Below, piece after piece: positions 1 through 64,000 of a stretch of 64,000 nucleotides of DNA. The notes beneath the pieces are model-generated. The model did not search any database. It was not told the DNA's origin and saw nothing but the letters and a program-made list of their open reading frames with translations. The position numbers were made by a program, and so were the translations under genes. The stretch is from Jiangella aurantiaca. Its GTDB lineage: Bacteria; Actinomycetota; Actinomycetes; Jiangellales; Jiangellaceae. Within the stretch, counting starts at the first letter, position 1; each line of letters opens with the position of its first letter. Where the stretch lies: positions 1 through 64,000 of the forward strand of contig NZ_SMLB01000012.1 of the NCBI RefSeq assembly GCF_004349105.1. The letters are read 5' to 3'.

Positions 1-243
1 CAGTCCCGCGCGCCGCTCCGCCGGGATGTGCCTGGTCGCCAGCGCCCCGAACCCCGTCGACACCCCGTAGTACGGCAGGTCCGCGACGGCGAGCTTCTCG
101 ATCACCTCGCGGCTGCGCGCCACCGCCGCCCGCGCGTCGGCGCCCAGCTCGACGCCGGCGCCGCCGCGGGCCACCGCCACGATCTCGTCGAAGGACACCG
201 GACCGGTGCCCACCACAACCCGCCTCGCCGTGATAGCCGTCAT
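1..243 (-). CDS. hutH: Histidine ammonia-lyase, N-terminal part (cut by window edge)
   Basis: Histidine ammonia-lyase deaminates L-histidine to urocanate, the first step of histidine breakdown in the cytoplasm. Reading leftward from the ATG at 243, 81 codons are visible before the window ends. Residues 59-66 read YGVSTGFG, followed by ALATRHIP; this is the conserved N-terminal block of the lyase family that supplies an active-site tyrosine. The Ala-Ser-Gly segment that forms the MIO cofactor lies beyond the edge and cannot be checked. No clear Shine-Dalgarno sequence precedes the ATG. The gene diverges from the IclR regulator at 326, with 82 bp between them, so that regulator may control it. 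A related aromatic amino acid lyase is possible, but the sequence looks most like HutH. Confidence 0.85.
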   Translation of the reverse strand, partial: MTAITARRVVVGTGPVSFDEIVAVARGGAGVELGADARAAVARSREVIEKLAVADLPYYGVSTGFGALATRHIPAERRAGL

Positions 244-297
244 GCCGACAGTGCAGCGCACGGCAGCGACACCGCGGAACCGGCTTGGCCGCGATAC

Positions 298-315
298 TGT
301 CTGTGATCCCAGACA
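298..315. promoter_or_regulatory. Inverted repeat between hutH and iclR; candidate operator
   Basis: TGTCTG and CAGACA form a perfect 6-bp inverted repeat around a 6-base spacer. A possible -10 hexamer (GATACT, 293-298) touches its left arm and the iclR ribosome site (AAGGAG) follows at 315-320. A palindrome in the divergent hutH/iclR gap is where an autoregulating IclR protein would be expected to bind. This is inference from position and symmetry only. Confidence 0.4.
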
Positions 316-325
316 AGGAGACCCG

Positions 326-1195
326 ATGGGCGGAAGCACCCGCGTTCCGGCCCTCCGACACGGGGTGGCCCTGCTCCAGCACCTGGCCACGCTGGGCGGA
401 CCGGCACCGGCGTCGGCGCTCGCCGAGGCGCTCGGCCTGCCTCGCTCGACGACGTACCACCTGCTCACCGAGCTGGAGCGAGCGGGCCTGGTCGTGCATC
501 TGCCCGAGGAACGCCGCTACGGGCTCGGCGTCGGGGTGTACGAGCTGGGCGCGGCGTACACGAAGCAGGCTCCGCTCACCCGGATGGCACGGCCACTGCT
601 CGCCGCGCTCGTCGACTCGACCGGTCACGGCGCGCACCTGGCCGTTCTCCACGGCCGGGAAGCCCTCTACCTCGTGGAGGAACGTGCTCGAGGCGGTCCG
701 TCGCTGGTGACCGATGTCGGCGTACGGCTGCCGGCGCACCTCACGGCCAGCGGCCGCGCGATACTGGCGGCACTGCCTGCGGCGCAGGTGCGCGCGCTCT
801 TCCCTGACGCGACGTCGTTCGTCGACCGGCACGGCGCCGGCCCGACGAGGCCCGGGGAGCTGCGTTCACTGCTGGTCGAGGTGCGGCGACACGGTTTCGC
901 CGTCGAGGACGGCGCGGTGACGCCGGGCTTCGCCTCGGTCGCCGTGGCCGCGAGCGACCACACAGGGCACCCGGTCGCCGCCATCGCCCTCACCTTCGAC
1001 CGTTCGACGGCGGGGGAGCCGCCGTGGGAGGGGCTGGCCGGCCGCGTGGCCGCGACGGCCACCGAGTTGTCCCGCCGGCTCAGCGGCTCGTCTCAGCGGG
1101 TGGTGTCGGTCTCGGCGGCGGAGAGCTCCGGAAGGCCGCCGTGGTACCCCCAGGCGGCCAGTTCCGTGCGGGACCGGACGGCGAGCTTGCGATAG
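326..1195 (+). CDS. IclR-family transcriptional regulator
   Basis: This 289-residue protein has an N-terminal winged helix-turn-helix (about residues 8-60, with GLPRSTTYHLLTELERAGLV as the recognition region) and a C-terminal IclR effector domain (about 75-250). The ATG at 326 was chosen because AAGGAGA ends five bases before it; upstream in-frame codons would run into hutH regulatory DNA. It diverges from the histidine ammonia-lyase, so control of histidine use (an HutR-like role) is a reasonable inference. IclR proteins are usually about 250 residues. The extra C-terminal 35-40 residues lie antisense to the 3' end of the LuxR-type gene, a tail-to-tail coding overlap of about 100 bp. Confidence 0.88.
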   Translation: MGGSTRVPALRHGVALLQHLATLGGPAPASALAEALGLPRSTTYHLLTELERAGLVVHLPEERRYGLGVGVYELGAAYTKQAPLTRMARPLLAALVDSTGHGAHLAVLHGREALYLVEERARGGPSLVTDVGVRLPAHLTASGRAILAALPAAQVRALFPDATSFVDRHGAGPTRPGELRSLLVEVRRHGFAVEDGAVTPGFASVAVAASDHTGHPVAAIALTFDRSTAGEPPWEGLAGRVAATATELSRRLSGSSQRVVSVSAAESSGRPPWYPQAASSVRDRTASLR

Positions 1196-3654
1196 ATGTT
1201 CTCCAGGTGCCGCCCGACGGTGTTCTCGGAGATGCCCAGCTCCTTGGCCACCAGCCGGTTGGTCAGACCGCGCGCGGCGAGCAGGGCGACTTCGCGCTCG
1301 CGCTGGCTGAGTAGGGCGTCGGGTGCCGATTCCTCGGCGACCGGTGGCGCAGCGTCTGGTGGTGTTTCGGCGAGGCTGGCCGGCGCCGTGGCCCGGCCGC
1401 GCTCCCACGCCGCCGTGAACCGCTCGTCGCCGAGGGCCGCGCGGGCGGTGCCGACCAGGCGTTCCAGGGTGGCCCGCCTGGTCGGTGACGTGGACGACCC
1501 GATCGACTGCCGTACCGCCTGAGCGGCCGCATACCGCATGGTGGCAGCCTCGAACCGGCCCTGGTGCACGTCGAGGGCGGACAGGCCCTCCAGCGCCGCC
1601 GCCACGGCGGCGCTGAGGCCGATCTCGGCCGCCAGATCCAGCGCGCGCCGATAGTGCTCGACCGCTTCCACCGGCCGGTCGAGCGCGCGTTCGGCGTCGG
1701 CGGCGTTGCTCATGCTCCACGCCATGCCCCAGGTGTCGTCGAGCTGACCGAACAACTCCAATCCGCGCTCGAACAGCTCCAGCGCCTGTTCGTTGCGGCC
1801 CTGGTGCAGGTAGAGGAGCGCGAGACTGTTCGTGGCACGGGCCCGGCCGGCGATGTCGCCGATGCGCTCGCGAATGGCGAGGCTCTCCTTCAGCAGGTCC
1901 AGCGCCGGGCCGTACACGCCGAGATACGCGTGGACCTCCGCGAGACCGGTCAGCGCCGCGGCCCGCTCGGCGGGCAGGTCGGCGTGGCCGGCCCGATCGA
2001 TGGCGTCCTGGTAGCACGCGCTGGCCTCGTCGTAGCGCCCCTGGCCGAACGCGATACGCCCGGCCGCGGCGGAGGCGGCGGCGAGCAGGCCGGGCGGGGC
2101 ATCGGGGCCGGCCGTGGACATCGCGGCACGCAACCAGTGCGCGCCTTCGTCGAAGTAGCCCCGCATGAACCAGAACTCGGCGAGCGCGACGCTCATCGTG
2201 AGCGCCATCGACGCCCCGTTTCGGCCGGGCTGGGCGAGAACCCATTCCAAGGCCGCACGGAAGTTGTCGTGGTCGGCCTCCAGCCTGGCGAGGCGTCGTC
2301 CCTGGCCACCTTGGGCGCCGCCGTGCGCCGAGCCGAGCTCGACGGCGAGTGCGGCGAACCGTGCGCCGTGTGCGGCGCGGACGGTCTCGGCGTCGTCGGC
2401 TCGCTCCAACTGCTCGGCGGCGTACTGCCGGACGTACTCGAGCATGGCGAGCCGAGGAGTGTCGCCGACCGAGACTCGCAGTACCAGGCTCTTGTCGAGC
2501 AGGCTCTGGACGGCCGGCAGCACCTCAGCGGTGTCGCGGACGCCGGCGACGGCGGCCAGCGACGCGAGGTCGCAGCCGCCACGGAACACACTCAGCGTGC
2601 GGAACAGGCGGCCTTCGCCGGCGTCGAGCAGCCGATGGCTCCAGTCCAGGGCCGACCGCAGGGTTCGCTGCCGTTCCGGCAGGTCACGCGGCCCCGCGGC
2701 CAGCGCGTCGAGCCGTTGCCGGAGCAGGTTCAGGATCTCGGCGGTCGACAGCACCTTCAGGTGGCCGGCGGCCAGCTCGACGGCCAGCGGCACGCCGTCC
2801 AACCGGCGCACCAGCTCGACGACGGTGCCGAGGTTGGTGTCGTCGACGTCGAAGTGCGGCTGGACCGCGCGGGCGCTGTGAACGAACAGGGCGACAGCCG
2901 GGTTGGTGCGCGCCGCGGCGACGGTGAGATCTGGCGTCGCCGCAGGGACGGGGAACGGCAGCAGCTCGATCTCGTGCTCGCCGCGCAGCCGCAGACGTTC
3001 CCGGCTGGTGATGAGCATCTGCAGCCACGAGCAGTACGCCAGGATGTAGGCCAGATCCGGCCCGGCGGCCACGACCTGCTCGAAGTTGTCCAGGATCACC
3101 AGCGTCGGCGGCGTGTCCGGCGACGCGCCGATGAACGCGTCCAGAGCGCCGCCCGCGCCATGAGGAACGGCGAGCCCCAGACTCGCGGCTACTGTGGGGA
3201 CGACGAGCCCCGGATCGGTCACCGTTGCCAGGTCGACGAACCGCACCCGGCCGCCGTATCGGGCCGACGACGCCTCGCCGATCGCGATGGCGAGCCGCGT
3301 CTTGCCCACACCGGCCGTTCCGGTGATCGTGACGAGGCGTGCGCCGTCGAGGACCAGGTCGTGGATGGCGGCGCGCTCGTCCGCGCGGCCGAACATCGGA
3401 GTGAGCGGTCGCGGCAGCGCGGCGTGATACGTGCGGTCCCCGGTCGTCGGCGTGTCCTTCGGTGTCCTGGCGTCGGCGCCCCCGGCAGGCGAAACCGCAG
3501 TATCGCACTTCCGGGTCGGGCGGGCGACGTCTCGCGGTGCCGGAGGCGCCGATGGGGCGAACGCACCATCGCCCATGTGTGGGGTCCGGGTGTCACGGTG
3601 GTGCATTCCGGCTATACCGGCGAGCCGTCCGGACGAGCACGATGCTGCGACCAC
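1093..3654 (-). CDS. Large LuxR-family regulator with NB-ARC ATPase and TPR-like region
   Basis: With the GTG at 3654 the protein is 853 residues. A P-loop (GTAGVGKT, about 112-119) and a Walker B-like segment (LVILDNFEQV) mark an NB-ARC/AAA-type ATPase. A long Ala/Leu-rich helical region resembling TPRs follows, and the C-terminus is a LuxR HTH (LLSQREREVALLAARGLTNR, then LGISENTVGRHLENIYRKL). This is the AfsR/MalT-like signal-integrating architecture. The start is uncertain: the first 80 residues are low-complexity, and ATGs at 3606 and 3576 are alternatives without better ribosome sites. It is transcribed divergently from the M14-like gene at 3687 and could control the peptide operon. No signal-sensing domain with a known ligand is visible. 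Confidence 0.87.
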   Translation of the reverse strand: MVAASCSSGRLAGIAGMHHRDTRTPHMGDGAFAPSAPPAPRDVARPTRKCDTAVSPAGGADARTPKDTPTTGDRTYHAALPRPLTPMFGRADERAAIHDLVLDGARLVTITGTAGVGKTRLAIAIGEASSARYGGRVRFVDLATVTDPGLVVPTVAASLGLAVPHGAGGALDAFIGASPDTPPTLVILDNFEQVVAAGPDLAYILAYCSWLQMLITSRERLRLRGEHEIELLPFPVPAATPDLTVAAARTNPAVALFVHSARAVQPHFDVDDTNLGTVVELVRRLDGVPLAVELAAGHLKVLSTAEILNLLRQRLDALAAGPRDLPERQRTLRSALDWSHRLLDAGEGRLFRTLSVFRGGCDLASLAAVAGVRDTAEVLPAVQSLLDKSLVLRVSVGDTPRLAMLEYVRQYAAEQLERADDAETVRAAHGARFAALAVELGSAHGGAQGGQGRRLARLEADHDNFRAALEWVLAQPGRNGASMALTMSVALAEFWFMRGYFDEGAHWLRAAMSTAGPDAPPGLLAAASAAAGRIAFGQGRYDEASACYQDAIDRAGHADLPAERAAALTGLAEVHAYLGVYGPALDLLKESLAIRERIGDIAGRARATNSLALLYLHQGRNEQALELFERGLELFGQLDDTWGMAWSMSNAADAERALDRPVEAVEHYRRALDLAAEIGLSAAVAAALEGLSALDVHQGRFEAATMRYAAAQAVRQSIGSSTSPTRRATLERLVGTARAALGDERFTAAWERGRATAPASLAETPPDAAPPVAEESAPDALLSQREREVALLAARGLTNRLVAKELGISENTVGRHLENIYRKLAVRSRTELAAWGYHGGLPELSAAETDTTR

Positions 3655-3686
3655 CCTTCATCCGGGCGTCGAGAGGCTTCGTGCGC

Positions 3687-6056
3687 ATGGAACACCTCGG
3701 TCCACCACCGGCACAGGATGCGCCGTCGCGTCTCATGCCGGGCGCGGAGGCAGCGTCGCCGCGCCTGCGGGTGCGGCGAGAGCTGTCCCAGCCACCAGGG
3801 GCGGCCCTGATCTCGCACGTGCAGCTGATGCGACGGGTTCAGGAGCTGGGCGGCTCGGCGCGGGTAGAGGTGCGGGTGGTCGGCGCGACCCAAGAGGGGC
3901 GCCCGATCCCGCTGCTCGCCGTCTCCAGCGCCGAGAACATCGCGAAGCTGGAGACGATCCGGCACCAGCACCTGGCCGGGCCGCCGCCGACCGGCCGCCC
4001 AGTCCCCGTACCGGTGCTGTTCCTCGCAAACGACCATGGGTCCGAGGCATCGCAGGTGCAGGCGCTGCTCGAGCTGGCCGAGGAGCTGGCGAGCGACGAC
4101 GCTCCCGAGACCGGCGCGGCCCTGCGCTCGGTCATCGTGCTGATCATGCCCGTTGTGTCGCCGGACGGCTACGAGCGAAGCCGGCGCGAGTGGACGAACC
4201 ACCCGCTGAGCAGCGGCCGGTCCGGGGACGGCAACCACTACGGCATCGGCGTCACGAGGGAGTACCTGCACTCCGACGAGCCCGAGACGTCGGCCGTGAA
4301 GTCGGTGATCTGCGACTGGCAGCCGCTGTTGGTCTGGGAGGTGCAGGAGGACGGGGCCAGCCTGGGCCGGACTCACACCGAGGTCGCGGTCGCGCCACCC
4401 CTTCGCGTGGTCGATCCCGGTGCCGCGCCGACGGCGCGGGCCGAACAGCGCGTCGGTGCGGCCATCGCAGCCGCCTGGCGTGCTGCCGGATATGACGTCC
4501 TCCACGAGCCCACGGGGCGCCACGCATGGTCGTTCGCCGGCGACAATGCCGCGCGTGTCGCACCCGAGGCCGGCCTGCGGGCCGCGATGGCCCTGTCAGG
4601 GGTCGTCGCCGTCCAGACGGTGAGTGCCCGGTCGCCGGGGACCCAGTCCTGGGAGGACCGCAACCAGCAGAAGCGCATCGCCGGACGCGCGATCCTCATG
4701 CACGTCGCCGGCGATGCGGGGGAGGACCTGGTGCGGACCCGCGTGGATGTGCTGCGCCGGGCGCTGGACCACGACGCGGCCGGCCGCTATCTGATCCCCA
4801 CAGACCAGGACCCGGCGGTGGTGCGTCACGCGGTGTCGCTGCTCGAGGGTGCCGGCGTCCACGTCGAGCATCCCACCGATCCCGGCGGGACGCTCGTCGT
4901 GCCGCGGCGGCAGGCCCTCAAGGGCCTCGCGGACCTCCTGCTCTCGCCTCAGCGCGGGGGAGACGGGTCCCTGGTCATCGCCATGGGACTGGTCGTCCAC
5001 GAACGGGGAGACGGCCAGGGAGAGTCCGAACGGTCGCCGGCCGGGCCGCCGGCTCGCGGCGCGGACAGCGCGGCACCGGACGGTGCACGGCGCCTGGCCG
5101 GGACACCGAGCGGGCCGGAAACGGTGACGTTTTCGGGCTCCGGCGCGATGGCCGCGGTCAACCGTCTGCTGCGCACACCGGGCGTTCGGGTCGGCTGGCT
5201 GGCCGGCGGTGATTTCGTCGCGTCGGTCCCGCCGGCCGAACACCACGTCGTCGAGATGGTGCGTGCCGTGGCGCTGGAGACGATCAACGAGTCATCGATC
5301 CACGGCGCAGGTATGGGGTACCTCGCTCGGTCCCCTCGAGTCGGCGTGTATGCCGGCCCTGGAGTGCGCGACGCGGGTCGCGCCGGCGGGCTCGGGCGGG
5401 TCCGGTGGTATCTGCGGGACGGCGAGTTCCCGGCGACGTTGCTGCGGGCCAGCGACATCGTCTCCGGAGCGCTGGACGATGTCGACGTCCTGATCGTCCC
5501 GGCCGGCGACGTGCGCGAAATCCTGCGCGGCTGGAGCGACGACGACCTCCTGCGCCGCTTTCCGTGGGACTCGCCGGGAGACGACGGAGGCCTGGCCGGC
5601 GACGGCGTGTCGGCAATCCGTTCCTTCATCGATGCCGGGGGCACGTTCATCGGGATCGACGCCGGAGGTGGCTGGCTGGCCACCCGCGACCATGCGCACC
5701 TCCTGGACGTCGGCGCCGACGATCTCCGGCCCGACGTGTCGATGGCGACGGTGCGGCCCGATGCCACCGGCCGGGTGCTTTTCGCGGGCCTCGGTGATTC
5801 GGTCCGGGTGCCCGCCGGTACCGCGTTCGTCCATCCCCCGTCCGTTCGCCGGCTGGCCGGCTACTCCAGCGGCGTCGCCGTCGACGCCGCGGCGATCATC
5901 GAGGGACACGCCGGCGCCGGACGCGTCGTGCTGTTCGGATTCGACCCCACGCATCGGCTGATCGCGCGACGCAGCGCGCGGCTACTGGGGAACGCCATCC
6001 TGCGCGCCGTGGCGACCTGGGATGGCTTCGACGACCGCGCCACACCACAGACCTAG
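3687..6056 (+). CDS. M14 carboxypeptidase-like protein with C-terminal GATase-1-like domain (paralog 1)
   Basis: From the ATG at 3687 (GAGAGG ten bases upstream) the protein is 789 residues. Residues 40-320 have the layout of M14 zinc carboxypeptidases: a first-ligand motif HGSE (H117, E120), SPDG, a PE segment and the strand VWEVQEDG. The third metal ligand, normally His in that strand, is Gln220, and the position of the catalytic Glu (ESARRPGTQ in the second paralog) is Val312. Catalysis by the usual M14 mechanism is therefore doubtful. Residues about 540-780 resemble a type-1 glutamine-amidotransferase-like or BPL_N-type flavodoxin fold. There is no signal peptide. The stop codon overlaps the ribosome site of the binding-protein gene, so it heads the peptide operon. 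An ATG at 3642 is an alternative start. Confidence 0.72.
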   Translation: MEHLGPPPAQDAPSRLMPGAEAASPRLRVRRELSQPPGAALISHVQLMRRVQELGGSARVEVRVVGATQEGRPIPLLAVSSAENIAKLETIRHQHLAGPPPTGRPVPVPVLFLANDHGSEASQVQALLELAEELASDDAPETGAALRSVIVLIMPVVSPDGYERSRREWTNHPLSSGRSGDGNHYGIGVTREYLHSDEPETSAVKSVICDWQPLLVWEVQEDGASLGRTHTEVAVAPPLRVVDPGAAPTARAEQRVGAAIAAAWRAAGYDVLHEPTGRHAWSFAGDNAARVAPEAGLRAAMALSGVVAVQTVSARSPGTQSWEDRNQQKRIAGRAILMHVAGDAGEDLVRTRVDVLRRALDHDAAGRYLIPTDQDPAVVRHAVSLLEGAGVHVEHPTDPGGTLVVPRRQALKGLADLLLSPQRGGDGSLVIAMGLVVHERGDGQGESERSPAGPPARGADSAAPDGARRLAGTPSGPETVTFSGSGAMAAVNRLLRTPGVRVGWLAGGDFVASVPPAEHHVVEMVRAVALETINESSIHGAGMGYLARSPRVGVYAGPGVRDAGRAGGLGRVRWYLRDGEFPATLLRASDIVSGALDDVDVLIVPAGDVREILRGWSDDDLLRRFPWDSPGDDGGLAGDGVSAIRSFIDAGGTFIGIDAGGGWLATRDHAHLLDVGADDLRPDVSMATVRPDATGRVLFAGLGDSVRVPAGTAFVHPPSVRRLAGYSSGVAVDAAAIIEGHAGAGRVVLFGFDPTHRLIARRSARLLGNAILRAVATWDGFDDRATPQT

Positions 6057-6068
6057 GAGGCGATACCG

Positions 6069-7697
6069 ATGAGGAACGTACGCATCCGACCACTGCTCGC
6101 CGCAACGCTCGCCATGACCGCGCTCGTCGCGGCGGCGTGCGGCAGCGGGAGCACGCCGGCATCGGACGGGACGGGGGACGGCGGGGGAGACCGCGAGGGA
6201 CCGCTCGTGGTCAACATCCTCGGGGCGCCCACCACGCTCGACCCGGCCGCCGCGTGCGGGGTCAACGACATGCATCTGGCCGACAACCTGTACGCCCGGC
6301 TGGTCGACTATGCGACCCTGCCCGGCCCGGCCGAGGGCACGACCACCTTCGACCCGTCGAGCTTCGAGCCCTCCCTGGCCAAGTCGTGGGAGATCAGCGA
6401 CGACGGCCTGGTCTACACGTTCACGCTGCCCGACGGTCTGACGTTCCCCTCCGGCGAGCCGCTGGACGCCGCCGCCGTCAAATACTCGCTCGACCGGACG
6501 CAGGCCATGGGCCTGTGTGGGAACCGGTACCTGAACGACCAGTTCGTCGATCCGCCGCTGATCTCGAGCATCGAGGCCGTCGAGCCGACGGTCCTGCGGA
6601 TCACGCTGCGACAGCCGAACCAGAACTTCCTCCAAGCGCTGGCCCAGCCGGCCGCGGCCGTCGTCGACCCTCAGGTGATCGAGGCCAACGGCGGCATCGT
6701 CGAAGGAGCGGCCAACGAGTACTTCGCCAACCACTCAGCCGGTGCCACCGGTCCCTTCGTCCTGGAGGAGTACGAGCCCGGGCGGAGCGCCACGCTGGTG
6801 GCCAACCCGGACTTCTACGGCGACCCGCCGGCGTCGGAGCGGATCGAGGTCAACTTCATCACCGACACCTCCACCATGCTGCTCCAGGCCCGCAACGGGA
6901 CCGCCGACGTGACGGTGGGCATCTCGAAGGCGGCGGCGCGCAGCCTCGAGGAGGACCCCTGCTGCACGGTCGTGCCGTTCTCGTCGGCGCTGGCGCTCGA
7001 CATCGCCCTCAACTGGGAGTTCGAGCCGTTCGCCAACCCGCTGGTGCGAGAAGCGCTGACGTACGCCTTCCCGTACGAGGACATGCTGGCATCGGTCGGC
7101 CACGGCTATGGAGAGCCGTTCTACGGGCCGCTGGCGCCGGACATGCCGGGATTCAACCCCGACCTGAGCGAGCAGCGCCCGTACGACCCGGATCGGGCGC
7201 GCCAGCTGCTCGAGGACTCCGGCGTGACCCTGCCACTGCAGTTCGAGCTGTCCATCCCGGCCGGGCAGGAGGAGCTCGCCGAGTTCGCCACGGCTGTCCA
7301 GAGCGTCCTCGCCGAGATCGACGTCGCGGTGACGATCCGGGAGATCCCACCGGCGGAGCGCGCGGCGATCCTCGACAGCGGCGCCTACGATGCCATTGTC
7401 ATCGCCGGCGGGCCGGCCATGGTCGATGCGGGCTACTTCCTCGCCTACGACATGTCGTGCGAGTCCCCGGCGAACATCACCGGCATCTGCGTCCCCGAGG
7501 CGGACGAGAACTGGGCGCTGGCGCGCCAGACCCTGGACGAGACTGAACGTCAGGGACACTGGGACGCCGTGATGCAGGCCTGGGTGGCGGCGTCGCCCAA
7601 GCTCAAGTTCTGGTCGATCCCGGCGATGGTGGTCATCGACGAGTCCATGACCTCGGTGCACTATGCGATCCACCCGAACTTCTACAGCTGGAAGTGA
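6069..7697 (+). CDS. Peptide ABC transporter substrate-binding lipoprotein (SBP family 5)
   Basis: This 542-residue extracytoplasmic binding protein has a signal peptide and a lipobox (LVAAAC), so it is anchored by the cysteine near residue 24. The mature part has the SBP_bac_5 pattern: a Leu-Asp-Pro segment near the N-terminus (TTLDPAAA), LAKSWEISDDGLVYTFTLPD, and a long two-lobed body. The family captures di- and oligopeptides, nickel complexes or some sugars. AGGAGG lies eight bases before the ATG and overlaps the stop of the upstream M14-like gene, so the two are co-expressed. It is followed by both permeases and both ATPases of one system. Flanking peptidase-like genes favour peptides as substrate. 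Confidence 0.9.
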   Translation: MRNVRIRPLLAATLAMTALVAAACGSGSTPASDGTGDGGGDREGPLVVNILGAPTTLDPAAACGVNDMHLADNLYARLVDYATLPGPAEGTTTFDPSSFEPSLAKSWEISDDGLVYTFTLPDGLTFPSGEPLDAAAVKYSLDRTQAMGLCGNRYLNDQFVDPPLISSIEAVEPTVLRITLRQPNQNFLQALAQPAAAVVDPQVIEANGGIVEGAANEYFANHSAGATGPFVLEEYEPGRSATLVANPDFYGDPPASERIEVNFITDTSTMLLQARNGTADVTVGISKAAARSLEEDPCCTVVPFSSALALDIALNWEFEPFANPLVREALTYAFPYEDMLASVGHGYGEPFYGPLAPDMPGFNPDLSEQRPYDPDRARQLLEDSGVTLPLQFELSIPAGQEELAEFATAVQSVLAEIDVAVTIREIPPAERAAILDSGAYDAIVIAGGPAMVDAGYFLAYDMSCESPANITGICVPEADENWALARQTLDETERQGHWDAVMQAWVAASPKLKFWSIPAMVVIDESMTSVHYAIHPNFYSWK

Positions 7698-7706
7698 CGG
7701 ATCGCC

Positions 7707-8561
7707 GTGGCACTGCGACGTACGTGGCAGCGGTGGGGCCCGGGCGCGGGCATCGCGGCGGTGGGCCTCGGCCTCATCGTGGTCGCCGCCGTCGCCCTGC
7801 CGCTGCTGTGGCCGTGGAACGCCACCGCGACCGATTTCGCCGCGACGATGCGAGGACCGTCGTGGACGCACCCGATGGGGACCGACGGAGTGGGCCGGGA
7901 CGTTCTGGCCCGCTTCGCCGCCGGCGCCCGGATCTCGCTGCTCATCGGGCTCGTCGCCGTCACGATCGGATCGCTGGCCGGGATGGTCGTGGGCGTGACG
8001 GCCGGGCTGCTGCGCGGGTGGGTCGACGAGGTGCTGATGCGGATCATGGACGTGCTCATGGCGTTCCCCGCCCTGCTCCTCGCCATGGCCGTCACCGTTG
8101 GACTCGGAACCGGGCTGCGCTCGGCGACGGTGGGCGTCACCCTCTCGGTCGTGCCGTGGGTCGCCCGGGTCGCCAGGGCGGAGACCTTGCGTATCACGGC
8201 GCTGCCGCTCATCGAGGCGTCCAGGGCCATCGGGCTGCCGCGGCTGGACCTGGTGCGCAAGCACGTCCTGCCGCACCTGCTGCCGTTGCTGATCATCCAG
8301 GCCACGTCGGCCTACGGGTCGGTGGTGCTCGCCGTGGCGGCACTCGGCTTCCTGGGGCTGGGCGCACAGGTTCCGACACCGGAATGGGGCGCGATGATCA
8401 CGGAAGGCATGGAACCGGCCCTGGCCGGTGCCTGGTGGGTGGCCCTGTTCCCCGGCCTGGGCATGCTGACCCTGGTCGTCTGCACCAACGTGCTGTCCGA
8501 CCGGATCCGGGACCTCATGGACCCGCGCGGTGCGCTGGCCGGCCGCAGGAGCCGCGGATGA
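7707..8561 (+). CDS. Peptide ABC transporter permease (DppC type)
   Basis: This 284-residue inner-membrane permease starts at GTG 7707, nine bases after the binding protein. One N-terminal membrane helix is followed by the DppC/OppC signature HPMGTDGVGRDVLARFAAGA and a block of five further helices. The EAA-type cytoplasmic loop that contacts the ATPase (EASRAIGLPRLDLVRKHVLP) is intact. It overlaps the next gene by four bases (ATGA). In most dpp/opp operons the DppB-type permease comes first; here the DppC-type gene precedes it, a minor order change. It pairs with the following permease to form the translocation path. Confidence 0.9.
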   Translation: MALRRTWQRWGPGAGIAAVGLGLIVVAAVALPLLWPWNATATDFAATMRGPSWTHPMGTDGVGRDVLARFAAGARISLLIGLVAVTIGSLAGMVVGVTAGLLRGWVDEVLMRIMDVLMAFPALLLAMAVTVGLGTGLRSATVGVTLSVVPWVARVARAETLRITALPLIEASRAIGLPRLDLVRKHVLPHLLPLLIIQATSAYGSVVLAVAALGFLGLGAQVPTPEWGAMITEGMEPALAGAWWVALFPGLGMLTLVVCTNVLSDRIRDLMDPRGALAGRRSRG

Positions 8562-9574
8562 GCCGGTTCCTGCTCACCCGGGCGCTCGGCGCGGCGCTGA
8601 CCATCGTCGGCGCGTCCATCGCCGGATTCGTGTTCATGCGGCTGCTCCCCGGAGATCCGGCGCGCCTGATCGCGGGCGAACACGCCAGCGACGAGGCCGT
8701 CGAGCTGCAGCGGCAGGCGCTCGGCCTCCATGAGCCGATCTGGCGGCAATACCTGATGTACGTCAGCGACTTCGTCACCGGCGACTGGGGGTTCTCCTAC
8801 TCTCGTGGCGAGCCGGTGTTCGACCAGTTCGTGAACGCATTGCCGGCGACGCTGGAGCTCGCGTTCGTGGCGGTCGGCACCGCACTGACCGCCTCGGTGC
8901 TGGGTGCGGTCCTGGCCACCTGGTCGCGTGGCGGCGTCGTCGACGGACTGGTCAGGGCGTCGTCGTACGTGGGGCTCGGCACCGCGCCGTTCTGGCTGGG
9001 TCTCCTGGCGCTGATCGTGTTCTTCGAGCGGCTGAGTGTCCTCCCCGGTCCGGAGGGCCGGCTGTCTCCCGGCGTCGCCGCGCCGCTGCGGGTCACCGGG
9101 TTCCACCTCGTCGACGCGCTGCTGGCCGGGCAGTGGTCGACGTGGTGGGACGCTGTGCAGCACGTGCTGCTGCCGGGGTTGACGTTGGGGTTCGTCCTGT
9201 ACGCCTGGCTGGTCCGGATGATCAGGGCGAGCATGCTGGAGTTCGTGCGCGAACCCTACGCGCTCGTGGCCCGCAGCAAGGGACGTGGCCGTTGGGCGGT
9301 CGTCACCCGTGATGTGCTGCCGAACGCGTTGCTTCCGGCGATCACCGCGAGCGGACTGATCGTCGCCGAGCTGCTCACGAGCACGGTGCTGGCCGAGACC
9401 GTGTTCAACTGGCCCGGCGTGGGCCGGTTGGTGACCGACGCCATCCTGCAGCAGGACTTCGCGGTGGTGCAGGCGTTCATCATGCTCAGCGCGTTCGTCA
9501 CGGTCACCGCGACCGTGGTGACCGACGTGCTGTACAGCGTCGCCGACCCGCGGGTCCGGGTGCGAGCCACATGA
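8558..9574 (+). CDS. Peptide ABC transporter permease (DppB type)
   Basis: This 338-residue polytopic membrane protein shows the DppB/OppB pattern: an N-terminal helix ending in FVFMRLLPGDPA, then GLHEPIWRQYLMYVSDFVTGD, and a multi-helix core with an EAA loop near ALVARSKGRGRWAVVTRDVL. The start is the ATG that overlaps the upstream TGA as ATGA, implying translational coupling. It dimerises with the DppC-type permease. The next gene begins 17 bases downstream behind GGGGAGGGGA, a strong ribosome site. Confidence 0.9.
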   Translation: MSRFLLTRALGAALTIVGASIAGFVFMRLLPGDPARLIAGEHASDEAVELQRQALGLHEPIWRQYLMYVSDFVTGDWGFSYSRGEPVFDQFVNALPATLELAFVAVGTALTASVLGAVLATWSRGGVVDGLVRASSYVGLGTAPFWLGLLALIVFFERLSVLPGPEGRLSPGVAAPLRVTGFHLVDALLAGQWSTWWDAVQHVLLPGLTLGFVLYAWLVRMIRASMLEFVREPYALVARSKGRGRWAVVTRDVLPNALLPAITASGLIVAELLTSTVLAETVFNWPGVGRLVTDAILQQDFAVVQAFIMLSAFVTVTATVVTDVLYSVADPRVRVRAT

Positions 9575-9590
9575 GCGGGGAGGGGACACC

Positions 9591-10616
9591 ATGACCGACG
9601 TCGAGCCGGAGCCGGTGCTCACCGTGCGGGGACTGAGCACGGAGTACGCCACAGACCGTGGACAGGTGCGTGCCGTCCGGGACGTGTCGTTCGAGCTGCG
9701 TCGCGGCGAGCGGCTGGGCATCGTAGGCGAGTCCGGCTCCGGGAAGTCGGCTCTCGCGTTGTCGATCCTGGGGCTGATCGAGCCCCCGGGGCGCACCGTC
9801 GCGGGAGAGGTCTGGCTGAACGGGCGGGACCTGCGCACGCTGAGCGAGGCCCGGCTGAACCGGATCCGCGGCAAGGAGATCAGCGTCGTCTTCCAGGATC
9901 CGCTGACCGCGCTGAACCCGGTCCGCCGGATCGGGCCGCAGCTGGCCGAGGCGATCACCATGCACCAGGACGTCGGCAGGGCGGCGGCCAAGCAGGCGGC
10001 CATCGAGCTGCTCGACGACGTGGAGCTGCCACGGCCGGCCGACTGTTATCGCCGCTACCCCCACGAGTTGTCCGGCGGGATGCGGCAACGGGTGATGATC
10101 GCCGTCGCCCTCGCCAACGCCCCGGACGTGCTGATCGCCGACGAGCCGACGACCGCCCTGGACGTCACCACCCAGGCGCAGATCATGCGGCTGATCGACA
10201 AGGTGGTGGACGAGCGCGGCACCGCCGTCGTCCTGATCACCCACAACATGGACCTCGTCGCCGACTTCTGCGACACGGTGCAGGTCATGTACGCCGGCCA
10301 GGTCGTGGAGCGAGGACGGCGAGAGCAGCTGCTGAGTGGCAGCGCCCACCCTTACACGGCCGCCCTCATGGTGTCGGTGCCGTCGCTGGACACCGACCGT
10401 GCGGCGCCATTGCGATCTCTCGAGGGTCTTCCTCCGGATCTCGCCGTCGAGCACACCGGATGCGCGCTGGCGCCGCGCTGCGTGCTCGGCCGGGAGCGGG
10501 AGCGGTGCCGGTCCGAGTCACCGGCGATGACGGCGGTGGTCGGTGACGCCGCGTGGGTCAGCCGCTGTCACTTCGCCGGCGAACAGCACCGGCTGACGAT
10601 GGAGACGACGCCATGA
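9591..10616 (+). CDS. Peptide ABC transporter ATP-binding protein (DppD type)
   Basis: This 341-residue ATPase has Walker A GESGSGKS, the signature ELSGGMRQRV and Walker B VLIADEPTTALD. The C-terminal oligopeptide/dipeptide extension carries the cysteine cluster (CALAPRC...RC) that can hold an iron-sulfur cluster in related DppD proteins. It would form a heterodimer with the following ATPase beneath the permease pair. It overlaps the next gene by four bases. Confidence 0.9.
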   Translation: MTDVEPEPVLTVRGLSTEYATDRGQVRAVRDVSFELRRGERLGIVGESGSGKSALALSILGLIEPPGRTVAGEVWLNGRDLRTLSEARLNRIRGKEISVVFQDPLTALNPVRRIGPQLAEAITMHQDVGRAAAKQAAIELLDDVELPRPADCYRRYPHELSGGMRQRVMIAVALANAPDVLIADEPTTALDVTTQAQIMRLIDKVVDERGTAVVLITHNMDLVADFCDTVQVMYAGQVVERGRREQLLSGSAHPYTAALMVSVPSLDTDRAAPLRSLEGLPPDLAVEHTGCALAPRCVLGRERERCRSESPAMTAVVGDAAWVSRCHFAGEQHRLTMETTP

Positions 10617-11533
10617 CCGCACCACTCACCGCTGGGCGCCGGCCCGCGCTGACCGCGCCGCTGCTGGAGGTGGACCGACTGACCAAGGTCTTCACGACCG
10701 GATCGAGACGGTCCGGCGAGCCAGTCCGCGCCGTCGACGACGTGAGCTTCGACGTCGCGCGCGGCGAGATCTTCGGCCTGCTGGGCGAGTCCGGCAGCGG
10801 AAAGTCGACCCTCGCGCGCTGCCTCCTGCGGTTGATCGCGCCCACCTCGGGGTCGGTGCGCTTCGACGGCGTGGACGTGCTGGACTTGCCGGAGGCGGCG
10901 ATGCGCAAGCTGCGCGCCAGGATGCAGATCCTCTTCCAGGACCCGTACTCGTCCCTCGACCCGAGAATGACGGTGCGCGAGATCGTGGGCGAGCCGCTGA
11001 CCGCGCACACCGCGACCAGCCGGCGCGACCGCGAGCAGCGGGCGGACGACCTGCTCACCCTGGTCGGCCTCGACCCAACGGCCGGGCGGCGACGGCCCCA
11101 CGCGTTCTCCGGCGGGCAGCGGCAGCGCATCGCGCTCGCCCGCGCGCTGATCCTCGACCCGGATCTGGTGGTGCTGGACGAGCCGGTGTCGGCGCTGGAC
11201 GTCTCCGTGCAGGCCCAGATCATCAACCTGCTCCGGGAGACGCGGCGCCGGCTCTCGCTGACCTACGTCGTCGTGCTGCACGACCTGGCGATCGCCCGCT
11301 ACCTGTGCGATCGCGTCGCCGTGATGCAGCGGGGGCGCTTCGTCGAGATCGGGGCAGCGGCGGACGTGCTCGAGTCGCCCCGGCACCCGTACACCAGGCA
11401 ACTGCTCGACGCGCTCCCGGGGCGTGGACGTCGCGAGGCGCTCCATGGTAGGGCGCCTGGGGTGGCCGGCCCGATCGCCGACGCGCGCGGGGAGCTCCGT
11501 GAGGTGGTCCCGGATCGGTGGGTGAGGGAATGA
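10613..11533 (+). CDS. Peptide ABC transporter ATP-binding protein (DppF type)
   Basis: This 306-residue ATPase starts at the ATG overlapping the upstream TGA. It has Walker A GESGSGKST, signature FSGGQRQRIALARAL and Walker B LVVLDEPVSALDVS. It lacks the cysteine-rich C-terminal extension seen in the preceding DppD-type protein, as expected for the DppF partner. The stop overlaps the start of the alpha/beta hydrolase, continuing the tightly coupled operon that begins at 3687. Confidence 0.9.
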   Translation: MTAPLTAGRRPALTAPLLEVDRLTKVFTTGSRRSGEPVRAVDDVSFDVARGEIFGLLGESGSGKSTLARCLLRLIAPTSGSVRFDGVDVLDLPEAAMRKLRARMQILFQDPYSSLDPRMTVREIVGEPLTAHTATSRRDREQRADDLLTLVGLDPTAGRRRPHAFSGGQRQRIALARALILDPDLVVLDEPVSALDVSVQAQIINLLRETRRRLSLTYVVVLHDLAIARYLCDRVAVMQRGRFVEIGAAADVLESPRHPYTRQLLDALPGRGRREALHGRAPGVAGPIADARGELREVVPDRWVRE

Positions 11534-12420
11534 CGCGCGGTGAACGGCTCGTGCCCTTCGGCGACGGGTGGCACGTCTACACGCGATGGGTCGGCCACGA
11601 CCGCTCCCGCACCCCGCTGCTGTGCCTGCACGGCGGTCCCGGCTCGGTCTCCCATGACGTACTGGAACCGCTCGAACGCCTCGCCGATGACGGCCGGCGG
11701 GTGATCTTCTTCGACCAGCTCGGGTCCGGCAGATCCAGCCGACCTGCCGATCCCTCCCTGTGGAGCAACGAACTCGTCCACGCGCAGATCGACACGATCC
11801 GCGACGAGCTCGGCCTCGACGAGGTGGCGCTCCTCGGGCACAGCTACGGCGGGTGGGTCGTGCAGGAGTACGCGCTCGGCGATCCCGTGGGGCTGCGCGG
11901 CATCGTGCTGGCCGACACCGCGCCCGATGCGAAGATGTATCTGGCGGAGGGGATGCGGATCCGCCGGGGCCTGCCGCCGGCGACGCAGGCCGTGCTCGAC
12001 CGGCACGAGCAGGGCGGCACGACGGACGACCCGGAGTACGCCGCGGCGTACCAGCAGTACCTGGACGTCTTCACGTGCCGCCTCCGCCCGCTTCCAGACG
12101 CCATCCGGCGCGCTCGGGCGGGAGGAAATCCCGAGGTCAGCCGGATCATGTGGGGCCCAGGCGGGCGCAGCTTCGAGATGACCGGACGGCTGCGCGGGTG
12201 GACCGTGCTCGACCGGCTGCACCGCATCGCGGTTCCCACGCTCGTGATCACCGGTTCGGAAGACATGGCTTCACCGGCGATCGCGCAGACCATGGCGGCG
12301 GCCGTTCCAGGTGCGCGCTGCGTGGTCGTCGACGGCGGCTCGCACACGCCGTGGTTCGAGGACCCCGATGCCTTCTGCGAAGCCGTCGAGACGTTTCTGA
12401 GCGGCATCGACGCATCGTGA
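11530..12420 (+). CDS. Alpha/beta hydrolase, proline iminopeptidase-like (S33)
   Basis: This 296-residue cytoplasmic hydrolase has the oxyanion motif HGGPG, the nucleophile elbow GHSYGG (Ser105), an acid in GSEDMA (Asp245) and a base in GGSHTPW (His272), so the triad is complete. The HGGPG plus GHSYGG pattern is typical of proline iminopeptidases and related S33 aminopeptidases, which release N-terminal proline or other residues from short peptides. That fits a gene directly behind a peptide importer. The ATG at 11530 overlaps the upstream TGA; a GTG at 11518 is an alternative. The exact substrate cannot be read from the sequence. Confidence 0.85.
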   Translation: MTRGERLVPFGDGWHVYTRWVGHDRSRTPLLCLHGGPGSVSHDVLEPLERLADDGRRVIFFDQLGSGRSSRPADPSLWSNELVHAQIDTIRDELGLDEVALLGHSYGGWVVQEYALGDPVGLRGIVLADTAPDAKMYLAEGMRIRRGLPPATQAVLDRHEQGGTTDDPEYAAAYQQYLDVFTCRLRPLPDAIRRARAGGNPEVSRIMWGPGGRSFEMTGRLRGWTVLDRLHRIAVPTLVITGSEDMASPAIAQTMAAAVPGARCVVVDGGSHTPWFEDPDAFCEAVETFLSGIDAS

Positions 12421-12461
12421 CCGGCACACGCCACACCGTCATCCCCGAGGAGAGGACCCCC

Positions 12462-14660
12462 TTGACCACGAACGTGGAGCTGTCCAGTATTCAGCCGCCG
12501 GCCGACGAGCTGCTGGACCATGCGGACGTGCACCGTGCGGCCGAACGCCTGGCGCGGTCGCCGCGGGTGCGTGTCGAAGAGCTCGGACACAGTCACGAGG
12601 GCCGCGTCGTCAATGCCATCGTCGTCGGCCGGCCCGACGTCGTCGCCGATCCCGGACCGGTCCAGGAGCTGGCGCGATGCTGGTCGCTCCCATTCCCACA
12701 GGACGACGGCGACGCCACGTGGCCCGAGGACACGCCGATTCCGGTGCTGTTCGTCGCCAGCAACTACGGCAATGAGGCGGCGCAGACCGAGGCGCTGGTG
12801 CAGATCGCTCAGCGGGTGGCCGAGGACACGCCGGAGAACCAGCGGCTGCTCGACCGGCTCGTCGTGCTCATCGTGCCGCTCCTCAATCCGGACGGCCGCG
12901 AGCGTGCCCTGGAGACCTGGCGACGGCACCCCGCCGCCACCGCCGTGACGGCGTACGGCAACCACTACGACGTCCAGGTCGCGCGCGAGTACCTGCATCT
13001 GCTCGAGCCCGAGACAGCCGCACTGGCCGAACTCGTGCGGCGGTGGCATCCGGTACTCGTGTGGGAGGTCCACGAGGACTCCATCAACCTCGGGCGCCAG
13101 TTCGACGAGACGTGTCTGTGCCCGCCGATGTCGCCGGCGGACCGGATCGGGTCCTGGATCGCCAACGGCCCGGGTGACAACGATCCGCGCCTGTGGCATC
13201 AGGAGGTGAAGTACGGTGCCGCCATCGCCGCCGCGTGGCGTGCCGGCGGGTACCGGCTGCTGCACGACCCGGACGGGCGGCACGGCTGGCCGCGGTCGGC
13301 CGTGCCCGGCCTCGAGCAGCGGCCCAAGCAGCCGGAGACGAGGTTCACCCGCGCCATGCTGCTGCGCGGCGTGACGACGTTCATCACCGAGAGCGCACGG
13401 CGCCCCGGGACCCAGACCTGGGAGGAACGGGTCGGGCAGAAGGTCGACGCGGGCGCCGCGATCCTCACGACCGCGGCCGATGACGTCGCGACCCTGACGC
13501 GGATCGTCCGCGACGTCGGGGAGGCCGCGACGACCGGGCCCGACGAAGTCTTCTGGATTCCCGCCGACCAGGACCCGGGAGTCGTGGAGCGGGCCGTCAG
13601 CATCCTGCGGGCGCACGACATCCAGGTCCTCGCCGCCGACGCATCCGGCGGCTACGTCGTGCCACACAGCCAGCCCCGTCGCGGCACCGCGGAGGTACTG
13701 CTCTCGCTCGACCACGGCCGCCACCAGAGCCTGGTCGCGACCCTTGGGTTGCACGTCCTCGACTCCCGCCTCGACCGGCGGGCAGCCGAGGCCGCCGACG
13801 GCGCCGCCGCGGAGGTCGACGACCCGCCACCGACGCCGCACACGGCACCGCGGGTGGCTGCCGCGGGCACACCTCGGGTGGCCGTGTACGCCGGCCAGGG
13901 GGTCAAGGACTTCGCCGCGGAAGGACACCTGGGCAGCGTGCGGCGCCTCCTGGACCGGACGGGACTGCCGTTCGTTCTCCTGGAGGCCGACGCCGTGCGG
14001 GCCGGCCAGTTGGACGAGTTCGATGTGCTCGTCGTCCCGAAGGGCGACCCGGACGCCGTCCTCGAGGGCAGCCGGCCGGGGCCGCTGTGGTACGGGCCGC
14101 CGTGGGACCAGGAGGAAGAAACACGAGGGCTGGGCGCGGACGGCGCCGCGGCGATCGGCGCGTTCGTCGACCGTGGCGGACACTACATCGGCGTCGACGG
14201 CGGCGCGGTGCTGGCCACGCGCCGGCACCTGGCGCTGATCGACTGCGACGTCTCCGCCGACTACCTCGGCACCGGACTGGTCGAGCTGACCGTCGACGCG
14301 CCGGACGACCCGCTGTTCGACGGACTCACCGGGTCATGGGACGAAGCCGGTTCCTGGCGGGACGGGCTGATCCACGCCATGATCGACTGCGAGGCGTGGC
14401 TCGGCGAACCGGGCGCCACCGTCCTCTCCGCCGGCCAGGGCGTGCAGCAACTGGCCACGTTCTCCCGCCTCCTGCCGGTACGCGGAGTGGCGCACTTCGC
14501 GGGCGCGTTGCCGGAGGGACCAGCGCAGCGCCGAGCGGCGATCGTCCGCGGGCGGCGCGGTGCCGGAACCGTCACGCTGTTCGCGGTGAACCCGACGTAC
14601 AGAAGCCTCAGCCCGCTGAGCGCACGGCTGCTCGCCAACGCCGTTCGAGCACCGTTCTGA
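12462..14660 (+). CDS. M14 carboxypeptidase-like protein with C-terminal GATase-1-like domain (paralog 2)
   Basis: With the TTG at 12462 the protein is 732 residues. TTG is preferred because GAGGAGAGGA ends about five bases before it; a GTG at 12417 overlapping the upstream TGA would add 15 residues but has no ribosome site. The layout matches the gene at 3687: an M14-like half (NPDG; HEDS with His204 in the third-ligand position; catalytic-Glu candidate E310 in ITESARRPGTQ) and a C-terminal amidotransferase-like half (AVYAGQGVKDF onward). The first-ligand motif is YGNE, with Tyr102 replacing His. So this copy keeps the residues the first lost, and lacks the His the first keeps. It closes the peptide operon and has no signal peptide. 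Confidence 0.72.
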   Translation: MTTNVELSSIQPPADELLDHADVHRAAERLARSPRVRVEELGHSHEGRVVNAIVVGRPDVVADPGPVQELARCWSLPFPQDDGDATWPEDTPIPVLFVASNYGNEAAQTEALVQIAQRVAEDTPENQRLLDRLVVLIVPLLNPDGRERALETWRRHPAATAVTAYGNHYDVQVAREYLHLLEPETAALAELVRRWHPVLVWEVHEDSINLGRQFDETCLCPPMSPADRIGSWIANGPGDNDPRLWHQEVKYGAAIAAAWRAGGYRLLHDPDGRHGWPRSAVPGLEQRPKQPETRFTRAMLLRGVTTFITESARRPGTQTWEERVGQKVDAGAAILTTAADDVATLTRIVRDVGEAATTGPDEVFWIPADQDPGVVERAVSILRAHDIQVLAADASGGYVVPHSQPRRGTAEVLLSLDHGRHQSLVATLGLHVLDSRLDRRAAEAADGAAAEVDDPPPTPHTAPRVAAAGTPRVAVYAGQGVKDFAAEGHLGSVRRLLDRTGLPFVLLEADAVRAGQLDEFDVLVVPKGDPDAVLEGSRPGPLWYGPPWDQEEETRGLGADGAAAIGAFVDRGGHYIGVDGGAVLATRRHLALIDCDVSADYLGTGLVELTVDAPDDPLFDGLTGSWDEAGSWRDGLIHAMIDCEAWLGEPGATVLSAGQGVQQLATFSRLLPVRGVAHFAGALPEGPAQRRAAIVRGRRGAGTVTLFAVNPTYRSLSPLSARLLANAVRAPF

Positions 14661-14689
14661 CCGGCCTCTCGGCGGGATGTTACGCCCTG

Positions 14690-15240
14690 GTGGTGACCGG
14701 GGTCTTCGCGGATGCCATGGCGGCCGCCACGATCGCGCTGCAGTGGGACCTGCCCAATGCCGTCGTGGTGCACCACCGCATCGATGTGGGCAACGACCGG
14801 CTGCTGAGGACGGTCAGCGATGTCACCGGTGTGCTCGAGCGGGTCGAAATGGAGCTGGAACACGCGTGCGTCAGCTGCGCCGTGCGTGAGGACGTGGTGC
14901 CCACGCTGGACCGGCTGGCCCGGTCGCGGCGCTGGGACACGATCGTCGCGCACCTTCCGGTCGGCGCCGACGCGGTCCAGGTGTGCCGGGTCGTGGCCCA
15001 GGATTCGCGGCTTCGGCACGTGCGCATCGCCGGCGTGCTGTGTGCCGTCGATGGCGCGCGCGTGGGGCACGACCTCCTCGGCGACGAACTGCTGCACGAA
15101 CGAGGCGTGCCTACCGCCGAGGACGATGACCGCGGCGTCGCCGAGGTCGCGGCGGCTCAGGTGGAGTACGCCGACGCCATCACCGTGATCGACGGCGCGG
15201 GGGAGGCGGAGCTGGTGCGTGCGCACGCCCGGCCCGGTGC
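14690..15240 (+). pseudogene. Truncated COG0523 (CobW-like) GTP-binding protein remnant
   Basis: About 180 codons read as the N-terminal part of an actinomycete COG0523 protein: ALVVTGVFADAMAAATIALQ, HRIDVGNDRLLRTVSD, then EHACVSCAVRED, the cysteine motif of this metallochaperone family. Coding similarity stops near 15235, where the opposite strand begins to resemble a methyltransferase. About half the protein, including the C-terminal CobW domain, is absent. There is no convincing start codon or ribosome site; GTG at 14690 or 14693 could serve. The frame stays open by chance to 16063. I infer a gene broken by rearrangement. Intact relatives are thought to handle zinc or other metals. Confidence 0.6.
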
Positions 15241-15299
15241 GGGCTTGCGCCGCGAGGCTCTCGGCCGTCAGGCGGCGGCCGGTGGCGCGCGGCTGGTAG

Positions 15300-15424
15300 A
15301 GGGGCACGGAGTGGCGGACGTGGTCGCCGAAGACGCGTGGGACGTCGCCGGCGAACGTCCAGGTGCCGGTGTCGGCATGCAGGCCGTTGCCGACACCGGA
15401 CGCGCTGTCGGTGCTGGTGGTCAT
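15300..15424 (-). pseudogene. N-terminal fragment of a class I SAM methyltransferase
   Basis: From the ATG at 15424 about 42 codons match the start of a known actinomycete methyltransferase type (TWTFAGDVPRVFGDHVRHSV, then PLY). After PLYQ the sequence turns into unrelated Arg/Ala-rich text that is antisense to the end of the COG0523 remnant. No SAM-binding GxGxG motif follows. It sits seven bases downstream of the stop of the next fragment, so the two probably derive from tandem methyltransferase genes. The inner boundary near 15300 is approximate. Confidence 0.5.
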
Positions 15425-15430
15425 GCTGGC

Positions 15431-15628
15431 TCACGCCTTCTCGTAGACGGACACGTGCTGGGGGCTCTCAGCGGTGAACGGGCGGCGGTCCCAGCCGGCC
15501 CAGCGGTCGCGCAGCCGCAGTCCGGTGACGCGGGCCATCAGGTCCAGCTCGGCCGGCCACGCGTAGCGGGAGGCGGTGGGCCGCAGTTTGGCGGTGCCGT
15601 CGGCGGCGAAGTTCACCGCACGCGGCAT
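15431..15628 (-). pseudogene. C-terminal fragment of a class I SAM methyltransferase
   Basis: The minus-strand frame ending at 15431 reads YAWPAELDLMARVTGLRLRD, then RWAGWDRRPFTAESPQHVSV. This is the C-terminal end of the same methyltransferase type whose N-terminus appears at 15424. The catalytic SAM-binding core is absent and upstream similarity fades near 15625. The 118 bases from 15629 to 15745 contain nothing I can assign. Together with the neighbours this marks a zone of gene decay between the peptide and polysaccharide loci. Confidence 0.5.
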
Positions 15629-15745
15629 CGACGCGGAAGTCGTCGGCCTCAACCCACACAGCGCGCGACTGCACGAACGCACCACCGGCCAGCTCAGCGG
15701 CCAGCACTGAGGAGGTCAGGGTTGTTCATGCATGGTTGCTCAGGG

Positions 15746-16183
15746 TTATGGGTTGACGTCGATGTACAGGTCGTGGGCGCCATCGAAGGCGTCCGGCGTG
15801 TATCCCTGGTCGACCTTGAGTGGTCCGAGCCGCAGCCCGTGCTGTGCGGCCCAATCGTAGATGGCTCCGAAACTGTCGGCGATCTGTTCCACCGGGCCCT
15901 CGTGGCGGTGATGGACGAACCGGCCGGCCGGTACGACAACGGCGGACATGCCTGCGGGGACGTCGTCGGCATCGACGGCTACCAGGCCGACCGTCTCGCG
16001 GTAGGCGCCGCCGCCGAGCTCATTGCTCACCTCGGTGAAGGTCCCGCCGGGCGGCGGCGGTAGTTCGTCGCGGCGGTCGAAGAGGCGTCGCCAGGCGTCC
16101 GGTACGGCTGTGCTCAGGCCCTCGAAGCGAGCGACGACCTCGATGCCGACCACGGTCAGCTCCGGCCGCTGCACGATCTCCAT
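15746..16183 (-). CDS. GyrI-like / effector-binding domain protein
   Basis: This 145-residue protein starts at the ATG at 16183, with AGGAGG eleven bases upstream, which rules out longer frames. It begins MEIVQRPELTVVGIEV and contains GAIYDWAAQHGLRLG and a C-terminal DLYIDV, the SOUL/GyrI-like fold used by the effector domains of AraC- and MerR-type regulators and by stand-alone small-molecule binding proteins. No DNA-binding domain is present. It diverges from the enolase-superfamily gene at 16368. Members bind or hydrolyse small hydrophobic compounds; the ligand here is unknown. Confidence 0.72.
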   Translation of the reverse strand: MEIVQRPELTVVGIEVVARFEGLSTAVPDAWRRLFDRRDELPPPPGGTFTEVSNELGGGAYRETVGLVAVDADDVPAGMSAVVVPAGRFVHHRHEGPVEQIADSFGAIYDWAAQHGLRLGPLKVDQGYTPDAFDGAHDLYIDVNP

Positions 16184-16347
16184 CTGAGCGGTTCCTCCTG
16201 TTGGCTGGGTGGGAAGCATGGTCAACCTAGCGTGCGCGAGCCCTTGACCTCGACCGTGGGGTGAGTCTTTGCCCGAAGGTATGGAGCAGGCGGATCGCAA
16301 GACCTGCACAGCGCGGAAATCCGGGCGAAACATTGCGCGTCTGTCGG

Positions 16348-16373
16348 TGGTATAGCAGTATGACGCCATGCCA
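16348..16373 (+). promoter_or_regulatory. 26-bp promoter/operator element, copy A
   Basis: TGGTATAGCAGTATGACG plus the next eight bases, through the start codon ATG and the second codon CCA, are identical to 25133-25158. The copies differ at the bases immediately outside. The element contains GGTATA, the repeat unit recognised by the FCD-type GntR regulator NanR of E. coli, and TATAGC could act as a -10. No Shine-Dalgarno precedes the ATG at 16368, so the transcript is probably leaderless or nearly so. The GntR gene at 23605 is the likely regulator. Confidence 0.55.
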
Positions 16374-17402
16374 TCTCCCATGCGCATTGTCGGGGTGACC
16401 GTCGACCTGGTGCACGTCGAGGCCGCGGAACCGTTTCGGTGGCGGGACGGGCTGCCAGGTTCGGAGCCCGCCCTGGTGGGGGGCGTGCTGAAGATCCACA
16501 CCGACGCCGGGGTCGTGGGCACGGCTCGGACGAATCGCGGTGTGATCGTTCGCGACATCGTGGAGCGGCGATTCGCCGAGGCCTTCGTCGGCCTCGACCC
16601 GTTGGAGCGGGAGAAGCTGTGGCGGCTGGCGTGGGAGATCGACCGGATCGAGCGCTTTCCGGTGTACCTGATCGGGCTGCTGGACGTGGCGTTGTGGGAT
16701 CTGGCTGGAAAGGTCGCCCAGGAGCCGGTGTACAGGCTCCTGGGCGGCTTCAGGTCACAGATCCCTGCGTACGCGAGCACGGTGACGTTCGGCTCCGTCG
16801 AGGAGTACCTGGACGTCGCGGACCAGTGCCTCGCGCTCGGCTATCCGGCGATCAAGCTGCACGCGTGGGGCGACGCCCGGCGCGACGCGGCGTTGTGTGC
16901 AGCCCTTCGTGAGCACGTCGGTCCGGACGTGCCGCTGATGTACGACGGGTCGGCGGGTTTCGACCTGCCGGACGCCGTCCACCTGGGTCGGGTGCTGGCC
17001 GAGCACGACTATCTCTGGTACGAGGAACCGATCCGCGAGTACAGCATCACCGCATACGCGCGGCTGGCGGAGCGGGTCGACGTGCCGCTGCTGGTGGCGG
17101 AGACCACCGAGGGTGCACATCTCAACACGGCCGACTTCGTTGCCAGCGGTTGTGCGTCGTATGTGCGCACCAGCGCCGGTTTCAAAGGCGGTATCACCGG
17201 CGCGATGCGCATCGCCCACCTCGCCGAGGCGTTCCAGCTCCGCGCGGAGGTCCACGGTAGCGGCCCCGTCAACAGGCACCTGTGTATGGCCATCCCGAAC
17301 GCGACCTACTACGAGTCACTCGTCACGACCAACCCGGTGCGCCGGGAAGCATGCGTCGACGAGAACGGCATGGTCCAGGCACCCCGCGAGCCCGGCATCT
17401 GA
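16368..17402 (+). CDS. Mandelate racemase/muconate lactonizing enzyme family (acid-sugar dehydratase-like)
   Basis: This 344-residue enolase-superfamily protein has an N-terminal capping domain and a TIM barrel. Candidate metal ligands are Asp in MYDGSAGF, Glu in YEEP and Glu in AETTEGAH. The second-strand motif is KLH instead of KxK, and a C-terminal His lies in EVHGSGP; a KxH arrangement occurs in some sugar-acid dehydratases. The family abstracts a proton next to a carboxylate, usually dehydrating aldonic or uronic acids to 2-keto-3-deoxy acids. A DapA-like aldolase at 28676 could cleave such a product. It is the first gene of the locus and has the shared 26-bp promoter element. Confidence 0.83.
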   Translation: MPSPMRIVGVTVDLVHVEAAEPFRWRDGLPGSEPALVGGVLKIHTDAGVVGTARTNRGVIVRDIVERRFAEAFVGLDPLEREKLWRLAWEIDRIERFPVYLIGLLDVALWDLAGKVAQEPVYRLLGGFRSQIPAYASTVTFGSVEEYLDVADQCLALGYPAIKLHAWGDARRDAALCAALREHVGPDVPLMYDGSAGFDLPDAVHLGRVLAEHDYLWYEEPIREYSITAYARLAERVDVPLLVAETTEGAHLNTADFVASGCASYVRTSAGFKGGITGAMRIAHLAEAFQLRAEVHGSGPVNRHLCMAIPNATYYESLVTTNPVRREACVDENGMVQAPREPGI

Positions 17403-17435
17403 ACCATCCACCCGCAGCGGAAGGAAGGTAGCAGC

Positions 17436-19352
17436 ATGCGTCATCTGTCCGCGTTATCCCTGACGGCCGGTGTCGTCATCGCGTCTGGGCTGCTGGTCAG
17501 CGCCCAAAAGGCCCCGATCGCAGCAGAGGAGGAGACGTCGTACGCGGTGTTCTACGTGTCCCCGAGCGGCTCGGACGCCGATCAGGGCACCGAGGAAGCG
17601 CCGTTCGGCACCCTCGAGCGGGCCCGGCAGGCCGTGGCCGAGCTCGCGCCGACCATGACCGGCGACATCGAGGTCGTGCTGCGCGGCGGCACCTACCAGC
17701 TCACCGAGCCGCTCAGACTCGGCCCGGCGGACTCCGGGACGGGCGGGTACCAGGTGTCTTACGAGGCGTATCCGGGGGAGCAGCCGGTACTGTCCGGCGG
17801 CATCGAGGTCACCGGCTGGACGCAGGACGACTGGGTCAACCGGAATCGCTGGAAGGCCCCCGTCCCGGCCGGCATGCGGACCCGGCAACTCTACGTCGAC
17901 GGTGTCCGCGCCGACCGCTCCCGGGTGGACTACGGCCTGACGCCGACCAACCAGTCACGACCCGTCGTCCCGGCCCAGCTCCAGCGGACCGAGACCGGCT
18001 TCATCACGAACAACACCGCGATCCAGCAGTGGACCAACCCGCAGCTGATCGAGTTCGTGTGGAGCGGCCAGGGAGCCAACTCCAACGCGTCGTGGATGGA
18101 GCCGAGGTGCCGGGTGGAGAGCATCTCCGGCACGTCCACGCAGACCACGATCACGATGCGGCAGCCGTGCTTCAGCAAGCTGCAGCCGGCGCTCAAGAAC
18201 GACCAGACCGCGTTGATGCCGACGTACGTCGAGCACGTGCTGGAGGCCACCTACCGCCCCGGCCAGTGGTACCTGGACGAGACCGCCGACACGGTCTACT
18301 ACGTGCCGCGCGGCGGCGAGGACGTCACGACCGCCACCGTCATCGCGCCGCGGCTGGAACAGCTCGTCGTGCTCGCCGGCACACCGGAGGCGCCGGTGCA
18401 CGACATTTCGTTCTCGGGCATCACGTTCGCCTACACGACCTGGCTCGGTCCCAGCACCGACGCGGGCTACCCGGAGCAGCAGGCCAACGTCTATACGAGC
18501 GGGAACAGCCGCGTCGGCCCTCCCGGAACGGTGGCTGTCGTCGCCGGGCGGAACATCCGCTTCGAGGGCAACCACTTCGCGCACGCCGGCGCGGCCGGCC
18601 TGGAGATGCGCGGAGGCACGCAGGACAGCGAGATCGTCGGCAATGTGTTCACCGACATCTCCGGCAACGCCGTGCAGCTCGGCGGCTTCGTCACCAGGCA
18701 CCCGGCGCCCGAGGCAGAGGACCGGGGCATCACCGTCGAGAACAACTACATCGACGGTGCGGGCGCGGAGTACAAGGGCGCGGTCGGCATCCTCGCCGGG
18801 TATGTTGCCGACACCACGGTCGCGCACAACGAGGTCACCAACGTGTCCTACACCGGCATCTCGGTCGGCTGGGGATGGACGTCGGACACGTACGTCGAGG
18901 GCAACCGGATCGAAGCGAACAACGTCCACGACGTGCTGCAGAAGAGTCCCCTGATGCACGACGGCGGCGGCATCTACACGCTGGGCTCGACGCCCGACGC
19001 CGAGCGGTCGGTCATCACCCGGAACTGGGTGCACGACATTCCGTACGCCGTCGGCGGCATCTACCTCGACGCAGGGAGCGACTACTTCGACGTCACCGAG
19101 AACGTGATCTCCGAGTCCGACGCCCGGACCTGGTTCTTCATCGCGACGTCTCGGGCGGGCAGCGAGAACGTCTTCCGCGGCAACTTTACGTCCCACACGC
19201 AGTACCAGACCCAGTCCAACACCGGCGGCAACACGGTGGCCGACAACCAGACCGGTATCACCAGCTGGCCAGACGATGCGCAGCAGATCATGCGGGAAGC
19301 CGGTTTGGAGCCGTCGTACCGCAAACTCACGCGCGTGTCGACGGTGATCTGA
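17436..19352 (+). CDS. Secreted right-handed parallel beta-helix protein (pectate-lyase-like fold)
   Basis: This 638-residue protein has a signal peptide (about 1-30, with a hydrophobic core after MRHLSALSL). The mature N-terminus FYVSPSGSDADQGTEEAPFG is the classic opening of DUF1565/pectate-lyase-superfold proteins. Repeated short Asn/Gly-rich coils (NNYIDG, NRIEANN, RNWVHD) in the second half form a parallel beta-helix. Such proteins cleave or isomerise acidic polysaccharides outside the cell. The specific lyase or hydrolase family and catalytic residues cannot be fixed by eye. AAGGAAGG precedes the ATG. The enclosing locus supports polysaccharide degradation. Confidence 0.82.
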   Translation: MRHLSALSLTAGVVIASGLLVSAQKAPIAAEEETSYAVFYVSPSGSDADQGTEEAPFGTLERARQAVAELAPTMTGDIEVVLRGGTYQLTEPLRLGPADSGTGGYQVSYEAYPGEQPVLSGGIEVTGWTQDDWVNRNRWKAPVPAGMRTRQLYVDGVRADRSRVDYGLTPTNQSRPVVPAQLQRTETGFITNNTAIQQWTNPQLIEFVWSGQGANSNASWMEPRCRVESISGTSTQTTITMRQPCFSKLQPALKNDQTALMPTYVEHVLEATYRPGQWYLDETADTVYYVPRGGEDVTTATVIAPRLEQLVVLAGTPEAPVHDISFSGITFAYTTWLGPSTDAGYPEQQANVYTSGNSRVGPPGTVAVVAGRNIRFEGNHFAHAGAAGLEMRGGTQDSEIVGNVFTDISGNAVQLGGFVTRHPAPEAEDRGITVENNYIDGAGAEYKGAVGILAGYVADTTVAHNEVTNVSYTGISVGWGWTSDTYVEGNRIEANNVHDVLQKSPLMHDGGGIYTLGSTPDAERSVITRNWVHDIPYAVGGIYLDAGSDYFDVTENVISESDARTWFFIATSRAGSENVFRGNFTSHTQYQTQSNTGGNTVADNQTGITSWPDDAQQIMREAGLEPSYRKLTRVSTVI

Positions 19353-19357
19353 GAGGT

Positions 19358-20455
19358 ATGCAGGTGGACCGGCTGCCGGACGGCGAACTCGACTTTCTCC
19401 CGTGGCTGTTCTGGTCCCGGGCCACGGACGAGCAGCGGGACGGGCAACAGGCCTGGCAGCAGGAGCTGCGCTCGCGCGGACTGGAGCGCGCCGGCGAGCG
19501 GTCGTTCGTGTCCTACCTGGCCGCGGTGTACGAGGCGGAGCTCACGGTGGGTCACGATTCGTTCATCGCGGCGCACGTCTACCTCACCAGCGACGTCGAC
19601 CTCGGTGACCACTCCAGGCTCAACCCGTACGCCGTGGTGCGCGGGCCGGTGCGGATCGGTGACGGCGTGCGCATCGGGGCGCGCGAGCAGGCCGGGTCGC
19701 TGCTCGACCGGTACTGGACCGACGCCTTCGTGAACCAGCCCGGTGGCGCGCCGACCGTGCGGGCGACCTGCGACGCGGTCGAGATCGCCGACCTGCTGCT
19801 CGGCGGACCGCCGCCGCAGGAACCCGCGCGGGAGCTAACGCGACGTCTCGCCGCCCGGCAGGATCCGGGCGCCGGGCTGATCCCGGAACTCGGCGAGACG
19901 ACCCCACTCGGCCTGGACGGCCCGTCGGCGTACCACGTTCTCTGCGTCGGGTGCTCCCTCGACCGGCACGGTCCGCAGGCGACCCAGCTCGGCTGGCTGA
20001 TGACGCGGCGGGACCGCTGGTCGGGGCTGTGGGGGATGCCCAGCGTGCACGAGGGTCGGCGGCAGCCGGTCAACGGTTCTTACCGGCTCACGCGCGGCAC
20101 GTTCGCCCAGTTCGGCGTCAACGTGCCGCGTCCGGAGGCGACCATCGACACGGTCCTGCCGCATGCCCAGGACGGCCGCTTCTTCGCCGAAGGTCGGGGC
20201 ACCGCCTGCGACGTGCTCGATGTCGTCCACCCGTTGTGGCTGTGCGGGCAGCAGACCCGGCATCGCCGCCCGGAGGTGCAGAACTGGGTCGGGGAGCGGT
20301 TGGATTCCACCCTGTCGCGATGGCATCCCGAGGCCGGTTTCCCTTTCAGCCCCGCACCGACGACTAGGAGCGAGCATCAGCCCAGCGGGGCGCTGGGATA
20401 TCGGCCGCGCGGTGTCCACCGTCCGGAGCCGGCCTGGCCCGGCGAGGTGCCCTGA
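19358..20455 (+). CDS. Hexapeptide-repeat protein with a shortened beta-helix and long C-terminal domain
   Basis: This 365-residue protein starts at the ATG behind GAGAGG, six bases after the beta-helix gene. Residues about 65-110 carry only two to three left-handed hexapeptide coils (VGHDSFIAAHVYL, GDHSRLNPYAVVRGP, IGDGVRIGA) and then switch abruptly to EQAGSLLDRYW. Acyltransferases of this fold need about eight or more coils, so the catalytic part seems lost. The C-terminal region (TVRATCDAVEIADLLLGG onward) is of unknown function. A second jump may occur near FPFSPAPTT. Both junctions are in frame. It may be a decaying acyltransferase that is still translated; activity as an acetyltransferase is unlikely. 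Confidence 0.55.
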   Translation: MQVDRLPDGELDFLPWLFWSRATDEQRDGQQAWQQELRSRGLERAGERSFVSYLAAVYEAELTVGHDSFIAAHVYLTSDVDLGDHSRLNPYAVVRGPVRIGDGVRIGAREQAGSLLDRYWTDAFVNQPGGAPTVRATCDAVEIADLLLGGPPPQEPARELTRRLAARQDPGAGLIPELGETTPLGLDGPSAYHVLCVGCSLDRHGPQATQLGWLMTRRDRWSGLWGMPSVHEGRRQPVNGSYRLTRGTFAQFGVNVPRPEATIDTVLPHAQDGRFFAEGRGTACDVLDVVHPLWLCGQQTRHRRPEVQNWVGERLDSTLSRWHPEAGFPFSPAPTTRSEHQPSGALGYRPRGVHRPEPAWPGEVP

Positions 20456-20456
20456 C

Positions 20457-21617
20457 ATGGAGATGTGGGCACACCCGATCTCGTTCGCCGACGACCCGGT
20501 TCGGGAGGCGCACCGGCTGGCCGCGGCCGGCATCTCGGCGGTCCGGCTGGCCTTCGTCTACCACAGCGGCCGATGGCTGCTGACGACGAGCGAGCCGGGC
20601 ACCGTCGTCGACCTTCCCTCCGGCGCCTGGTTCCGTCCCGGCCAGTACCCGGCCAGAGGTCCGGTACCCCGGCGCTCCTTCGCCGGCCCGCAGGAACCCG
20701 CGGTGCGCGCCGCTGCCGCCCTGGCTGCGGCCGGCATCGAGACCGTGGCGTGGTTGGTCGGCCTGCACAGCACACCGCTGGCCACCGCGCACCCGAACCT
20801 CGCGATCCGCAACGTGTTCGGCCACCGGTACCGGCACGCCCTGTGCCCGGCCCAGCCCGCCGTGCGACGGTACGCGGCCGCGCTCGCCGCCGACGTCGCC
20901 ACGCACGATGTGACCGGCCTGGACCTCGAGGCGTTCGGTTACCTCGGCTGGCCGCACCAGGGCGCACACGACAAGTCCGGTCCGCTGCGCCCGGCCGATC
21001 GATGGCTGCTGTCCCTGTGCACATGCCCGGCCTGCGCGCGGTGCCTCACCAGCGCGGGGGTGGGGGTCGAGGAGCTGACCGGCCGGGCCCGCACAGCAAT
21101 CGATGCCCAGCTCGCCGATCCAGCACCAGCAGCTGCAGACCCGTCCGCGGACGCCGTGACAGCGCTCGGCGCCGATCTTTGCGACGTCGTCCACGCAGTC
21201 CGGGACCGGGTCGTCGAGGAGCTGGTGCGCGACGTCGTCGCCGCGGCCCGTGACCTCCCGGTGTGGCTGCGCGCGACAGCCGATCGTTACGCCTGTGCTG
21301 GGAAGACGGCGGGCGACCTGCCGGCCCTCAGCACCGTGGCCGGACATCTCGTGCTCACCGACCTCGCCGGCGACCTGGCGGCGCTGCGCCGCGACGTGAC
21401 TCAGGCGCGGTCGCTCGAGCCCGGCCGGCTGGCGGTGGGCTGGAGCCTGCTGGGTCAGCACACGACCGATCCGGCGATGCTCGCCACACTGCGGGCCGAG
21501 TACGCCGGCCATAGGTTGGCCTTCTACGCCTACGACCTGGCGCCGCCCAGTCGCCTGGGATGGCTGACAAATGCGAGCGATGAGAGGAGCGGCCAGTGGT
21601 CGCGATCACCGGGGTAA
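20457..21617 (+). CDS. Uncharacterised protein, probable TIM-barrel carbohydrate-active enzyme
   Basis: This 386-residue protein is not assigned to a named family. Alternating strand/helix text with segments such as GISAVRLAFVYHSGRW, AAGIETVAWLVGLH and VTGLDLEAFGYLGWP suggests a TIM barrel, with Asp/Glu at a strand end (LDLEAF) as possible acid residues. A C-x-C-x2-C-x2-C cluster (CTCPACARC) could bind zinc or be structural. There is no signal peptide. It begins one base after the preceding stop and overlaps the next enolase-superfamily gene by 22 bases, so it belongs to this catabolic operon. A family-10-like glycoside hydrolase is a guess only. Confidence 0.55.
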   Translation: MEMWAHPISFADDPVREAHRLAAAGISAVRLAFVYHSGRWLLTTSEPGTVVDLPSGAWFRPGQYPARGPVPRRSFAGPQEPAVRAAAALAAAGIETVAWLVGLHSTPLATAHPNLAIRNVFGHRYRHALCPAQPAVRRYAAALAADVATHDVTGLDLEAFGYLGWPHQGAHDKSGPLRPADRWLLSLCTCPACARCLTSAGVGVEELTGRARTAIDAQLADPAPAAADPSADAVTALGADLCDVVHAVRDRVVEELVRDVVAAARDLPVWLRATADRYACAGKTAGDLPALSTVAGHLVLTDLAGDLAALRRDVTQARSLEPGRLAVGWSLLGQHTTDPAMLATLRAEYAGHRLAFYAYDLAPPSRLGWLTNASDERSGQWSRSPG

Positions 21618-22762
21618 CGCTGACCAGCGTCAACACCCCTCGCCGAGGCGGCATCACGTGCGGGCACATCATCGTCGAGCTGCTCACCGACGTCGACGGA
21701 CTGGTGGGTGTGGGGGAGATGTCCGACCTCCAGCACCTGCCCCGGTATCACGTCGACGTGCCGGAGCTGGAGCGGACCCTCACCGGCCTGCTGGCCGGGC
21801 TCGACCCACTGGCGCTGACCGAGGGGTACCGCCGGCTCGAGGCGAGCTTTCCGCAGGCCGAGCACATCTACGACAAGAGCCGGGCGATCAAGACCGGAGT
21901 CGACACCGCGCTGTGGGACCTGGCCGCCAAGCGACTCGGGATCCGGGTCGCCGATCTGCTCGGCGGCCCGATGCGCGACCGGATGCCGATCGCCTACCCG
22001 ATCTTCCGCATGCAGCACGAGGACGACGTCCACCGCCGCCTCGACGTCGTAGCCGATCGCCTCGCCGATGGGTTCCAGTGGTTCCGGATCTACGTGGGCC
22101 GCCGGCTGGACCTGGACGAGCGCTTCCTGCGGATGGCGCGAGAGCGCTTCGGCGACCAGCTGCGGATCAAGTCGCTGGACTTCTCCAACCTGCTCGACGC
22201 CAAGGCGGCCTGCAGGTTCGCCAACCGGGTCTCCGACGTCGGCTTCGACCTGGTCGAGGCGCCGGCGCCGGCCCGCGACATCCGTGGCCTGGCGATGGCG
22301 CGGCAACAGCTGCCGGTGCCCGTCAGCGAGCACGTGTACTCGTACCGCTGGGCGCTCGACCTGGTCGCCGCGGACGCGGTGGACGTGTTCAACGTCAGTG
22401 TCATCGCGATCGGGGGCATCACGCCGGTTCGGCGGATCTTCGCGATCGCCGAGGCGGCCGGCACCCCGTGCCTGATCGGAACCACGCAGGAGCTGTCGAT
22501 CGGGACGGCCGCCGCGGCACACGTCGCGATGGCGATGCCGGCGGCGGTCCTGCCCGGCGACCCGGTCGGCCCGCTGCTGTACACGGCCGACGTGGTGCGC
22601 CGGCCGGTGACGTACGTGGACGGCCACCTGACCCTGCCCGAGGGCCCAGGGCTGGGCATGGAGGTCGACCCTGAGCGGCTGGCCGCCATCGAAGGCCCGC
22701 TCACCTGGGCGCACACATCGGCGACGGCCGCGACTGACCGAACTGCGGTGGTGCCGTCATGA
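21596..22762 (+). CDS. Enolase-superfamily protein lacking the usual catalytic lysines
   Basis: This 388-residue protein starts at GTG 21596 behind GAGAGGAG and overlaps the upstream gene by 22 bp. It has the capping domain and barrel of the mandelate racemase group (TALWDLAAKRLGIRVADLLGG). Candidate metal ligands are present: Asp in SLDFSN, Glu in LVEAPAP and Glu in VSEHVYS. The second-strand position that normally carries KxK reads RIYVGR, so the catalytic Lys is absent, and the C-terminal His is not obvious (GTTQELS). It may use other residues, bind without catalysing, or do another reaction. Two enolase-superfamily members in one locus suggest successive or branched acid-sugar steps. Confidence 0.8.
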   Translation: MVAITGVTLTSVNTPRRGGITCGHIIVELLTDVDGLVGVGEMSDLQHLPRYHVDVPELERTLTGLLAGLDPLALTEGYRRLEASFPQAEHIYDKSRAIKTGVDTALWDLAAKRLGIRVADLLGGPMRDRMPIAYPIFRMQHEDDVHRRLDVVADRLADGFQWFRIYVGRRLDLDERFLRMARERFGDQLRIKSLDFSNLLDAKAACRFANRVSDVGFDLVEAPAPARDIRGLAMARQQLPVPVSEHVYSYRWALDLVAADAVDVFNVSVIAIGGITPVRRIFAIAEAAGTPCLIGTTQELSIGTAAAAHVAMAMPAAVLPGDPVGPLLYTADVVRRPVTYVDGHLTLPEGPGLGMEVDPERLAAIEGPLTWAHTSATAATDRTAVVPS

Positions 22763-23562
22763 TGCCCGGACGCTTCGCCGGCCAGGTCGTCCTGGTGACC
22801 GGCGCCGGGCGTAACATCGGCCGGGCCATCGCAGAGCGGTTCGCCGCCGAGGGCGCCAGTGTCGCCGTGAACGCCTTGACGGCCGAGGACGCCGCACCGG
22901 CGGTCGCGGCGTTGCGGACAGCCGGCGCCCGCGCCGCTGCCTATGTCGCCGACGTGTCCGACGCAACGGCGGTAGCTGCCATGATCACCGCCATCGGAAC
23001 CGACTTCGGCCGGCTCGACGTCCTGGTGAACAACGCCGCGGTGCCCACGGTCGGCCGGGTGCCCCTGCTCGACCTGTCACTCAGCGACTGGGATCGAGCG
23101 TTTGCGGTCAACGTCCGGGGAACGTTCCTGTGCACCGTGGCCGCCGCGAAGCTCATGCTGCAGGAGGGTGGCGGTGCGATCGTGAATGTCTCGTCGATCG
23201 GTGCCACCCGGGCGCACCGCAACGCGGTGGCCTACGACGCGACGAAGGGCGCGGTCGAGGCGGCGACCCGCGCGATGGCGGTCGATCTCGCGCCGCACGG
23301 CATCAGGGTGAACGCGGTAGCGCCCGGATCCATCGCAAACGACCGCCTCCGCGCGGCCGGACCCGAAGAAGCGCGGGCTCGCGCCGCGGCGGTGCCGCTG
23401 GGCCGGGTCGGCGCCGGCGCCGAGGTGGCTGCGGCGGTCGCGTTCCTGGCCTCGGCCGACGCCGCCTACATCACGGGTGAGGTCGTGGCCGTCGACGGCG
23501 GGCTCGCAGCCCAGGCCCGGCCGTCGCAGGACGAACCGCGGTTCCAGCCGGCTAGCGCCTAG
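22759..23562 (+). CDS. Short-chain dehydrogenase/reductase (SDR)
   Basis: This 267-residue NAD(P)-dependent oxidoreductase has the dinucleotide motif TGAGRNIG, NNAA, the catalytic Ser in NVSSIGA and the YxxxK motif YDATK. The C-terminal GEVVAVDGG is typical of classical SDRs related to 3-oxoacyl reductases and sugar dehydrogenases. It overlaps the upstream gene by four bases (ATGA). In this context it probably oxidises a sugar or sugar acid before or after the dehydratase step; the substrate is not readable. Confidence 0.87.
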   Translation: MMPGRFAGQVVLVTGAGRNIGRAIAERFAAEGASVAVNALTAEDAAPAVAALRTAGARAAAYVADVSDATAVAAMITAIGTDFGRLDVLVNNAAVPTVGRVPLLDLSLSDWDRAFAVNVRGTFLCTVAAAKLMLQEGGGAIVNVSSIGATRAHRNAVAYDATKGAVEAATRAMAVDLAPHGIRVNAVAPGSIANDRLRAAGPEEARARAAAVPLGRVGAGAEVAAAVAFLASADAAYITGEVVAVDGGLAAQARPSQDEPRFQPASA

Positions 23563-23564
23563 TA

Positions 23565-23577
23565 TGGTGATATACCA
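23565..23577 (-). promoter_or_regulatory. Candidate GntR autoregulatory operator
   Basis: Read on the minus strand the site is TGGTATATCACCA, an inverted repeat of TGGT around five bases. Ten of thirteen positions match the first thirteen bases of the shared element at 16348 and 25133, including GGTATA. It lies 28 bp before the GntR start, overlapping a likely promoter. GntR proteins commonly repress their own genes, so this links the regulator with both 26-bp elements. Binding is inferred. Confidence 0.5.
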
Positions 23578-23604
23578 AGGTCGATCTCGAAGAATGGAGT
23601 CGTC

Positions 23605-24264
23605 ATGCTTCCGGCTCTGACGCAACCGGTGTCGCGCACTGAACAGGTCCGGGATACGCTGCGCCGGGCAATCCTGGACGGTCAGCTGGCGCCGGGTCAG
23701 CCCCTCGTCGAGCGAGAGCTGGCGACACGGCTCGGGGTGTCCAAGACCCCCGTGCGCGAGGCGCTCAAGCTTCTGCACGCGAGCGGGCTGGTGCGCATCT
23801 CCAGCTACGAGGCGGTCACCGTCCGTTCGGTGGACGCAGCGACCGTCCGCGAGGTCTACCAGGCCCGGCTGGTGCTGGAGCCCGCCGCGGTCCGGCTCGC
23901 CGTCGGGGCGCGCGGGGCCGTCGAGCACGCGGCCGCGCGGGCGGCGCTGAAGGAGGCCGAGGAGGCCATGTCCCGTGGCGACATCGCCGCGATGGGCCTG
24001 GCCAATCGCACCTTCCACCGCGAGCTGTACCTGGCCTCCGGCAACTCGTTCCTCAACGGCTTCCTCGACCAGGTGCAGGATCTCAGCGCGCTGGTCGCCA
24101 CTGCGGGATGGCGACACGAGCCCACGTACAAGGAGGAGGCCGGCCAGCACGCCGACATCCTGGCCGGGTACGAGGCGGGCGACGCCGACCGCGCCGAGCA
24201 ACTGCTGCGCGACCACATCGAGCGGTCGTTCGCCAGCGTCGAGCGGGCGATCGCCTCGGCCTGA
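23605..24264 (+). CDS. GntR-family regulator, FCD (FadR) subfamily
   Basis: This 219-residue regulator has an N-terminal winged HTH (about 10-70: RDTLRRAILDGQLAPGQPLV and LGVSKTPVREALKLLHASGL) and a C-terminal all-helical FCD domain (about 80-215) with metal- and ligand-binding His residues (NRTFHREL, HADI). FCD regulators sense sugar acids and similar carboxylates, in line with the dehydratase and aldolase genes around it. GGAG lies six bases before the ATG. A palindrome at 23565 suggests autoregulation, and two further sites suggest control of the promoters at 16348 and 25133. Confidence 0.88.
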   Translation: MLPALTQPVSRTEQVRDTLRRAILDGQLAPGQPLVERELATRLGVSKTPVREALKLLHASGLVRISSYEAVTVRSVDAATVREVYQARLVLEPAAVRLAVGARGAVEHAAARAALKEAEEAMSRGDIAAMGLANRTFHRELYLASGNSFLNGFLDQVQDLSALVATAGWRHEPTYKEEAGQHADILAGYEAGDADRAEQLLRDHIERSFASVERAIASA

Positions 24265-24267
24265 CTC

Positions 24268-25068
24268 ATGGCACACACCCTCACGACGCTGCGATACGGG
24301 ATCGACGCGGACGAGAACCAAGCGGTCGACCTCTTGACCCCGGAACGCATGACGTCGTCGGTGGCGGTGTTCATGGTGCACGGCGGCAGCTGGTATCACG
24401 GATCGCGGCAGATGTACCACCCCCATCTGGGCAGGTTCGCCGATGCCGGCCACCTGGGCGCGAGCGTCGGGTACCGCTTGGATCCGCGCAGTCGCCTGCA
24501 CGACAAGATGAGGGACGTCGCGCGCGGCTACCAGGCCTTCCGCGAGTACGTCCGCGAACACCACCCGTCCGTCTCAGCCACCGTGCTCGTCGGCGGCTCG
24601 GCCGGCGCGCATCTCGCGTCGCTGCTCGCCCTGCGCGGACCCCACGCATGGAACCCGGATACCGAACCGTTCGGCGACGCCGCGCCCCGAGCATGCATCT
24701 GCTGGTACGGCCCCGGTACCTTGCAACGCTGGCCGGACATGGACCCGCGCATCCGAGCGGCCATGGAGCAACTGTGTGGCGCTGCCTACGACGATCCTGG
24801 CAGCGCCTCCGTGTTCACCGCCGCCTCGCCGGGGACCTACGCCTCGCCCGCCCCGCCGGAGTGCCTCTTCCTTCTTGCCGAGCACGAGGACCTGTTCCCG
24901 CACGAGTACGTCCACGACCTCGCGGACCGGCTGCGCTCAGCCGGTGCAAGCGCAGAGATCGTGGTCGTTCCCGGCACCAAGCACGGCTTCATGATGGACG
25001 TCGACAGCGCACCGGCAACCTTCGGGTTCCAGCGCATGTACGACGTCATCGCCCGTTACGACCGCTGA
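24268..25068 (+). CDS. Alpha/beta hydrolase, carboxylesterase-like
   Basis: This 266-residue hydrolase has the oxyanion motif HGGSW and the nucleophile GGSAG, the pattern of the hormone-sensitive-lipase/BD-FAE group of small-substrate esterases; a C-terminal His lies in TKHGFM. There is no signal peptide, so it acts on an imported compound. It starts four bases after the GntR gene without a strong ribosome site, suggesting coupling. In this locus it could deacylate imported acetylated or feruloylated sugar fragments; the substrate is inferred from context only. Confidence 0.8.
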   Translation: MAHTLTTLRYGIDADENQAVDLLTPERMTSSVAVFMVHGGSWYHGSRQMYHPHLGRFADAGHLGASVGYRLDPRSRLHDKMRDVARGYQAFREYVREHHPSVSATVLVGGSAGAHLASLLALRGPHAWNPDTEPFGDAAPRACICWYGPGTLQRWPDMDPRIRAAMEQLCGAAYDDPGSASVFTAASPGTYASPAPPECLFLLAEHEDLFPHEYVHDLADRLRSAGASAEIVVVPGTKHGFMMDVDSAPATFGFQRMYDVIARYDR

Positions 25069-25132
25069 TCCGGCGCAGCCGGCAGCGACCTCACATCGAC
25101 GAAAACTGTCCGACATCTTGTGTCTGTGCGCC

Positions 25133-25158
25133 TGGTATAGCAGTATGACGCCATGCCA
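25133..25158 (+). promoter_or_regulatory. 26-bp promoter/operator element, copy B
   Basis: This copy is identical over 26 bp to 16348-16373, including the ATG and the second codon CCA of the downstream gene. It contains GGTATA and a possible -10 (TATAGC). The ATG at 25153 lacks a ribosome site, again suggesting a leaderless or near-leaderless transcript. It drives the sugar ABC importer and enzyme operon that runs to 33907. Confidence 0.55.
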
Positions 25159-26073
25159 GACGCGCTCTCGACGAAGCGGACGCACCGGTTGCGCCGTGAC
25201 GCCGCGCTGCTGCTGATGATGGCTCCGGCGGTGGCCTACTTCGCCGTCTTCCACTATGGAGCGCTGTTCGGTTACGCGATCGCGTTCCAGGACTACGTGC
25301 CCTTCCTGGGCGTGGGCGGCTCGACCTGGGTCGGCTTCGACAACTTCGCGCAGTTGGTCGAGGACCCCGCCGTCTGGTCGGCTGTGGTCAACACGCTTCA
25401 GATCTCCGGGCTACAGCTCGTCTTCTTCTTCCCGGCGCCGATCGCGCTGGCGATCTTCCTGCACAGTCTCACGTACGGCACCGTGCGCCGGTTCGTCCAG
25501 AGCGTCGTCTACCTGCCGCACTTCATCTCGTGGGTGATCGTGGTCGCCCTGTTCCAGCAGATGCTGGGCGGGGCCGGGCTGCTCAATACCTGGCTCGCCG
25601 ACAACGGCTGGCACGCGATCGACATCATCGGTAACCCCTCGGCGTTCCAGCCACTGATGGTCGTCCAGATCATCTGGAAGGACTGTGGCTGGGGCACGAT
25701 CATCTTCCTGGCCGCGCTGTACCAGGTGAACGAGCAGCTCTACGAAGCATCGGCCATCGACGGTGCGGGCTACTGGCGCCGGCTCTGGCACGTCACCCTG
25801 CCGGGGCTGCGGCCGATCATCCTGCTGCTGTTCATCCTCAAGCTCGGCGACATCCTGTCCGTCGGGTTCGAGCAGATGTTCCTGCAACGGGACGCTTTCG
25901 GCCCAGAGGTCGCCGAGGTGCTGGACACCTTCGTCTACTACACCGGCGTCGCCGGCGGTGACTGGGGCTACGCGACCGCCGTCGGCCTGGTCAAGGGCGT
26001 CCTCGGTGCCGTGCTGGTGTTCGCCGCCAACAAGGTCGCGCACCGGATCGGGGAGGAGGGGATCTACCGATGA
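25153..26073 (+). CDS. Sugar ABC transporter permease (LplB/YteP type)
   Basis: This 306-residue inner-membrane permease has six predicted helices, the opening RRDAALLLMMAPAVAYFAVF and the EAA loop ASAIDGAGYWRRLWHVTLPG that docks the ATPase. The sequence GLLNTWLADNG and the overall length are typical of LplB-type permeases, which import oligosaccharides such as unsaturated galacturonides. It overlaps the second permease by four bases. No ABC ATPase gene is present in the locus, as usual for this class, which shares a multitask ATPase encoded elsewhere. Confidence 0.9.
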   Translation: MPDALSTKRTHRLRRDAALLLMMAPAVAYFAVFHYGALFGYAIAFQDYVPFLGVGGSTWVGFDNFAQLVEDPAVWSAVVNTLQISGLQLVFFFPAPIALAIFLHSLTYGTVRRFVQSVVYLPHFISWVIVVALFQQMLGGAGLLNTWLADNGWHAIDIIGNPSAFQPLMVVQIIWKDCGWGTIIFLAALYQVNEQLYEASAIDGAGYWRRLWHVTLPGLRPIILLLFILKLGDILSVGFEQMFLQRDAFGPEVAEVLDTFVYYTGVAGGDWGYATAVGLVKGVLGAVLVFAANKVAHRIGEEGIYR

Positions 26074-26972
26074 GCATTCTGAGCAGGACCGCGCAACCGG
26101 CCTGGCTGCCCAAGCCGAGCCCGCTGCTGGTGCTGGCCAAGGCGGTCGCGCTGGTGATCATCGTGGCGCTGGTGCTGTTCCCGTTCCTCGTCGTGGTGTC
26201 CACCAGTCTGGCGCCGCAGGACGAGGTCATCGACAAGGGTGGGTGGGTGATCTGGCCGGACCGGATCACTGTGCAGGCGTACCAGGACATCCTGGCCGGC
26301 GGCATCGTGACCCGGGCGACCATGGTCAGTGCCGGCGTCACCATCGTCGGCACCGCGCTGTCGCTGGTCTGCACGACCCTGCTGGCCTACGCGCTCGCCC
26401 GCCCCGGTGTCTTCGGTGGCCGGCCGGTGCTGCTGATGGTGCTCTTCACGTTCCTGTTCACCCCGGGAATGATTCCCACCTACTTGGTCGTGCAGGCAAT
26501 GGGACTGCTCGACAGCTACAGCGCGCTGATCTTTCCGGTTCTGGTCAACGCGTTCAACCTCGTCGTCCTTCGTGGCTTCTTCCAGGGCATTCCGACCGAT
26601 CTGTTCGAGGCGGCGCGCATCGACGGCGCGGGTGAGCTCCGCGTCCTGCGCAAGATCGTGATGCCCCTGTCGAAGGCGGCGATCGCGGTCATCGGCCTGT
26701 TCTACGCGGTCAGCTACTGGAACTCGTTCTTCACCGCCGTGCTCTATCTGAACGACTCGTCGAAGTGGCCGATCCAGGTGGTTCTACGGCAGTACGTCAT
26801 CGAGGGGTCGCCGCTGGCGGGGTCGATCGAGACCCAGGAGGCGCAGCTCAGCGCCGTCAACTCGATCCAGATGGCAGTCGTCGTGCTGGCCATGCTGCCC
26901 ATCGTCGTCATCTACCCGTTCATCCAGCGGCATTTCGTCCGCGGCGTCCTGACCGGCGCCATCAAGGCATGA
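26070..26972 (+). CDS. Sugar ABC transporter permease (YtcP/LplC type)
   Basis: This 300-residue six-helix permease starts at an ATG overlapping the upstream TGA. It has LFPFLVVVSTSLAPQDEV after helix 1, the periplasmic-loop pattern of YtcP/LplC permeases, and an EAA loop EAARIDGAGELRVLRKIVMP. The C-terminus FIQRHFVRGVLTGAIKA is characteristic of this family. It forms the heterodimeric channel with the preceding protein for the lipoprotein-delivered oligosaccharide. Confidence 0.9.
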   Translation: MSILSRTAQPAWLPKPSPLLVLAKAVALVIIVALVLFPFLVVVSTSLAPQDEVIDKGGWVIWPDRITVQAYQDILAGGIVTRATMVSAGVTIVGTALSLVCTTLLAYALARPGVFGGRPVLLMVLFTFLFTPGMIPTYLVVQAMGLLDSYSALIFPVLVNAFNLVVLRGFFQGIPTDLFEAARIDGAGELRVLRKIVMPLSKAAIAVIGLFYAVSYWNSFFTAVLYLNDSSKWPIQVVLRQYVIEGSPLAGSIETQEAQLSAVNSIQMAVVVLAMLPIVVIYPFIQRHFVRGVLTGAIKA

Positions 26973-27000
26973 CCACCTTCGAAGGAGAAGGGAAGAGATC

Positions 27001-28635
27001 ATGAACGCACTCGACCGCCGTACGCTGCTCAAGCTTGCCGGCGCTGGCGCGATCCTCTCCGCCGGCAGTTCCGCGCTGATCGGCTGCTCGTCGTCGGGCT
27101 CCGGCACCGGCTCCGTCGGCAATACTGGCACCGACCTGGTGCCCTGGCCGACCTACCTGCGCGCCTCCGGGCCGACACCCGACCTCGTCGCCGACGGTGA
27201 GGGCGCCCAGGACGCGTACTTCGCATACCCAGGCGAGCTGACCCCATCGGTCAGCGAGACGCCGGGCAACGGTGAGGTGATCACCGCCATGATCCCCACC
27301 TACAGCCCGCCGCCGAAGTCGGTGGAGGACAACCGGCTCTGGCAGGCGATCAACGAGGCGCTCGGCGTGGACCTGCGGCTCAACCTCGTCCCGATCGCCG
27401 AATACCAATCCAAGCTCGCCACCCTGATGGCGTCCAACGAGCTACCCGACATCGTGCTGATCAATGGCACCGTGCCGCGGATCCGCGAGTTCATCTCGGC
27501 GAAGTGCGCCGATCTGTCCGACTTCATCGGCGGCGACAACGTCGAGGAGTACCCGAACCTGGCGAACATCCCGACGTACAGCTGGCAGGCCGTCGGCCGC
27601 ATCGGCGGCCGGCTCTACGGGATCCCGATCACCCGCGGCCGGATGCCGGTCGTGCTGCACGTCAACCGCACACTGATGGACCAGGCCGGCGCGCCGGAGG
27701 AGTGGTCGCAGGACCAGTTCTTCGCCGCGATGCAGGCTCTCACCGGCAGTGGCACCTACGGCTACGGCGCCGTCAGCTCCGACCTCGGGTTCAACTACTT
27801 CAGCGGGTCTCTCGGTGCTCCGAACAACTGGAAGGTGGAGGACGGCGCGTTCGTCTCGGCGTACGAGACCGACGAGTACCGGGCGGCGCTGGAGTTCGCC
27901 CGGGAGGTCTACGCGGCGGGCTGCTACCACCCGTCGTCGCTGACCTCCGAGCTCGCCGACATCATGAACGTGTACTACAGCGGCGATGTCGCCTCGGTCC
28001 TCGGCTCCTACTACAACTACGCGAACGGCACCTACCTCGACAGGGTAGGCGACCGGTTCGCCACCGACATTGCGTTGCCGTTCGGCGACCAGCGGACATC
28101 GTGGCTGGGTGGAGGGCTGTTCGGTTACACGGTGTTCAAGAACGCCGACGCCGACCGGATCCGGCTGCTGCTGCGGGTCTGCAACTACCTCGCCGCACCC
28201 TACGGCACCGTGGAGCACGAGCTGGTCAACTACGGGGTCGAGGGTGAGCATTTCACCCGCACCGCGGACGGGCTGGCGATGACGGAGCTTGCCGGGCTGG
28301 AGAACAACAACTCCGTGCCGATCAGCAAGTACGTGTGCGACTCACCGGACGTCATCCAGGTTCCCGGCAACGAGCAGGCCACCCGGCGCGCCTTCGAGTA
28401 CCAGTCCGAAGTGCTACCCGCAGGGCTGACGGATCCGTCGGTCGGACTTTCCTCACCCACCAGCGACCGCGAACTCGCGACGTTGCAGGGATCGATGCTC
28501 GATGCCGTGAAAGCCATCGTCCTCGGCCGCGCGGATATCTCGACCTGGGACGACGCGCTGAAGAAGTGGCGGGACGGTGGCGGCGCCGCCATCGCCGATG
28601 AGCTCTCCACCGAGTACGAGGCGTCCGTCGAGTGA
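27001..28635 (+). CDS. Sugar ABC transporter substrate-binding lipoprotein
   Basis: This 544-residue binding protein has a twin-arginine leader (DRRTLLKLAGAGA) and a lipobox ending in LIGC, so it is probably exported folded by Tat and lipid-anchored. The large size and segments such as VDLRLNLVPIAEYQSKLATL and NELPDIVLING match the LplA/YtcQ-type extracellular binding proteins for oligosaccharides. AAGGAGAAGGG precedes the ATG. It lies directly downstream of its two permeases. Confidence 0.88.
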   Translation: MNALDRRTLLKLAGAGAILSAGSSALIGCSSSGSGTGSVGNTGTDLVPWPTYLRASGPTPDLVADGEGAQDAYFAYPGELTPSVSETPGNGEVITAMIPTYSPPPKSVEDNRLWQAINEALGVDLRLNLVPIAEYQSKLATLMASNELPDIVLINGTVPRIREFISAKCADLSDFIGGDNVEEYPNLANIPTYSWQAVGRIGGRLYGIPITRGRMPVVLHVNRTLMDQAGAPEEWSQDQFFAAMQALTGSGTYGYGAVSSDLGFNYFSGSLGAPNNWKVEDGAFVSAYETDEYRAALEFAREVYAAGCYHPSSLTSELADIMNVYYSGDVASVLGSYYNYANGTYLDRVGDRFATDIALPFGDQRTSWLGGGLFGYTVFKNADADRIRLLLRVCNYLAAPYGTVEHELVNYGVEGEHFTRTADGLAMTELAGLENNNSVPISKYVCDSPDVIQVPGNEQATRRAFEYQSEVLPAGLTDPSVGLSSPTSDRELATLQGSMLDAVKAIVLGRADISTWDDALKKWRDGGGAAIADELSTEYEASVE

Positions 28636-28675
28636 TCCACGCTCACCACCTACCGGCACTAGTCAAGGAACCTAG

Positions 28676-29560
28676 GTGAACCAGCACCTCGCACAGGCGT
28701 TGAACGGTGTCGTGGCCGTTCTGGTCGCGCCCTTTCGACACGGCTCCGGGCCCTTCGACGCGGACCGCTGTACCGCACTCACGGCCCGGGTGATCGGCGC
28801 CGGGATACCGGCGGTCACCGCGCTGGGAAACACCGCCGAGGTCTATCAGCTCGATGGCAGCGAGCGGGAGGCCATGCTGCGTGCCGTCGCCGACGGTTCT
28901 GACGGCGCCGTGCGCATCGCCGGCCTCGCGGGCAGTGCCTCAGAGGTGCTGCGCAACGCCGACCTGGCTGCCTCGCTGGGCTACGACGCCGTAATGCTGC
29001 ACGAGCCGGCCGATCCCTTGACCGACGACAGCGGGGTGCGGGCGTACATCATCGACCTCGTGGAACGGATGCCGTTGCCCACCGTCCTCTATGTCCGGTC
29101 CGGGCGGCTCATCACCGGCGCTGTCGCCGAGCTGGCCGCACATCCCGCGGTCGTCGGCGTCAAGTACGCCGTTCCCGATCTCGCCGCCCTCCAGGAGTTG
29201 ATGAGCGACGGGATCGACTGCGTCTGGGTCAACGGAGCCGCCGAGTCCCGTGTTCCGGCCACCGCTGGGTTGGGGGTTCGCGGCTTCACCTCCGGCCTCG
29301 CCAACGTGCGTCCAGACCTGGCCCTGGCGGTGCACGCGGCCGCCAGGGACGGCGACGCGGCGGCCCTGGCCGAGGTGCTGGAACCGATCCTGGCCTTCGA
29401 GCGACTTCGCAACCGCGATGGCGGTCGCCACAACGTCGCGGTAGTCAAACAGGCCCTTCGCCTGAGCGGCTTCGACGTCGGCGACGTCCGGCCACCCTCT
29501 CTGCCGGCCCCTGGCGACGAGGTCGAGGCGATCGTCGCCAAGCTGCCGGAGCCGGCATGA
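28676..29560 (+). CDS. DapA-family aldolase (KDG-aldolase-like)
   Basis: This 294-residue TIM-barrel protein has the Schiff-base Lys163 in VGVKYA and the conserved Tyr139 in VLYVRSG, the catalytic pair of the dihydrodipicolinate synthase/N-acetylneuraminate lyase family. The family cleaves or forms 2-keto-acid aldols with pyruvate. Because dehydratase-like enolases lie in the same locus, a role in splitting a 2-keto-3-deoxy sugar acid into pyruvate and an aldehyde is inferred. The GTG start has AAGGA six bases upstream. The stop overlaps the SGNH hydrolase start. Confidence 0.83.
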   Translation: MNQHLAQALNGVVAVLVAPFRHGSGPFDADRCTALTARVIGAGIPAVTALGNTAEVYQLDGSEREAMLRAVADGSDGAVRIAGLAGSASEVLRNADLAASLGYDAVMLHEPADPLTDDSGVRAYIIDLVERMPLPTVLYVRSGRLITGAVAELAAHPAVVGVKYAVPDLAALQELMSDGIDCVWVNGAAESRVPATAGLGVRGFTSGLANVRPDLALAVHAAARDGDAAALAEVLEPILAFERLRNRDGGRHNVAVVKQALRLSGFDVGDVRPPSLPAPGDEVEAIVAKLPEPA

Positions 29561-30600
29561 CCACATCCGACGCGATCACATTGACACCGGACACCGCCGG
29601 CTGGTTGTGGCACGGATGGCTCGACTGGACCCGGGACGATGAATGGTGGCAGCCGTGGCGACTCCCGCCCGCGAGGGTCGGCCTGGCCGGATCCGCCGAC
29701 CTGACCGCGGGCGCCCGGGCCCCGGTCGGCGTACGGGCCGCACTGCGCACCGACGCCGCACGCCTTGCTCTCTGCGTCGACTATCAGCCGGGTCCCTATC
29801 CGCGTCCGCTCGACGTCTGCGTCGGCGACGTGCTCGTCGCACGGCACCACCTCACCGAGGGACCCGCCACCATCTCGGTGGACCTACCGGCCGGCAGCAA
29901 CGACGTGGACGTCTGGCTGCCCCACGGCGGGTGGGCCCGGGTGGGCGCCCTGCGGTTGACCGGGGCCACCACCGCCGAGGCACCGGCCCGCCGACACCGA
30001 TGGGTCACCTACGGCAGTTCGATCACGCGCAGTGGCAAGTCGGCCGGACCGAGCGAGACCTGGCCCGCGCTCGTCGCGCGCCGGCACGACTGGGACCTCA
30101 CCTGCCTGGGCTTCAGCGGCGAGTGCCACCTGGATCCGCTCGTCGCGCGAGCCATCCGCGACCGGCCCGCCGACCTCATCTCGCTGTGCGTCGGCATCAA
30201 CATCCACGGCTCCAGCAGCCTCAACCGCCGAACCCTGGCGTCGTTCCTGTCCGGGTTCGTCGACACGATCCGGGACGGCCATCCGGACACCCCCGTCGTG
30301 GTCATCTCGCCGTTGCTGTCGCCGCCGAACGAAGACACGCCCAGCGCCGCCGGCATGACCCTCCGAGACCTGCGCGACCAGGTGGCGGCCACCGTCGCGG
30401 ACCTGGTCGGCGTCGGGGACACTCGGTTGCGGCTGATCGACGGCCTGACCATCCTCGGTCCCGGCGACGAGGAGTTCCTCGCCGACGGGGTGCACCCCAC
30501 CTCCGACGGGTACCGGCTGCTGGCCGACCGCCTGTCACCTCAGCTGGCGCGCGCGGCACGTTCCTCCGTCCATACTGAACAGGTTGGTGATCCACGGTGA
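29557..30600 (+). CDS. SGNH/GDSL hydrolase with N-terminal beta-sandwich (carbohydrate esterase-like)
   Basis: This 347-residue protein has an N-terminal jelly-roll-like region (about 1-140) and an SGNH domain: nucleophile Ser in YGSSITRSG, Gly in LGFSGEC, Asn in VGINIHG, and Asp/His in DGVHPTSDGY. The two-domain layout is common in esterases that remove acetyl groups from plant polysaccharides. No signal peptide is visible, so it probably works on imported oligosaccharides. The ATG overlaps the upstream TGA and its own stop overlaps the GH39-like gene, placing it inside the catabolic operon. Confidence 0.83.
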   Translation: MTTSDAITLTPDTAGWLWHGWLDWTRDDEWWQPWRLPPARVGLAGSADLTAGARAPVGVRAALRTDAARLALCVDYQPGPYPRPLDVCVGDVLVARHHLTEGPATISVDLPAGSNDVDVWLPHGGWARVGALRLTGATTAEAPARRHRWVTYGSSITRSGKSAGPSETWPALVARRHDWDLTCLGFSGECHLDPLVARAIRDRPADLISLCVGINIHGSSSLNRRTLASFLSGFVDTIRDGHPDTPVVVISPLLSPPNEDTPSAAGMTLRDLRDQVAATVADLVGVGDTRLRLIDGLTILGPGDEEFLADGVHPTSDGYRLLADRLSPQLARAARSSVHTEQVGDPR

Positions 30601-32306
30601 CACAGCTGTCCGACGCGTCCGCCGTCCAGACCTTCCCGCCGACGTCAGATCTCGTGATCGCTGGCATGAGGGTCAGGGCTGACAGCTCCGCCACGAGGGT
30701 CGAGCTTCGGCTCGAGGACGAGGACGGCACACCCGCACTCGTCCAAGAACTCGGCGGACTGACTCCGGACGACGGCCCAGCCTGGTTCGACGTCAGGTTG
30801 GTGGCCCAGCCGGCTGCCGGAACCTGTGACGTGTACGTCGACGGGACGCGCAGGGCCGCGGCGCTGCCGGTGCGGGCCGCCCGTCCGCTCGCCGCGGTGG
30901 CCGCCCGCGCCGACGGGATCGCCTCGATCACTCACTTGCGGGTGACCGTCGAGCGGCCGCCGGCGTCCGGCTTCGAGCTCACGGGCGGCGTCCGGCCGCG
31001 GTCGGCCGCGGAGCTGGCTCCGTCGCCGTGGTCGGTCGGCGGTGAGACGATCGACCGCGACTTCACCCGGTACGAGGAGTACAAGCGCTACCTGGGACCG
31101 CTCGGCGTCACCGGGCTGCGGCTGCAAGCCGGCTGGGGCCGCACCGAGCAGACGCCCGGCCACTACGACTGGGCCTGGCTGGACACCATCATCGACGACG
31201 CCCTCGCCCAGGGTGTGCAACCCTGGGTCGAGACGTCCTACGGCAACCCCATCTATCCGGGTGCCGGCCACGAGCAGGTGAACGGGCCACTTCCCAGCTC
31301 CGCCGAGGGCCTGGCCGCTTGGGACGGCTGGGTCGCCGCGCTGGTGACCCGCTACCGCGACCGGGTGGACGAGTGGGAGATCTGGAACGAGCCCGACGTC
31401 CAGCTCATCGACCCGATCGAGTACGCCGAGTTCTACATTCGCACGGCTGAGGTGATTCGGTCGGTCCAACCGGCGGCGAAGATCTACGGCCCGGCGAATG
31501 GCCTGACCAACCTGCACGCGCTCGACTTCGTTGCCCACCTCGCCGACAGGGGCAAGCTCGACCTGCTGACGGCCATCACGTACCACCACTACGCGTTCGT
31601 GCCTGAGGTGAAGTACCTCACCGTCGAGGCGTTCGCGCGGGCCCTCCCCGGCATCACCGGTGGCCGCCAGATACCGCTGTTCCAGGGCGAGAGCGGCGCG
31701 CCGTCCACGCCCGGCTACGGCGCCCTGGCCAACGCGAAGGACAGCGGCGTCGAGTGGAGCGAGACCACCCAGGCGAAATGGAACCTGCGCCGCGCCCTGG
31801 GCGACTTCGCCCGCGGGATCCGCAGCTGCCACTTCTCCCTGTGCGACATGGCCTACTCGACCGGCGTCAACTACAAAGGACTGCTGCACATCAACGCCGC
31901 GGACCGCAGCGTCGTGTACGCCAAGGAGTCGTACTACGCCCTGCAGGCACTGGTCAGCGTGTTCGACGCGGGCGTCCAGCCGCTGCCCGGTTTCGCTCAC
32001 GTCTCCTCACACCACGGTGACCCGGCCGTCGCCGCCTACGGCTTCCAGCGCCTGGACGCCGGGCACCTGGTCGCGGCCTGGACCGTCGCCGCGCCCGTCA
32101 ACCCACCGCATCCCTGGCTCGTGACCGACATCCGGTTCGCGGGCGTGCGGTTCACCGACCCGGTGTACGTCGATCTGCGCACCGGTGCCGTGTACGAGCT
32201 GCCGGCGGGCTGTTGGCGGGATGACCGCGGTGGCGTGCGGCTGCGCGGCCTGCCGCTCTACGACTCGCCGATTGTGATCGCCGAACGCGGGGCGCTGCCG
32301 CTGTGA
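30597..32306 (+). CDS. Clan GH-A glycoside hydrolase, GH39-like
   Basis: This 569-residue enzyme has a short N-terminal beta-rich region (1-110), a TIM barrel with the acid/base in EIWNEPD (Glu265) and a candidate nucleophile in FQGESG (Glu365), then a C-terminal beta domain. The WNEP motif and order fit GH39/GH5-like retaining beta-glycosidases such as beta-xylosidases. It lacks a signal peptide and would act in the cytoplasm on imported fragments. GTG 30597 overlaps the upstream TGA as GTGA. Assignment to GH39 rather than another GH-A family is moderate. Confidence 0.78.
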   Translation: MTQLSDASAVQTFPPTSDLVIAGMRVRADSSATRVELRLEDEDGTPALVQELGGLTPDDGPAWFDVRLVAQPAAGTCDVYVDGTRRAAALPVRAARPLAAVAARADGIASITHLRVTVERPPASGFELTGGVRPRSAAELAPSPWSVGGETIDRDFTRYEEYKRYLGPLGVTGLRLQAGWGRTEQTPGHYDWAWLDTIIDDALAQGVQPWVETSYGNPIYPGAGHEQVNGPLPSSAEGLAAWDGWVAALVTRYRDRVDEWEIWNEPDVQLIDPIEYAEFYIRTAEVIRSVQPAAKIYGPANGLTNLHALDFVAHLADRGKLDLLTAITYHHYAFVPEVKYLTVEAFARALPGITGGRQIPLFQGESGAPSTPGYGALANAKDSGVEWSETTQAKWNLRRALGDFARGIRSCHFSLCDMAYSTGVNYKGLLHINAADRSVVYAKESYYALQALVSVFDAGVQPLPGFAHVSSHHGDPAVAAYGFQRLDAGHLVAAWTVAAPVNPPHPWLVTDIRFAGVRFTDPVYVDLRTGAVYELPAGCWRDDRGGVRLRGLPLYDSPIVIAERGALPL

Positions 32307-33907
32307 CCGAGGCCTGGTGGCGGCACTCGGTGATCTACCAGGTCTACGTGCGCAGCTTCGCCGACTCCAACGGCGACGGCATCGGCGACCTGAAGGGCGT
32401 CACCGGCCGCCTTCCGTATCTCGCCGACCTAGGCGTCGACGGGATCTGGCTCACCCCGTGCTACCCGTCGCCGCAGTACGACCACGGGTACGACATCGAA
32501 AACCACACCGACATCGACCCGGCCTACGGCGACCTCGATGACTTCGACCAGCTGGTAGCCGAGGCACACCGCCTCGGTCTGCGGGTCCTTCTGGATGTCG
32601 TCCCGAACCACTGCGCCATTACGCACCCCTGGTTTGTCGAAGCGCTCGCCGCCGAGCCCGGGAACCCGGCGCGTGAGCGGTTTCACTTCGCCGACGGCGA
32701 CGGTGACGCGCCACCCAACGGCTGGCGGTCGATGTTCGGCGGCCCGGCCTGGACCCGAGTGCCCGGAACCTCCCAGTGGTACCTGCACCTGTTCACGCCG
32801 GGGCAACCGGACTGCAACTGGCGGCACCCCGACGTACCCGAGATGTTCGCGAAGGTGCTGCGGTTCTGGCTGGACCGCGGCGTGGACGGCTTCCGGATCG
32901 ACGCCGCGCAAGGCCTGTTCAAACATCCAGAGCTCGCCGACGGCGACGAGCCCGGCGCCGATGAGCTGACCCGCGACGCCGCCAACCCCAACGCCTGGAA
33001 CCAGCCCGAGGTGCACGAGGTGTATCGCGGCTGGCGTGCGATCGTCGACGAGTACGCCCACTCAGACCTGGGCGACCGGGTGCTGGTCGGCGAGGTGACC
33101 GGACTCGCCCAGGCGCATCTCGCCGACTACGTCCGTGCCGACGAGATGCACCAAGCCTTCCTCTTCGACCTGCTCCACGTGCCCTTCGAGGCGGGGGAGT
33201 ACCGGCGGGCAATCGACCGCGGTCTCGCGCTCGCAGCACAGACCGGCTCGGCGCCGACGTGGGTCCTGGGCAACCATGACACGACCCGCGTCGTCACCCG
33301 CTACGGCGGCGCAAGCCTTGGTGCCGAGCGGGCCAGGGCAGCGTTCCTGCTGCTCGCCGCGCTCCCGGGGGCCGTCTACGTCTACCAGGGCGACGAGCTG
33401 GGCCTCCCCGAGTACATCGACCTGCCCGACGAACACCGCGCCGACCCGATCTTCCGCCGAACTGGCGGACGGCAGCTGGGACGCGACGGCTGCCGGATAC
33501 CGTTGCCCTGGACGTCCGAGGGCACGTCGTACGGCTTCTCGCCGGACGGCGCCCAGGCGCCGTGGCTGCCCCAGCCGCCATGGTTCGCCGCCTACGAGGC
33601 TGACAGCCAGCAGGCAGACTCGGCCTCGACGCTACGGCTCTACCGCGACCTGCTCCGGCTTCGGCGCGACCTTGAACTCGGGCTGGACACTCCACTGACC
33701 TGGCTCGACCAGCCCCCGCACGTCCTGACGTTCGCCCGCGGAGACCTCGTCTGCCTGGTCAACACCGGACCCGATCCCGTGCCCGCCCCGGACGGAGACC
33801 TCATCGTCGCCAGCCGGCCCTGGACAAGCGCCGCCGTGCCACCGAACAGCGGCGGATGGTGGCGCATGACGCGGTCTCGGCCGCGTCCGGCTCGGCTCAG
33901 AAGGTGA
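32303..33907 (+). CDS. GH13 alpha-glucosidase/amylase-family enzyme
   Basis: This 534-residue enzyme opens with WWRHSVIYQVYVRSFADSNG, the standard GH13 oligo-alpha-glucosidase start. Catalytic residues are in place: nucleophile Asp200 (GFRIDAAQG), acid/base Glu264 (VGEVTG) and Asp326 (LGNHDTTR). The regions DVVPNH and YVYQGDELGLPE also match. The GH13_30 or GH13_31 exo-alpha-glucosidase subgroups are likely. It is the last gene of the operon; its start overlaps the upstream stop and its end overlaps the DsrE pseudogene by 11 bp. Confidence 0.88.
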   Translation: MTEAWWRHSVIYQVYVRSFADSNGDGIGDLKGVTGRLPYLADLGVDGIWLTPCYPSPQYDHGYDIENHTDIDPAYGDLDDFDQLVAEAHRLGLRVLLDVVPNHCAITHPWFVEALAAEPGNPARERFHFADGDGDAPPNGWRSMFGGPAWTRVPGTSQWYLHLFTPGQPDCNWRHPDVPEMFAKVLRFWLDRGVDGFRIDAAQGLFKHPELADGDEPGADELTRDAANPNAWNQPEVHEVYRGWRAIVDEYAHSDLGDRVLVGEVTGLAQAHLADYVRADEMHQAFLFDLLHVPFEAGEYRRAIDRGLALAAQTGSAPTWVLGNHDTTRVVTRYGGASLGAERARAAFLLLAALPGAVYVYQGDELGLPEYIDLPDEHRADPIFRRTGGRQLGRDGCRIPLPWTSEGTSYGFSPDGAQAPWLPQPPWFAAYEADSQQADSASTLRLYRDLLRLRRDLELGLDTPLTWLDQPPHVLTFARGDLVCLVNTGPDPVPAPDGDLIVASRPWTSAAVPPNSGGWWRMTRSRPRPARLRR

Positions 33908-34129
33908 TGACTTCGTGGCCGGACGCGACGAGCTGGCGGACGCTCGGATGATCGTCGTATTGCTCCAGCATGCTCACGTGTGCGTGCTCTAGCCCTTCTC
34001 CGGCGTCGAATGCTCGTGCGCAGAAGCCGCAGGCTCCGGCGACTCGGTCACGTACCGTCTCGTAGAGCCCGTGGGACGTGTGCGCCGGGTCGGCGAGAAC
34101 GCCCGGCCAAGGATCGCCACTTTGGTCAT
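33897..34129 (-). pseudogene. DsrE-family protein, internally deleted
   Basis: From the ATG at 34129 the first seven codons (MTKVAIL) match the start of actinomycete DsrE-like proteins. A different frame then reads WPGVLADPAHTSHGLYETVR, DRVAGACGFCARAFDA and HPSVRQLVASGHEVITF to the stop at 33897, which is the C-terminal half of the same family. About 40-50 codons between the two parts are missing and the frame shifts. No intact reading frame remains. The gene ends inside the tail of the GH13 gene. Confidence 0.6.
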
Positions 34130-34324
34130 GGCACGTAGTCCTTCCAGGTCTATTGGGAACGGCCTTGTTGAGGTGTCGGCGGCGAGGGAGTACCCACGAC
34201 GTCCACCGTGCCGAAGCTTCATCGACCGTTCTGTGGCCGGGCACACAGAAGGCACGGTTCAACGGTTGTTTGCTGGTGCCGACAGCGGTGCCCAACGCGC
34301 TCGAAGAGGAGGCTGTTGCCGGCT

Positions 34325-34845
34325 ATGACGCTCACCTTGAATCACGGCCCGTTGTCCGCGGACCCGCCTCGGCAGACCAACTACACCATCGCCGGTCCTG
34401 ACCATCGGCTGCTGTTCCATCGATTCCCACGCCGGGTGCGGGCGGTGTTTGCGGGCGAGACGCTGCTCGATACCCGTCATGGCATGCTGCTTCAAGAGAC
34501 CGGCTGCCTGCCGCAGCTGTATGTGCCGAGCGACGACGCTCGGCAGGACCTGCTCGAGTCGAGCGATCACGGCACCTGCGCGACCCGTACCACCGCGTCG
34601 ACGTGCGCGCGATCAGTCGGCGGGTACGGATACTCCTCGGCGACGTGGTCATCGCGGATGCCGATTCGGCGCGGCTGCTGTCGGAGACCGGCCTGCCCAA
34701 CCGTTACTACCTCTCACGTGCGCACGCGCGCGACGATCTTCTCGAACCGAGTACGACGCGGACCGTCTGCCCCTACAAGGGCACCGCTCGATATCGGTCA
34801 TTGCGCGTGGGCGGCCGGCTGACCCTCGAGGTCGAAATGGGGTGA
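34325..34845 (+). pseudogene. DUF427 two-domain protein, deleted and frameshifted
   Basis: From the ATG at 34325 one frame reads the first DUF427 domain (RRVRAVFAGETLLDTRHGML, YVPSDDARQDLLESSDHGT) until about 34580. A second frame then reads DPYHRVDVRAIS, GDVVIADADSARLLSETGLP, NRYYLSRAHARDDLLEP and CPYKGTARY, a second DUF427 domain. The first domain lacks its own CPFKG-type end and the linker, so a deletion of tens of codons plus a frameshift lies at the junction. The C-terminus stops early at 34845. DUF427 proteins are of unknown function. The copper ATPase starts five bases later. Confidence 0.62.
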
Positions 34846-34849
34846 CCTG

Positions 34850-37345
34850 GTGACTGCCGACGACCGGCGTCCGACCGGTGACGTCACCAGCGGTGGCGAG
34901 GCGACCTACCGGATGAAGATCGGCGGGATGTCGTGCTCGTTCTGCACCAGCACCATCCGTAAGGCGTACTCGCGGATGGAGGGTGTGCACGAGGTGGGGG
35001 TGTCGTTGGCGCACGAGGAGGGGTTGATCAGGTACGACCCGGCGTTGGTGGGTGAGGATGAGCTGCGCCGGACCCTGGAGCAGGTCGGCTACACCTACCG
35101 CGACCCGGCGAAGGTCCGCTCCTTCGACGAAGAGGAACGCGAGCTACGTACGGCGCGGAACCGGCTCATTGTCGCCGGTGTATTCGCCGGCGTCACCGCT
35201 GTGTTGATGTTCCTCGGGATGGAGCCGTTCTGGGCGGTGCTGGCCCACCCGTTCCTGATGTGGATCATGTTCGCTCTCGCGCTGGAGACGATGTTCGTCA
35301 CCGCGTGGTTCGTGAAGCGGATGGCATGGGCGTCGCTGCGCCGCGGCATCCTCAATCAGCACGTCCTGCTGGAGTTCGGAGCGTTCGCCGGCCTGATCGG
35401 GGGAGTGCTCGGGCTGTTCGTCAGCGCGGAGTTCCCGGCCGGCCACTTCTTCGCGGTCGCGGTGTTCATCACCACCTACCACCTGCTGTCCGACTACGCG
35501 TCGAAAGCAGTGCGGACGCGTTCTTCGCATGCGGTGCGGCAGCTGATGAGTCTGCAGCCGGAGACCGCACGCGTGATCCGCGACGGCCGCGAGGTCGACG
35601 TGCCCGTTGACGACGTGATGGTGGGCGATGCGGTGCGGGTCCGTCCCGGAGAATCCATCCCGGTCGACGGCATGGTCGTCGACGGGGTCTCGGCGGTGGA
35701 CGAGTCGCTGGTCACCGGTGAATCCATCCCGACCGAGAAGGTTGCCGGTGATGAGGTGATCGGCGGGTCCATCAACCAGACCGGCACGCTCGTCGTCGAG
35801 GTCACCAGGGTGGGCGAGGAGTCGTTCCTGTCCCAGGTCGCCCGCTCGATCGAGGAGGCCCGGGCACTGCGGCCGGGAGTGCTGCGGCTCGTCGACACCG
35901 TCCTGAAGTGGTTCGTGCCGGGAGTGCTGGTGATCGCCGCGGGCAGCTTGCTGGTGTGGACGCTCGGTCCGCTGCTGTTCGGCGGGTCACCGGACGTGTT
36001 CCGTGCGACGTTCGCCGCTCTTGCGGTGCTGGTGCTGGGCTACCCGTGCGCGTTGGGGATGGCGACGCCGCTGGCGATGATCCGCGGCGGCGGACAGGCC
36101 GCCAGCCAGGGCATCCTGATGCGCTCGGGTGAGGCGTTCCAGATCATGGGCGAGATCGGCACGGTGGTGTTCGACAAGACGGGCACCATCACCCGCGGTC
36201 GGCCGGCGGTGCGGCGCGTCATCGCGATGGACGGATTCCGCGAGGCCGAGGTCTTGACGATCGCCACGGCGGCGGAGGCGGCCAGCGAGCATCCGCTGGC
36301 CCGCGCGGTCGAGGACGCCGCCGAGCAACGCGGCATCGATGTTGCGCGGGCCGACGGTTTCCAGAGCCACAGCGGGCGGGGTATCGAGGCGACGGTGGCC
36401 GGCGCGCCGGTGCTGGTGGGCAAGCTGGGCTTCCTGGCCGAGCGGGGCGTCGACGTGTCTGCTGCCGCTTCGCATCAGCGGGAGCTGGAGGGACAGGGGC
36501 TGACCGTTGTCGGCGTCGCCCGCGACGGGCGGCTGCTGGGGCTGGTGGGCATCGGCGACGAGGTGAAGCCGGACGCCGCGGCCACGATCGGGCGGCTGCG
36601 CCAGGCTGGTATCACCGCGGTGATGATCACCGGTGACAACCGGCGTACCGCCGAGGCTGTGGCGGCGGAGGTGGGGATCGACCGGGTGCTCCCTGAGGTG
36701 CTGCCGGCGGACAAGGCTGACGAGGTGCGACGGCTGCAGCGTGAGGGCCGGCGGGTGGCCATGGTGGGTGATGGCATCAACGACGCACCGGCACTGAGCC
36801 AGGCCGACGTCGGGTTCGCCATCGGCGCCGGTACCGACATCGCGATCGAGTCCGCCGACATCGTCGTCCTGAGCGACCGGCTGGGGGCGGTCGCCGACGC
36901 CCGCGAGATCGGCATCCGCTCGTACGCCAAGACCAAGCAGAACCTCGCGCTGGCGTTCGCGTTCAACGGGATCGGGGTGCCGGCGGCGGCGACCGGGCTG
37001 GTGCACCCGATCTGGGCGATGGCCGCCATGGTCGCGTCGGTGACCACGGTGCTCACCAACTCCTTCGCCAGCGGACTGCTGCGCCGCGCCCGCGGCGAAC
37101 GCCAACTCGCGGCGTTCACCACCACGCGGCTGCGGGTGCCCATGCATTGCCAGCATTGCGCCAGCCGGATCGAGGACCGCCTCGGCGCTGTGCCCGGTGT
37201 CCACCGGGTGGCCGCCGACCACGCAGCGGACATCGTGGAGATCGAGCACGCCGCAGACGTCTTCGAAGGCCGGCTCCGCGCGAAGTTGCACGAGATGGGC
37301 TTCGACGTCCAGGGACACGCGGACGAGACGGAGACCCCGGCATGA
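34850..37345 (+). CDS. Heavy-metal (probably copper) P1B-type ATPase with N- and C-terminal HMA domains
   Basis: This 831-residue pump starts at GTG 34850. An N-terminal heavy-metal-associated domain has GMSCSFC (Cys29, Cys32). The body holds the actuator motif VTGES, the phosphorylation site DKTGT (about Asp442) and GDGIND. The transmembrane metal motif reads YPC (about 398-400) where copper exporters have CPC. A second metal-binding domain at the C-terminus has MHCQHC (about 765-769). Downstream DUF305 and related genes support copper. The stop overlaps the NuoN-like fragment gene. Zinc or cobalt as substrate cannot be excluded because of the altered membrane motif. Confidence 0.85.
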
Positions 37346-37983
37346 ACAACGGTCTGACACGTGAAAGCCCGCCCGAGGAGGCGGCCGCCGAACCACGGTC
37401 TTGGCTGACCGCGGAGGTCGAGGGGCGCACCGCGTTCGCCCAGAACGAGCTGCTGCGCCTGCTCGCGTACTCCACCATCAGCCAGGTCGGCTACCTGTTC
37501 ATGGTGGTAGCCGTCGCGGCCCGCACCGACATCGCCGTCCCCGCCCTGGTCGTCTATCTGGCCGGTTACGCGATCACCAACCTCGGCGCGTTCGCCGCCG
37601 TCGCCGCGCTGCCGAGGTCCACCACCATCGCGGACTGGGCGGCCGCGGTCCGCGAGCGCCGATGGTTGGTGGTCAGCCTGGTCGTCTGCGTGCTCGGCCT
37701 GGTCGGCACGCCACCCGCCGCCGTCTTCGTCGGCAAGCTCGCCGTCTTCCTGGCGGCCGCCGACGGCGCCATGGCATGGCTCGTCGTGGTCGCCGCCGTC
37801 AACACCGTCGCCAGCCTCTTCTACTACCTGCGCTGGATCGCACCCGCAGCCGACACCACTACACCGGTCGAGGCCATGACCGTGCCGGCGTGTGCGCCTG
37901 CGGCGACATTGCACGCCGCGGCCGCCGGGTCCCTGGTCCTCGGCCTCGGCGCGGGAGCTTGGCTGGCCTATGTCGGACTCTGA
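37342..37983 (+). CDS. Orphan C-terminal fragment of an NADH dehydrogenase subunit N (NuoN)-like protein
   Basis: This 213-residue protein has an unrelated charged N-terminus (about 1-35) and then [20 protein letters not shown], the conserved antiporter-family segment of NuoN, followed by four or more membrane helices ([47 protein letters not shown]). NuoN is normally about 480-520 residues with 14 helices; only the last third is here, and no other nuo gene is nearby. The ATG overlaps the copper-ATPase stop (ATGA), so it is probably translated. It may be a degraded relic or a small membrane partner of the pump. Proton pumping by itself is unlikely. Confidence 0.65.
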
Positions 37984-38056
37984 ACGCGCCCTCGCTCGTG
38001 GCCGATCGGGGGAGCACCGTCGGGCTGCGGGCCGAGAAGGGTTACGCTCGAATTCC

Positions 38057-38479
38057 GTGAGGACACCACGGCTGTTGGCGCGCCTGATGGCGGTGGCAGT
38101 CCTTGTCCTCGGCATCGTGGTGATGCACCATGTGGCCCGTCCTGAGCACGACGGATCTGGTGGTCCCGGGTCCTCGGCCATGGTGGACAGCCCAACTGCT
38201 GCCGTCGGTCATGCGGAGGGTGCGGACGTCTCCGCCGCCTCGGATTCCGGCGTGGCCGACGGTGACGCTCCGTCGGCCGGTCACGGCCTGCTGCACCTAT
38301 GCCTTGCCGTGCTGACTGCGGCGGCCGTGCTGGTGGTCGGCTGGCTGCTGCTGGCCCGGCGCCCATGGCTGCCGATGTCGTCGTTCGTGGCGTTCCGAGC
38401 CCGGCCGAAGCCTTCCAGGGCACCTCCCAGACCCCATGGTTCGGCGCTTCTGATGTCCCTGTGCGTGATCCGGACGTGA
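38057..38479 (+). CDS. Small membrane protein, DUF6153-like
   Basis: This 140-residue protein starts at GTG 38057. One hydrophobic helix (LLARLMAVAVLVLGIVVMHH) is followed by a Gly/Ser/Asp-rich loop, a second helix (LLHLCLAVLTAAAVLVVGWL) and a basic tail. The MHH and LCLAVL features recall actinomycete DUF6153 proteins, which often sit beside DUF305 genes. I infer membership of a copper-response module. Function is unknown. Confidence 0.55.
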   Translation: MRTPRLLARLMAVAVLVLGIVVMHHVARPEHDGSGGPGSSAMVDSPTAAVGHAEGADVSAASDSGVADGDAPSAGHGLLHLCLAVLTAAAVLVVGWLLLARRPWLPMSSFVAFRARPKPSRAPPRPHGSALLMSLCVIRT

Positions 38480-38542
38480 CAGGTCAGGTTCTCCTGACCT
38501 GCACATTCGCATGCCCACGCACGTCTTGAAAGGGACAGATCG

Positions 38543-39163
38543 ATGTACCGCACACGTTTCACCCTGCCCGCCCTCGTGGCTGCCGTCGGGCTCCTGCTCG
38601 CCGGTTGTGGCGACGACGAGTCGAACGACGCCGGCGCCGATCCGGCGACGGAGACCAGCGCCACCGAGGCGGAGTTCAACGACGCCGACGTCGACTTCGC
38701 CCAGGGGATGATCCCGCACCACGAACAGGCCGTCGAGATGGCCCAGGTGGTGCCGGACCAGGGCGTCAGCCCCGAGCTCATCGAGCTCGCCGACGCCATC
38801 GAGGCGGCACAGCAGCCCGAGATCGACCAGATGACCGCCATGCTCGAACGGTGGAGCGAGGACGCCCCGTCCGACGACCCGCACGCCGGCCACGGCTCGG
38901 GAGACATGGACATGGACATGGACATGGAGGGCATGATGTCCGCCGGGGACATGGAGGCCCTCGGCGCCGCCGCCGGCGCGGAGTTCGAGCAGATGTTCCT
39001 CACCATGATGATCGAGCACCACGAAGGCGCCATCGCCATGGCCGAGACCGAGCTCGCCGAGGGCCAGGACCCGGAGGCGCAGGAACTCGCTCAGACGATC
39101 ATCGACGCCCAGCAAGCGGAGATCACGCAGATGGAGCAGATGCTCCAGGGCGTGGGTTCCTGA
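38543..39163 (+). CDS. DUF305-family lipoprotein
   Basis: This 206-residue exported lipoprotein has a signal peptide and a lipobox ending LLAGC. The mature protein has the duplicated DUF305 pattern, MIPHHEQAVEMA in the first half and MMIEHHEGAIAMAE in the second, both His pairs in ferritin-like helices. Between them is a Met/Asp-rich stretch made of repeated Met-Asp pairs (about residues 117-130), a likely soft-metal-binding segment. AAGGGACAG precedes the ATG. DUF305 proteins are repeatedly linked to copper handling; position behind the P-type ATPase agrees. Confidence 0.87.
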   Translation: MYRTRFTLPALVAAVGLLLAGCGDDESNDAGADPATETSATEAEFNDADVDFAQGMIPHHEQAVEMAQVVPDQGVSPELIELADAIEAAQQPEIDQMTAMLERWSEDAPSDDPHAGHGSGDMDMDMDMEGMMSAGDMEALGAAAGAEFEQMFLTMMIEHHEGAIAMAETELAEGQDPEAQELAQTIIDAQQAEITQMEQMLQGVGS

Positions 39164-39244
39164 CTCAGCTCGTGGTGGTGCCGGGTGACCGCCCGGCACC
39201 GCCACGACTCGTACCTCCTCACTTCGACTCTCAAGGGGACATCG

Positions 39245-40114
39245 ATGACGAAACGATGTGCACGGCTGCCCGCCGCGATCGCGGCGGCCGGCCTTCTCCT
39301 GGCCGGCTGCGGTGACGACGGCGACAGCGCAGGTGACGCCGACACCGGCGCCACGGCCGAGGCCCACGTGGGGGAGCCGTTCGACCACATCCATGGCCTC
39401 GGCATGGTGGACGACGTTCTCTACGTGGCCACCCACAACGGCCTGTTCGCCGTCTCGCCGGACGGGCGGGCGTCGGCCGCGAGCAGCGACGACCACGACT
39501 TCATGGGCTTCACCGTCGCCGACACCGGCGAGTTCCTGGCCAGCGGCCACCCCAACAGCCGCACCGACCTGCCGCCGAACCTCGGCCTGCTCGAGAGCTC
39601 CGACAGGGGCGCCACCTGGAACACGCTCTCGCTGTCCGGAGAGGTCGACTTCCACACCCTCGACGCCAAGGCCGGTACCGTCTACGGCTACGACAGCGGC
39701 AGCGGCGAGCTGCTCACCACGACCGACCGGGAGACCTGGACGTCGCTCGGCCAGATCCCGCTCGCCGACGTCGCCATCAACCCCGATGACGCCGCGTCCG
39801 TGCTGGTCACCACGGAGCAGGGCCCGCAGCTCAGCACCGACGGCGGCCGCACCTTCGCCGTCGTCGAGGGCGCTCCGGTCGTCATGCTCGCCGAGTGGCC
39901 GCACGCCGACGAGGTCTACGGCATCGCGCCCGATGGCGCGGTTCACGTCAGCGTCGACGGTGGTGTGACCTGGGAGGAGCGCGCCGGCTTGGGCGGACCG
40001 CCGCAGGCCATGACGGTCGCCCACGACGGCGCCATCTACGTCGCTCTCGAGGGCTCCATCGTCGCCTCCAGCGACGGCGGTGAGAGGTTTGAGCCCTACT
40101 ACACCTGGGGTTGA
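39245..40114 (+). CDS. Beta-propeller lipoprotein, F510_1955 glycosylhydrolase-like
   Basis: This 289-residue protein has a signal peptide with lipobox LLAGC. Repeated BNR/sialidase-type units follow (ESSDRGATWNTLSL, TTTDRETWTSLG, STDGGRTFAVVEG, SVDGGVTWEERAG, SSDGGERF), which form a beta-propeller. The opening HIHGLGMVDDVLYVATHNGL is typical of F510_1955-type proteins found beside DUF305 genes. AAGGGGAC precedes the ATG. It probably acts outside the membrane as part of the copper module; enzymatic activity is doubtful because the propeller shows no obvious catalytic set. Confidence 0.75.
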   Translation: MTKRCARLPAAIAAAGLLLAGCGDDGDSAGDADTGATAEAHVGEPFDHIHGLGMVDDVLYVATHNGLFAVSPDGRASAASSDDHDFMGFTVADTGEFLASGHPNSRTDLPPNLGLLESSDRGATWNTLSLSGEVDFHTLDAKAGTVYGYDSGSGELLTTTDRETWTSLGQIPLADVAINPDDAASVLVTTEQGPQLSTDGGRTFAVVEGAPVVMLAEWPHADEVYGIAPDGAVHVSVDGGVTWEERAGLGGPPQAMTVAHDGAIYVALEGSIVASSDGGERFEPYYTWG

Positions 40115-40133
40115 TGTGAGCCGGAACCGCGTA

Positions 40134-40156
40134 GGCCCGGCGCACTGGGCCGGGCC
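40134..40156 (+). terminator. GC hairpin after the copper module
   Basis: GGCCCGGC and GCCGGGCC form an 8-bp perfect stem around a 7-base loop, 19 bases after the stop at 40114. No U-tract follows, as is common in actinomycetes. It is the most likely terminator for the module that begins at 34850. The next 189 bases, to the convergent gene at 40346, contain nothing further that I can assign. Confidence 0.5.
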
Positions 40157-40345
40157 AGCTACGTCACCATCGACGGGCGATTCGACCTCCCGCCTCGTGA
40201 AGTTCAGGGCGAGCTTCATTCATCGTGCTGCCACCGATCTGACCCGCGTCGCCTGCTCAGCCGCCTGGTTGGGTCGGGCGCACTCCTGTGCGTCCGTTGG
40301 ACAGTGATGTGCGGCATGACAATCAGCCAAGGTGACGGCACCTTC

Positions 40346-41494
40346 TCAGGTGGATGGCTCTGGTGTCGCGGGGGAGTCGGGCGTCAGGATGAAGCCCCGG
40401 ACCTCGCCGCGCACGGTGCCGTATCCGACGATCCTGCCTTGGTCGTCGATGGCTTCGGCGTTCTGGAGGCTCCATCCCGGCGGGAGGTCGCGAGTCAGCT
40501 CTTCCAGGCGGTAGGCCACGCCGCTCACCCAGAGCACCGCGGCGCCGCCGAACGTGGGCGCGCCTTCGAGCTGAGCAGCGTGGCCGACCACCCAGTCTTG
40601 CCGGGCAACGTCATTGGCGCGAGCGTGGCGGAACTCGCCGGGGGTCGGGAGCGCTGTCGGCCCGGACGAGCCGAAGACCACCGCTCGCGTACCACCGTCC
40701 AGCGATGCCGCTCCGACGATGAGTGGGTGGCGGCCGGTACCCCGGGCCACGGCGTACGCGGTGCTGCTGCCGTGGTCTTCCAGGACGCCGAGATCGGTGG
40801 GTACGCCGCTGCGGTCCCAAGCGACGGCATGCGGGTGGAAGTGATCGTCACCGTCGGCGACAGACATGGAGCCGACCGCCGCGCCGGTGGTGTCGATGTC
40901 CCATGCCCGGGACGACGTGCCGGGAAGGTCATCGAGCCATCCCAGCGCCCGTGGGGCTGCGCCTCGAGGCCAGATGACCGCGGTGGCTCGTCCGTCGGAT
41001 GCTGTGCTCACTCCCGCCACGTCGCCCCGTTCGTTGATCGCGTTCGCGACCGCACTGCTGTCCGGGCCGCGCAGGCCAGGAAGCACGCTGAGGTGGTCAC
41101 GGCGATCCCAGATGACCGCTCGGGAGCTTTCTGCGCCGGCTGTGAACGCCTCGCCGACCACCTGCCCGCGGGCGTTGACGCCCATCGCGCGGCTGAAGGT
41201 GGAGCCGGGCAGCGTGCCCAGCGAGCGGGCCGCGTCCCGGTGGACGAACGCCGTCTGAGGGCGCGGCGTGGCCTGCGTCCGGGCGGTTCCGACGACCGTC
41301 CCGTTCCGGGCGATGTCCAGGGGGAACGACGCCGAGCCGCCGAGATCTCCGACCTCGGCGAAGCTGAACTCGGGCGGGTGTGCGGACGGCGATGGGTCCG
41401 CGGCTGCGGTCTGGGCGTAGGTGAGTCCCGCGGTCGCGATGGTGGCGGCGAGAAGGATTCGAAGCCTTGGCGTGATCGAACTCAGACGCGGCAT
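40346..41494 (-). CDS. Secreted HAF-repeat protein
   Basis: This 382-residue protein has an N-terminal signal peptide (RLRILLAATIATAGLTYA, cleavage near AAA-DP). The mature part repeats units of the type LGTLPG...A-x-GVNARGQVVGEA, INERGDVAGVST, IDTTGAAVGSM and IDDQGRIVGYG, which are the HAF/probable extracellular repeats. These build a beta-propeller-like surface protein of unknown function. It is transcribed alone, converging with the copper module and diverging from the methyltransferase at 41586. Confidence 0.75.
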   Translation of the reverse strand: MPRLSSITPRLRILLAATIATAGLTYAQTAAADPSPSAHPPEFSFAEVGDLGGSASFPLDIARNGTVVGTARTQATPRPQTAFVHRDAARSLGTLPGSTFSRAMGVNARGQVVGEAFTAGAESSRAVIWDRRDHLSVLPGLRGPDSSAVANAINERGDVAGVSTASDGRATAVIWPRGAAPRALGWLDDLPGTSSRAWDIDTTGAAVGSMSVADGDDHFHPHAVAWDRSGVPTDLGVLEDHGSSTAYAVARGTGRHPLIVGAASLDGGTRAVVFGSSGPTALPTPGEFRHARANDVARQDWVVGHAAQLEGAPTFGGAAVLWVSGVAYRLEELTRDLPPGWSLQNAEAIDDQGRIVGYGTVRGEVRGFILTPDSPATPEPST

Positions 41495-41585
41495 ACGGCG
41501 ACTCTATGAGGGGATGGTTCTCATTTGCAATGAACCGCCGACCATCGCGCCGACCTTGTCGGACCTTGCCTCGATACTCGGGGGC

Positions 41586-42305
41586 ATGACGAACCGGGTC
41601 GACACCATCAAGGCGTACTGGAATGAAGCAGCGGGAGCTTTCGACGAGGAGCCCGATCACGGGCTGCGGGCCGAGCGCACGAGGGCGGCATGGCGGCAGC
41701 GGCTGACCGAGTGGCTGCCGGCGGGTGCCCCCGACGTCCTCGACGTCGGCTGCGGCACCGGTTCCCTCGCTCTGCTGCTGGCCGAGGCGGGACATCGCGT
41801 GACGGGTGTGGACCTGTCGCCGCGGATGGTGGAGCTCGCCCAGGCCAAGTTCGCGGCCGCCGGTCAGCGTGGCCGGTTCCTGGTGGGCGATGCCGTGGCG
41901 CCACCGACCGGTGACGAGCGGTTCGACGTGGTTCTGGCGCGCCACGTCGTGTGGACGCTGCCCGACCCGCTGGCGGCGTTGCGCGACTGGCGTGGTCGGC
42001 TGCGCGACGGCGGGACGCTCATCCTGGTCGAAGGGCGCTGGGCCGGCGCCGGGTCCGACGGGTCGTACGTCGTCGAGGCCGAACAGCTGCCCTGGAACGG
42101 CGGGGTGGCCGCGGGAGACCTGGTGGCGGCGGTTCGGCCCTTGGTCCGTGACCTGCGGGTGGAGGATCTCAGCGGAGATCCGGACCTGTGGGGTCGGCCG
42201 GTCGCGGACGAGCGCTACGCCCTGGTGGCCGCGGCGAAGGAGACAGATCCTCAGCCGGACCCGAACCGAAGCCCGCGCGGCGGCGACGACGGCTTCGCGC
42301 TCTAG
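41586..42305 (+). CDS. Class I SAM-dependent methyltransferase
   Basis: This 239-residue protein has motif I VLDVGCGTGSLALLLAE (about 50-66), the acidic end of strand 2 (VTGVDLSPRMVELA) and motif IV-like FDVVLARHVVWTLPDP. It belongs to the Methyltransf_11/25 group. The acceptor is unknown. GGGGG precedes the ATG at 41586; in-frame sequence upstream lies in the promoter region of the divergent HAF gene and lacks a ribosome site. A small hydrophobic protein gene follows after 35 bases. Confidence 0.8.
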   Translation: MTNRVDTIKAYWNEAAGAFDEEPDHGLRAERTRAAWRQRLTEWLPAGAPDVLDVGCGTGSLALLLAEAGHRVTGVDLSPRMVELAQAKFAAAGQRGRFLVGDAVAPPTGDERFDVVLARHVVWTLPDPLAALRDWRGRLRDGGTLILVEGRWAGAGSDGSYVVEAEQLPWNGGVAAGDLVAAVRPLVRDLRVEDLSGDPDLWGRPVADERYALVAAAKETDPQPDPNRSPRGGDDGFAL

Positions 42306-42340
42306 GCTTGCGAAGCTCGGAGCTGGGTATCACTCCGGAC

Positions 42341-42514
42341 ATGCTCATCCTCGTCGTCGTCTTGCTGGCCATCTGGCTGGTGCTGTCGATCGTGGGGTTC
42401 GCGATCGAGGGCATCCTCTGGCTCGGCGTCATCGGGGTGGTGCTGTTCGTGGCCACTGCCATCGTCGGCTGGCTGAGGCGATCGGCCCATCGAAGGGCGA
42501 AACCTGGCGGCTGA
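42341..42514 (+). CDS. Small hydrophobic membrane protein (57 aa)
   Basis: The predicted 57-residue protein is almost entirely two membrane helices (MLILVVVLLAIWLVLSIVGF; ILWLGVIGVVLFVATAIVGW) with a basic tail RRSAHRRAKPGG. Short two-helix hydrophobic proteins of this type are widespread in actinomycetes and have no assigned role. No strong ribosome site is visible before the ATG. The positive-inside rule places the C-terminus in the cytoplasm. Confidence 0.6.
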   Translation: MLILVVVLLAIWLVLSIVGFAIEGILWLGVIGVVLFVATAIVGWLRRSAHRRAKPGG

Positions 42515-42813
42515 TCACCGCGAGTGGTTCGACGGCGCCTGAACATCTCGGACAAGACGACACAAGCGGCCAAGGGCCGCCGCCGACTGTCCGGAAATCC
42601 CGGGGCGGTTCGTGACCTCGCCGCCTGCGTCACCAGAGGCGTCGATGCCGCACTCGCCCGGCATCGCGCCCGGGCGCTCGTACAAAAACCGGCCACCGAA
42701 CTGGTGCAATGGCTGCCGCCGACCACCGCCGGAAGGGTCGGCATGACGTCCACCTCGCAGGAGTCAGTCCAGGAGGAGGCGCCCGTCCTTCCCCTGTGGA
42801 GGCATGAGTCGTC
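42515..42813. other. Gap without an assignable gene
   Basis: Between the small hydrophobic gene and the minus-strand membrane gene there are about 300 bases. A plus-strand frame reads RRRLSGNPGAVRDLAACVTR and GVDAALARHRARALVQKPAT, but it has no ribosome site and no recognisable motif. I regard it as non-coding or an unidentifiable remnant. Confidence 0.4.
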
Positions 42814-43362
42814 CTACTGCAGTCTGCGGTTCCACCAGCGCGGCTGTTGGCATGCGATCTCCCTCAGCCGTCTGTGCTCGCCGTGCTGCGCCGCGATCAG
42901 CACCGGCACGAGCCCAAGACTCAGCAGCGGCAAGTACCGCGGCGCCGATCGGTTCTCAGTGAGAAGCGCGGCCAACGCGGCGCTGCCGGAGAAGTACAAG
43001 ATCGGATTGTAGAAGCGCATGAGTTCCGGTCCGAGTCCTTCGCAGTCGCGCAGCCACGGCAAGCCGAACGCGGTCCGCCGTGTCGGCCAGCCGGCCAGGT
43101 GAGCGGTGACCGCAGCCAGGCCGAAGCTGTTGATCAGCGCGAAGGTCGTGTCGCTGGATGACGGTCTGGTGCCGGCCCGGTGGAACGCGGTCCCGGCACT
43201 CGCCGCCCACAGGGTGCCCGCACCGGTGGGTCCGAGGACCGACGCCAGCGGCATACCCACGCCCGCGCCGAACTCGAAGAACACGTGCAGGGCCAGGCCC
43301 GCCGTGGCCATTCGCGTCATCGGGCGACGCCCGAACCGCGTGGTTCTCCAGGCCCCAGACAT
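42814..43362 (-). CDS. Uncharacterised polytopic membrane protein (182 aa)
   Basis: The ATG at 43362 has GGAGAAG eleven bases upstream and was preferred over longer frames that run through poorly coding sequence. The protein shows four hydrophobic segments (TAGLALHVFFEFGAGVGMPL; DTTFALINSFGLAAVTAHLA; FYNPILYFSGSAALAALL; LPLLSLGLVPVLIAAQHG) with short polar loops. No family is recognised. It stands alone, with degenerate sequence on both sides. Confidence 0.55.
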   Translation of the reverse strand: MSGAWRTTRFGRRPMTRMATAGLALHVFFEFGAGVGMPLASVLGPTGAGTLWAASAGTAFHRAGTRPSSSDTTFALINSFGLAAVTAHLAGWPTRRTAFGLPWLRDCEGLGPELMRFYNPILYFSGSAALAALLTENRSAPRYLPLLSLGLVPVLIAAQHGEHRRLREIACQQPRWWNRRLQ

Positions 43363-43841
43363 GACCGATATCAGCTTCTCCCGCGGACGCTTTCGGCCCA
43401 GAATGCCGCTTCCTGGCGGCATGTTCCAGGTCCGGTTCGGCGTACAGATCGGTTGCGACACAGCCAAGCCGCCACGACCGACTTCATCCGGAGCCTTGCG
43501 GGCGCTGGAACGTCGCCCCGGCAGCAGCTCCGGGTACTGGCCGGCGCCCCCAGCCCCAGTGCAGGCCGGCGACGGCGAGCGCCGCGGACAGCCGGAAGCC
43601 CGCCGATCACGTTTCCGAGACCGATCAACCGGACCGTGTACCCGGAGCATGCACAGCCACACCGGCCGGTTCGACGTTGCGACGCCCGGCCTCGGATGGC
43701 TCGGTCAGCCCACCACGGCGCCCATGGTGACCGTCAGAGTGAGGTTCTCACCAGGTGGTGCTGGAGACCGCCGCGCGGGACGACCGGGGTACGAGAGGAT
43801 CGCCCTGATGGTGATCAACCGCATATGTGGGACGGTGAGCA
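43363..43841. other. Degenerate region, possible frameshifted membrane-protein remnant
   Basis: No intact gene is seen. On the minus strand at about 43540-43650 one frame reads VRLIGLGNVIGG and a shifted frame continues RLSAALAVAGLHWGWG, which together look like a hydrophobic start broken by a one-base shift. The fragment is too short to name. The promoter of the MFS gene probably lies in the last 100 bases. Confidence 0.35.
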
Positions 43842-45092
43842 GTGGCTGGCTCGGACATGACCCGTGACCTGCGCGTCAAGGACGACTCATCTGATCTGCC
43901 GCTGTGGACGGCGGACTTCCGGCTGTTCTTCGCCGCCCGCACCACCTCGCTGCTGGGCGACGCGATGCTCCCCGTCGCGATCACGGCCGCCGTGATCGGA
44001 GCGGGGTACGGGGCGAGCGGCGTCGGCTACGCGCTCGCCGCGCTGATCGCTCCGTTCGCAGCGCTGATCATCTTTGGCGGGGTGCTGTCCGACCGCTTCG
44101 GCGCCCGGCGGCTGATGGTCGTGTCGGACACGGCTCGACTGTGCTTCCAGGCAGTGCTCGCGCTGCTGTTCGTGCTGGGTACGCCACAGTTGTGGCAGAT
44201 CCTGGTGCTGCTGGCCCTGGTCGGGGCCGGCAGCGCCATGTTCCAGCCGGGAGTCGCCAGCATCACCCCACTCATCGCTCGGGACGTGCAGAAGGCGAAC
44301 GCCACCCTCCGCATCTCCGAGTCCGTGACCGTCGTGATCGGCCCGTCGCTGGCCGGCCTGCTGCTGGTGATCACGTCACCTGCGGCGGTGGTCGCCCTGG
44401 ACGCGTTGACCTTCGCGGTCAGCGGCGCCTGCCTTCTGCGGATCCGCTCGGTCCCGATGGGCCCCGCCGGGCGGGGTGGCGTGTCGTCGTTCCGAGCCGA
44501 CCTCATCGAGGGGTGGCGGGAGTTCCGAGCCAGGACCTGGCTGTGGAGCGTCATCGTCGTCTTCATGGCCTGGCAGCTGGCCGGGTCCGGCCCCGCCATG
44601 ACCCTCGGCTACAGCACGCTCGTCACCGACCACGGATCAGCGACGTTCGGCCTGGTCATGTCGGCCCTCGGGGCGGGCAGTGTGCTGGGTGGGATCGTCG
44701 CGATCAGGCTCCGCCCGCGGTTTCCGCTCCGGGCCGGCGCCCTCTCCATGATCCTGTGGACGCTCATGCCGCTGAGTGTCGCGCTCAGCCTTCCCGCGCC
44801 CCTCGTCGCCGGGTGCTACGCCGTGAGCGGCGTGGGCATGGCGTTCTGGATCGTCATGTTCCACACCAGCGTGCAGACGCACATCCCACAGGACGTTCTC
44901 GGCAGGGTGCACGCGTACGACGCGGCAGGCTCGCTGGTGATGAAACCGATCGGCCAGGCGGTGGCGGGGCCGCTCGCGGTCATCGCGGGCACGGTGCCGC
45001 TGCTGTTCGTGTCCGCAGCCATGGCGCTCGTCACCTGCACCCTGCTGCTGGCGATCCCGGCTGTGCGCGACCTGCGGCGCGTGGGGCGCTGA
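43842..45092 (+). CDS. MFS transporter
   Basis: This 416-residue protein (GTG 43842; ATG 43857 is an alternative) has about twelve membrane helices and the MFS loop motif GGVLSDRFGARRLMVV between helices 2 and 3. FRLFFAARTTSLLGDAMLPV near the start is typical of the MFS_3 (enterobactin exporter-like/macrolide exporter) group. It probably exports a small molecule or drug. It is a single gene with its own upstream region. Confidence 0.84.
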   Translation: MAGSDMTRDLRVKDDSSDLPLWTADFRLFFAARTTSLLGDAMLPVAITAAVIGAGYGASGVGYALAALIAPFAALIIFGGVLSDRFGARRLMVVSDTARLCFQAVLALLFVLGTPQLWQILVLLALVGAGSAMFQPGVASITPLIARDVQKANATLRISESVTVVIGPSLAGLLLVITSPAAVVALDALTFAVSGACLLRIRSVPMGPAGRGGVSSFRADLIEGWREFRARTWLWSVIVVFMAWQLAGSGPAMTLGYSTLVTDHGSATFGLVMSALGAGSVLGGIVAIRLRPRFPLRAGALSMILWTLMPLSVALSLPAPLVAGCYAVSGVGMAFWIVMFHTSVQTHIPQDVLGRVHAYDAAGSLVMKPIGQAVAGPLAVIAGTVPLLFVSAAMALVTCTLLLAIPAVRDLRRVGR

Positions 45093-45213
45093 GCCGCCCG
45101 GACCTCTGATCCGCGCCCGCCGCGCAGGACGTGGCCAGGACCCCTCGGGCGATCGGTGTACGGCTACCGCCTCCGGGTAACGGCTTGAGCGTTCCGGCCG
45201 TGAACGTCGAGAG

Positions 45214-45573
45214 GTGATGACGGTGAGCCGTGACGAACGCCTGCCGATACGGGACTACGACCACATGTCGGTCGAGACAGTGCGCGAGGTGATCCGAACG
45301 CTCGACCACGCTGCCCTGAGGCAGCTCATGGAGTACGAATCCGGCCACGCCGACCGGCCGCTGGTGAGACAGGTCCTCGCGACTCGGATGAGCGAACTGG
45401 AGGCCGGCGCCACCCCGTCGGGTGGCGAGGCACCGCCTGGACCGCAGCCGAGCGGCCCGCCGTCGGACACGCAGCGCATCCGGCCCGAGACCCAGGCACC
45501 GCCGAGCCACTCCGCACCACACGGCGTGCCGACGAGCCAGCCGAAGCCTCGCCAGGGCCCGGCTCCCGGCTAG
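45214..45573 (+). CDS. Small protein with DUF8129-like (lipid-droplet-associated protein) domain
   Basis: The protein is 119 residues from GTG 45214; ATG 45217 and GTG 45226 are alternatives, and the last has the best spacing from GAGAGG. Residues about 10-70 (LPIRDYDHMSVETVREVIRT, LRQLMEYESGHADRPLV, RMSELEAGATPSGG) match the short helical domain found in actinomycete lipid-droplet-associated proteins. The rest is a Pro/Ser/Gln-rich tail with no structure. It is followed by a strong hairpin. Confidence 0.65.
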   Translation: MMTVSRDERLPIRDYDHMSVETVREVIRTLDHAALRQLMEYESGHADRPLVRQVLATRMSELEAGATPSGGEAPPGPQPSGPPSDTQRIRPETQAPPSHSAPHGVPTSQPKPRQGPAPG

Positions 45574-45604
45574 CCGCTCCACAGAGGGGGCCGGTGCCGT
45601 CCGA

Positions 45605-45641
45605 GCGTCCGGCTCGGCGCGCGGATCGCCGAGCCGGACGC
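45605..45641 (+). terminator. 14-bp stem hairpin between convergent genes
   Basis: GCGTCCGGCTCGGC pairs perfectly with GCCGAGCCGGACGC across a 9-base loop. It lies 31 bases after the stop at 45573 and 155 bases before the end of the convergent Hsp20 gene, so it may terminate from both sides. No U-tract follows. Confidence 0.65.
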
Positions 45642-45795
45642 GCTCGCTGAATCGGTGGTGTGTCGATGATCGTTGTGGCGCATCACCTACCTCTCGTAGC
45701 CGACGCCTCTGGGTGCCGGCGGGCGGGGGCGCTCGCCGGGCCGACAGGTCGCAGCTCGACCTGGACGCTGCCGTGCATCGCCATCGAGGTGCGGG

Positions 45796-46326
45796 TCAGG
45801 CGGGCACCGTGTGCCCGTTCTGCACTGACTCGACCTGCCCTTCGACGGCCGGTTCCTGGGCGCTGCCGCTCAGCCGCCGGTCGCCGGCCTCGCCATGGGC
45901 CTGGATCGCCTGCCGGTCCGCGCCGCCGCTGCTGACGCTGATCTTGCGCGGTTTGGCCTGTTCGGCCACCGGGATGCGCAGCGTCAGGACGCCGGCGTCG
46001 TAGCGGGCCGTGATGCGGTCGAGGTCGAGGTTGTCGCCGAGGATCAGCTGGCGGCTGAAGATGCCGCGGGGCCGTTCGGCCGCGACCAGTTCCCTGTCGT
46101 TCTCGGGCATGGGACGCTCGGCCTTGACGGTGACGACGTTGCGTTCGATGTCGAGGTCGATCGAGCCGGCGGCCACACCGGGCAGATCGAACTCGACGAT
46201 GAACTCGTCGCCCTCGCGCCAGGCGTCCATCGGCATGACGGCGGGACGGGCGAGGGTGCCGCGGGCGCCGAACACCTGCTGGGTCAGCCGGTCCAGTTCG
46301 CGGAACGGATCGGTGCGCATAAGCAT
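45796..46326 (-). CDS. Hsp20-family small heat shock protein
   Basis: This 176-residue chaperone starts at the ATG at 46326, chosen because GGAGGTGG lies just upstream. It has the [15 protein letters not shown] start of actinomycete Hsp20 proteins, an alpha-crystallin domain (about 40-135) with [20 protein letters not shown] and the C-terminal IPV anchor ([14 protein letters not shown]). The tail after the crystallin domain is long for the family. It holds unfolding proteins in the cytoplasm. It diverges from a MerR-type regulator across a perfect palindrome. Confidence 0.88.
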
Positions 46327-46400
46327 CGGTTCCACCTCCATCGCGTCAGACGAGATGCTCCTTCCGACCATGGATCGCCGGGCTGCGATCTATGGCATGC

Positions 46401-46419
46401 GCTATAGTTTTCCTATAGC
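46401..46419. promoter_or_regulatory. Perfect palindrome GCTATAG-N5-CTATAGC; candidate MerR/HspR operator
   Basis: The 7-bp arms are separated by TTTTC, giving a 19-bp site centred between the divergent hsp20 and merR genes (74 bp from the former start, 42 bp from the latter). MerR proteins bind such dyads between promoter elements, and HspR represses heat-shock genes from inverted repeats (HAIR). TATAG in the arms may double as -10 sequence for both directions. I infer heat-shock repression plus autoregulation by the gene at 46462. Confidence 0.6.
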
Positions 46420-46461
46420 ACGCGCACCACAGTGTGTGCAAGTAGACGACTGAAGAGGTTC

Positions 46462-46773
46462 ATGACCAGCGGAGACGACATCGATTCGGCGCGCGGCGTG
46501 TACAGCATCTCCGTCGCGGCCGACCTCGTCGGCATGGGCGTGCAGAACCTGCGCCTGTACGAGGCCCGCGGACTGCTCGCGCCGGCTCGCACCGACGGCG
46601 GTACCCGCCGCTACAGCGCCGACGACGTCGACCGGCTCCGTCGCATCGGCGAGCTCCTCGCCGACGGTCTCAACCTCGCCGGCATCGCCATGGTCCTCGA
46701 CCTCGAAGCCGAGAACGCGGAACTGCGCCGCGACGCTGATGGCCGCCGCGGTCAGAGGGCGGGTGATGACTGA
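46462..46773 (+). CDS. MerR-family regulator, HspR-like
   Basis: This 103-residue regulator (ATG at 46462, GAAGAGG upstream) begins GVYSISVAADLVGMGVQNLR, then LYEARGLLAPARTDGGTRRYS, the MerR winged-helix domain in its HspR form. A short coiled coil (LNLAGIAMVLDLEAENAELR) and a basic tail follow. No metal-binding cysteines are present, unlike metal-sensing MerR proteins. Its position opposite hsp20 supports a heat-shock repressor role. Confidence 0.85.
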   Translation: MTSGDDIDSARGVYSISVAADLVGMGVQNLRLYEARGLLAPARTDGGTRRYSADDVDRLRRIGELLADGLNLAGIAMVLDLEAENAELRRDADGRRGQRAGDD

Positions 46774-46801
46774 GCTGTCCCGTCGTCGCTCTCGGCGTGC
46801 C

Positions 46802-47302
46802 TCAGCGTGGTCCTCTGGCCTGTGCCGGTCTGTGGGACAGTGAGCTCGGCGAATCCAGGTGTGCGCCGTCGTCGACACCGACGCCGAGCCGGTCCACCAG
46901 CTCCCCGCCGAGCCATCCCGTCGCCGCGGCCAGCGCTACGCCGACAAAGCCGAACACCAGCGCCCAGAGGTCTGGCTTCCAGCCCTCGTCGCCCGCCCGC
47001 AGCAACCAGCTCACCGCGAACAGCGCCACCACGACGACGTTGCCCAGCCCATGGAGCGCCCCGATCCGCTTGGCGCGCGTGCCGCCTGGAATGGCCAGCC
47101 AATCGATGAAGCCGAACAGCGCTGCGACGAGCCCCCCGATGAGGCCTGCGGCGATCGCGTATCCGGCAGCGACCGGGAACCCCGCTCCGTCGGTGATCAA
47201 GTACAGGATGTCGAACACGACCGCCGTGGTCAGCAATCCCAGCGGGAACACGATCAGCATCGGATGGACCGGATGACCGGCCGCCTTCACACGACTCTCC
47301 AT
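46802..47302 (-). CDS. DUF2231 membrane protein
   Basis: This 166-residue protein has four membrane helices and opens with HPVHPMLIVFPLGLLTTAVV, the hallmark His-Pro-containing start of DUF2231. LYLITDGAGFP, FIDWLAIPGGTRAKRIG and GWLGGELVDRLGVGV also fit. Members are thought to be small haem- or redox-linked membrane proteins, but the role is unproven. The start ATG at 47302 is clear. It converges with the MerR gene. Confidence 0.8.
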   Translation of the reverse strand: MESRVKAAGHPVHPMLIVFPLGLLTTAVVFDILYLITDGAGFPVAAGYAIAAGLIGGLVAALFGFIDWLAIPGGTRAKRIGALHGLGNVVVVALFAVSWLLRAGDEGWKPDLWALVFGFVGVALAAATGWLGGELVDRLGVGVDDGAHLDSPSSLSHRPAQARGPR

Positions 47303-47476
47303 GATCCACCTCGCCGTGGTCCAGTTGGCTCAGCCGTACCCTGATGGCCCACCGTCGATGCACTCGACGTGGAGCAGGGGATGGAGGGCGCCGGAGACGA
47401 TCCTGGGTACGGGACGTGGCGTCGGCACCTGGCCGGGGGGTCCGCTGCCGGGCGCCGCAGTGCTCGAAGGCTGGAG

Positions 47477-49144
47477 ATGATGAGAGTGGACCTGAGTGAT
47501 GCCGGCGGTTTCGCCGGCCTGGAGCTGCGGCCGGAGCTGGCGGGTGCGCTGTCGGGGCTGGGCTACGAGGAACCGACGCCGATCCAGCTGGCGGCGATTC
47601 CACCGTTGGTGGCCGGGCGTGATCTGCTGGGGCAGGCCGCGACCGGGACGGGGAAGACAGCGGCGTTCGCGTTACCGGTGCTGCAGCGCATGGCCGCCGA
47701 TCGCCGCGACGCGGCGCCGTGTGCTCTCGTGCTGACGCCGACTCGTGAGCTGGCCGAGCAGGTGTCCCAGGCGTTTCATCGCTACGGCCGCGAGCTGGGT
47801 GTCCGGGTGCTTCCGGTGTACGGCGGCCAGCCGATGGGACGCCAGCTCGCCGCCCTCCGCCGCGGCGTCGACGTCGTGGTCGCCACGCCGGGTCGCGCCC
47901 TGGACCACATCGGCCGGGGGACGCTGCGCTTGGACGACCTCGACACGGTGGTGCTCGACGAAGCGGACGAGATGCTGGACATGGGATTCGCCGAGGACAT
48001 CGAGGCGATCCTCGAACAGACGCCCGCCGACCGGCAGACCGTCCTGTTCTCGGCCACGATGCCGGCCCGGCTGGGGCGGATCGCCCGCCGTCACCTGCGC
48101 GACCCGGTCCGGATCGAGATCGGCCCGGCGGTGACGGAGCGGGGCGGCCCGCTGGTGCGGCAGAGCGCCTACATCGTCGATCGAGCGCACAAGGCGACGG
48201 TGCTCGGCCGGGTGCTCGACGTGGAGGCGCCCGCGGCGGCGATCGTCTTCTGCCGGACGCGGCAGGAGGTCGACGAGCTGACCGAGACGCTGACCGGCCG
48301 CGGCTACCGTGCCGAGGCACTCCACGGCGGGATGGACCAGGATCACCGCAGCAGGGTCATGGGACGGCTCCGCAGCGCCGCGGTGGAACTGGTCGTGGCC
48401 ACCGACGTCGCCGCCCGTGGTCTGGATATCGAGCAGCTGACGCATGTGGTGAACTACAACGTCCCGGCCGCGCCCGAGGCGTACGTGCACCGGATCGGCC
48501 GCGTGGGGCGAGCCGGTCGGGAAGGCGTGGCGATCACGCTGGCCGAGCCGCGCGAGCATCGGATGCTCAAGGCGATCGAACGGCTGACGAAGCAGCGCAT
48601 CACCGTCGACCGGGTGCCCACGGTCGCGGAGCTGCGGACGCGACGACTCGACCTGACCCGTGCGGCGCTTCGTGAGATGCTGCTCACCGACGACGTCGAG
48701 CGGTTCCGGCCGGTGGTCGAGACGCTGTCCGACGAGTTCGACATCGTGGACGTCGCTCTGGCGGCCGTGAAGCTGGCGCATGAAGCCACGTCCGGTACCG
48801 GCGACGAGGCCGACGACGAGACCATCCCCGCCGTCGCCGACGCACCTCCAGCGCGAGCCGACAAGGTGGCGAAACGGCGTGCCGCGCGACCGGGTGCCAC
48901 TACGCGCATATACGTGGGCGTCGGCCGCGGGGCCGGCGTCCGGCCGCAGGACCTCGTGGGAGCCATCGCGGGCGAGTCGCGCCTGACTGGTCGCGACGTA
49001 GGCGCGATAGAGCTAGCCGACCGGTTCTCGCTCGTGGAGGTGCCGGAGTCGGCGGCCGACGACGTCATCGCGGCACTGCGGCGCACGACCATCAAGGGAC
49101 GGAAGGCCACCGTGCGGCGCGAGCGGTATCCGGCGAAGCGGTGA
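47477..49144 (+). CDS. DEAD-box RNA helicase with C-terminal DbpA-type RNA-binding domain
   Basis: This 555-residue protein has all helicase motifs: Q motif (EPTPIQLAAIP), I ATGTGKT, Ia PTRELAEQ, Ib TPGR, II DEADEMLDMGF, III SAT, V ARGLDIEQ, VI HRIGRVGRAGR. Residues about 475-550 (TRIYVGVGRGAGVRPQDLVG onward) form the DbpA-like RRM found in CsdA/DeaD helicases, which act in ribosome assembly and cold adaptation. The linker is acidic then basic. ATG 47477 (or 47480) follows CTGGAG; an ATG at 47381 is possible but less supported. Confidence 0.9.
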   Translation: MMRVDLSDAGGFAGLELRPELAGALSGLGYEEPTPIQLAAIPPLVAGRDLLGQAATGTGKTAAFALPVLQRMAADRRDAAPCALVLTPTRELAEQVSQAFHRYGRELGVRVLPVYGGQPMGRQLAALRRGVDVVVATPGRALDHIGRGTLRLDDLDTVVLDEADEMLDMGFAEDIEAILEQTPADRQTVLFSATMPARLGRIARRHLRDPVRIEIGPAVTERGGPLVRQSAYIVDRAHKATVLGRVLDVEAPAAAIVFCRTRQEVDELTETLTGRGYRAEALHGGMDQDHRSRVMGRLRSAAVELVVATDVAARGLDIEQLTHVVNYNVPAAPEAYVHRIGRVGRAGREGVAITLAEPREHRMLKAIERLTKQRITVDRVPTVAELRTRRLDLTRAALREMLLTDDVERFRPVVETLSDEFDIVDVALAAVKLAHEATSGTGDEADDETIPAVADAPPARADKVAKRRAARPGATTRIYVGVGRGAGVRPQDLVGAIAGESRLTGRDVGAIELADRFSLVEVPESAADDVIAALRRTTIKGRKATVRRERYPAKR

Positions 49145-49491
49145 CGCGGCGGCGGGGCACCCGATGATCGCCCCAACGGTCCCGACACGTACGAGCCGGC
49201 GGAACTAGCCGCGGTGAGCGCTGCACCGTTCGAACTGGTGCGCTATCGGAGTCGCCACCACCACCGCGCATGCACTGTCACCGCACGCGACCGCCGCGAC
49301 GCTGCGATCCCGGCCGATGAGCCCGATGTGATCGCTCTGACAGCTCAAAAGGGCACGGGTCGCGACCCATTTCCCAGGATATCTTTACGTATCTCACGAT
49401 CATCGGCCGAGATCTTCTCGAACCGGCCTGAGCAGGGCTATCGTCCGTGTCTCGATACCCACACCCCGTATCTCCGACCTGGGGGTAGCCC
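49145..49491. other. Intergenic region before the LVIVD-repeat gene
   Basis: These 347 bases hold no gene I can support. One plus-strand frame (49214 onward) lacks coding character and a ribosome site. The last 150 bases are less GC-rich (49340-49440, with TCTTTACGTATCTC), as expected of a promoter region for the secreted protein gene at 49492. Confidence 0.4.
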
Positions 49492-51357
49492 ATGAGGCAC
49501 CATGCATCTCGCCGGGCGGTCACGACCGCCGGCGTCGCCGTTCTCGCCGCCGCGACGCTGGCGATCCCGGCCACGGCTCACGACAGCGGCTCCGTCCAGT
49601 ACGACGGAGCCATCGACAACGCCAAGACCACGCACCACCATCACCAGCACGGTGGCGACGACGGCCACCTGCCCGGTTCGGTGTCGGACGTGGAGCTGGT
49701 CAGCCAGCTGGAGCTGAAGAACGTCGAACCGGAGAAGATCGCCGACGTCGGCGTGCACGAGGGTTACGCCTACTTGGCCGCGTGGGGCGGCGCGACCTGC
49801 AAGTACAACGGCGTCCACGTCGTCGACATCCGGGATCCGGAGAACCCGGAGGAGGTCGCGTTCATCGTCGCCAAGGAGGGCAGCGCGCCGGGCGAGGGCA
49901 TCCAGGCCATCTCCCTGGACACGCCGTACTTCACCGGCGACATCCTGGTGACCAACAACGAGACCTGCAAGGACCCTGCCGGCTTCGGCGGCCTCAACAT
50001 CTACGACGTCACCAAGCCCGAGGCGCCGACGCCGCTGGCCGTCGGCATCGGCGACACCCTGGCCAACGGGCAGGGGCAGAAGGGCGCGAACGAGATCCAC
50101 AGCGTCTTCGCCTGGGACGCCGGCGACAAGGCGTACGCCGTGATCGTCGACAACGAAGAGGGTCCCGACGTCGACATCATGGACATCACCAACCCGAAGA
50201 AGCCGCGGCTCGTCGCCGAGTACGACCTCGACGCCATGTTCCCGCAGATCGCCCAGGACGGCCTGGACGAGATCTTCCACCATGACGTGATCGTGGAGGA
50301 GATCGACGGCCGGCAGATCATGCTGGTCTCCTACTGGGACGCCGGCTACGTCCAGCTCGACGTGACGAACCCGCTGGCCCCCGTGTACCTCGCCGACTCC
50401 CAGTACGCCGAGTTCGACCCCGAGGCCGCTGAGAGCGGGTTCATGGTGCCGCCGGAGGGCAACGGGCACCAGGGCGAGTTCACGCTCGACCAGGAGTTCG
50501 TGCTCGCCACCGACGAGGACTTCGGCCCGTACGCGCTGAGCGCCGAGAACGTCACCGACGGCACCGAGATCGACGCCAGCTCGGGCAGCGACACCAAACA
50601 GCTCGCCGAGGGCGACACCTTCACCGGGGCGACGACGTTCGTCGGGCGCGCCTGCCCGGGCGATACCGCCGTGCCGGCCGGCGACCCGAACGTCGCCGAC
50701 ATCGCCGTCGTCGAACGCGGGGTCTGTGACTTCACCGTGAAGGTCGCCAATGTGATCGCGGCCGGCGGCTGGGATGCCGTCGTGATCTTCAACCGTGAGG
50801 GCTCCGACGCCTGCAACGCCGAGCTCGGCATGAGTGTGGCCGGCGACATCTACACCTTCGGCGTCGTCCCGCGCGAACAGGGCTACGCGATCTTCGGCTA
50901 CGAAGACCAGTACGACGACGCGGGCTGCGTGGCCGGCAACGGCTCGGTGCTCTCGCCGATCCCGGTCGGCACGACGGGCGACACGCTCACATTCTCCTCG
51001 TACTTCGACGGCTGGGGCTACGTCCACCTGTTCGACGGCCAGACGATGGAGTCGCTCGACACCTACGCCATCCCCGAGGCACACGACCCGGAGTACGCGT
51101 CGGGCTTCGGTGACCTGTCGGTGCACGAGGTGGCCACCTCCGAGGTCGACCCCGACCTGACATACATCGCCTACTACTCCGGCGGCCTGCGCGTGGTCAG
51201 CACGGAGAGCGGGCAGATCGAGGAGATCGGCCACTACGTCGCCGACGACGGCAACAACTTCTGGGGCGTGCAGGTCTTCCAGCACGAGGGCCAGGAGTAC
51301 GTCGCCGCCAGCGACCGTGACCACGGCCTGTTCATCTTCCGCTACACCGGCGACTGA
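49492..51357 (+). CDS. Secreted LVIVD-repeat protein with inserted PA domain
   Basis: This 621-residue protein has a signal peptide ending near TAHDSG. A His-rich stretch follows (HHHHQHGGDDGH, about residues 45-58). LVIVD-type propeller repeats (GVHVVDIRDPENPEEVAF, GLNIYDVTKPEAPTPLAV, DVDIMDITNPKKPRLVAE, YVQLDVTNPLAPVYLAD) occupy the N-terminal half, a protease-associated (PA) domain about 350-465 (VVERGVCDFTVKVANVIAAG), and more propeller repeats the C-terminus. No protease domain is present. It probably functions at the cell surface. GGGGGTAG precedes the ATG. A hairpin follows the stop. Confidence 0.82.
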   Translation: MRHHASRRAVTTAGVAVLAAATLAIPATAHDSGSVQYDGAIDNAKTTHHHHQHGGDDGHLPGSVSDVELVSQLELKNVEPEKIADVGVHEGYAYLAAWGGATCKYNGVHVVDIRDPENPEEVAFIVAKEGSAPGEGIQAISLDTPYFTGDILVTNNETCKDPAGFGGLNIYDVTKPEAPTPLAVGIGDTLANGQGQKGANEIHSVFAWDAGDKAYAVIVDNEEGPDVDIMDITNPKKPRLVAEYDLDAMFPQIAQDGLDEIFHHDVIVEEIDGRQIMLVSYWDAGYVQLDVTNPLAPVYLADSQYAEFDPEAAESGFMVPPEGNGHQGEFTLDQEFVLATDEDFGPYALSAENVTDGTEIDASSGSDTKQLAEGDTFTGATTFVGRACPGDTAVPAGDPNVADIAVVERGVCDFTVKVANVIAAGGWDAVVIFNREGSDACNAELGMSVAGDIYTFGVVPREQGYAIFGYEDQYDDAGCVAGNGSVLSPIPVGTTGDTLTFSSYFDGWGYVHLFDGQTMESLDTYAIPEAHDPEYASGFGDLSVHEVATSEVDPDLTYIAYYSGGLRVVSTESGQIEEIGHYVADDGNNFWGVQVFQHEGQEYVAASDRDHGLFIFRYTGD

Positions 51358-51374
51358 CCGGCACGACGGGGGAA

Positions 51375-51403
51375 GGGGCGTCGCCGGCGACAGGCGACGC
51401 CCC
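51375..51403 (+). terminator. Intrinsic terminator after the LVIVD-repeat gene
   Basis: GGGGCGTCGCC pairs with GGCGACGCCCC (11 bp, no mismatch) around a 7-base loop, 17 bases past the stop, and is followed by TCTTCTCTGTT, a pyrimidine-rich run. This is one of the clearest terminators in the window. Confidence 0.8.
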
Positions 51404-52127
51404 TCTTCTCTGTTCCGCTGGGGCGATCGTCGGCCTGGCCGAGCGTGTGGTGGATGGTTGAGGATGCGGGTCGCCAGAGCTGCACGATCCCACACGATGC
51501 CACCGGCATCGGGCCGCCGGCCCCTGTCCAGGCGACCGGGCAGACAGTCTGATCAGGATCCGGGCGTGTTGACACCAGCGCCAACTGCTCGGCGTCCTTG
51601 TCAACACGCCGGACCGACAGACCAGGCCGCCGGGAGGCGGGGACGCGAGCCCCCTTTGCGGCCGGCATGGTCTCGGCAGCCAGCCCGCCGTCGCGCCAAT
51701 CGGCCAACGGGACCGGCCCGGTCGCGATCACCGCGTACGTCGTCACGGTGACTACGTAGGGCACTGCGCACGCCGGCACTCGCCCCGGCGACACCTCACC
51801 CGCGTCAGGGCCGTTGCGGGGACCCGAGCGCGCGGTGTGCGGTCTTCAGGCGAGTGAGGTGCCCGCATCACGCGTGACGACTCCGGCATGCGACAACCCC
51901 CCGCAGCGTCGCCACTGACTCGACAATCCCTATTCCCCCAGGTCAGGAGTACTTTCCGCGCCCACGACACGACCTCAGCCAAGATCACCGTCTAGGGTCG
52001 AGGATCCGGGCAAGACCGGCCGACGGACCGGATCGGCGGGCCAGATGCTCGCTCCCGCCGGTGGTTTGCCGGCCCGGGTTGCGGGTACGCGGCGCAGAAG
52101 ACCCGTCATCGTGAGTGAGGTGGGAGT
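51404..52127. other. 724-bp region without a supported gene
   Basis: Several open frames exist on the minus strand (for example 51342-51794) but none has a ribosome site, a recognisable motif or normal codon choice. Pockets of lower GC near 51910-51960 break up the coding signal. No inverted repeats or transposase text were found. It may be an old remnant or regulatory DNA. Confidence 0.4.
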
Positions 52128-52580
52128 GTGGCCGGCATCGAGCTTCGAAGTCCGGATTTCAGCGACCACACGGCCATTCCCGGCCGCCACGGCCACGACG
52201 AGGAGAACGTCTCGCCGTCGTTGGAGTGGATCGGCGTGCCGACGGAGGCGGTCGAGCTGTTACTGCTGTGCGAGGATCCAGACGCGCCGAGCGGTTCGTT
52301 CCTGCATTGGCTCGTCACCGGGATAGACGCGCACAGCGGCGGCGTGCCCGAGCACCGGACACCGGCCGGAGGCCGTGAGTGGCGCAACGGTTTCGGGGAG
52401 ATCGGGTGGGGCGGGCCGGCGCCGCCGCCGGGTGACCAGGCACACCGTTACTTCTTCCGGCTGTACGCGTTGTCCGAGCCGGTCGACCTCCCGGACGACC
52501 CCAGCGTCGCGGACGTCTACCGCGCGGCGGACGCGGCGATGATCGAGCGCGGCACGCTGGTCGGGCTCTTCCAGCGCTGA
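52128..52580 (+). CDS. YbhB/YbcL-type PEBP (Raf kinase inhibitor-like) protein
   Basis: This 150-residue protein starts at GTG 52128 behind GAGGTGGGA. It has the PEBP signatures NVSPSLEW, CEDPDAPSGSFLHWLV and YFFRLYAL. Members bind small anionic or phosphorylated ligands; the bacterial role is not settled. It is cytoplasmic, with no signal peptide. The Cys-rich gene follows after 38 bases. Confidence 0.87.
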   Translation: MAGIELRSPDFSDHTAIPGRHGHDEENVSPSLEWIGVPTEAVELLLLCEDPDAPSGSFLHWLVTGIDAHSGGVPEHRTPAGGREWRNGFGEIGWGGPAPPPGDQAHRYFFRLYALSEPVDLPDDPSVADVYRAADAAMIERGTLVGLFQR

Positions 52581-52618
52581 GCGCCGGGCACCCGCCGAGC
52601 ATCATGAGGAGGGCGACC

Positions 52619-53023
52619 ATGGTCGTGAACGAGATGCTTCTGACCTACCCGAAGAGCCTCGGCGACGTCGATCAGGCGAAGCTCGTGGCCTGCATCGAGG
52701 CCTGCGTCGAGTGCGCACAGGCATGCACGGCGTGCGCGGACGCCTGTCTGAGCGAGGACATGGTCGCGGAGTTGGCCAAGTGCATCCGGACCGACCTGGA
52801 CTGCGCCGACACGTGCGAGACGACCGGCCGGGTGCTGTCGCGGCACACCGGCTACGACGCCAACGTCACACGTGCGTTGCTCCAGGCGTGCATGGTCGTG
52901 TGCAGGTCATGCGCGGACGAGTGCGGGCGGCATGCCGCCGCCCACGACCATTGCCGTATCTGTGCCGAGGTGTGCCGACGTTGCGCGGAGGCCTGCCACG
53001 ACCTGCTCGGCAGCCTCGGCTGA
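52619..53023 (+). CDS. Cysteine-rich four-helix-bundle protein (copper-storage Csp/DUF326-like)
   Basis: The ATG at 52619 has AGGAGG eight bases upstream and was preferred to an ATG at 52604. The 134-residue protein has 18 cysteines arranged every third or fourth residue along predicted helices (ACIEACVECAQACTACADAC; CRICAEVCRRCAEAC). That is the pattern of Csp copper-storage proteins, which fill the core of a four-helix bundle with Cu(I). There is no signal peptide, so it matches the cytosolic Csp3 type. It could cooperate with the copper export module at 34850-40114. Confidence 0.87.
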   Translation: MVVNEMLLTYPKSLGDVDQAKLVACIEACVECAQACTACADACLSEDMVAELAKCIRTDLDCADTCETTGRVLSRHTGYDANVTRALLQACMVVCRSCADECGRHAAAHDHCRICAEVCRRCAEACHDLLGSLG

Positions 53024-53045
53024 CCGAATGCCTCGCCGCGGCCAC

Positions 53046-53162
53046 TCAGTAGCCGCCGCCTCCGCCGCCGTTGCCGCCGCTCAGCAGCGCGAGCGCGACG
53101 AGGGCGATGACGGCGACCATTGCCAGGATCCAGAAGAGCGTCCGCTGGGTCTGGGTGGCCAT
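53046..53162 (-). CDS. Tiny membrane protein with poly-Gly tail (38 aa)
   Basis: The ATG at 53162 is preceded by AGGAGGTGA at ideal spacing, which argues strongly for translation. The 38 residues comprise a polar start (MATQTQRT), one membrane helix (LFWILAMVAVIALVALALL) and the tail SGGNGGGGGGY. It lies just downstream of the phosphoribosyltransferase-hydrolase gene on the same strand (7 bp gap), probably in its operon. Function is unknown. Confidence 0.72.
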   Translation of the reverse strand: MATQTQRTLFWILAMVAVIALVALALLSGGNGGGGGGY

Positions 53163-53169
53163 GCTGGTC

Positions 53170-54534
53170 TCACCTCCTGACGTCGTGGACGGGCGCGTCG
53201 CCGGCCGGTCGGCCGAGGTGAGTGATGAACCAGTCGCCGGCCAGCCGGGCGACGTCGTCGAGTGCGCCGGGTTCTTCGAACAGGTGGGTGGCGCCGGGCA
53301 CGATCGCGATTTCGCGGACGGTGCGCATCGCCAGCAGGGCGTCCTGGTTGAGGCCGATGACCGCCTCGTCACGGCCGCCGACGATCAGCAGCGTGGGAGC
53401 GTCGACGTCGGCCAGCGCGTCGCCGGCCAGATCGGGCCGCCCGCCGCGGGAGACGACGGCGCGGACGCGACCACTGGACGCGGCCGCGGCGACCAGCGCC
53501 GCAGCGGCGCCGGTGCTGGCACCGAAGTAGGCCAGGGGGAGGCCGGCGGTCGACGGTTCCGCCGCCAGCCAGCGGCTGGCCAGTTCCAGCCGCAGGGACA
53601 GCAGACCGATGTCGAACCGGTGCCGTCCGGTGGCGAGGTCCTCGCGCTCCTCGTCTTGCGTGAGGAGGTCGGTGAGCATGGTCGCCAGTCCGCGTCGCTG
53701 GAGGGCCCGGGCGACCTGGCGGTTGCGGGGGCTGTGCCGGCTGCTGCCGCTTCCGTGGGCGAAGAGCACGACGCCGCGTGCCGATGCGGGCACGGTGAGG
53801 GCGGCGTCGATGGTACCGCCGCCGGGGACGGCGACAGTGACCGGCCGCTCGCTCGCCGGGCTGTCGCCGGTGGTGGCCGACCTGTCCCTGGACGACGCGA
53901 GCAGATCGACGACCTCGTCGTCGGTGGTCTGGCTGAAGTCGTCGTAGTAGGCGCCGATCGAGAACAGGTCCTCCGGTGCGGCCGCGCAAACGACGTCGTC
54001 GGCGATCGCGGCCAGCCGCTCGGCGGAGTCGGGCGAGCAGACCGGCGTGGCAAGGAGGAGCCGGTGCGGCCGGAACCCGCGCAGCGAGCGCAGGGCCGCC
54101 TCGGCCGTGACGCCGGTGGCCAGGCCGTCGTCGACGAGGATCACGTCCCGCGCCTCGAGGTCGGGCAGTGGCGCGGCGCCGCGGTACCGGTCGACCCGGC
54201 GGGCGAGCTCGGCTCGTTCGTCGTCGACCAGGGCCTCTAGGTCGTCGGAGCCGAGGCCGAGGCGGTCGGCCGCGCTCGTCACGACGACCTCGTCGCTGCC
54301 CTCGGCGATGGCGCCGATGCCGAACTCCGGATGCGACGGCGCGCCGACCTTCCGGGCGACGAACACCTCCAGGGGAGCGTCCAGCGCGGCGGCGACCCGG
54401 GCGGCGACCGGCACGCCGCCGCGGGGGAGCGCCAGCACGATCGGGTCACGGAAGGTCAGCGCGCTCAGACGTTCACCGAGCCGGCGGCCGGCGTCGTCAC
54501 GATCGCGGAAGATCGGTGCGTCTCGAGTGCTCAT
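53170..54534 (-). CDS. Fusion of phosphoribosyltransferase and alpha/beta hydrolase (dienelactone-hydrolase-like)
   Basis: This 454-residue protein starts at the ATG at 54534. Residues 1-215 are a phosphoribosyltransferase-like domain with VLALPRGGVPVAARVAAALD and the PRPP loop DVILVDDGLATGVTAEAALR. Residues 235-445 are an alpha/beta hydrolase (VLFAHGSGSSRHSPRNRQVA, nucleophile FGASTGAAAAL, base His in GATHLFEEPG). Both halves have their key motifs. Such fusions occur in stress-type gene clusters; the substrate of either half is unknown. It precedes the 38-residue membrane protein and is divergent from DUF1876. Confidence 0.82.
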   Translation of the reverse strand: MSTRDAPIFRDRDDAGRRLGERLSALTFRDPIVLALPRGGVPVAARVAAALDAPLEVFVARKVGAPSHPEFGIGAIAEGSDEVVVTSAADRLGLGSDDLEALVDDERAELARRVDRYRGAAPLPDLEARDVILVDDGLATGVTAEAALRSLRGFRPHRLLLATPVCSPDSAERLAAIADDVVCAAAPEDLFSIGAYYDDFSQTTDDEVVDLLASSRDRSATTGDSPASERPVTVAVPGGGTIDAALTVPASARGVVLFAHGSGSSRHSPRNRQVARALQRRGLATMLTDLLTQDEEREDLATGRHRFDIGLLSLRLELASRWLAAEPSTAGLPLAYFGASTGAAAALVAAAASSGRVRAVVSRGGRPDLAGDALADVDAPTLLIVGGRDEAVIGLNQDALLAMRTVREIAIVPGATHLFEEPGALDDVARLAGDWFITHLGRPAGDAPVHDVRR

Positions 54535-54665
54535 TCGCGGTTCGTACCCGCACTGCCGTCGCTCCACGCACGTGGGTCCCGCTGGCTGGTCCGACGCCGT
54601 TTGGTCGATTCGGCCGCGGGTAAGCGGAGGCGAGTACCACCAGAGCCGATCGTGTGGGAGTCGTG

Positions 54666-54941
54666 ATGATGCAAGGACAGCACTGGACGGTCGAGGTCGT
54701 CATCGACGAACACCACGACGATCGCCTGACGCATGCCGAGGCGCGGCTGCAGGCGCCGCGGCGGCCCGCGATGGCGGGCGTCGGGCGGGCGCGGCGCAAC
54801 CCGGAAGACCCCGATGTTCCGCGAATCGGCGACGAGCTGGCCGTCGCACGGGCCCTGTCGGACCTCGCGCACCAGCTGCTCGAGGTGGCCGCCGGTGACA
54901 TCGAGATGGCCACCCGGGAGAAGGCGCGGCTGCAGCGCTGA
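54666..54941 (+). CDS. DUF1876 protein (dsRBD-like fold)
   Basis: This 91-residue protein starts at ATG 54666 or 54669, behind GTGGGAG. It has WTVEVVIDEHHDDRLTHAEA, GVGRARRNPEDPDVPRIGDE and LAVARALSDLAHQLLEVAAG, the full DUF1876 pattern. The family is small, actinomycete-specific and has a double-stranded-RNA-binding-like fold without proven function. It is a single gene diverging from the fusion protein. Confidence 0.85.
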   Translation: MMQGQHWTVEVVIDEHHDDRLTHAEARLQAPRRPAMAGVGRARRNPEDPDVPRIGDELAVARALSDLAHQLLEVAAGDIEMATREKARLQR

Positions 54942-54971
54942 CGATCGATCGTCGGGCCGGGTGCCGCTGCC

Positions 54972-55685
54972 TCAGCGTTCGTCGTCGCGGCGGTCGGGGA
55001 GCGCGGTGAACGTCCCGAGGTCGAGGACGTCGACCTCGCCGAGTGCATGGTCGAGCGACGTCGGTGCCGGTGGCGACGGGTCCCGCCCGCGGAACACGTC
55101 GCTCAGCCGTGACCGGAGGGTCCGGTGCTGTGGCCGGACGCGTTCCCGGCGCGCGGCGGCCGCGGTCGCGGTGATCTGAGTGACCAGCTCGGCTCCACCG
55201 TAGGCCCTGGCGACCAGCAACGCGGCTTGGAACGCGGCCGGGCCTCCGGAGCAGGTGATGACCGAGCCGTCGACGACCATTCGCTCGTGCGACGGGTGCG
55301 CTCCGTAGTGTTCGAGGAGCGGGCCGGCCAGCCAGTGGGTCGCCGCGGTGGCGTCGTCGAGCAGGCCGGCCGCGGCCAGCAACGCGGTGCCCGTCGAGCT
55401 CGCGAGCAGCCAGCGCGGTGACACGCGGCGCAGCCAGGCGGCGAGCTCAGGGTGCCGGTCGGTCCCGACGCCGCCGGGCACGGCGACGATCTCGGGCGCG
55501 TTGATCTCGTCGATGGTGGCCTCGACGACCTGGAACCCGCCCGGGCCCGGCACCTGCCCGAGCGCGGTGCCGACGACCACGGTGCGGAAGTCGGGGATCT
55601 GGGACAGCACGAACCGGAAGATCGCAGCCTCGTCGGTGGAGACCCCCCGATAGGCGACGATCGCGGTCGTCGAGCTGGCATCCAT
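54972..55685 (-). CDS. DJ-1/PfpI-family protein with Ser in place of the nucleophilic Cys
   Basis: This 237-residue protein has the DJ-1/PfpI fold (TAIVAYRGVSTDEAAIF; IVAVPGGVGTD) and the elbow region LLASSTGTALLAAAGLLDD. Homologues read CTGA at the elbow; here the Cys is Ser, so thiol chemistry is lost. WLAGPLLEHYGA and VVDGSVITCSGGPAAFQAAL match the N-terminal ligand domain of GlxA-type AraC regulators, but there is no HTH. The last 60 residues are disordered. Probably a sensor or binding protein. Confidence 0.78.
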   Translation of the reverse strand: MDASSTTAIVAYRGVSTDEAAIFRFVLSQIPDFRTVVVGTALGQVPGPGGFQVVEATIDEINAPEIVAVPGGVGTDRHPELAAWLRRVSPRWLLASSTGTALLAAAGLLDDATAATHWLAGPLLEHYGAHPSHERMVVDGSVITCSGGPAAFQAALLVARAYGGAELVTQITATAAAARRERVRPQHRTLRSRLSDVFRGRDPSPPAPTSLDHALGEVDVLDLGTFTALPDRRDDER

Positions 55686-55766
55686 GACAACTCCTCGTCG
55701 CCACCCATCATAGGAGCGGCGGATCCCGATCGGGCCGGTGAGCCGGGTGCCAGGCCACGAAGGCCG

Positions 55767-56588
55767 CTAGCCGTTACCACCGTGGGCGGCGGCGCGCTGC
55801 TGGATCAGCTGAGCCACGACACGCTCGGACAGCTCCAGGCCGCCCGTCGAGGTCTCGAGCGGGGGCTGCTGACGGTCGTCGCCGTGGACTTCGCGGTGCA
55901 GGCGCTCCATGTCCTCGTCCAGCTTGGCCGCCGTGGTCGCGGCCTCGCCCAGGTTGGCCAGGAGCGCGTCGGGCACGTGCTTGTCGTACTTGTAATAGAT
56001 CTTGTGTTCCAGGCTGGCCCAGAAGTCCATCGCGATGGTGCGGAACTGCACCTCGACCGGCACCGGCGTCGGCCCGTCGGAGAGGAACACCGGCACCTGG
56101 ACGATCGCGTGCAGGCTCCGGTAGCCGTTGGGCTTGGGATGGCGGATGTAGTCCTTCACCGCCACCACGTCGATGTCGCGCTGGCCGGTCAGCAGATCGA
56201 AGACCCGGTAGGCGTCGGAGACGAACGAGCAGGTGACCCGGACGCCCGCGATGTCGGTGATCTGCTCACGGATGCGCTCGAACGTCGGCTCGCACCCCTT
56301 GCGCCGCACCTTCTCGAGCACGCTCTCCGGCGTCTTCAGCCGCGCTGAGACGTGCTCGATCGGGTTGTAGACGTGGACGGTGCGGAACTCCTCCTGCAGG
56401 ATCCGCACCTTCGTGGTGATCTCGTCCATGCCGAACTTGTACGAGAGCATGAACCGCGAGAACTCGTCGCGCAGCTGCCGGAACTCGGCCAGGAACTCGG
56501 GGATCTCGCCTGCCGCCAGGACGTCGGGATCGTCGTCGGCACTCACCTGCGCGTGTTCGTCCATCGTTGTCGATCGTATGTGAGCCAC
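55767..56588 (-). CDS. Small alarmone synthetase ((p)ppGpp synthetase, RelP/RelQ type)
   Basis: This 273-residue protein has the RelA/SpoT synthetase domain (about 75-200): SARLKTPESVLEKVRRKG, DIAGVRVTCSFVSDAYRVFD, KDYIRHPKPNGYRSLHAIVQ and VEVQFRTIAMDFWASLEHK. The HD hydrolase, TGS and ACT domains of long Rel proteins are absent, which makes it a stand-alone synthetase that transfers pyrophosphate from ATP to GDP or GTP. GTG 56588 is taken as start; the ATG at 56564 is an alternative, and neither has good ribosome spacing. It probably serves stress signalling. Confidence 0.87.
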   Translation of the reverse strand: MAHIRSTTMDEHAQVSADDDPDVLAAGEIPEFLAEFRQLRDEFSRFMLSYKFGMDEITTKVRILQEEFRTVHVYNPIEHVSARLKTPESVLEKVRRKGCEPTFERIREQITDIAGVRVTCSFVSDAYRVFDLLTGQRDIDVVAVKDYIRHPKPNGYRSLHAIVQVPVFLSDGPTPVPVEVQFRTIAMDFWASLEHKIYYKYDKHVPDALLANLGEAATTAAKLDEDMERLHREVHGDDRQQPPLETSTGGLELSERVVAQLIQQRAAAHGGNG

Positions 56589-56701
56589 TCTCCCTAGGTG
56601 TTCTCCTGCTTCACCAGGAGTGCATGCCTGGTACAGCGGGAGAACGCCTCATGATGTCGACGCTCGTGGAGCCTCACCGCTCCGAGCGGCAACGGCGCAC
56701 G

Positions 56702-57775
56702 CTAGCTGACGATGGCGTCGGCCAGTTCGCGGACGGTGTCGCGGGCGGTGCGTGCGGCGCCGACGAGGGTGGCCGACGCGGGTCCGGTCCAATCGCCGTA
56801 GCCGACCAGGTACAGGCCGGGGACGTCCGCCGAGCGGGTGCCGGCCGCGCCCGTCGTGGCGATGCGGCCGCGGAGTCCCAGCGGTTCGAGGTGGTCGAGT
56901 GCCGGCCGGAAGCCGGTGCACCAGACGACGGCGTCCACGTCGGTGGGGCGCCCGTTCGGCCATTCGAGGCCGGTCGGGGTGAATGCCGACGGTGGAGGTT
57001 CGGCGACCAGGGAGCCGCGGTCCCGGGCCTCGCGCACGGGCGGCACCATGACGATGTCGCCGAGGCCGCGGATCCCGCTGCCCGGGTCGTCGACGCCGTC
57101 GCGGCGGGCGGCGAAGCGGCGCGAGGCCAGCTGGAACAGCACGCGCCCGTCGACGTCGTCGGGGAGGAACCGGGGTGGGCGCTGGGTGATCCAGAGGGTC
57201 TCGGCCACGGTGGTGAGTTCGGCGAGGATCTGCGCGCCGGAGTTCCCGCCGCCGACGACCACGACGCGCTGGCCCGCGAACGGCTCTGGTCCGTCGTAGT
57301 CGACGGTGTGCAGCTGGCGGCCGCGGAATGTGTCGCGGCCGGGGACGGCGGGCACGTGCGGCCGCGACCAGGTGCCGGTCGCACTGACCACGCCCCGTGA
57401 CGCCGCGCTACCGGCGTCGGTGTGCACCGCGAAGCGGCCGCCGGCGCCGAGGGACACCGACGACACGCGTATCGGTCGTACGACGGGCAGGTCGTAGCGC
57501 TTTTCGTACCGGGTGAGGTAGTCGACGACGTGCGCGGCATCGGGGAAGCGGTCGTCACCGGTCGGAGGCATCATCCAACCGGCGAGCGACGAGTACGACG
57601 CCGGCGAGAACAGCCGCAGCGACGGCCACATGTGCTGCCAGGCGCCGCCGGGTGCGGGCTGGTCGTCGAGGATCAGGAAGTCCACGCCGGCACGCCGCAG
57701 GTAGTAGCCGACGGCGAGCCCGGCCTGGCCGCCGCCGACCACGATGACGTCGGCGTCGCGGAGCTGAACCGTCAT
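56702..57775 (-). CDS. arsO: FAD-dependent monooxygenase, ArsO-like
   Basis: This 357-residue flavoprotein has the FAD fingerprint VIVVGGGQAGLAVGYYLR (about 10-27) and the NADPH fingerprint VVVVGGGNSGAQILAELT (about 170). GAWQHMWPSLRLFSP and the C-terminal GTRSADVPGLYLVGYGDWTG match the ArsO group found in arsenic operons of actinomycetes. It lies 16 bases downstream of arsC on the same strand, so an arsenic-related oxidation is inferred. A general FMO/thioredoxin-reductase-like monooxygenase is the alternative reading. Confidence 0.8.
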   Translation of the reverse strand: MTVQLRDADVIVVGGGQAGLAVGYYLRRAGVDFLILDDQPAPGGAWQHMWPSLRLFSPASYSSLAGWMMPPTGDDRFPDAAHVVDYLTRYEKRYDLPVVRPIRVSSVSLGAGGRFAVHTDAGSAASRGVVSATGTWSRPHVPAVPGRDTFRGRQLHTVDYDGPEPFAGQRVVVVGGGNSGAQILAELTTVAETLWITQRPPRFLPDDVDGRVLFQLASRRFAARRDGVDDPGSGIRGLGDIVMVPPVREARDRGSLVAEPPPSAFTPTGLEWPNGRPTDVDAVVWCTGFRPALDHLEPLGLRGRIATTGAAGTRSADVPGLYLVGYGDWTGPASATLVGAARTARDTVRELADAIVS

Positions 57776-57791
57776 GTCGCGCCCGACGGGG

Positions 57792-58202
57792 TCAGCGGGC
57801 GGTCGCTTTCAAATCGGCGATGAGGGCCTCGACGCGGCCGCGGATGTCGTCGCGGATGGGGCGGACGGCCTCGATGCCCTGGCCGGCCGGGTCGTCGAGC
57901 TCCCAGTCCTCGTACCGCTTGCCCGGATAGAACGGGCAGGCGTCGCCGCAGCCCATGGTGATGACGACGTCGGACTCCTGGACGGCCTGATCGGTGAGGA
58001 TCTTCGGCTGTTCCGCGGCGATGTCGATGCCGACCTCGGCCATGGCCTGGACGGCGACGGGGTTGACTTGGTCGGCGGGCGCGGACCCGGCCGAGCGGAC
58101 CTCGATGTCGCCGCTGGAGAGGTGGTGGAGGAATGCTGCTGCCATCTGGGAGCGGCCGGCGTTGTGGACGCAGACGAACAGCACGCTGGGCTTGTCGGTC
58201 AC
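57792..58202 (-). CDS. arsC: Arsenate reductase (LMW-phosphatase/thioredoxin-coupled type)
   Basis: This 136-residue protein starts at GTG 58202 (GGAG eight bases upstream, overlapping the upstream stop as GTGA). The catalytic loop VLFVCVHNAGRSQMAAA contains the CX5R motif (C-V-H-N-A-G-R). TMGCGDACPFYPGKRYEDWE supplies the later redox cysteines. This family reduces arsenate to arsenite using thioredoxin; a thioredoxin gene lies at 60794. It is followed by the ArsO-like gene. An arsenite exporter gene (acr3/arsB) is not in the window. Confidence 0.87.
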   Translation of the reverse strand: MTDKPSVLFVCVHNAGRSQMAAAFLHHLSSGDIEVRSAGSAPADQVNPVAVQAMAEVGIDIAAEQPKILTDQAVQESDVVITMGCGDACPFYPGKRYEDWELDDPAGQGIEAVRPIRDDIRGRVEALIADLKATAR

Positions 58203-58468
58203 CTGGACTCCGTGTCGATGAGATCGGCGGACAGCGCGTGGACGCGGCTGTCGAGATCGTCGTGGATCGCTGCCAGCCGGGCATCGTCGGCGCCATCGGG
58301 GTCGGCGACGTCCCAGTCCTCGTAGCGCTTGCCGGGACAGACCGGGCAGGCGTCGCCACACCCCATCGTAATGACGACGTCGGCCGCCGTGACGACGTCG
58401 TCCGTCAGCGGCTTCGGGAACGCGGTCGTGAGGTCGGCGCCGAGTTCCCGAAGTACGCGATCGTTGAT
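58199..58468 (-). pseudogene. Second ArsC-like gene lacking its catalytic N-terminus
   Basis: The frame reads INDRVLRELGADLTTAFPKP, then LTDDVVTAADVVITMGCGDA and CPVCPGKRYEDWDVADPDG, which aligns with residues about 48-136 of the intact ArsC next to it. The CX5R loop and first 45 residues are absent: upstream of about 58468 the frame reads unrelated text with no start codon. An internal ATG (in ITMGCGD) could give only a short peptide. Its stop overlaps the GTG of the intact arsC, a relic of tandem arsC genes. Confidence 0.68.
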
Positions 58469-58579
58469 GTGACTGAACCAAGGCCCGCGGCGGTGCTCTG
58501 TTACCGCTGACGGGATGATGTTCTGGGTCGTCGTGGCCGTTCTTCGCCGCCGAGCCCTCCCAGTGGGCAGGATGGATCC

Positions 58580-59692
58580 ATGGCCAACAGCCGCTTGCGC
58601 TTCCTGTCGCCCCGGCGGGGTGCCGCCGGCCCCGATGGTCCGGCCGGCGAGGTGCCCGAGGCGCCGGAGCGGGCGATGGATCCGCGCCCCGACGCCGCCG
58701 CTGTCGTGGACGTCGGTGCCAGCGTGGTCAACAGCGGGGTCTACCGTGACGGGCGCCGCACGGAGTCGCCGGCGACATTGGCCGAGGCGTTGCGGAGTCT
58801 GCCCGACGAGTCGAGCATGGCGTGGATCGGGCTGTACCGGCCCAGCGACGAGGAACTGCTGGCGGTGGCCGACCAGTTCGATCTGCACGAGCTGGCCGTC
58901 GAGGACGCGATCGTGGCGCATCAGCGACCCAAGCTGGAGCGCTACGGGGACACGCTGTTCGTGGTGCTGCGGGCGGCGCGGTACCTCGACGACGTCGAGC
59001 GGGTGGAGTTCGGCGAGGTGCACGTCTTCATCGGCCCGGGTTTCGTGCTCACCGTCCGGCACAGCGAGTCGCCGGACCTGGCCGCGGTCCGCCGTCGCAT
59101 GGAGGGCGATCCGGACCTCCTGGCGCTGGGCCCGGAGGCGGTGCTGTACGCCATCCTCGACGCCGTCGTCGACGGGTACGCGCCGGTGGTGGCCGGGCTG
59201 CAGAACGACATCGACGAGATCCAGGCGCAGGTCTTCGACGGCGATCCGAAGGTGTCGCGGCGCATCTACGAGCTCTCCCGCGAGGTGACCGGGTTCCAGC
59301 TGGCCACGCGTCCGCTGCTGGACATGCTCAAGGCCTTGGAGGCCGGCTTCACGACATACGCCACCAGCGAGGAGCTGCGCCGCTACCTCCGCGACGTCCG
59401 CGACCACGCGACCATCGTCGCCGAGCGCGTGGACAACTTCGAGGCGCTGCTCAGCAAGATCCTCACCGTCAACGCCACCCTCGTGACCCAGGCGCAGAAC
59501 GAGGAGCTCAAGAAGATCTCCGCATGGGCGGCGATCCTGTTCGCCCCGACGCTCATCGGCACCGTCTACGGCATGAACTTCGACCACATGCCGGAGCTGC
59601 ACTGGCTGCTCGGCTACCCGTTCGCCCTGACGTTGATGGCGCTGACCTGCGTGGTGCTGTATCTGTCGTTCAAGCGCCGCGGCTGGCTGTGA
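58580..59692 (+). CDS. corA: CorA-family magnesium/cobalt transporter
   Basis: This 370-residue protein has a large cytoplasmic N-terminal domain (ELAVEDAIVAHQRPKLERYG, typical of CorA), long helices (about 180-300), and two C-terminal membrane helices with the YGMNFDHMPEL signature that forms the selectivity loop. It works as a pentameric Mg2+ channel. It starts at ATG 58580 and diverges from the arsC region. The first 45 residues are a low-complexity extension. A large palindrome follows its stop. Confidence 0.9.
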   Translation: MANSRLRFLSPRRGAAGPDGPAGEVPEAPERAMDPRPDAAAVVDVGASVVNSGVYRDGRRTESPATLAEALRSLPDESSMAWIGLYRPSDEELLAVADQFDLHELAVEDAIVAHQRPKLERYGDTLFVVLRAARYLDDVERVEFGEVHVFIGPGFVLTVRHSESPDLAAVRRRMEGDPDLLALGPEAVLYAILDAVVDGYAPVVAGLQNDIDEIQAQVFDGDPKVSRRIYELSREVTGFQLATRPLLDMLKALEAGFTTYATSEELRRYLRDVRDHATIVAERVDNFEALLSKILTVNATLVTQAQNEELKKISAWAAILFAPTLIGTVYGMNFDHMPELHWLLGYPFALTLMALTCVVLYLSFKRRGWL

Positions 59693-59761
59693 CGGTACCG
59701 AGGGCGACGACGGCAATGGCGGTGACCTGCGGCCACTCGGCGCCCTGGCGCCCCGCAGCCT

Positions 59762-59824
59762 CGTTGATCATGGAGAAGTCCCCCTTTGGCGGCGCTGGAA
59801 AGGGGCGCTTCTCCATGATCAACG
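59762..59824. repeat. Large near-perfect palindrome between corA and arsR
   Basis: The outer arms (17 bp, starting CGTTGATCATGGAGAAG) are perfectly complementary, and an inner CCCC-TTT/AAA-GGGG stem adds 7 bp with a two-base bulge, around an 11-base loop. The 63-bp structure ends one base before the arsR stop and 69 bases after corA. It can serve as a bidirectional terminator, but the TGATCATGGAG core is longer than needed and looks like a dispersed intergenic repeat unit. Copies elsewhere cannot be tested here. Confidence 0.7.
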
Positions 59825-60193
59825 TTATGCGAGTGTGAGGGCGTCGCGGATGGCGGCGAGCCGCTCGGGCACCACGCGGTAGTAGACCCAGGTGCCACGC
59901 CGGTCGCCGATGATCAGGCCGGCGTCGCGCAGCAGCTTCAGGTGGTGACTCGCGGTCGCAGCGGTCTTGCCGATCGCGTCGGCCATGTCGCAGGCGCAGA
60001 CCTCATCGGCATTGAGCAGCATCGACAGGATCTTCACCCGGGCCGGGTCGGCCAGCGCCTTGAACATGCCGGCCAGCGAGGCCGCGTCGTCGTCGGCCAT
60101 CGCTGCCGACGGGGCGCAGCAGATGGTCAGCACCGGCAGCTGTCGCGCGGAGGCGGGGGCGGGTGCCTCGAGGCTGGTCGTCACAGTGGTCAT
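59825..60193 (-). CDS. ArsR-family arsenite-responsive repressor
   Basis: This 122-residue regulator has a winged-HTH core (LAGMFKALADPARVKILSML; KTAATASHHLKLLRDAGLI). The metal motif EVCACDMAD at the start of the recognition-helix region corresponds to the ELCVCDL As(III)-binding site of ArsR. A further Cys pair lies in the N-terminal extension (LTICCAPS). It is expected to repress its own promoter and the divergent small-ORF operon at 60302. Cd/Pb sensing is a less likely alternative. Confidence 0.88.
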   Translation of the reverse strand: MTTVTTSLEAPAPASARQLPVLTICCAPSAAMADDDAASLAGMFKALADPARVKILSMLLNADEVCACDMADAIGKTAATASHHLKLLRDAGLIIGDRRGTWVYYRVVPERLAAIRDALTLA

Positions 60194-60228
60194 GATGTCT
60201 CCAGCTTAGCCGCGGAAGCGAGCCGATT

Positions 60229-60279
60229 CGAAGATCTTCGTAACACTGCTTTGAGATTCGTCGAATCAGTGATTAGATG
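60229..60279 (+). promoter_or_regulatory. ArsR-type operators and promoter for the small Cys-pair operon
   Basis: Two dyads occur: CGAAGATCTTCG (60229-60240, perfect 12-bp palindrome) and GATTCG-T-CGAATC (60255-60267). The second lies inside a good promoter: -35 TTGAGA (60251-60256), 17-bp spacer, -10 TAGATG (60274-60279). A repressor bound there would block RNA polymerase. The promoter points to the genes at 60302 and 60545; the first palindrome sits in the leader of arsR, 36 bp before its start. Regulation is inferred from layout. Confidence 0.6.
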
Positions 60280-60301
60280 AACGTCGAAACAAGGAGGCGC
60301 C

Positions 60302-60496
60302 ATGGACCCGTACCTGCCCGAAACAATCGCGACCGAACGCCGGCGCGACCTCATCGCCGAAGCGGCCCGCCGGCGGCTGGTCGCGATCGCCACCTGCTGC
60401 CGCCGCAGCGGCGTCGCGCGCACCGTCGGCCGCCTGCGCGGTGCCTGGACCGCGCTCGCCACCAGCAACGACAGCAGGTGCTGCACGACGGCTTGA
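60302..60496 (+). CDS. Small basic protein with two vicinal Cys pairs (64 aa)
   Basis: AAGGAGG lies five bases before the ATG at 60302 and the gene is 23 bases downstream of the -10 box. The protein has a helical, arginine-rich N-terminal half (RRRDLIAEAARRRLVAIA), then a CC pair (TCCRRSG, Cys32-33), and a C-terminal CC pair (SRCCTTA, Cys60-61). No known family is recognised. Vicinal cysteines bind As(III) well, and the ArsR-type promoter suggests a role in arsenic sensing, storage or transfer. Confidence 0.65.
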   Translation: MDPYLPETIATERRRDLIAEAARRRLVAIATCCRRSGVARTVGRLRGAWTALATSNDSRCCTTA

Positions 60497-60544
60497 GCGC
60501 GGCCGCTGACCTGTCGATGACCACGGCGAGAGGAGGTGGCGACG

Positions 60545-60598
60545 ATGGACTGCTGCGACGACCTGATCACGGACTGCTGCGACACCGGGTGCTGCTGA
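60545..60598 (+). CDS. 17-residue peptide with three vicinal Cys pairs
   Basis: The frame encodes MDCCDDLITDCCDTGCC and stops at TGA 60596-60598. AGGAGG lies eight bases before the ATG, one of the strongest ribosome sites in the window, and the gene follows the 64-residue gene by 48 bases in the same direction and the same frame. Six of 17 residues are cysteines, all in CC pairs, and four are Asp, giving a compact thiol ligand. It lies in an ArsR-controlled operon, so an As(III)- or soft-metal-binding peptide is inferred. It is too short for standard gene finding. Confidence 0.65.
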   Translation: MDCCDDLITDCCDTGCC

Positions 60599-60793
60599 CG
60601 GCACCGACGCTGCGGGGCGGCGCCGGCATCGAGCCGGTGCCGCTTCGCTGCCGCCGCCTCTATCGAGAAGTGCGGACTCCCCGGCCGCCGCTAGCGTCAC
60701 GGCTATCGCCAAGGTCGCCGGCGTGCCCGCGGACGCCGGGTCCTTCACCGACCCTGAGAGGTTCGACTGGGAGGCCGCAGGGCAGTGACCGGG

Positions 60794-61153
60794 CTACTGC
60801 TCCTTCTTGGCGGCGGCCAGGGCCGCGTCGACGTCGAGGGCGGTGACGGCGTCGATGACCTGGTCGAGCGCGGCCGCCGGCAGCGCGCCGGGCTGAGCGA
60901 AGACGAGGTGGCCCTTCTTGAAGGCCATCAGGGTCGGGATCGACGTGATCTGCGCCCACGCCGCCAGTTCCTGCTCCGCCTCGGTGTCGACCTTGCCGAA
61001 GACGATCTCCGGGTGCTGCTCCGCGGCCCGCTCGTAGACGGGGGCGAACATGCGGCACGGTCCACACCAGTCGGCCCAGAAGTCGACCAGCACGATCTCG
61101 TTGTCGTCCACGGTCTGTGCGAAGGTCTGGCTGGTCAGTGCGGTGGTGGTCAT
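60794..61153 (-). CDS. trxA: Thioredoxin
   Basis: This 119-residue protein has the active site FWADWCGPCRM and the conserved cis-Pro loop (SIPTLMAFKKG). It is 10-12 residues longer than standard thioredoxin because of an Ala/Lys-rich C-terminal tail. It starts at the ATG at 61153, overlapping the stop of the epimerase gene by four bases, so the two are translationally coupled, an unusual pairing. It could supply electrons to the ArsC at 57792. Confidence 0.9.
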   Translation of the reverse strand: MTTTALTSQTFAQTVDDNEIVLVDFWADWCGPCRMFAPVYERAAEQHPEIVFGKVDTEAEQELAAWAQITSIPTLMAFKKGHLVFAQPGALPAAALDQVIDAVTALDVDAALAAAKKEQ

Positions 61154-62226
61154 GAAGGTGCAACCCCCTGGGGGGACGTCCGCATTCCCGCCGCCCGGAG
61201 CGGGGCGTGGGCGAACTCGGCCATGCCGGCGGCGAAGGGGACGCGCGCTTCGAAGCCGAGTGCCGCGGCGGCACGGCGCGGGGAGGCGACGACGTGGCGG
61301 ACGTCGCCGAGGCGGTACTCGCCGGTGACGACGGGTGGCGGCGCGACCGGCCCGAACGCCGCGCACAGGGCGGCCGCCATCTCCAGGATCGTGTGCGGCT
61401 CGCCGCTGGCGACGTTGAGCGCCCCGCTCCACCCGGACCCGAGGGCCAGGACGTTGGCCCGGGCGACATCGCCGACGTGGACGAAGTCGCGCCGCTGACC
61501 GCCGTCCTCGAAGACGCGGGGTGCGGCGCCGCGGGCCAGCGCGCTGCGGAAGATGCTGGCCACGCCCGCGTAGGGGGTGTCGCGGGGCATCCGCGGCCCG
61601 TACACGTTGTGGTAGCGCAGCGCACAGACGGCGGCGCCGGTCTCGCGGCCGTACGCGAAGGCCAGGTGCTCGGTGAGCAGCTTCGTCGCGGCGTAGACGT
61701 TGCGCGGATCGGGTGCCGCCTCCTCGTCGACGTGGTCCCAGGACAGCTGCGCACCGCAGTGCGGGCAGGACGGCTCGAACTGCCCGGCATCGAGGTCGGC
61801 GACCGACCGCGGGCCGGGTGCGACGGTGCCGTGTCGCGTGCAGCGGTACCGGCCCTCGCCGTAGACGACCATCGACGACGCGACCACGAGGCGGCCGGTG
61901 AAGCGGCGCCGCCACAGGGCGCGCAGCAGTACGGCGGTGCCCAGGTCGTTGTCGGACACGTAGTCGGCGACGTCGTCGAGGTCGACGCCCAGGCCGACCC
62001 GGGCGGCCTGGTGGCAGACGGCGTCGACGTCGCCGACGGCGTGCGCGACGGTGTCGGCGTCGCGCAGGTCGGCCACGCGCAGGTCGACCCCGTCCGGCAG
62101 ATGCGCGGGCGGCTCGGCATGCGCGGCCAGGGAGTCGAGCACGACCACCTCGGCGCCCTGCTCGGCCAGCTGGTCGACGACGTGCCCGCCGATGAAGCCG
62201 GCGCCGCCGGTGACGAGGACTCGCAT
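61150..62226 (-). CDS. NAD-dependent sugar-nucleotide epimerase/dehydratase with zinc-ribbon-like insert
   Basis: This 358-residue extended SDR has the Rossmann motif VTGGAGFIGGHVVDQL, catalytic Ser region VVASSMVVYGEG and YxxxK in VYAATK. About residues 130-175 carry an insertion with a possible metal site (RCTRHG and SCPHCGAQ) not usual in UDP-glucose 4-epimerases. It probably modifies an NDP-sugar for cell-surface glycans. The gene upstream encodes a glycosyltransferase-like membrane protein and trxA follows. Confidence 0.83.
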   Translation of the reverse strand: MRVLVTGGAGFIGGHVVDQLAEQGAEVVVLDSLAAHAEPPAHLPDGVDLRVADLRDADTVAHAVGDVDAVCHQAARVGLGVDLDDVADYVSDNDLGTAVLLRALWRRRFTGRLVVASSMVVYGEGRYRCTRHGTVAPGPRSVADLDAGQFEPSCPHCGAQLSWDHVDEEAAPDPRNVYAATKLLTEHLAFAYGRETGAAVCALRYHNVYGPRMPRDTPYAGVASIFRSALARGAAPRVFEDGGQRRDFVHVGDVARANVLALGSGWSGALNVASGEPHTILEMAAALCAAFGPVAPPPVVTGEYRLGDVRHVVASPRRAAAALGFEARVPFAAGMAEFAHAPLRAAGMRTSPQGVAPS

Positions 62227-62242
62227 CGCATCTCCTTCGTGT

Positions 62243-63562
62243 TCACCAGGGTGAGCGCAGCGCCGCCTGGAGGACGACGGCGACGGCGACCTGCAGCGCG
62301 AGCCATCGCCTGGCCCCACCGGCCGACGTCGCCAGCGCGCCGCCGGCCAGCAGCACCAGCGGCATGAATGGCTGCCAGATCCGCTCGGTCTCGGCAGACG
62401 ACAGCCCGGACAGGTCGGCGAGCAGCACCGCAGCCAGCCCCGAGCCGACGACGAGCCAGGCTCGCCGATCGCGCAGCCGGGCCAGCCCGGCCGCCGTCGC
62501 CGGGCCGACGGCCAGCGCGAAGACCGCCAGGTTGGCCAGCAGGAAGTACTCGTACGGACGGTCCGCGCCCACGCCGGCGTAGTACTGGACGCGGGTCGCG
62601 GCCAGCCCGTCGAGCCACCAGAACCCCCAGAGGAGCGGCAGCGCCACGACGACGGCGCCCGCCCCGGCCGCGACGGCCAGTACGGCCGGCCTGCGTCGCC
62701 ACAGCGCGACCGCAGCGATCGGCGCCGCGAGCAGCGCGACGCCGTAGGAGAACAGCAGCGCCAGCCCGAACACCGCGCCGCCGGCACCCGCCAGCGCCCA
62801 CCGCGATCGGCCGGCCCGGCCGGTCGCGATCACCACCAGCACCACACCGGTCAGCGCCAGCCCGCCGAAGACGACGTCCGCGTTGGTGTGCCAGACGGCC
62901 GCCGGTGCCAGCACGAGGAACGGCGCGGCCCGGCGGGCGGACCGCTCCGACACGACCTCGCGGGCGATCACCAGCGCCGCGACGGCCGCGGCGGCGACGC
63001 CCGCCATCGCGAGCGCCGTCTCCCACCCGGAACCGGACAACCCCGCGCGGGCCGACGCCCACAGCGCCAGCACCAGTCCCGGCGGGTGCGCCTGCAGATG
63101 GACCGGGACGGCGTCCTGGTGCTCGACGTACGTGCGCAGGAACGCCGCCGGACCGCCGCGCTCGTCGACCAGCCCGATGTGCCGGCCGTACGCCTGCCCG
63201 ATGTCGGCGAAACCGTCAACGCCGTCGACCGCGGCCAGCGCCAGGCTCCAGCCGATCGCCGTCGCCGCCACCGCGCCGAGCACCCGCCGCCACGGCCAGC
63301 GCGCCGCGAGCCCGGGCAGCACCAGCACGGCCGCCGCGCCTGCGGCGACCGGCGCGGCCAGCCGCCAGACCGGCGCGAGCTCCCAGCGGCCGTACAGCGG
63401 GATGGCGCCCAGATGCAGGTCGTCGGCGGGCAGGGCCAGGCCCCAGACCCGGGCGGTCACCAGCAGCAGGACCCATCCGGCCAGCACCCAGACGACGACC
63501 GTCCGGCGGCGCGGCGCCCTGGCCTGCACCGGCCGGGCCGCGAGCGCCGCGGACTCCGTCAC
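62243..63562 (-). CDS. Polytopic membrane protein, GT39/mannosyltransferase-like
   Basis: This 439-residue protein starts at GTG 63562, overlapping the upstream kinase stop as GTGA. It has about ten to twelve hydrophobic helices. A periplasmic-loop segment after helix 3-4 (FLRTYVEHQDAVPVHLQAHP, then PG) recalls the acidic, His-rich loop of C-type glycosyltransferases that use lipid-linked sugars. No exact family can be named. With the adjacent epimerase it suggests a small glycan module. Confidence 0.65.
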   Translation of the reverse strand: MTESAALAARPVQARAPRRRTVVVWVLAGWVLLLVTARVWGLALPADDLHLGAIPLYGRWELAPVWRLAAPVAAGAAAVLVLPGLAARWPWRRVLGAVAATAIGWSLALAAVDGVDGFADIGQAYGRHIGLVDERGGPAAFLRTYVEHQDAVPVHLQAHPPGLVLALWASARAGLSGSGWETALAMAGVAAAAVAALVIAREVVSERSARRAAPFLVLAPAAVWHTNADVVFGGLALTGVVLVVIATGRAGRSRWALAGAGGAVFGLALLFSYGVALLAAPIAAVALWRRRPAVLAVAAGAGAVVVALPLLWGFWWLDGLAATRVQYYAGVGADRPYEYFLLANLAVFALAVGPATAAGLARLRDRRAWLVVGSGLAAVLLADLSGLSSAETERIWQPFMPLVLLAGGALATSAGGARRWLALQVAVAVVLQAALRSPW

Positions 63563-64000
63563 GCCGGGAGCCGGATGGTGAATCGGCACCCGCGGTCGTG
63601 GTTGGCGACCTCGACGGAGCCGGCGTGCGCCTCGACCAGGCCGCGGGCGATGGCCAGTCCCAGCCCGCCGCCGCCGGCGTCGCGGCCGCGCGCGGTGTCG
63701 CCGCGGAAGGCGACGTCGAACACGCGGTCCAGGTCGGGTTCCGGGATACCGCCGCACTCGTCGATGACCTGCAGCACGGCGCCGTCGTGGTCGCGGCCGC
63801 ACCGGACGACGACGCGGCCGCCTGCGGGCGTGTGCCGGATGGCGTTGTCGAGCAGGTTGTTCAGGGCGCGGGAGAACTCGCGGGCCGACACCTCCGTAGC
63901 GGGCAGGTCGTCGAGCTCCTCGACCAGTTGCACGCCCTTGACCGAGGCGTGCGAGGCCGCACCGGCCAGCGACTCGGCGACCGCGTCGCCGATCGAGACC
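63559..64000 (-). CDS. Sensor histidine kinase, C-terminal part (cut by window edge)
   Basis: The visible 146 codons cover the HATPase domain: N box NNLLDNAIRHTPAGG, G1 IDECGGIP, F/G2 region DAGGGGLGLAIARGLVEAHAG, and the closing GCRFTIRLPA. The HisKA dimerisation helix lies beyond the window. The protein would autophosphorylate and signal to a response regulator, presumably encoded just outside. The stop overlaps the start of the glycosyltransferase-like gene. Confidence 0.87.
   Translation of the reverse strand, partial: VSIGDAVAESLAGAASHASVKGVQLVEELDDLPATEVSAREFSRALNNLLDNAIRHTPAGGRVVVRCGRDHDGAVLQVIDECGGIPEPDLDRVFDVAFRGDTARGRDAGGGGLGLAIARGLVEAHAGSVEVANHDRGCRFTIRLPA

Follow-up and report, generated by a model that had tools for sequence, protein, structure and literature searches.

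The 64-kb stretch of DNA analysed here, referred to below as the window, carries a micro-gene of 17 amino acids in which 6 of the 17 residues are cysteine and the rest is rich in acidic residues. Its coding nature and its linkage to arsenic resistance are well supported: the frame is conserved among relatives, and similar peptides of 12-23 residues are found in the arsenic-resistance operons of at least two further actinobacterial groups. Judged from its sequence and that of its counterparts, the micro-gene is real, most likely translated and, as far as our searches reach, undescribed. The best reading of its function, to which we give a probability of roughly 0.6, is that of an ArsR-controlled thiol peptide which would bind As(III) as a buffer or carrier, and these actinobacteria may thus possess a near-minimal arsenic trap or carrier made by the ribosome.

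The micro-gene and the divergent arsR

The features of the locus in the window are as follows.

59825 to 60193, minus strand: arsR, divergent regulator of 122 aa with ICC at residues 24-26 and EVCACD (Pfam HTH_5, E 1.1e-13)
60225 to 60267, no strand: inverted repeat GATTCGAAGA/TCGTCGAATC between arsR and ORF1, arms at 60225-60234 and 60258-60267
60261 to 60290, plus strand: TCGAATCAGTGATTAGATGAACGTCGAAAC block, putative operator or promoter region (alignment of the arsR-ORF1 regions of 14 copies)
60291 to 60297, plus strand: AAGGAGG, ribosome site of ORF1 (from the sequence)
60302 to 60496, plus strand: ORF1, 64 aa, divergent from arsR, with an internal and a C-terminal CC
60531 to 60536, plus strand: AGGAGG, ribosome site of the micro-gene, 8 bases ahead of the ATG at 60545
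60545 to 60598, plus strand: micro-gene, 17 aa, MDCCDDLITDCCDTGCC (translation, conservation, scan)
60612 to 60648, plus strand: G+C-rich hairpin after the stop codon, without T-run (-44.4 kcal/mol, z -3.65)

An earlier note on this DNA had called the frame at 60545-60598, and its translation is exactly as claimed, as are the strong ribosome site and its 8-base spacing to the ATG. The small cysteine-pair gene which that note placed just upstream is ORF1, separated from the micro-gene by a gap of 48 bases and carrying CC at residues 32-33 and 60-61. ORF1 precedes the micro-gene in all 14 copies found in Jiangellaceae, with the C-terminal CC in 14/14 and the internal CC in 12/14 (not in G015 and G006), and the 12 copies that share one length give a pN/pS of 0.46. 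No match to ORF1 was obtained in Pfam or NCBIfam, and a structure model of moderate confidence (mean pLDDT 70.6, pTM 0.35) predicts one long helix over residues 5-63. An Rfam search of positions 54000-64000 returned no family at gathering score.

The ArsR of the window scores 94 bits against the NCBIfam model HTH_metalloreg, above its 55-bit cutoff, and stays below the cutoff of the Rv2640c ArsR family. Its N-terminal CC and CACD are kept in all 14 divergent copies. In CgArsR, As(III) is bound via Cys15-Cys16 and Cys55, a type 3 site, according to PMC11868830; the neighbouring ArsR, with an N-terminal CC and further cysteines in CACD, is reminiscent of this site, the likeness being one of motif and not of residue alignment. 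Between arsR and ORF1 the earlier note had placed a promoter overlapping an inverted repeat. The repeat is present and is a probable ArsR operator, and it runs into a block (60261-60290) that is largely conserved among the 14 aligned copies around an invariant core, TCGAATCA. A strict sigma-70 scan, however, found no promoter match between the two genes, and the putative promoter is therefore a conservation-based assignment.

Two further observations concern the left side of the locus. A long inverted repeat at 59762-59824 (26-nt arms, 92% complementary, 11-nt spacer) lies between the convergent stops of corA and arsR and is possibly a bidirectional terminator. Farther left, the intact arsC (58202-57792) is overlapped at its start by a second ArsC-like frame (58199-58500, minus strand), which lacks the CVHNAGRS loop at the N-terminus and is probably a decayed tandem duplicate.

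Conservation and surroundings in Jiangellaceae

A DNA search with positions 60190-60620 as query, covering 60 genomes including the source genome, matched all 11 other Jiangella genomes (J. anatolica, J. endophytica and J. muralis among the loci with species names) and others besides. That the frame is a gene, as had been proposed, is borne out in these relatives: a lost frame or ribosome site among them, which the earlier note had named as refuting evidence, was looked for, and the outcome did not go against the proposal. An intact frame was found in 14 copies from 13 of the 22 family genomes (G000-G021), every copy arranged as arsR, ORF1 and peptide; these are 11 of the 12 Jiangella genomes, one of them with two copies, and two of the five genomes of genus g5. 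A purine-rich ribosome site stands ahead of the micro-gene in every copy. Outside the window, 14 matching places span the frame; in 13 of them homology of the arsR-ORF1-peptide DNA stops at the stop codon or no more than 5 bases from it, the exception (G007) continuing for 20 bases past it. With the 18-codon copy and its extra in-frame codon left out, the 13 remaining copies, all of one length, have a mean pairwise ungapped identity of 0.87 over the 54-nt frame vs 0.32 in the following 54 nt. Differences per site reach 0.17 at third codon positions, compared to 0.10 and 0.12 at the other two, and the pN/pS of 0.36 points to purifying selection. One cysteine of the middle pair has been lost in three of the 14 copies (G003, G021 and one of G005).

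The micro-gene is also tied to the neighbouring ArsR. The genomes with a member of a close ArsR subfamily (E <= 4e-54) and those with an intact peptide are the same 13, and the subfamily is missing from the 9 other family genomes. The next best ArsR match among 393 genomes lies at about 1e-30, and the co-occurrence gives a Fisher P of 2e-6, a value that ignores shared ancestry. The sole Jiangella genome without a match to this ArsR, G002, holds only a decayed remnant of the micro-gene, which begins with GTG and has two of the six cysteines replaced. The sequence comparison thus supports purifying selection on the micro-gene and its link to an ArsR that has CC and CxC motifs. Inspected by eye, the G002 locus (L014:1440-1561) has the end of corA near the remnant, with arsR and ORF1 missing between them, resembling a deletion scar.

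The constant unit in Jiangellaceae consists of arsR, divergent from ORF1, and then the peptide; no downstream gene is common to the 14 copies. A transporter gene set is shared downstream by G004 and G010 and partly by G009, the other copies have different genes there, and in the window a thioredoxin gene on the minus strand comes next after the micro-gene. Genes for an ArsO-like flavoprotein and an ArsC-like protein lie left of arsR in many Jiangella loci; around the unit in the two g5 loci no arsenic genes except arsR were recognised. These neighbourhoods were called with a heuristic of our own, which missed ORF1 in several loci where other searches found it. Behind the stop codon the hairpin z is negative in 14/14 copies, mostly modestly (-0.18 to -4.38, mean about -1.4), and an upstream control ranges from +0.65 to -1.89 with a mean of about -0.4. 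On these values a terminator behind the stop is likely. The hairpin at 60612-60648 is a possible terminator; a scan for T-run terminators found none after the micro-gene. Given the lack of a constant downstream gene and the hairpin behind the stop codon, the micro-gene probably closes a transcript of two genes in most copies.

As a separate observation, a second ArsR-like regulator, mostly of 110-118 aa and ending in VCC, is found near the unit in 8 of the 12 Jiangella copies (L056, L058, L059, L060, L063, L066, L068 and L069); it is absent among the genes called beside the micro-gene in the window.

Cysteine-pair peptides in other actinobacterial arsenic operons

Loci were scanned for frames of at most 30 aa with a ribosome-like site, at least two CC pairs, at least two acidic residues and a CC at or near the end. 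First-order Markov resampled sequence gave no match in 5,348,370 bases. The window and 14 longer loci (288,203 bases together) each gave exactly one match, the known peptide, which is hence the single match in 64 kb, and the Cys-pair frame is not a product of chance. A scan of 200 loci (953,714 bases, some overlapping), mostly neighbourhoods of arsR or flavoprotein genes, gave 11 rows, namely eight distinct ars peptides (those of G101 and G023 each appearing twice) and one unconvincing row, L263; the only lineage it added was the Arthrobacter-type one. In 77 further arsR loci (L083-L159, a few of them overlapping) two rows were obtained, the G101 peptide and noise in L136.

The earlier note had proposed looking near arsR or arsC for frames with CC-x6-CC-x3-CC spacing. 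Similar frames do occur in other actinobacterial ars operons, but that spacing does not define them: 10 of the 14 Jiangellaceae copies show it, but the other lineages all lack it and have CC-x4-CC-x6-CC, CC-x4-CC-x5-CC, CC-x4-CC-x3-CC and further arrangements. Taken together, 37 peptides were collected: 14 from Jiangellaceae, two from family f9 (one of them the G029 tail described below) and 21 of Arthrobacter type. Three CC pairs are present in 32/37, and cysteines number 5-7 per peptide except in one 12-aa copy with four. The CC terminus common to all 37 is partly demanded by the scan. None of the 37 contains K, R, H, W, Y or F; K, R and H make up 12.7% of residues in neighbouring called frames. 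The conserved feature, as far as can be read from the sequences, is CC pairs with acidic residues, not a fixed spacing.

In family f9, G101 has an arsR divergent from MDDCCVDTECCDSGCC, which has its own ribosome site and is followed by a MIP aquaporin (Pfam HTH_5 and MIP). In G029, of a second genus of that family, an ars flavoprotein whose start lies off the contig runs in frame at its C-terminus into MEDCCDDLQGCETGCC. The Arthrobacter type is exemplified by MDTGCCTDTGCCDEDDLDCC. An Arthrobacter plasmid carries MDTGCCTDTGCC between trxB and the flavoprotein gene, and four more plasmids of Arthrobacter and Paenarthrobacter have versions of 17-20 aa in the same position. One of the plasmid copies has two CC pairs only. 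In G023 the order is arsR, aquaporin, peptide, flavoprotein, arsC and trxB. When 63 genomes from the genus of G023 were searched with a profile, 16 had a match at E <= 1, and 15 of these 16 matches are ribosome-site-led peptides of 18-23 aa with three CC pairs; counting G023, the peptide is present in at least 16/63 genomes, the counts being lower bounds because the profile missed the peptide-bearing G023. By a reading of called frames, at least one ars gene lies beside the peptide in 15/15 Arthrobacter-type loci and the flavoprotein gene follows next in 14/15; in L285, arsR, aquaporin and arsC precede the peptide and no ars gene was recognised after it.

The arsenic-operon linkage of Cys-pair peptides thus extends over three lineages, which may be related or convergent, homology not being demonstrable at such length. 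Their distribution is patchy, since searching 393 genomes of the class and 296 of the phylum with a profile that misses Arthrobacter-type peptides gave credible matches in two families only. Among weak profile-search rows read at the examined loci, all but the weakest rows of one search, none was peptide-like, and a tblastn search of plasmids with two peptides joined as query found nothing, a result that low-complexity filtering may explain. The PLSDB tables for the five plasmid records, which are incomplete, do not list the peptide. On pTC2 of Paenarthrobacter aurescens TC1 (L219:2542-4071), the flavoprotein is annotated as "putative Secreted protein" from a start farther upstream, and this long wrong-frame start overlaps the micro-gene out of frame.

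Proposed function, competing explanations and known systems

We infer the following sequence of events for the Jiangella unit. Arsenite would release ArsR, upon which ORF1 and the peptide would be co-expressed; the vicinal CC pairs of the peptide would coordinate As(III) with three thiolates per As, so that six cysteines could hold up to about two As per peptide; and the peptide would buffer As(III), carry it to the next arsenic protein, or both. Candidate recipients are an efflux channel or pump, the Cys-tailed flavoprotein and ArsR itself. The micro-metallothionein for arsenic or soft metals of the earlier note is supported in part, by the conserved micro-gene, its ribosome site, the tie to ArsR and the recurrence in ars operons; metal binding and a metallothionein function are putative, and the spacing is not its hallmark.

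An unlikely alternative is that the peptide buffers another soft metal (Zn, Cu, Cd) or serves as a general thiol-stress peptide, its ars context being incidental. CC pairs bind many soft metals by established chemistry, Zn, Cu, Cd and Hg included, and thioredoxin or thioredoxin reductase genes lie nearby. Moreover, ArsR-family regulators sense several metals, according to PMC4531530. Against this stand three separate arsenic contexts and the decay of the micro-gene in G002, the genome without the close ArsR. Arsenic is the most likely ligand, given that arsR, arsC, aquaporin and Cys-tailed flavoprotein contexts recur in three lineages.

It is quite unlikely, too, that the frame is a leader, in which ribosome stalling at the Cys codons would govern the downstream hairpin and gene while the peptide itself is inert. 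Mycobacterial polycysteine leader ORFs, which regulate a downstream gene, offer a likeness as short Cys-run ORFs in actinobacteria; the Jiangella peptide differs in having no constant downstream gene. The run of Cys codons, the strong ribosome site and the post-stop hairpin of many copies would suit stalling, as would the G101 frame, first after the promoter region and followed by the aquaporin, and the flavoprotein that comes next in nearly all Arthrobacter-type loci. A precedent, described in PMC4562236, is the internal hairpin that attenuates the ars operon of Bacillus CDB3. The peptide frame does not, however, appear to come first outside G101: ORF1 is ahead of it in Jiangellaceae and arsC or trxB in 15 loci. 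Only two or three of the 14 Jiangellaceae copies share the transporter set, the window's next gene faces the opposite way, L285 has no recognised ars gene downstream, and L293 and L296 are almost without a hairpin (-7.3 and -8.1 kcal/mol). Stalling, furthermore, needs neither kept acidic residues nor the absence of basic and aromatic ones. Attenuation is hence disfavoured by the variable downstream gene, the second place behind ORF1 and the conserved acidic composition.

A thiol-redox helper, whose Cys pairs would pass electrons in arsenate reduction by ArsC and thioredoxin reductase and bind no As(III), is improbable: the peptide adjoins arsC or trxB in Arthrobacter-type operons, but the arsR/ORF1/peptide unit has neither directly adjacent and the peptide has no CxxC motif. 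That the frame is untranslated, as a conserved DNA or RNA element or a chance frame, is very improbable in view of in-frame length changes with cysteines kept, the third-position excess with low pN/pS, the recurrence elsewhere and the empty scan of 5.3 Mb of resampled sequence.

The As(III)-binding peptide has partial parallels among known systems. Bacterial metallothioneins such as SmtA and MymT likewise have a very high Cys content, no aromatics (no W, Y or F in 37/37 peptides here) and a metal regulator as neighbour; the present peptide is much shorter and has CC pairs instead of CxC or CxxC. Pfam and NCBIfam, metallothionein models included, gave no match for three Arthrobacter-type relatives of 20-23 aa in scans with a lower limit of 20 aa, under which the 17-aa window peptide falls. 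A 2010 in silico survey reportedly covered actinobacterial metallothioneins. A search of the open-access literature, subscription journals being mostly outside its scope, found no such peptide. Phytochelatins are comparable as short, acidic, Cys-rich thiol peptides, by which analogy the present peptide could chelate As(III), and differ as enzymatically made gamma-Glu-Cys repeats, as opposed to a gene-encoded peptide with vicinal pairs. ArsD, which delivers to ArsA, is also an arsenic-operon product with vicinal Cys pairs (12-13, 112-113 and 119-120 in R773), as are the peptides, and makes them carrier candidates by likeness. According to PMC4562236, Cys12-Cys13-Cys18 of ArsD serve chaperone function and the two C-terminal vicinal pairs have a proposed regulatory role. 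ArsD is a folded protein of more than 100 residues, whereas a peptide of 17 aa lacks a folded domain with such a triad.

At about even odds, these peptides of 12-23 residues with CC pairs and acidic spacers form a hidden class of ribosome-made arsenic thioneins or carriers in actinobacterial arsenic operons, possibly matching, as an independent peptide, the cysteine tail that the arsenic flavoprotein carries. This class would have originated or spread in three families or more and been missed for lying below annotation length and having no trypsin site. If true, a long-studied resistance system would gain a new component, sensors and remediation a near-minimal gene-encoded As(III)-binding sequence, and a functional gene class would have been overlooked by gene callers and by trypsin-based proteomics (K and R being absent from 37/37). 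Whether a 17-residue ribosomal peptide can be a metallochaperone becomes a testable question.

The tail in question belongs to the ars FAD/NAD(P) oxidoreductases, which mostly end in LPETGVC...GGCC, that is, a Cys and a CC; no CC is found in the tails of L190, L195, L199, L208 and L274. Tail and peptide are alike in bearing CC in the same operons, and in G029 the tail itself reads ...MEDCCDDLQGCETGCC. They differ in that Jiangella and Arthrobacter-type genomes encode the peptide in a frame apart from the enzyme, behind a ribosome site of its own, and that the enzyme usually keeps its tail. A replacement of lost flavoprotein CC tails by the peptide was considered and rejected, as its presence does not track tail loss: the peptide-bearing rows all keep the flavoprotein CC except G023 (two loci), and three peptide-less rows are also without it. 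The source genome's own oxidoreductase copy (L254, G000:C6:131710-132972) lies on the same contig as the micro-gene, about 71 kb away.
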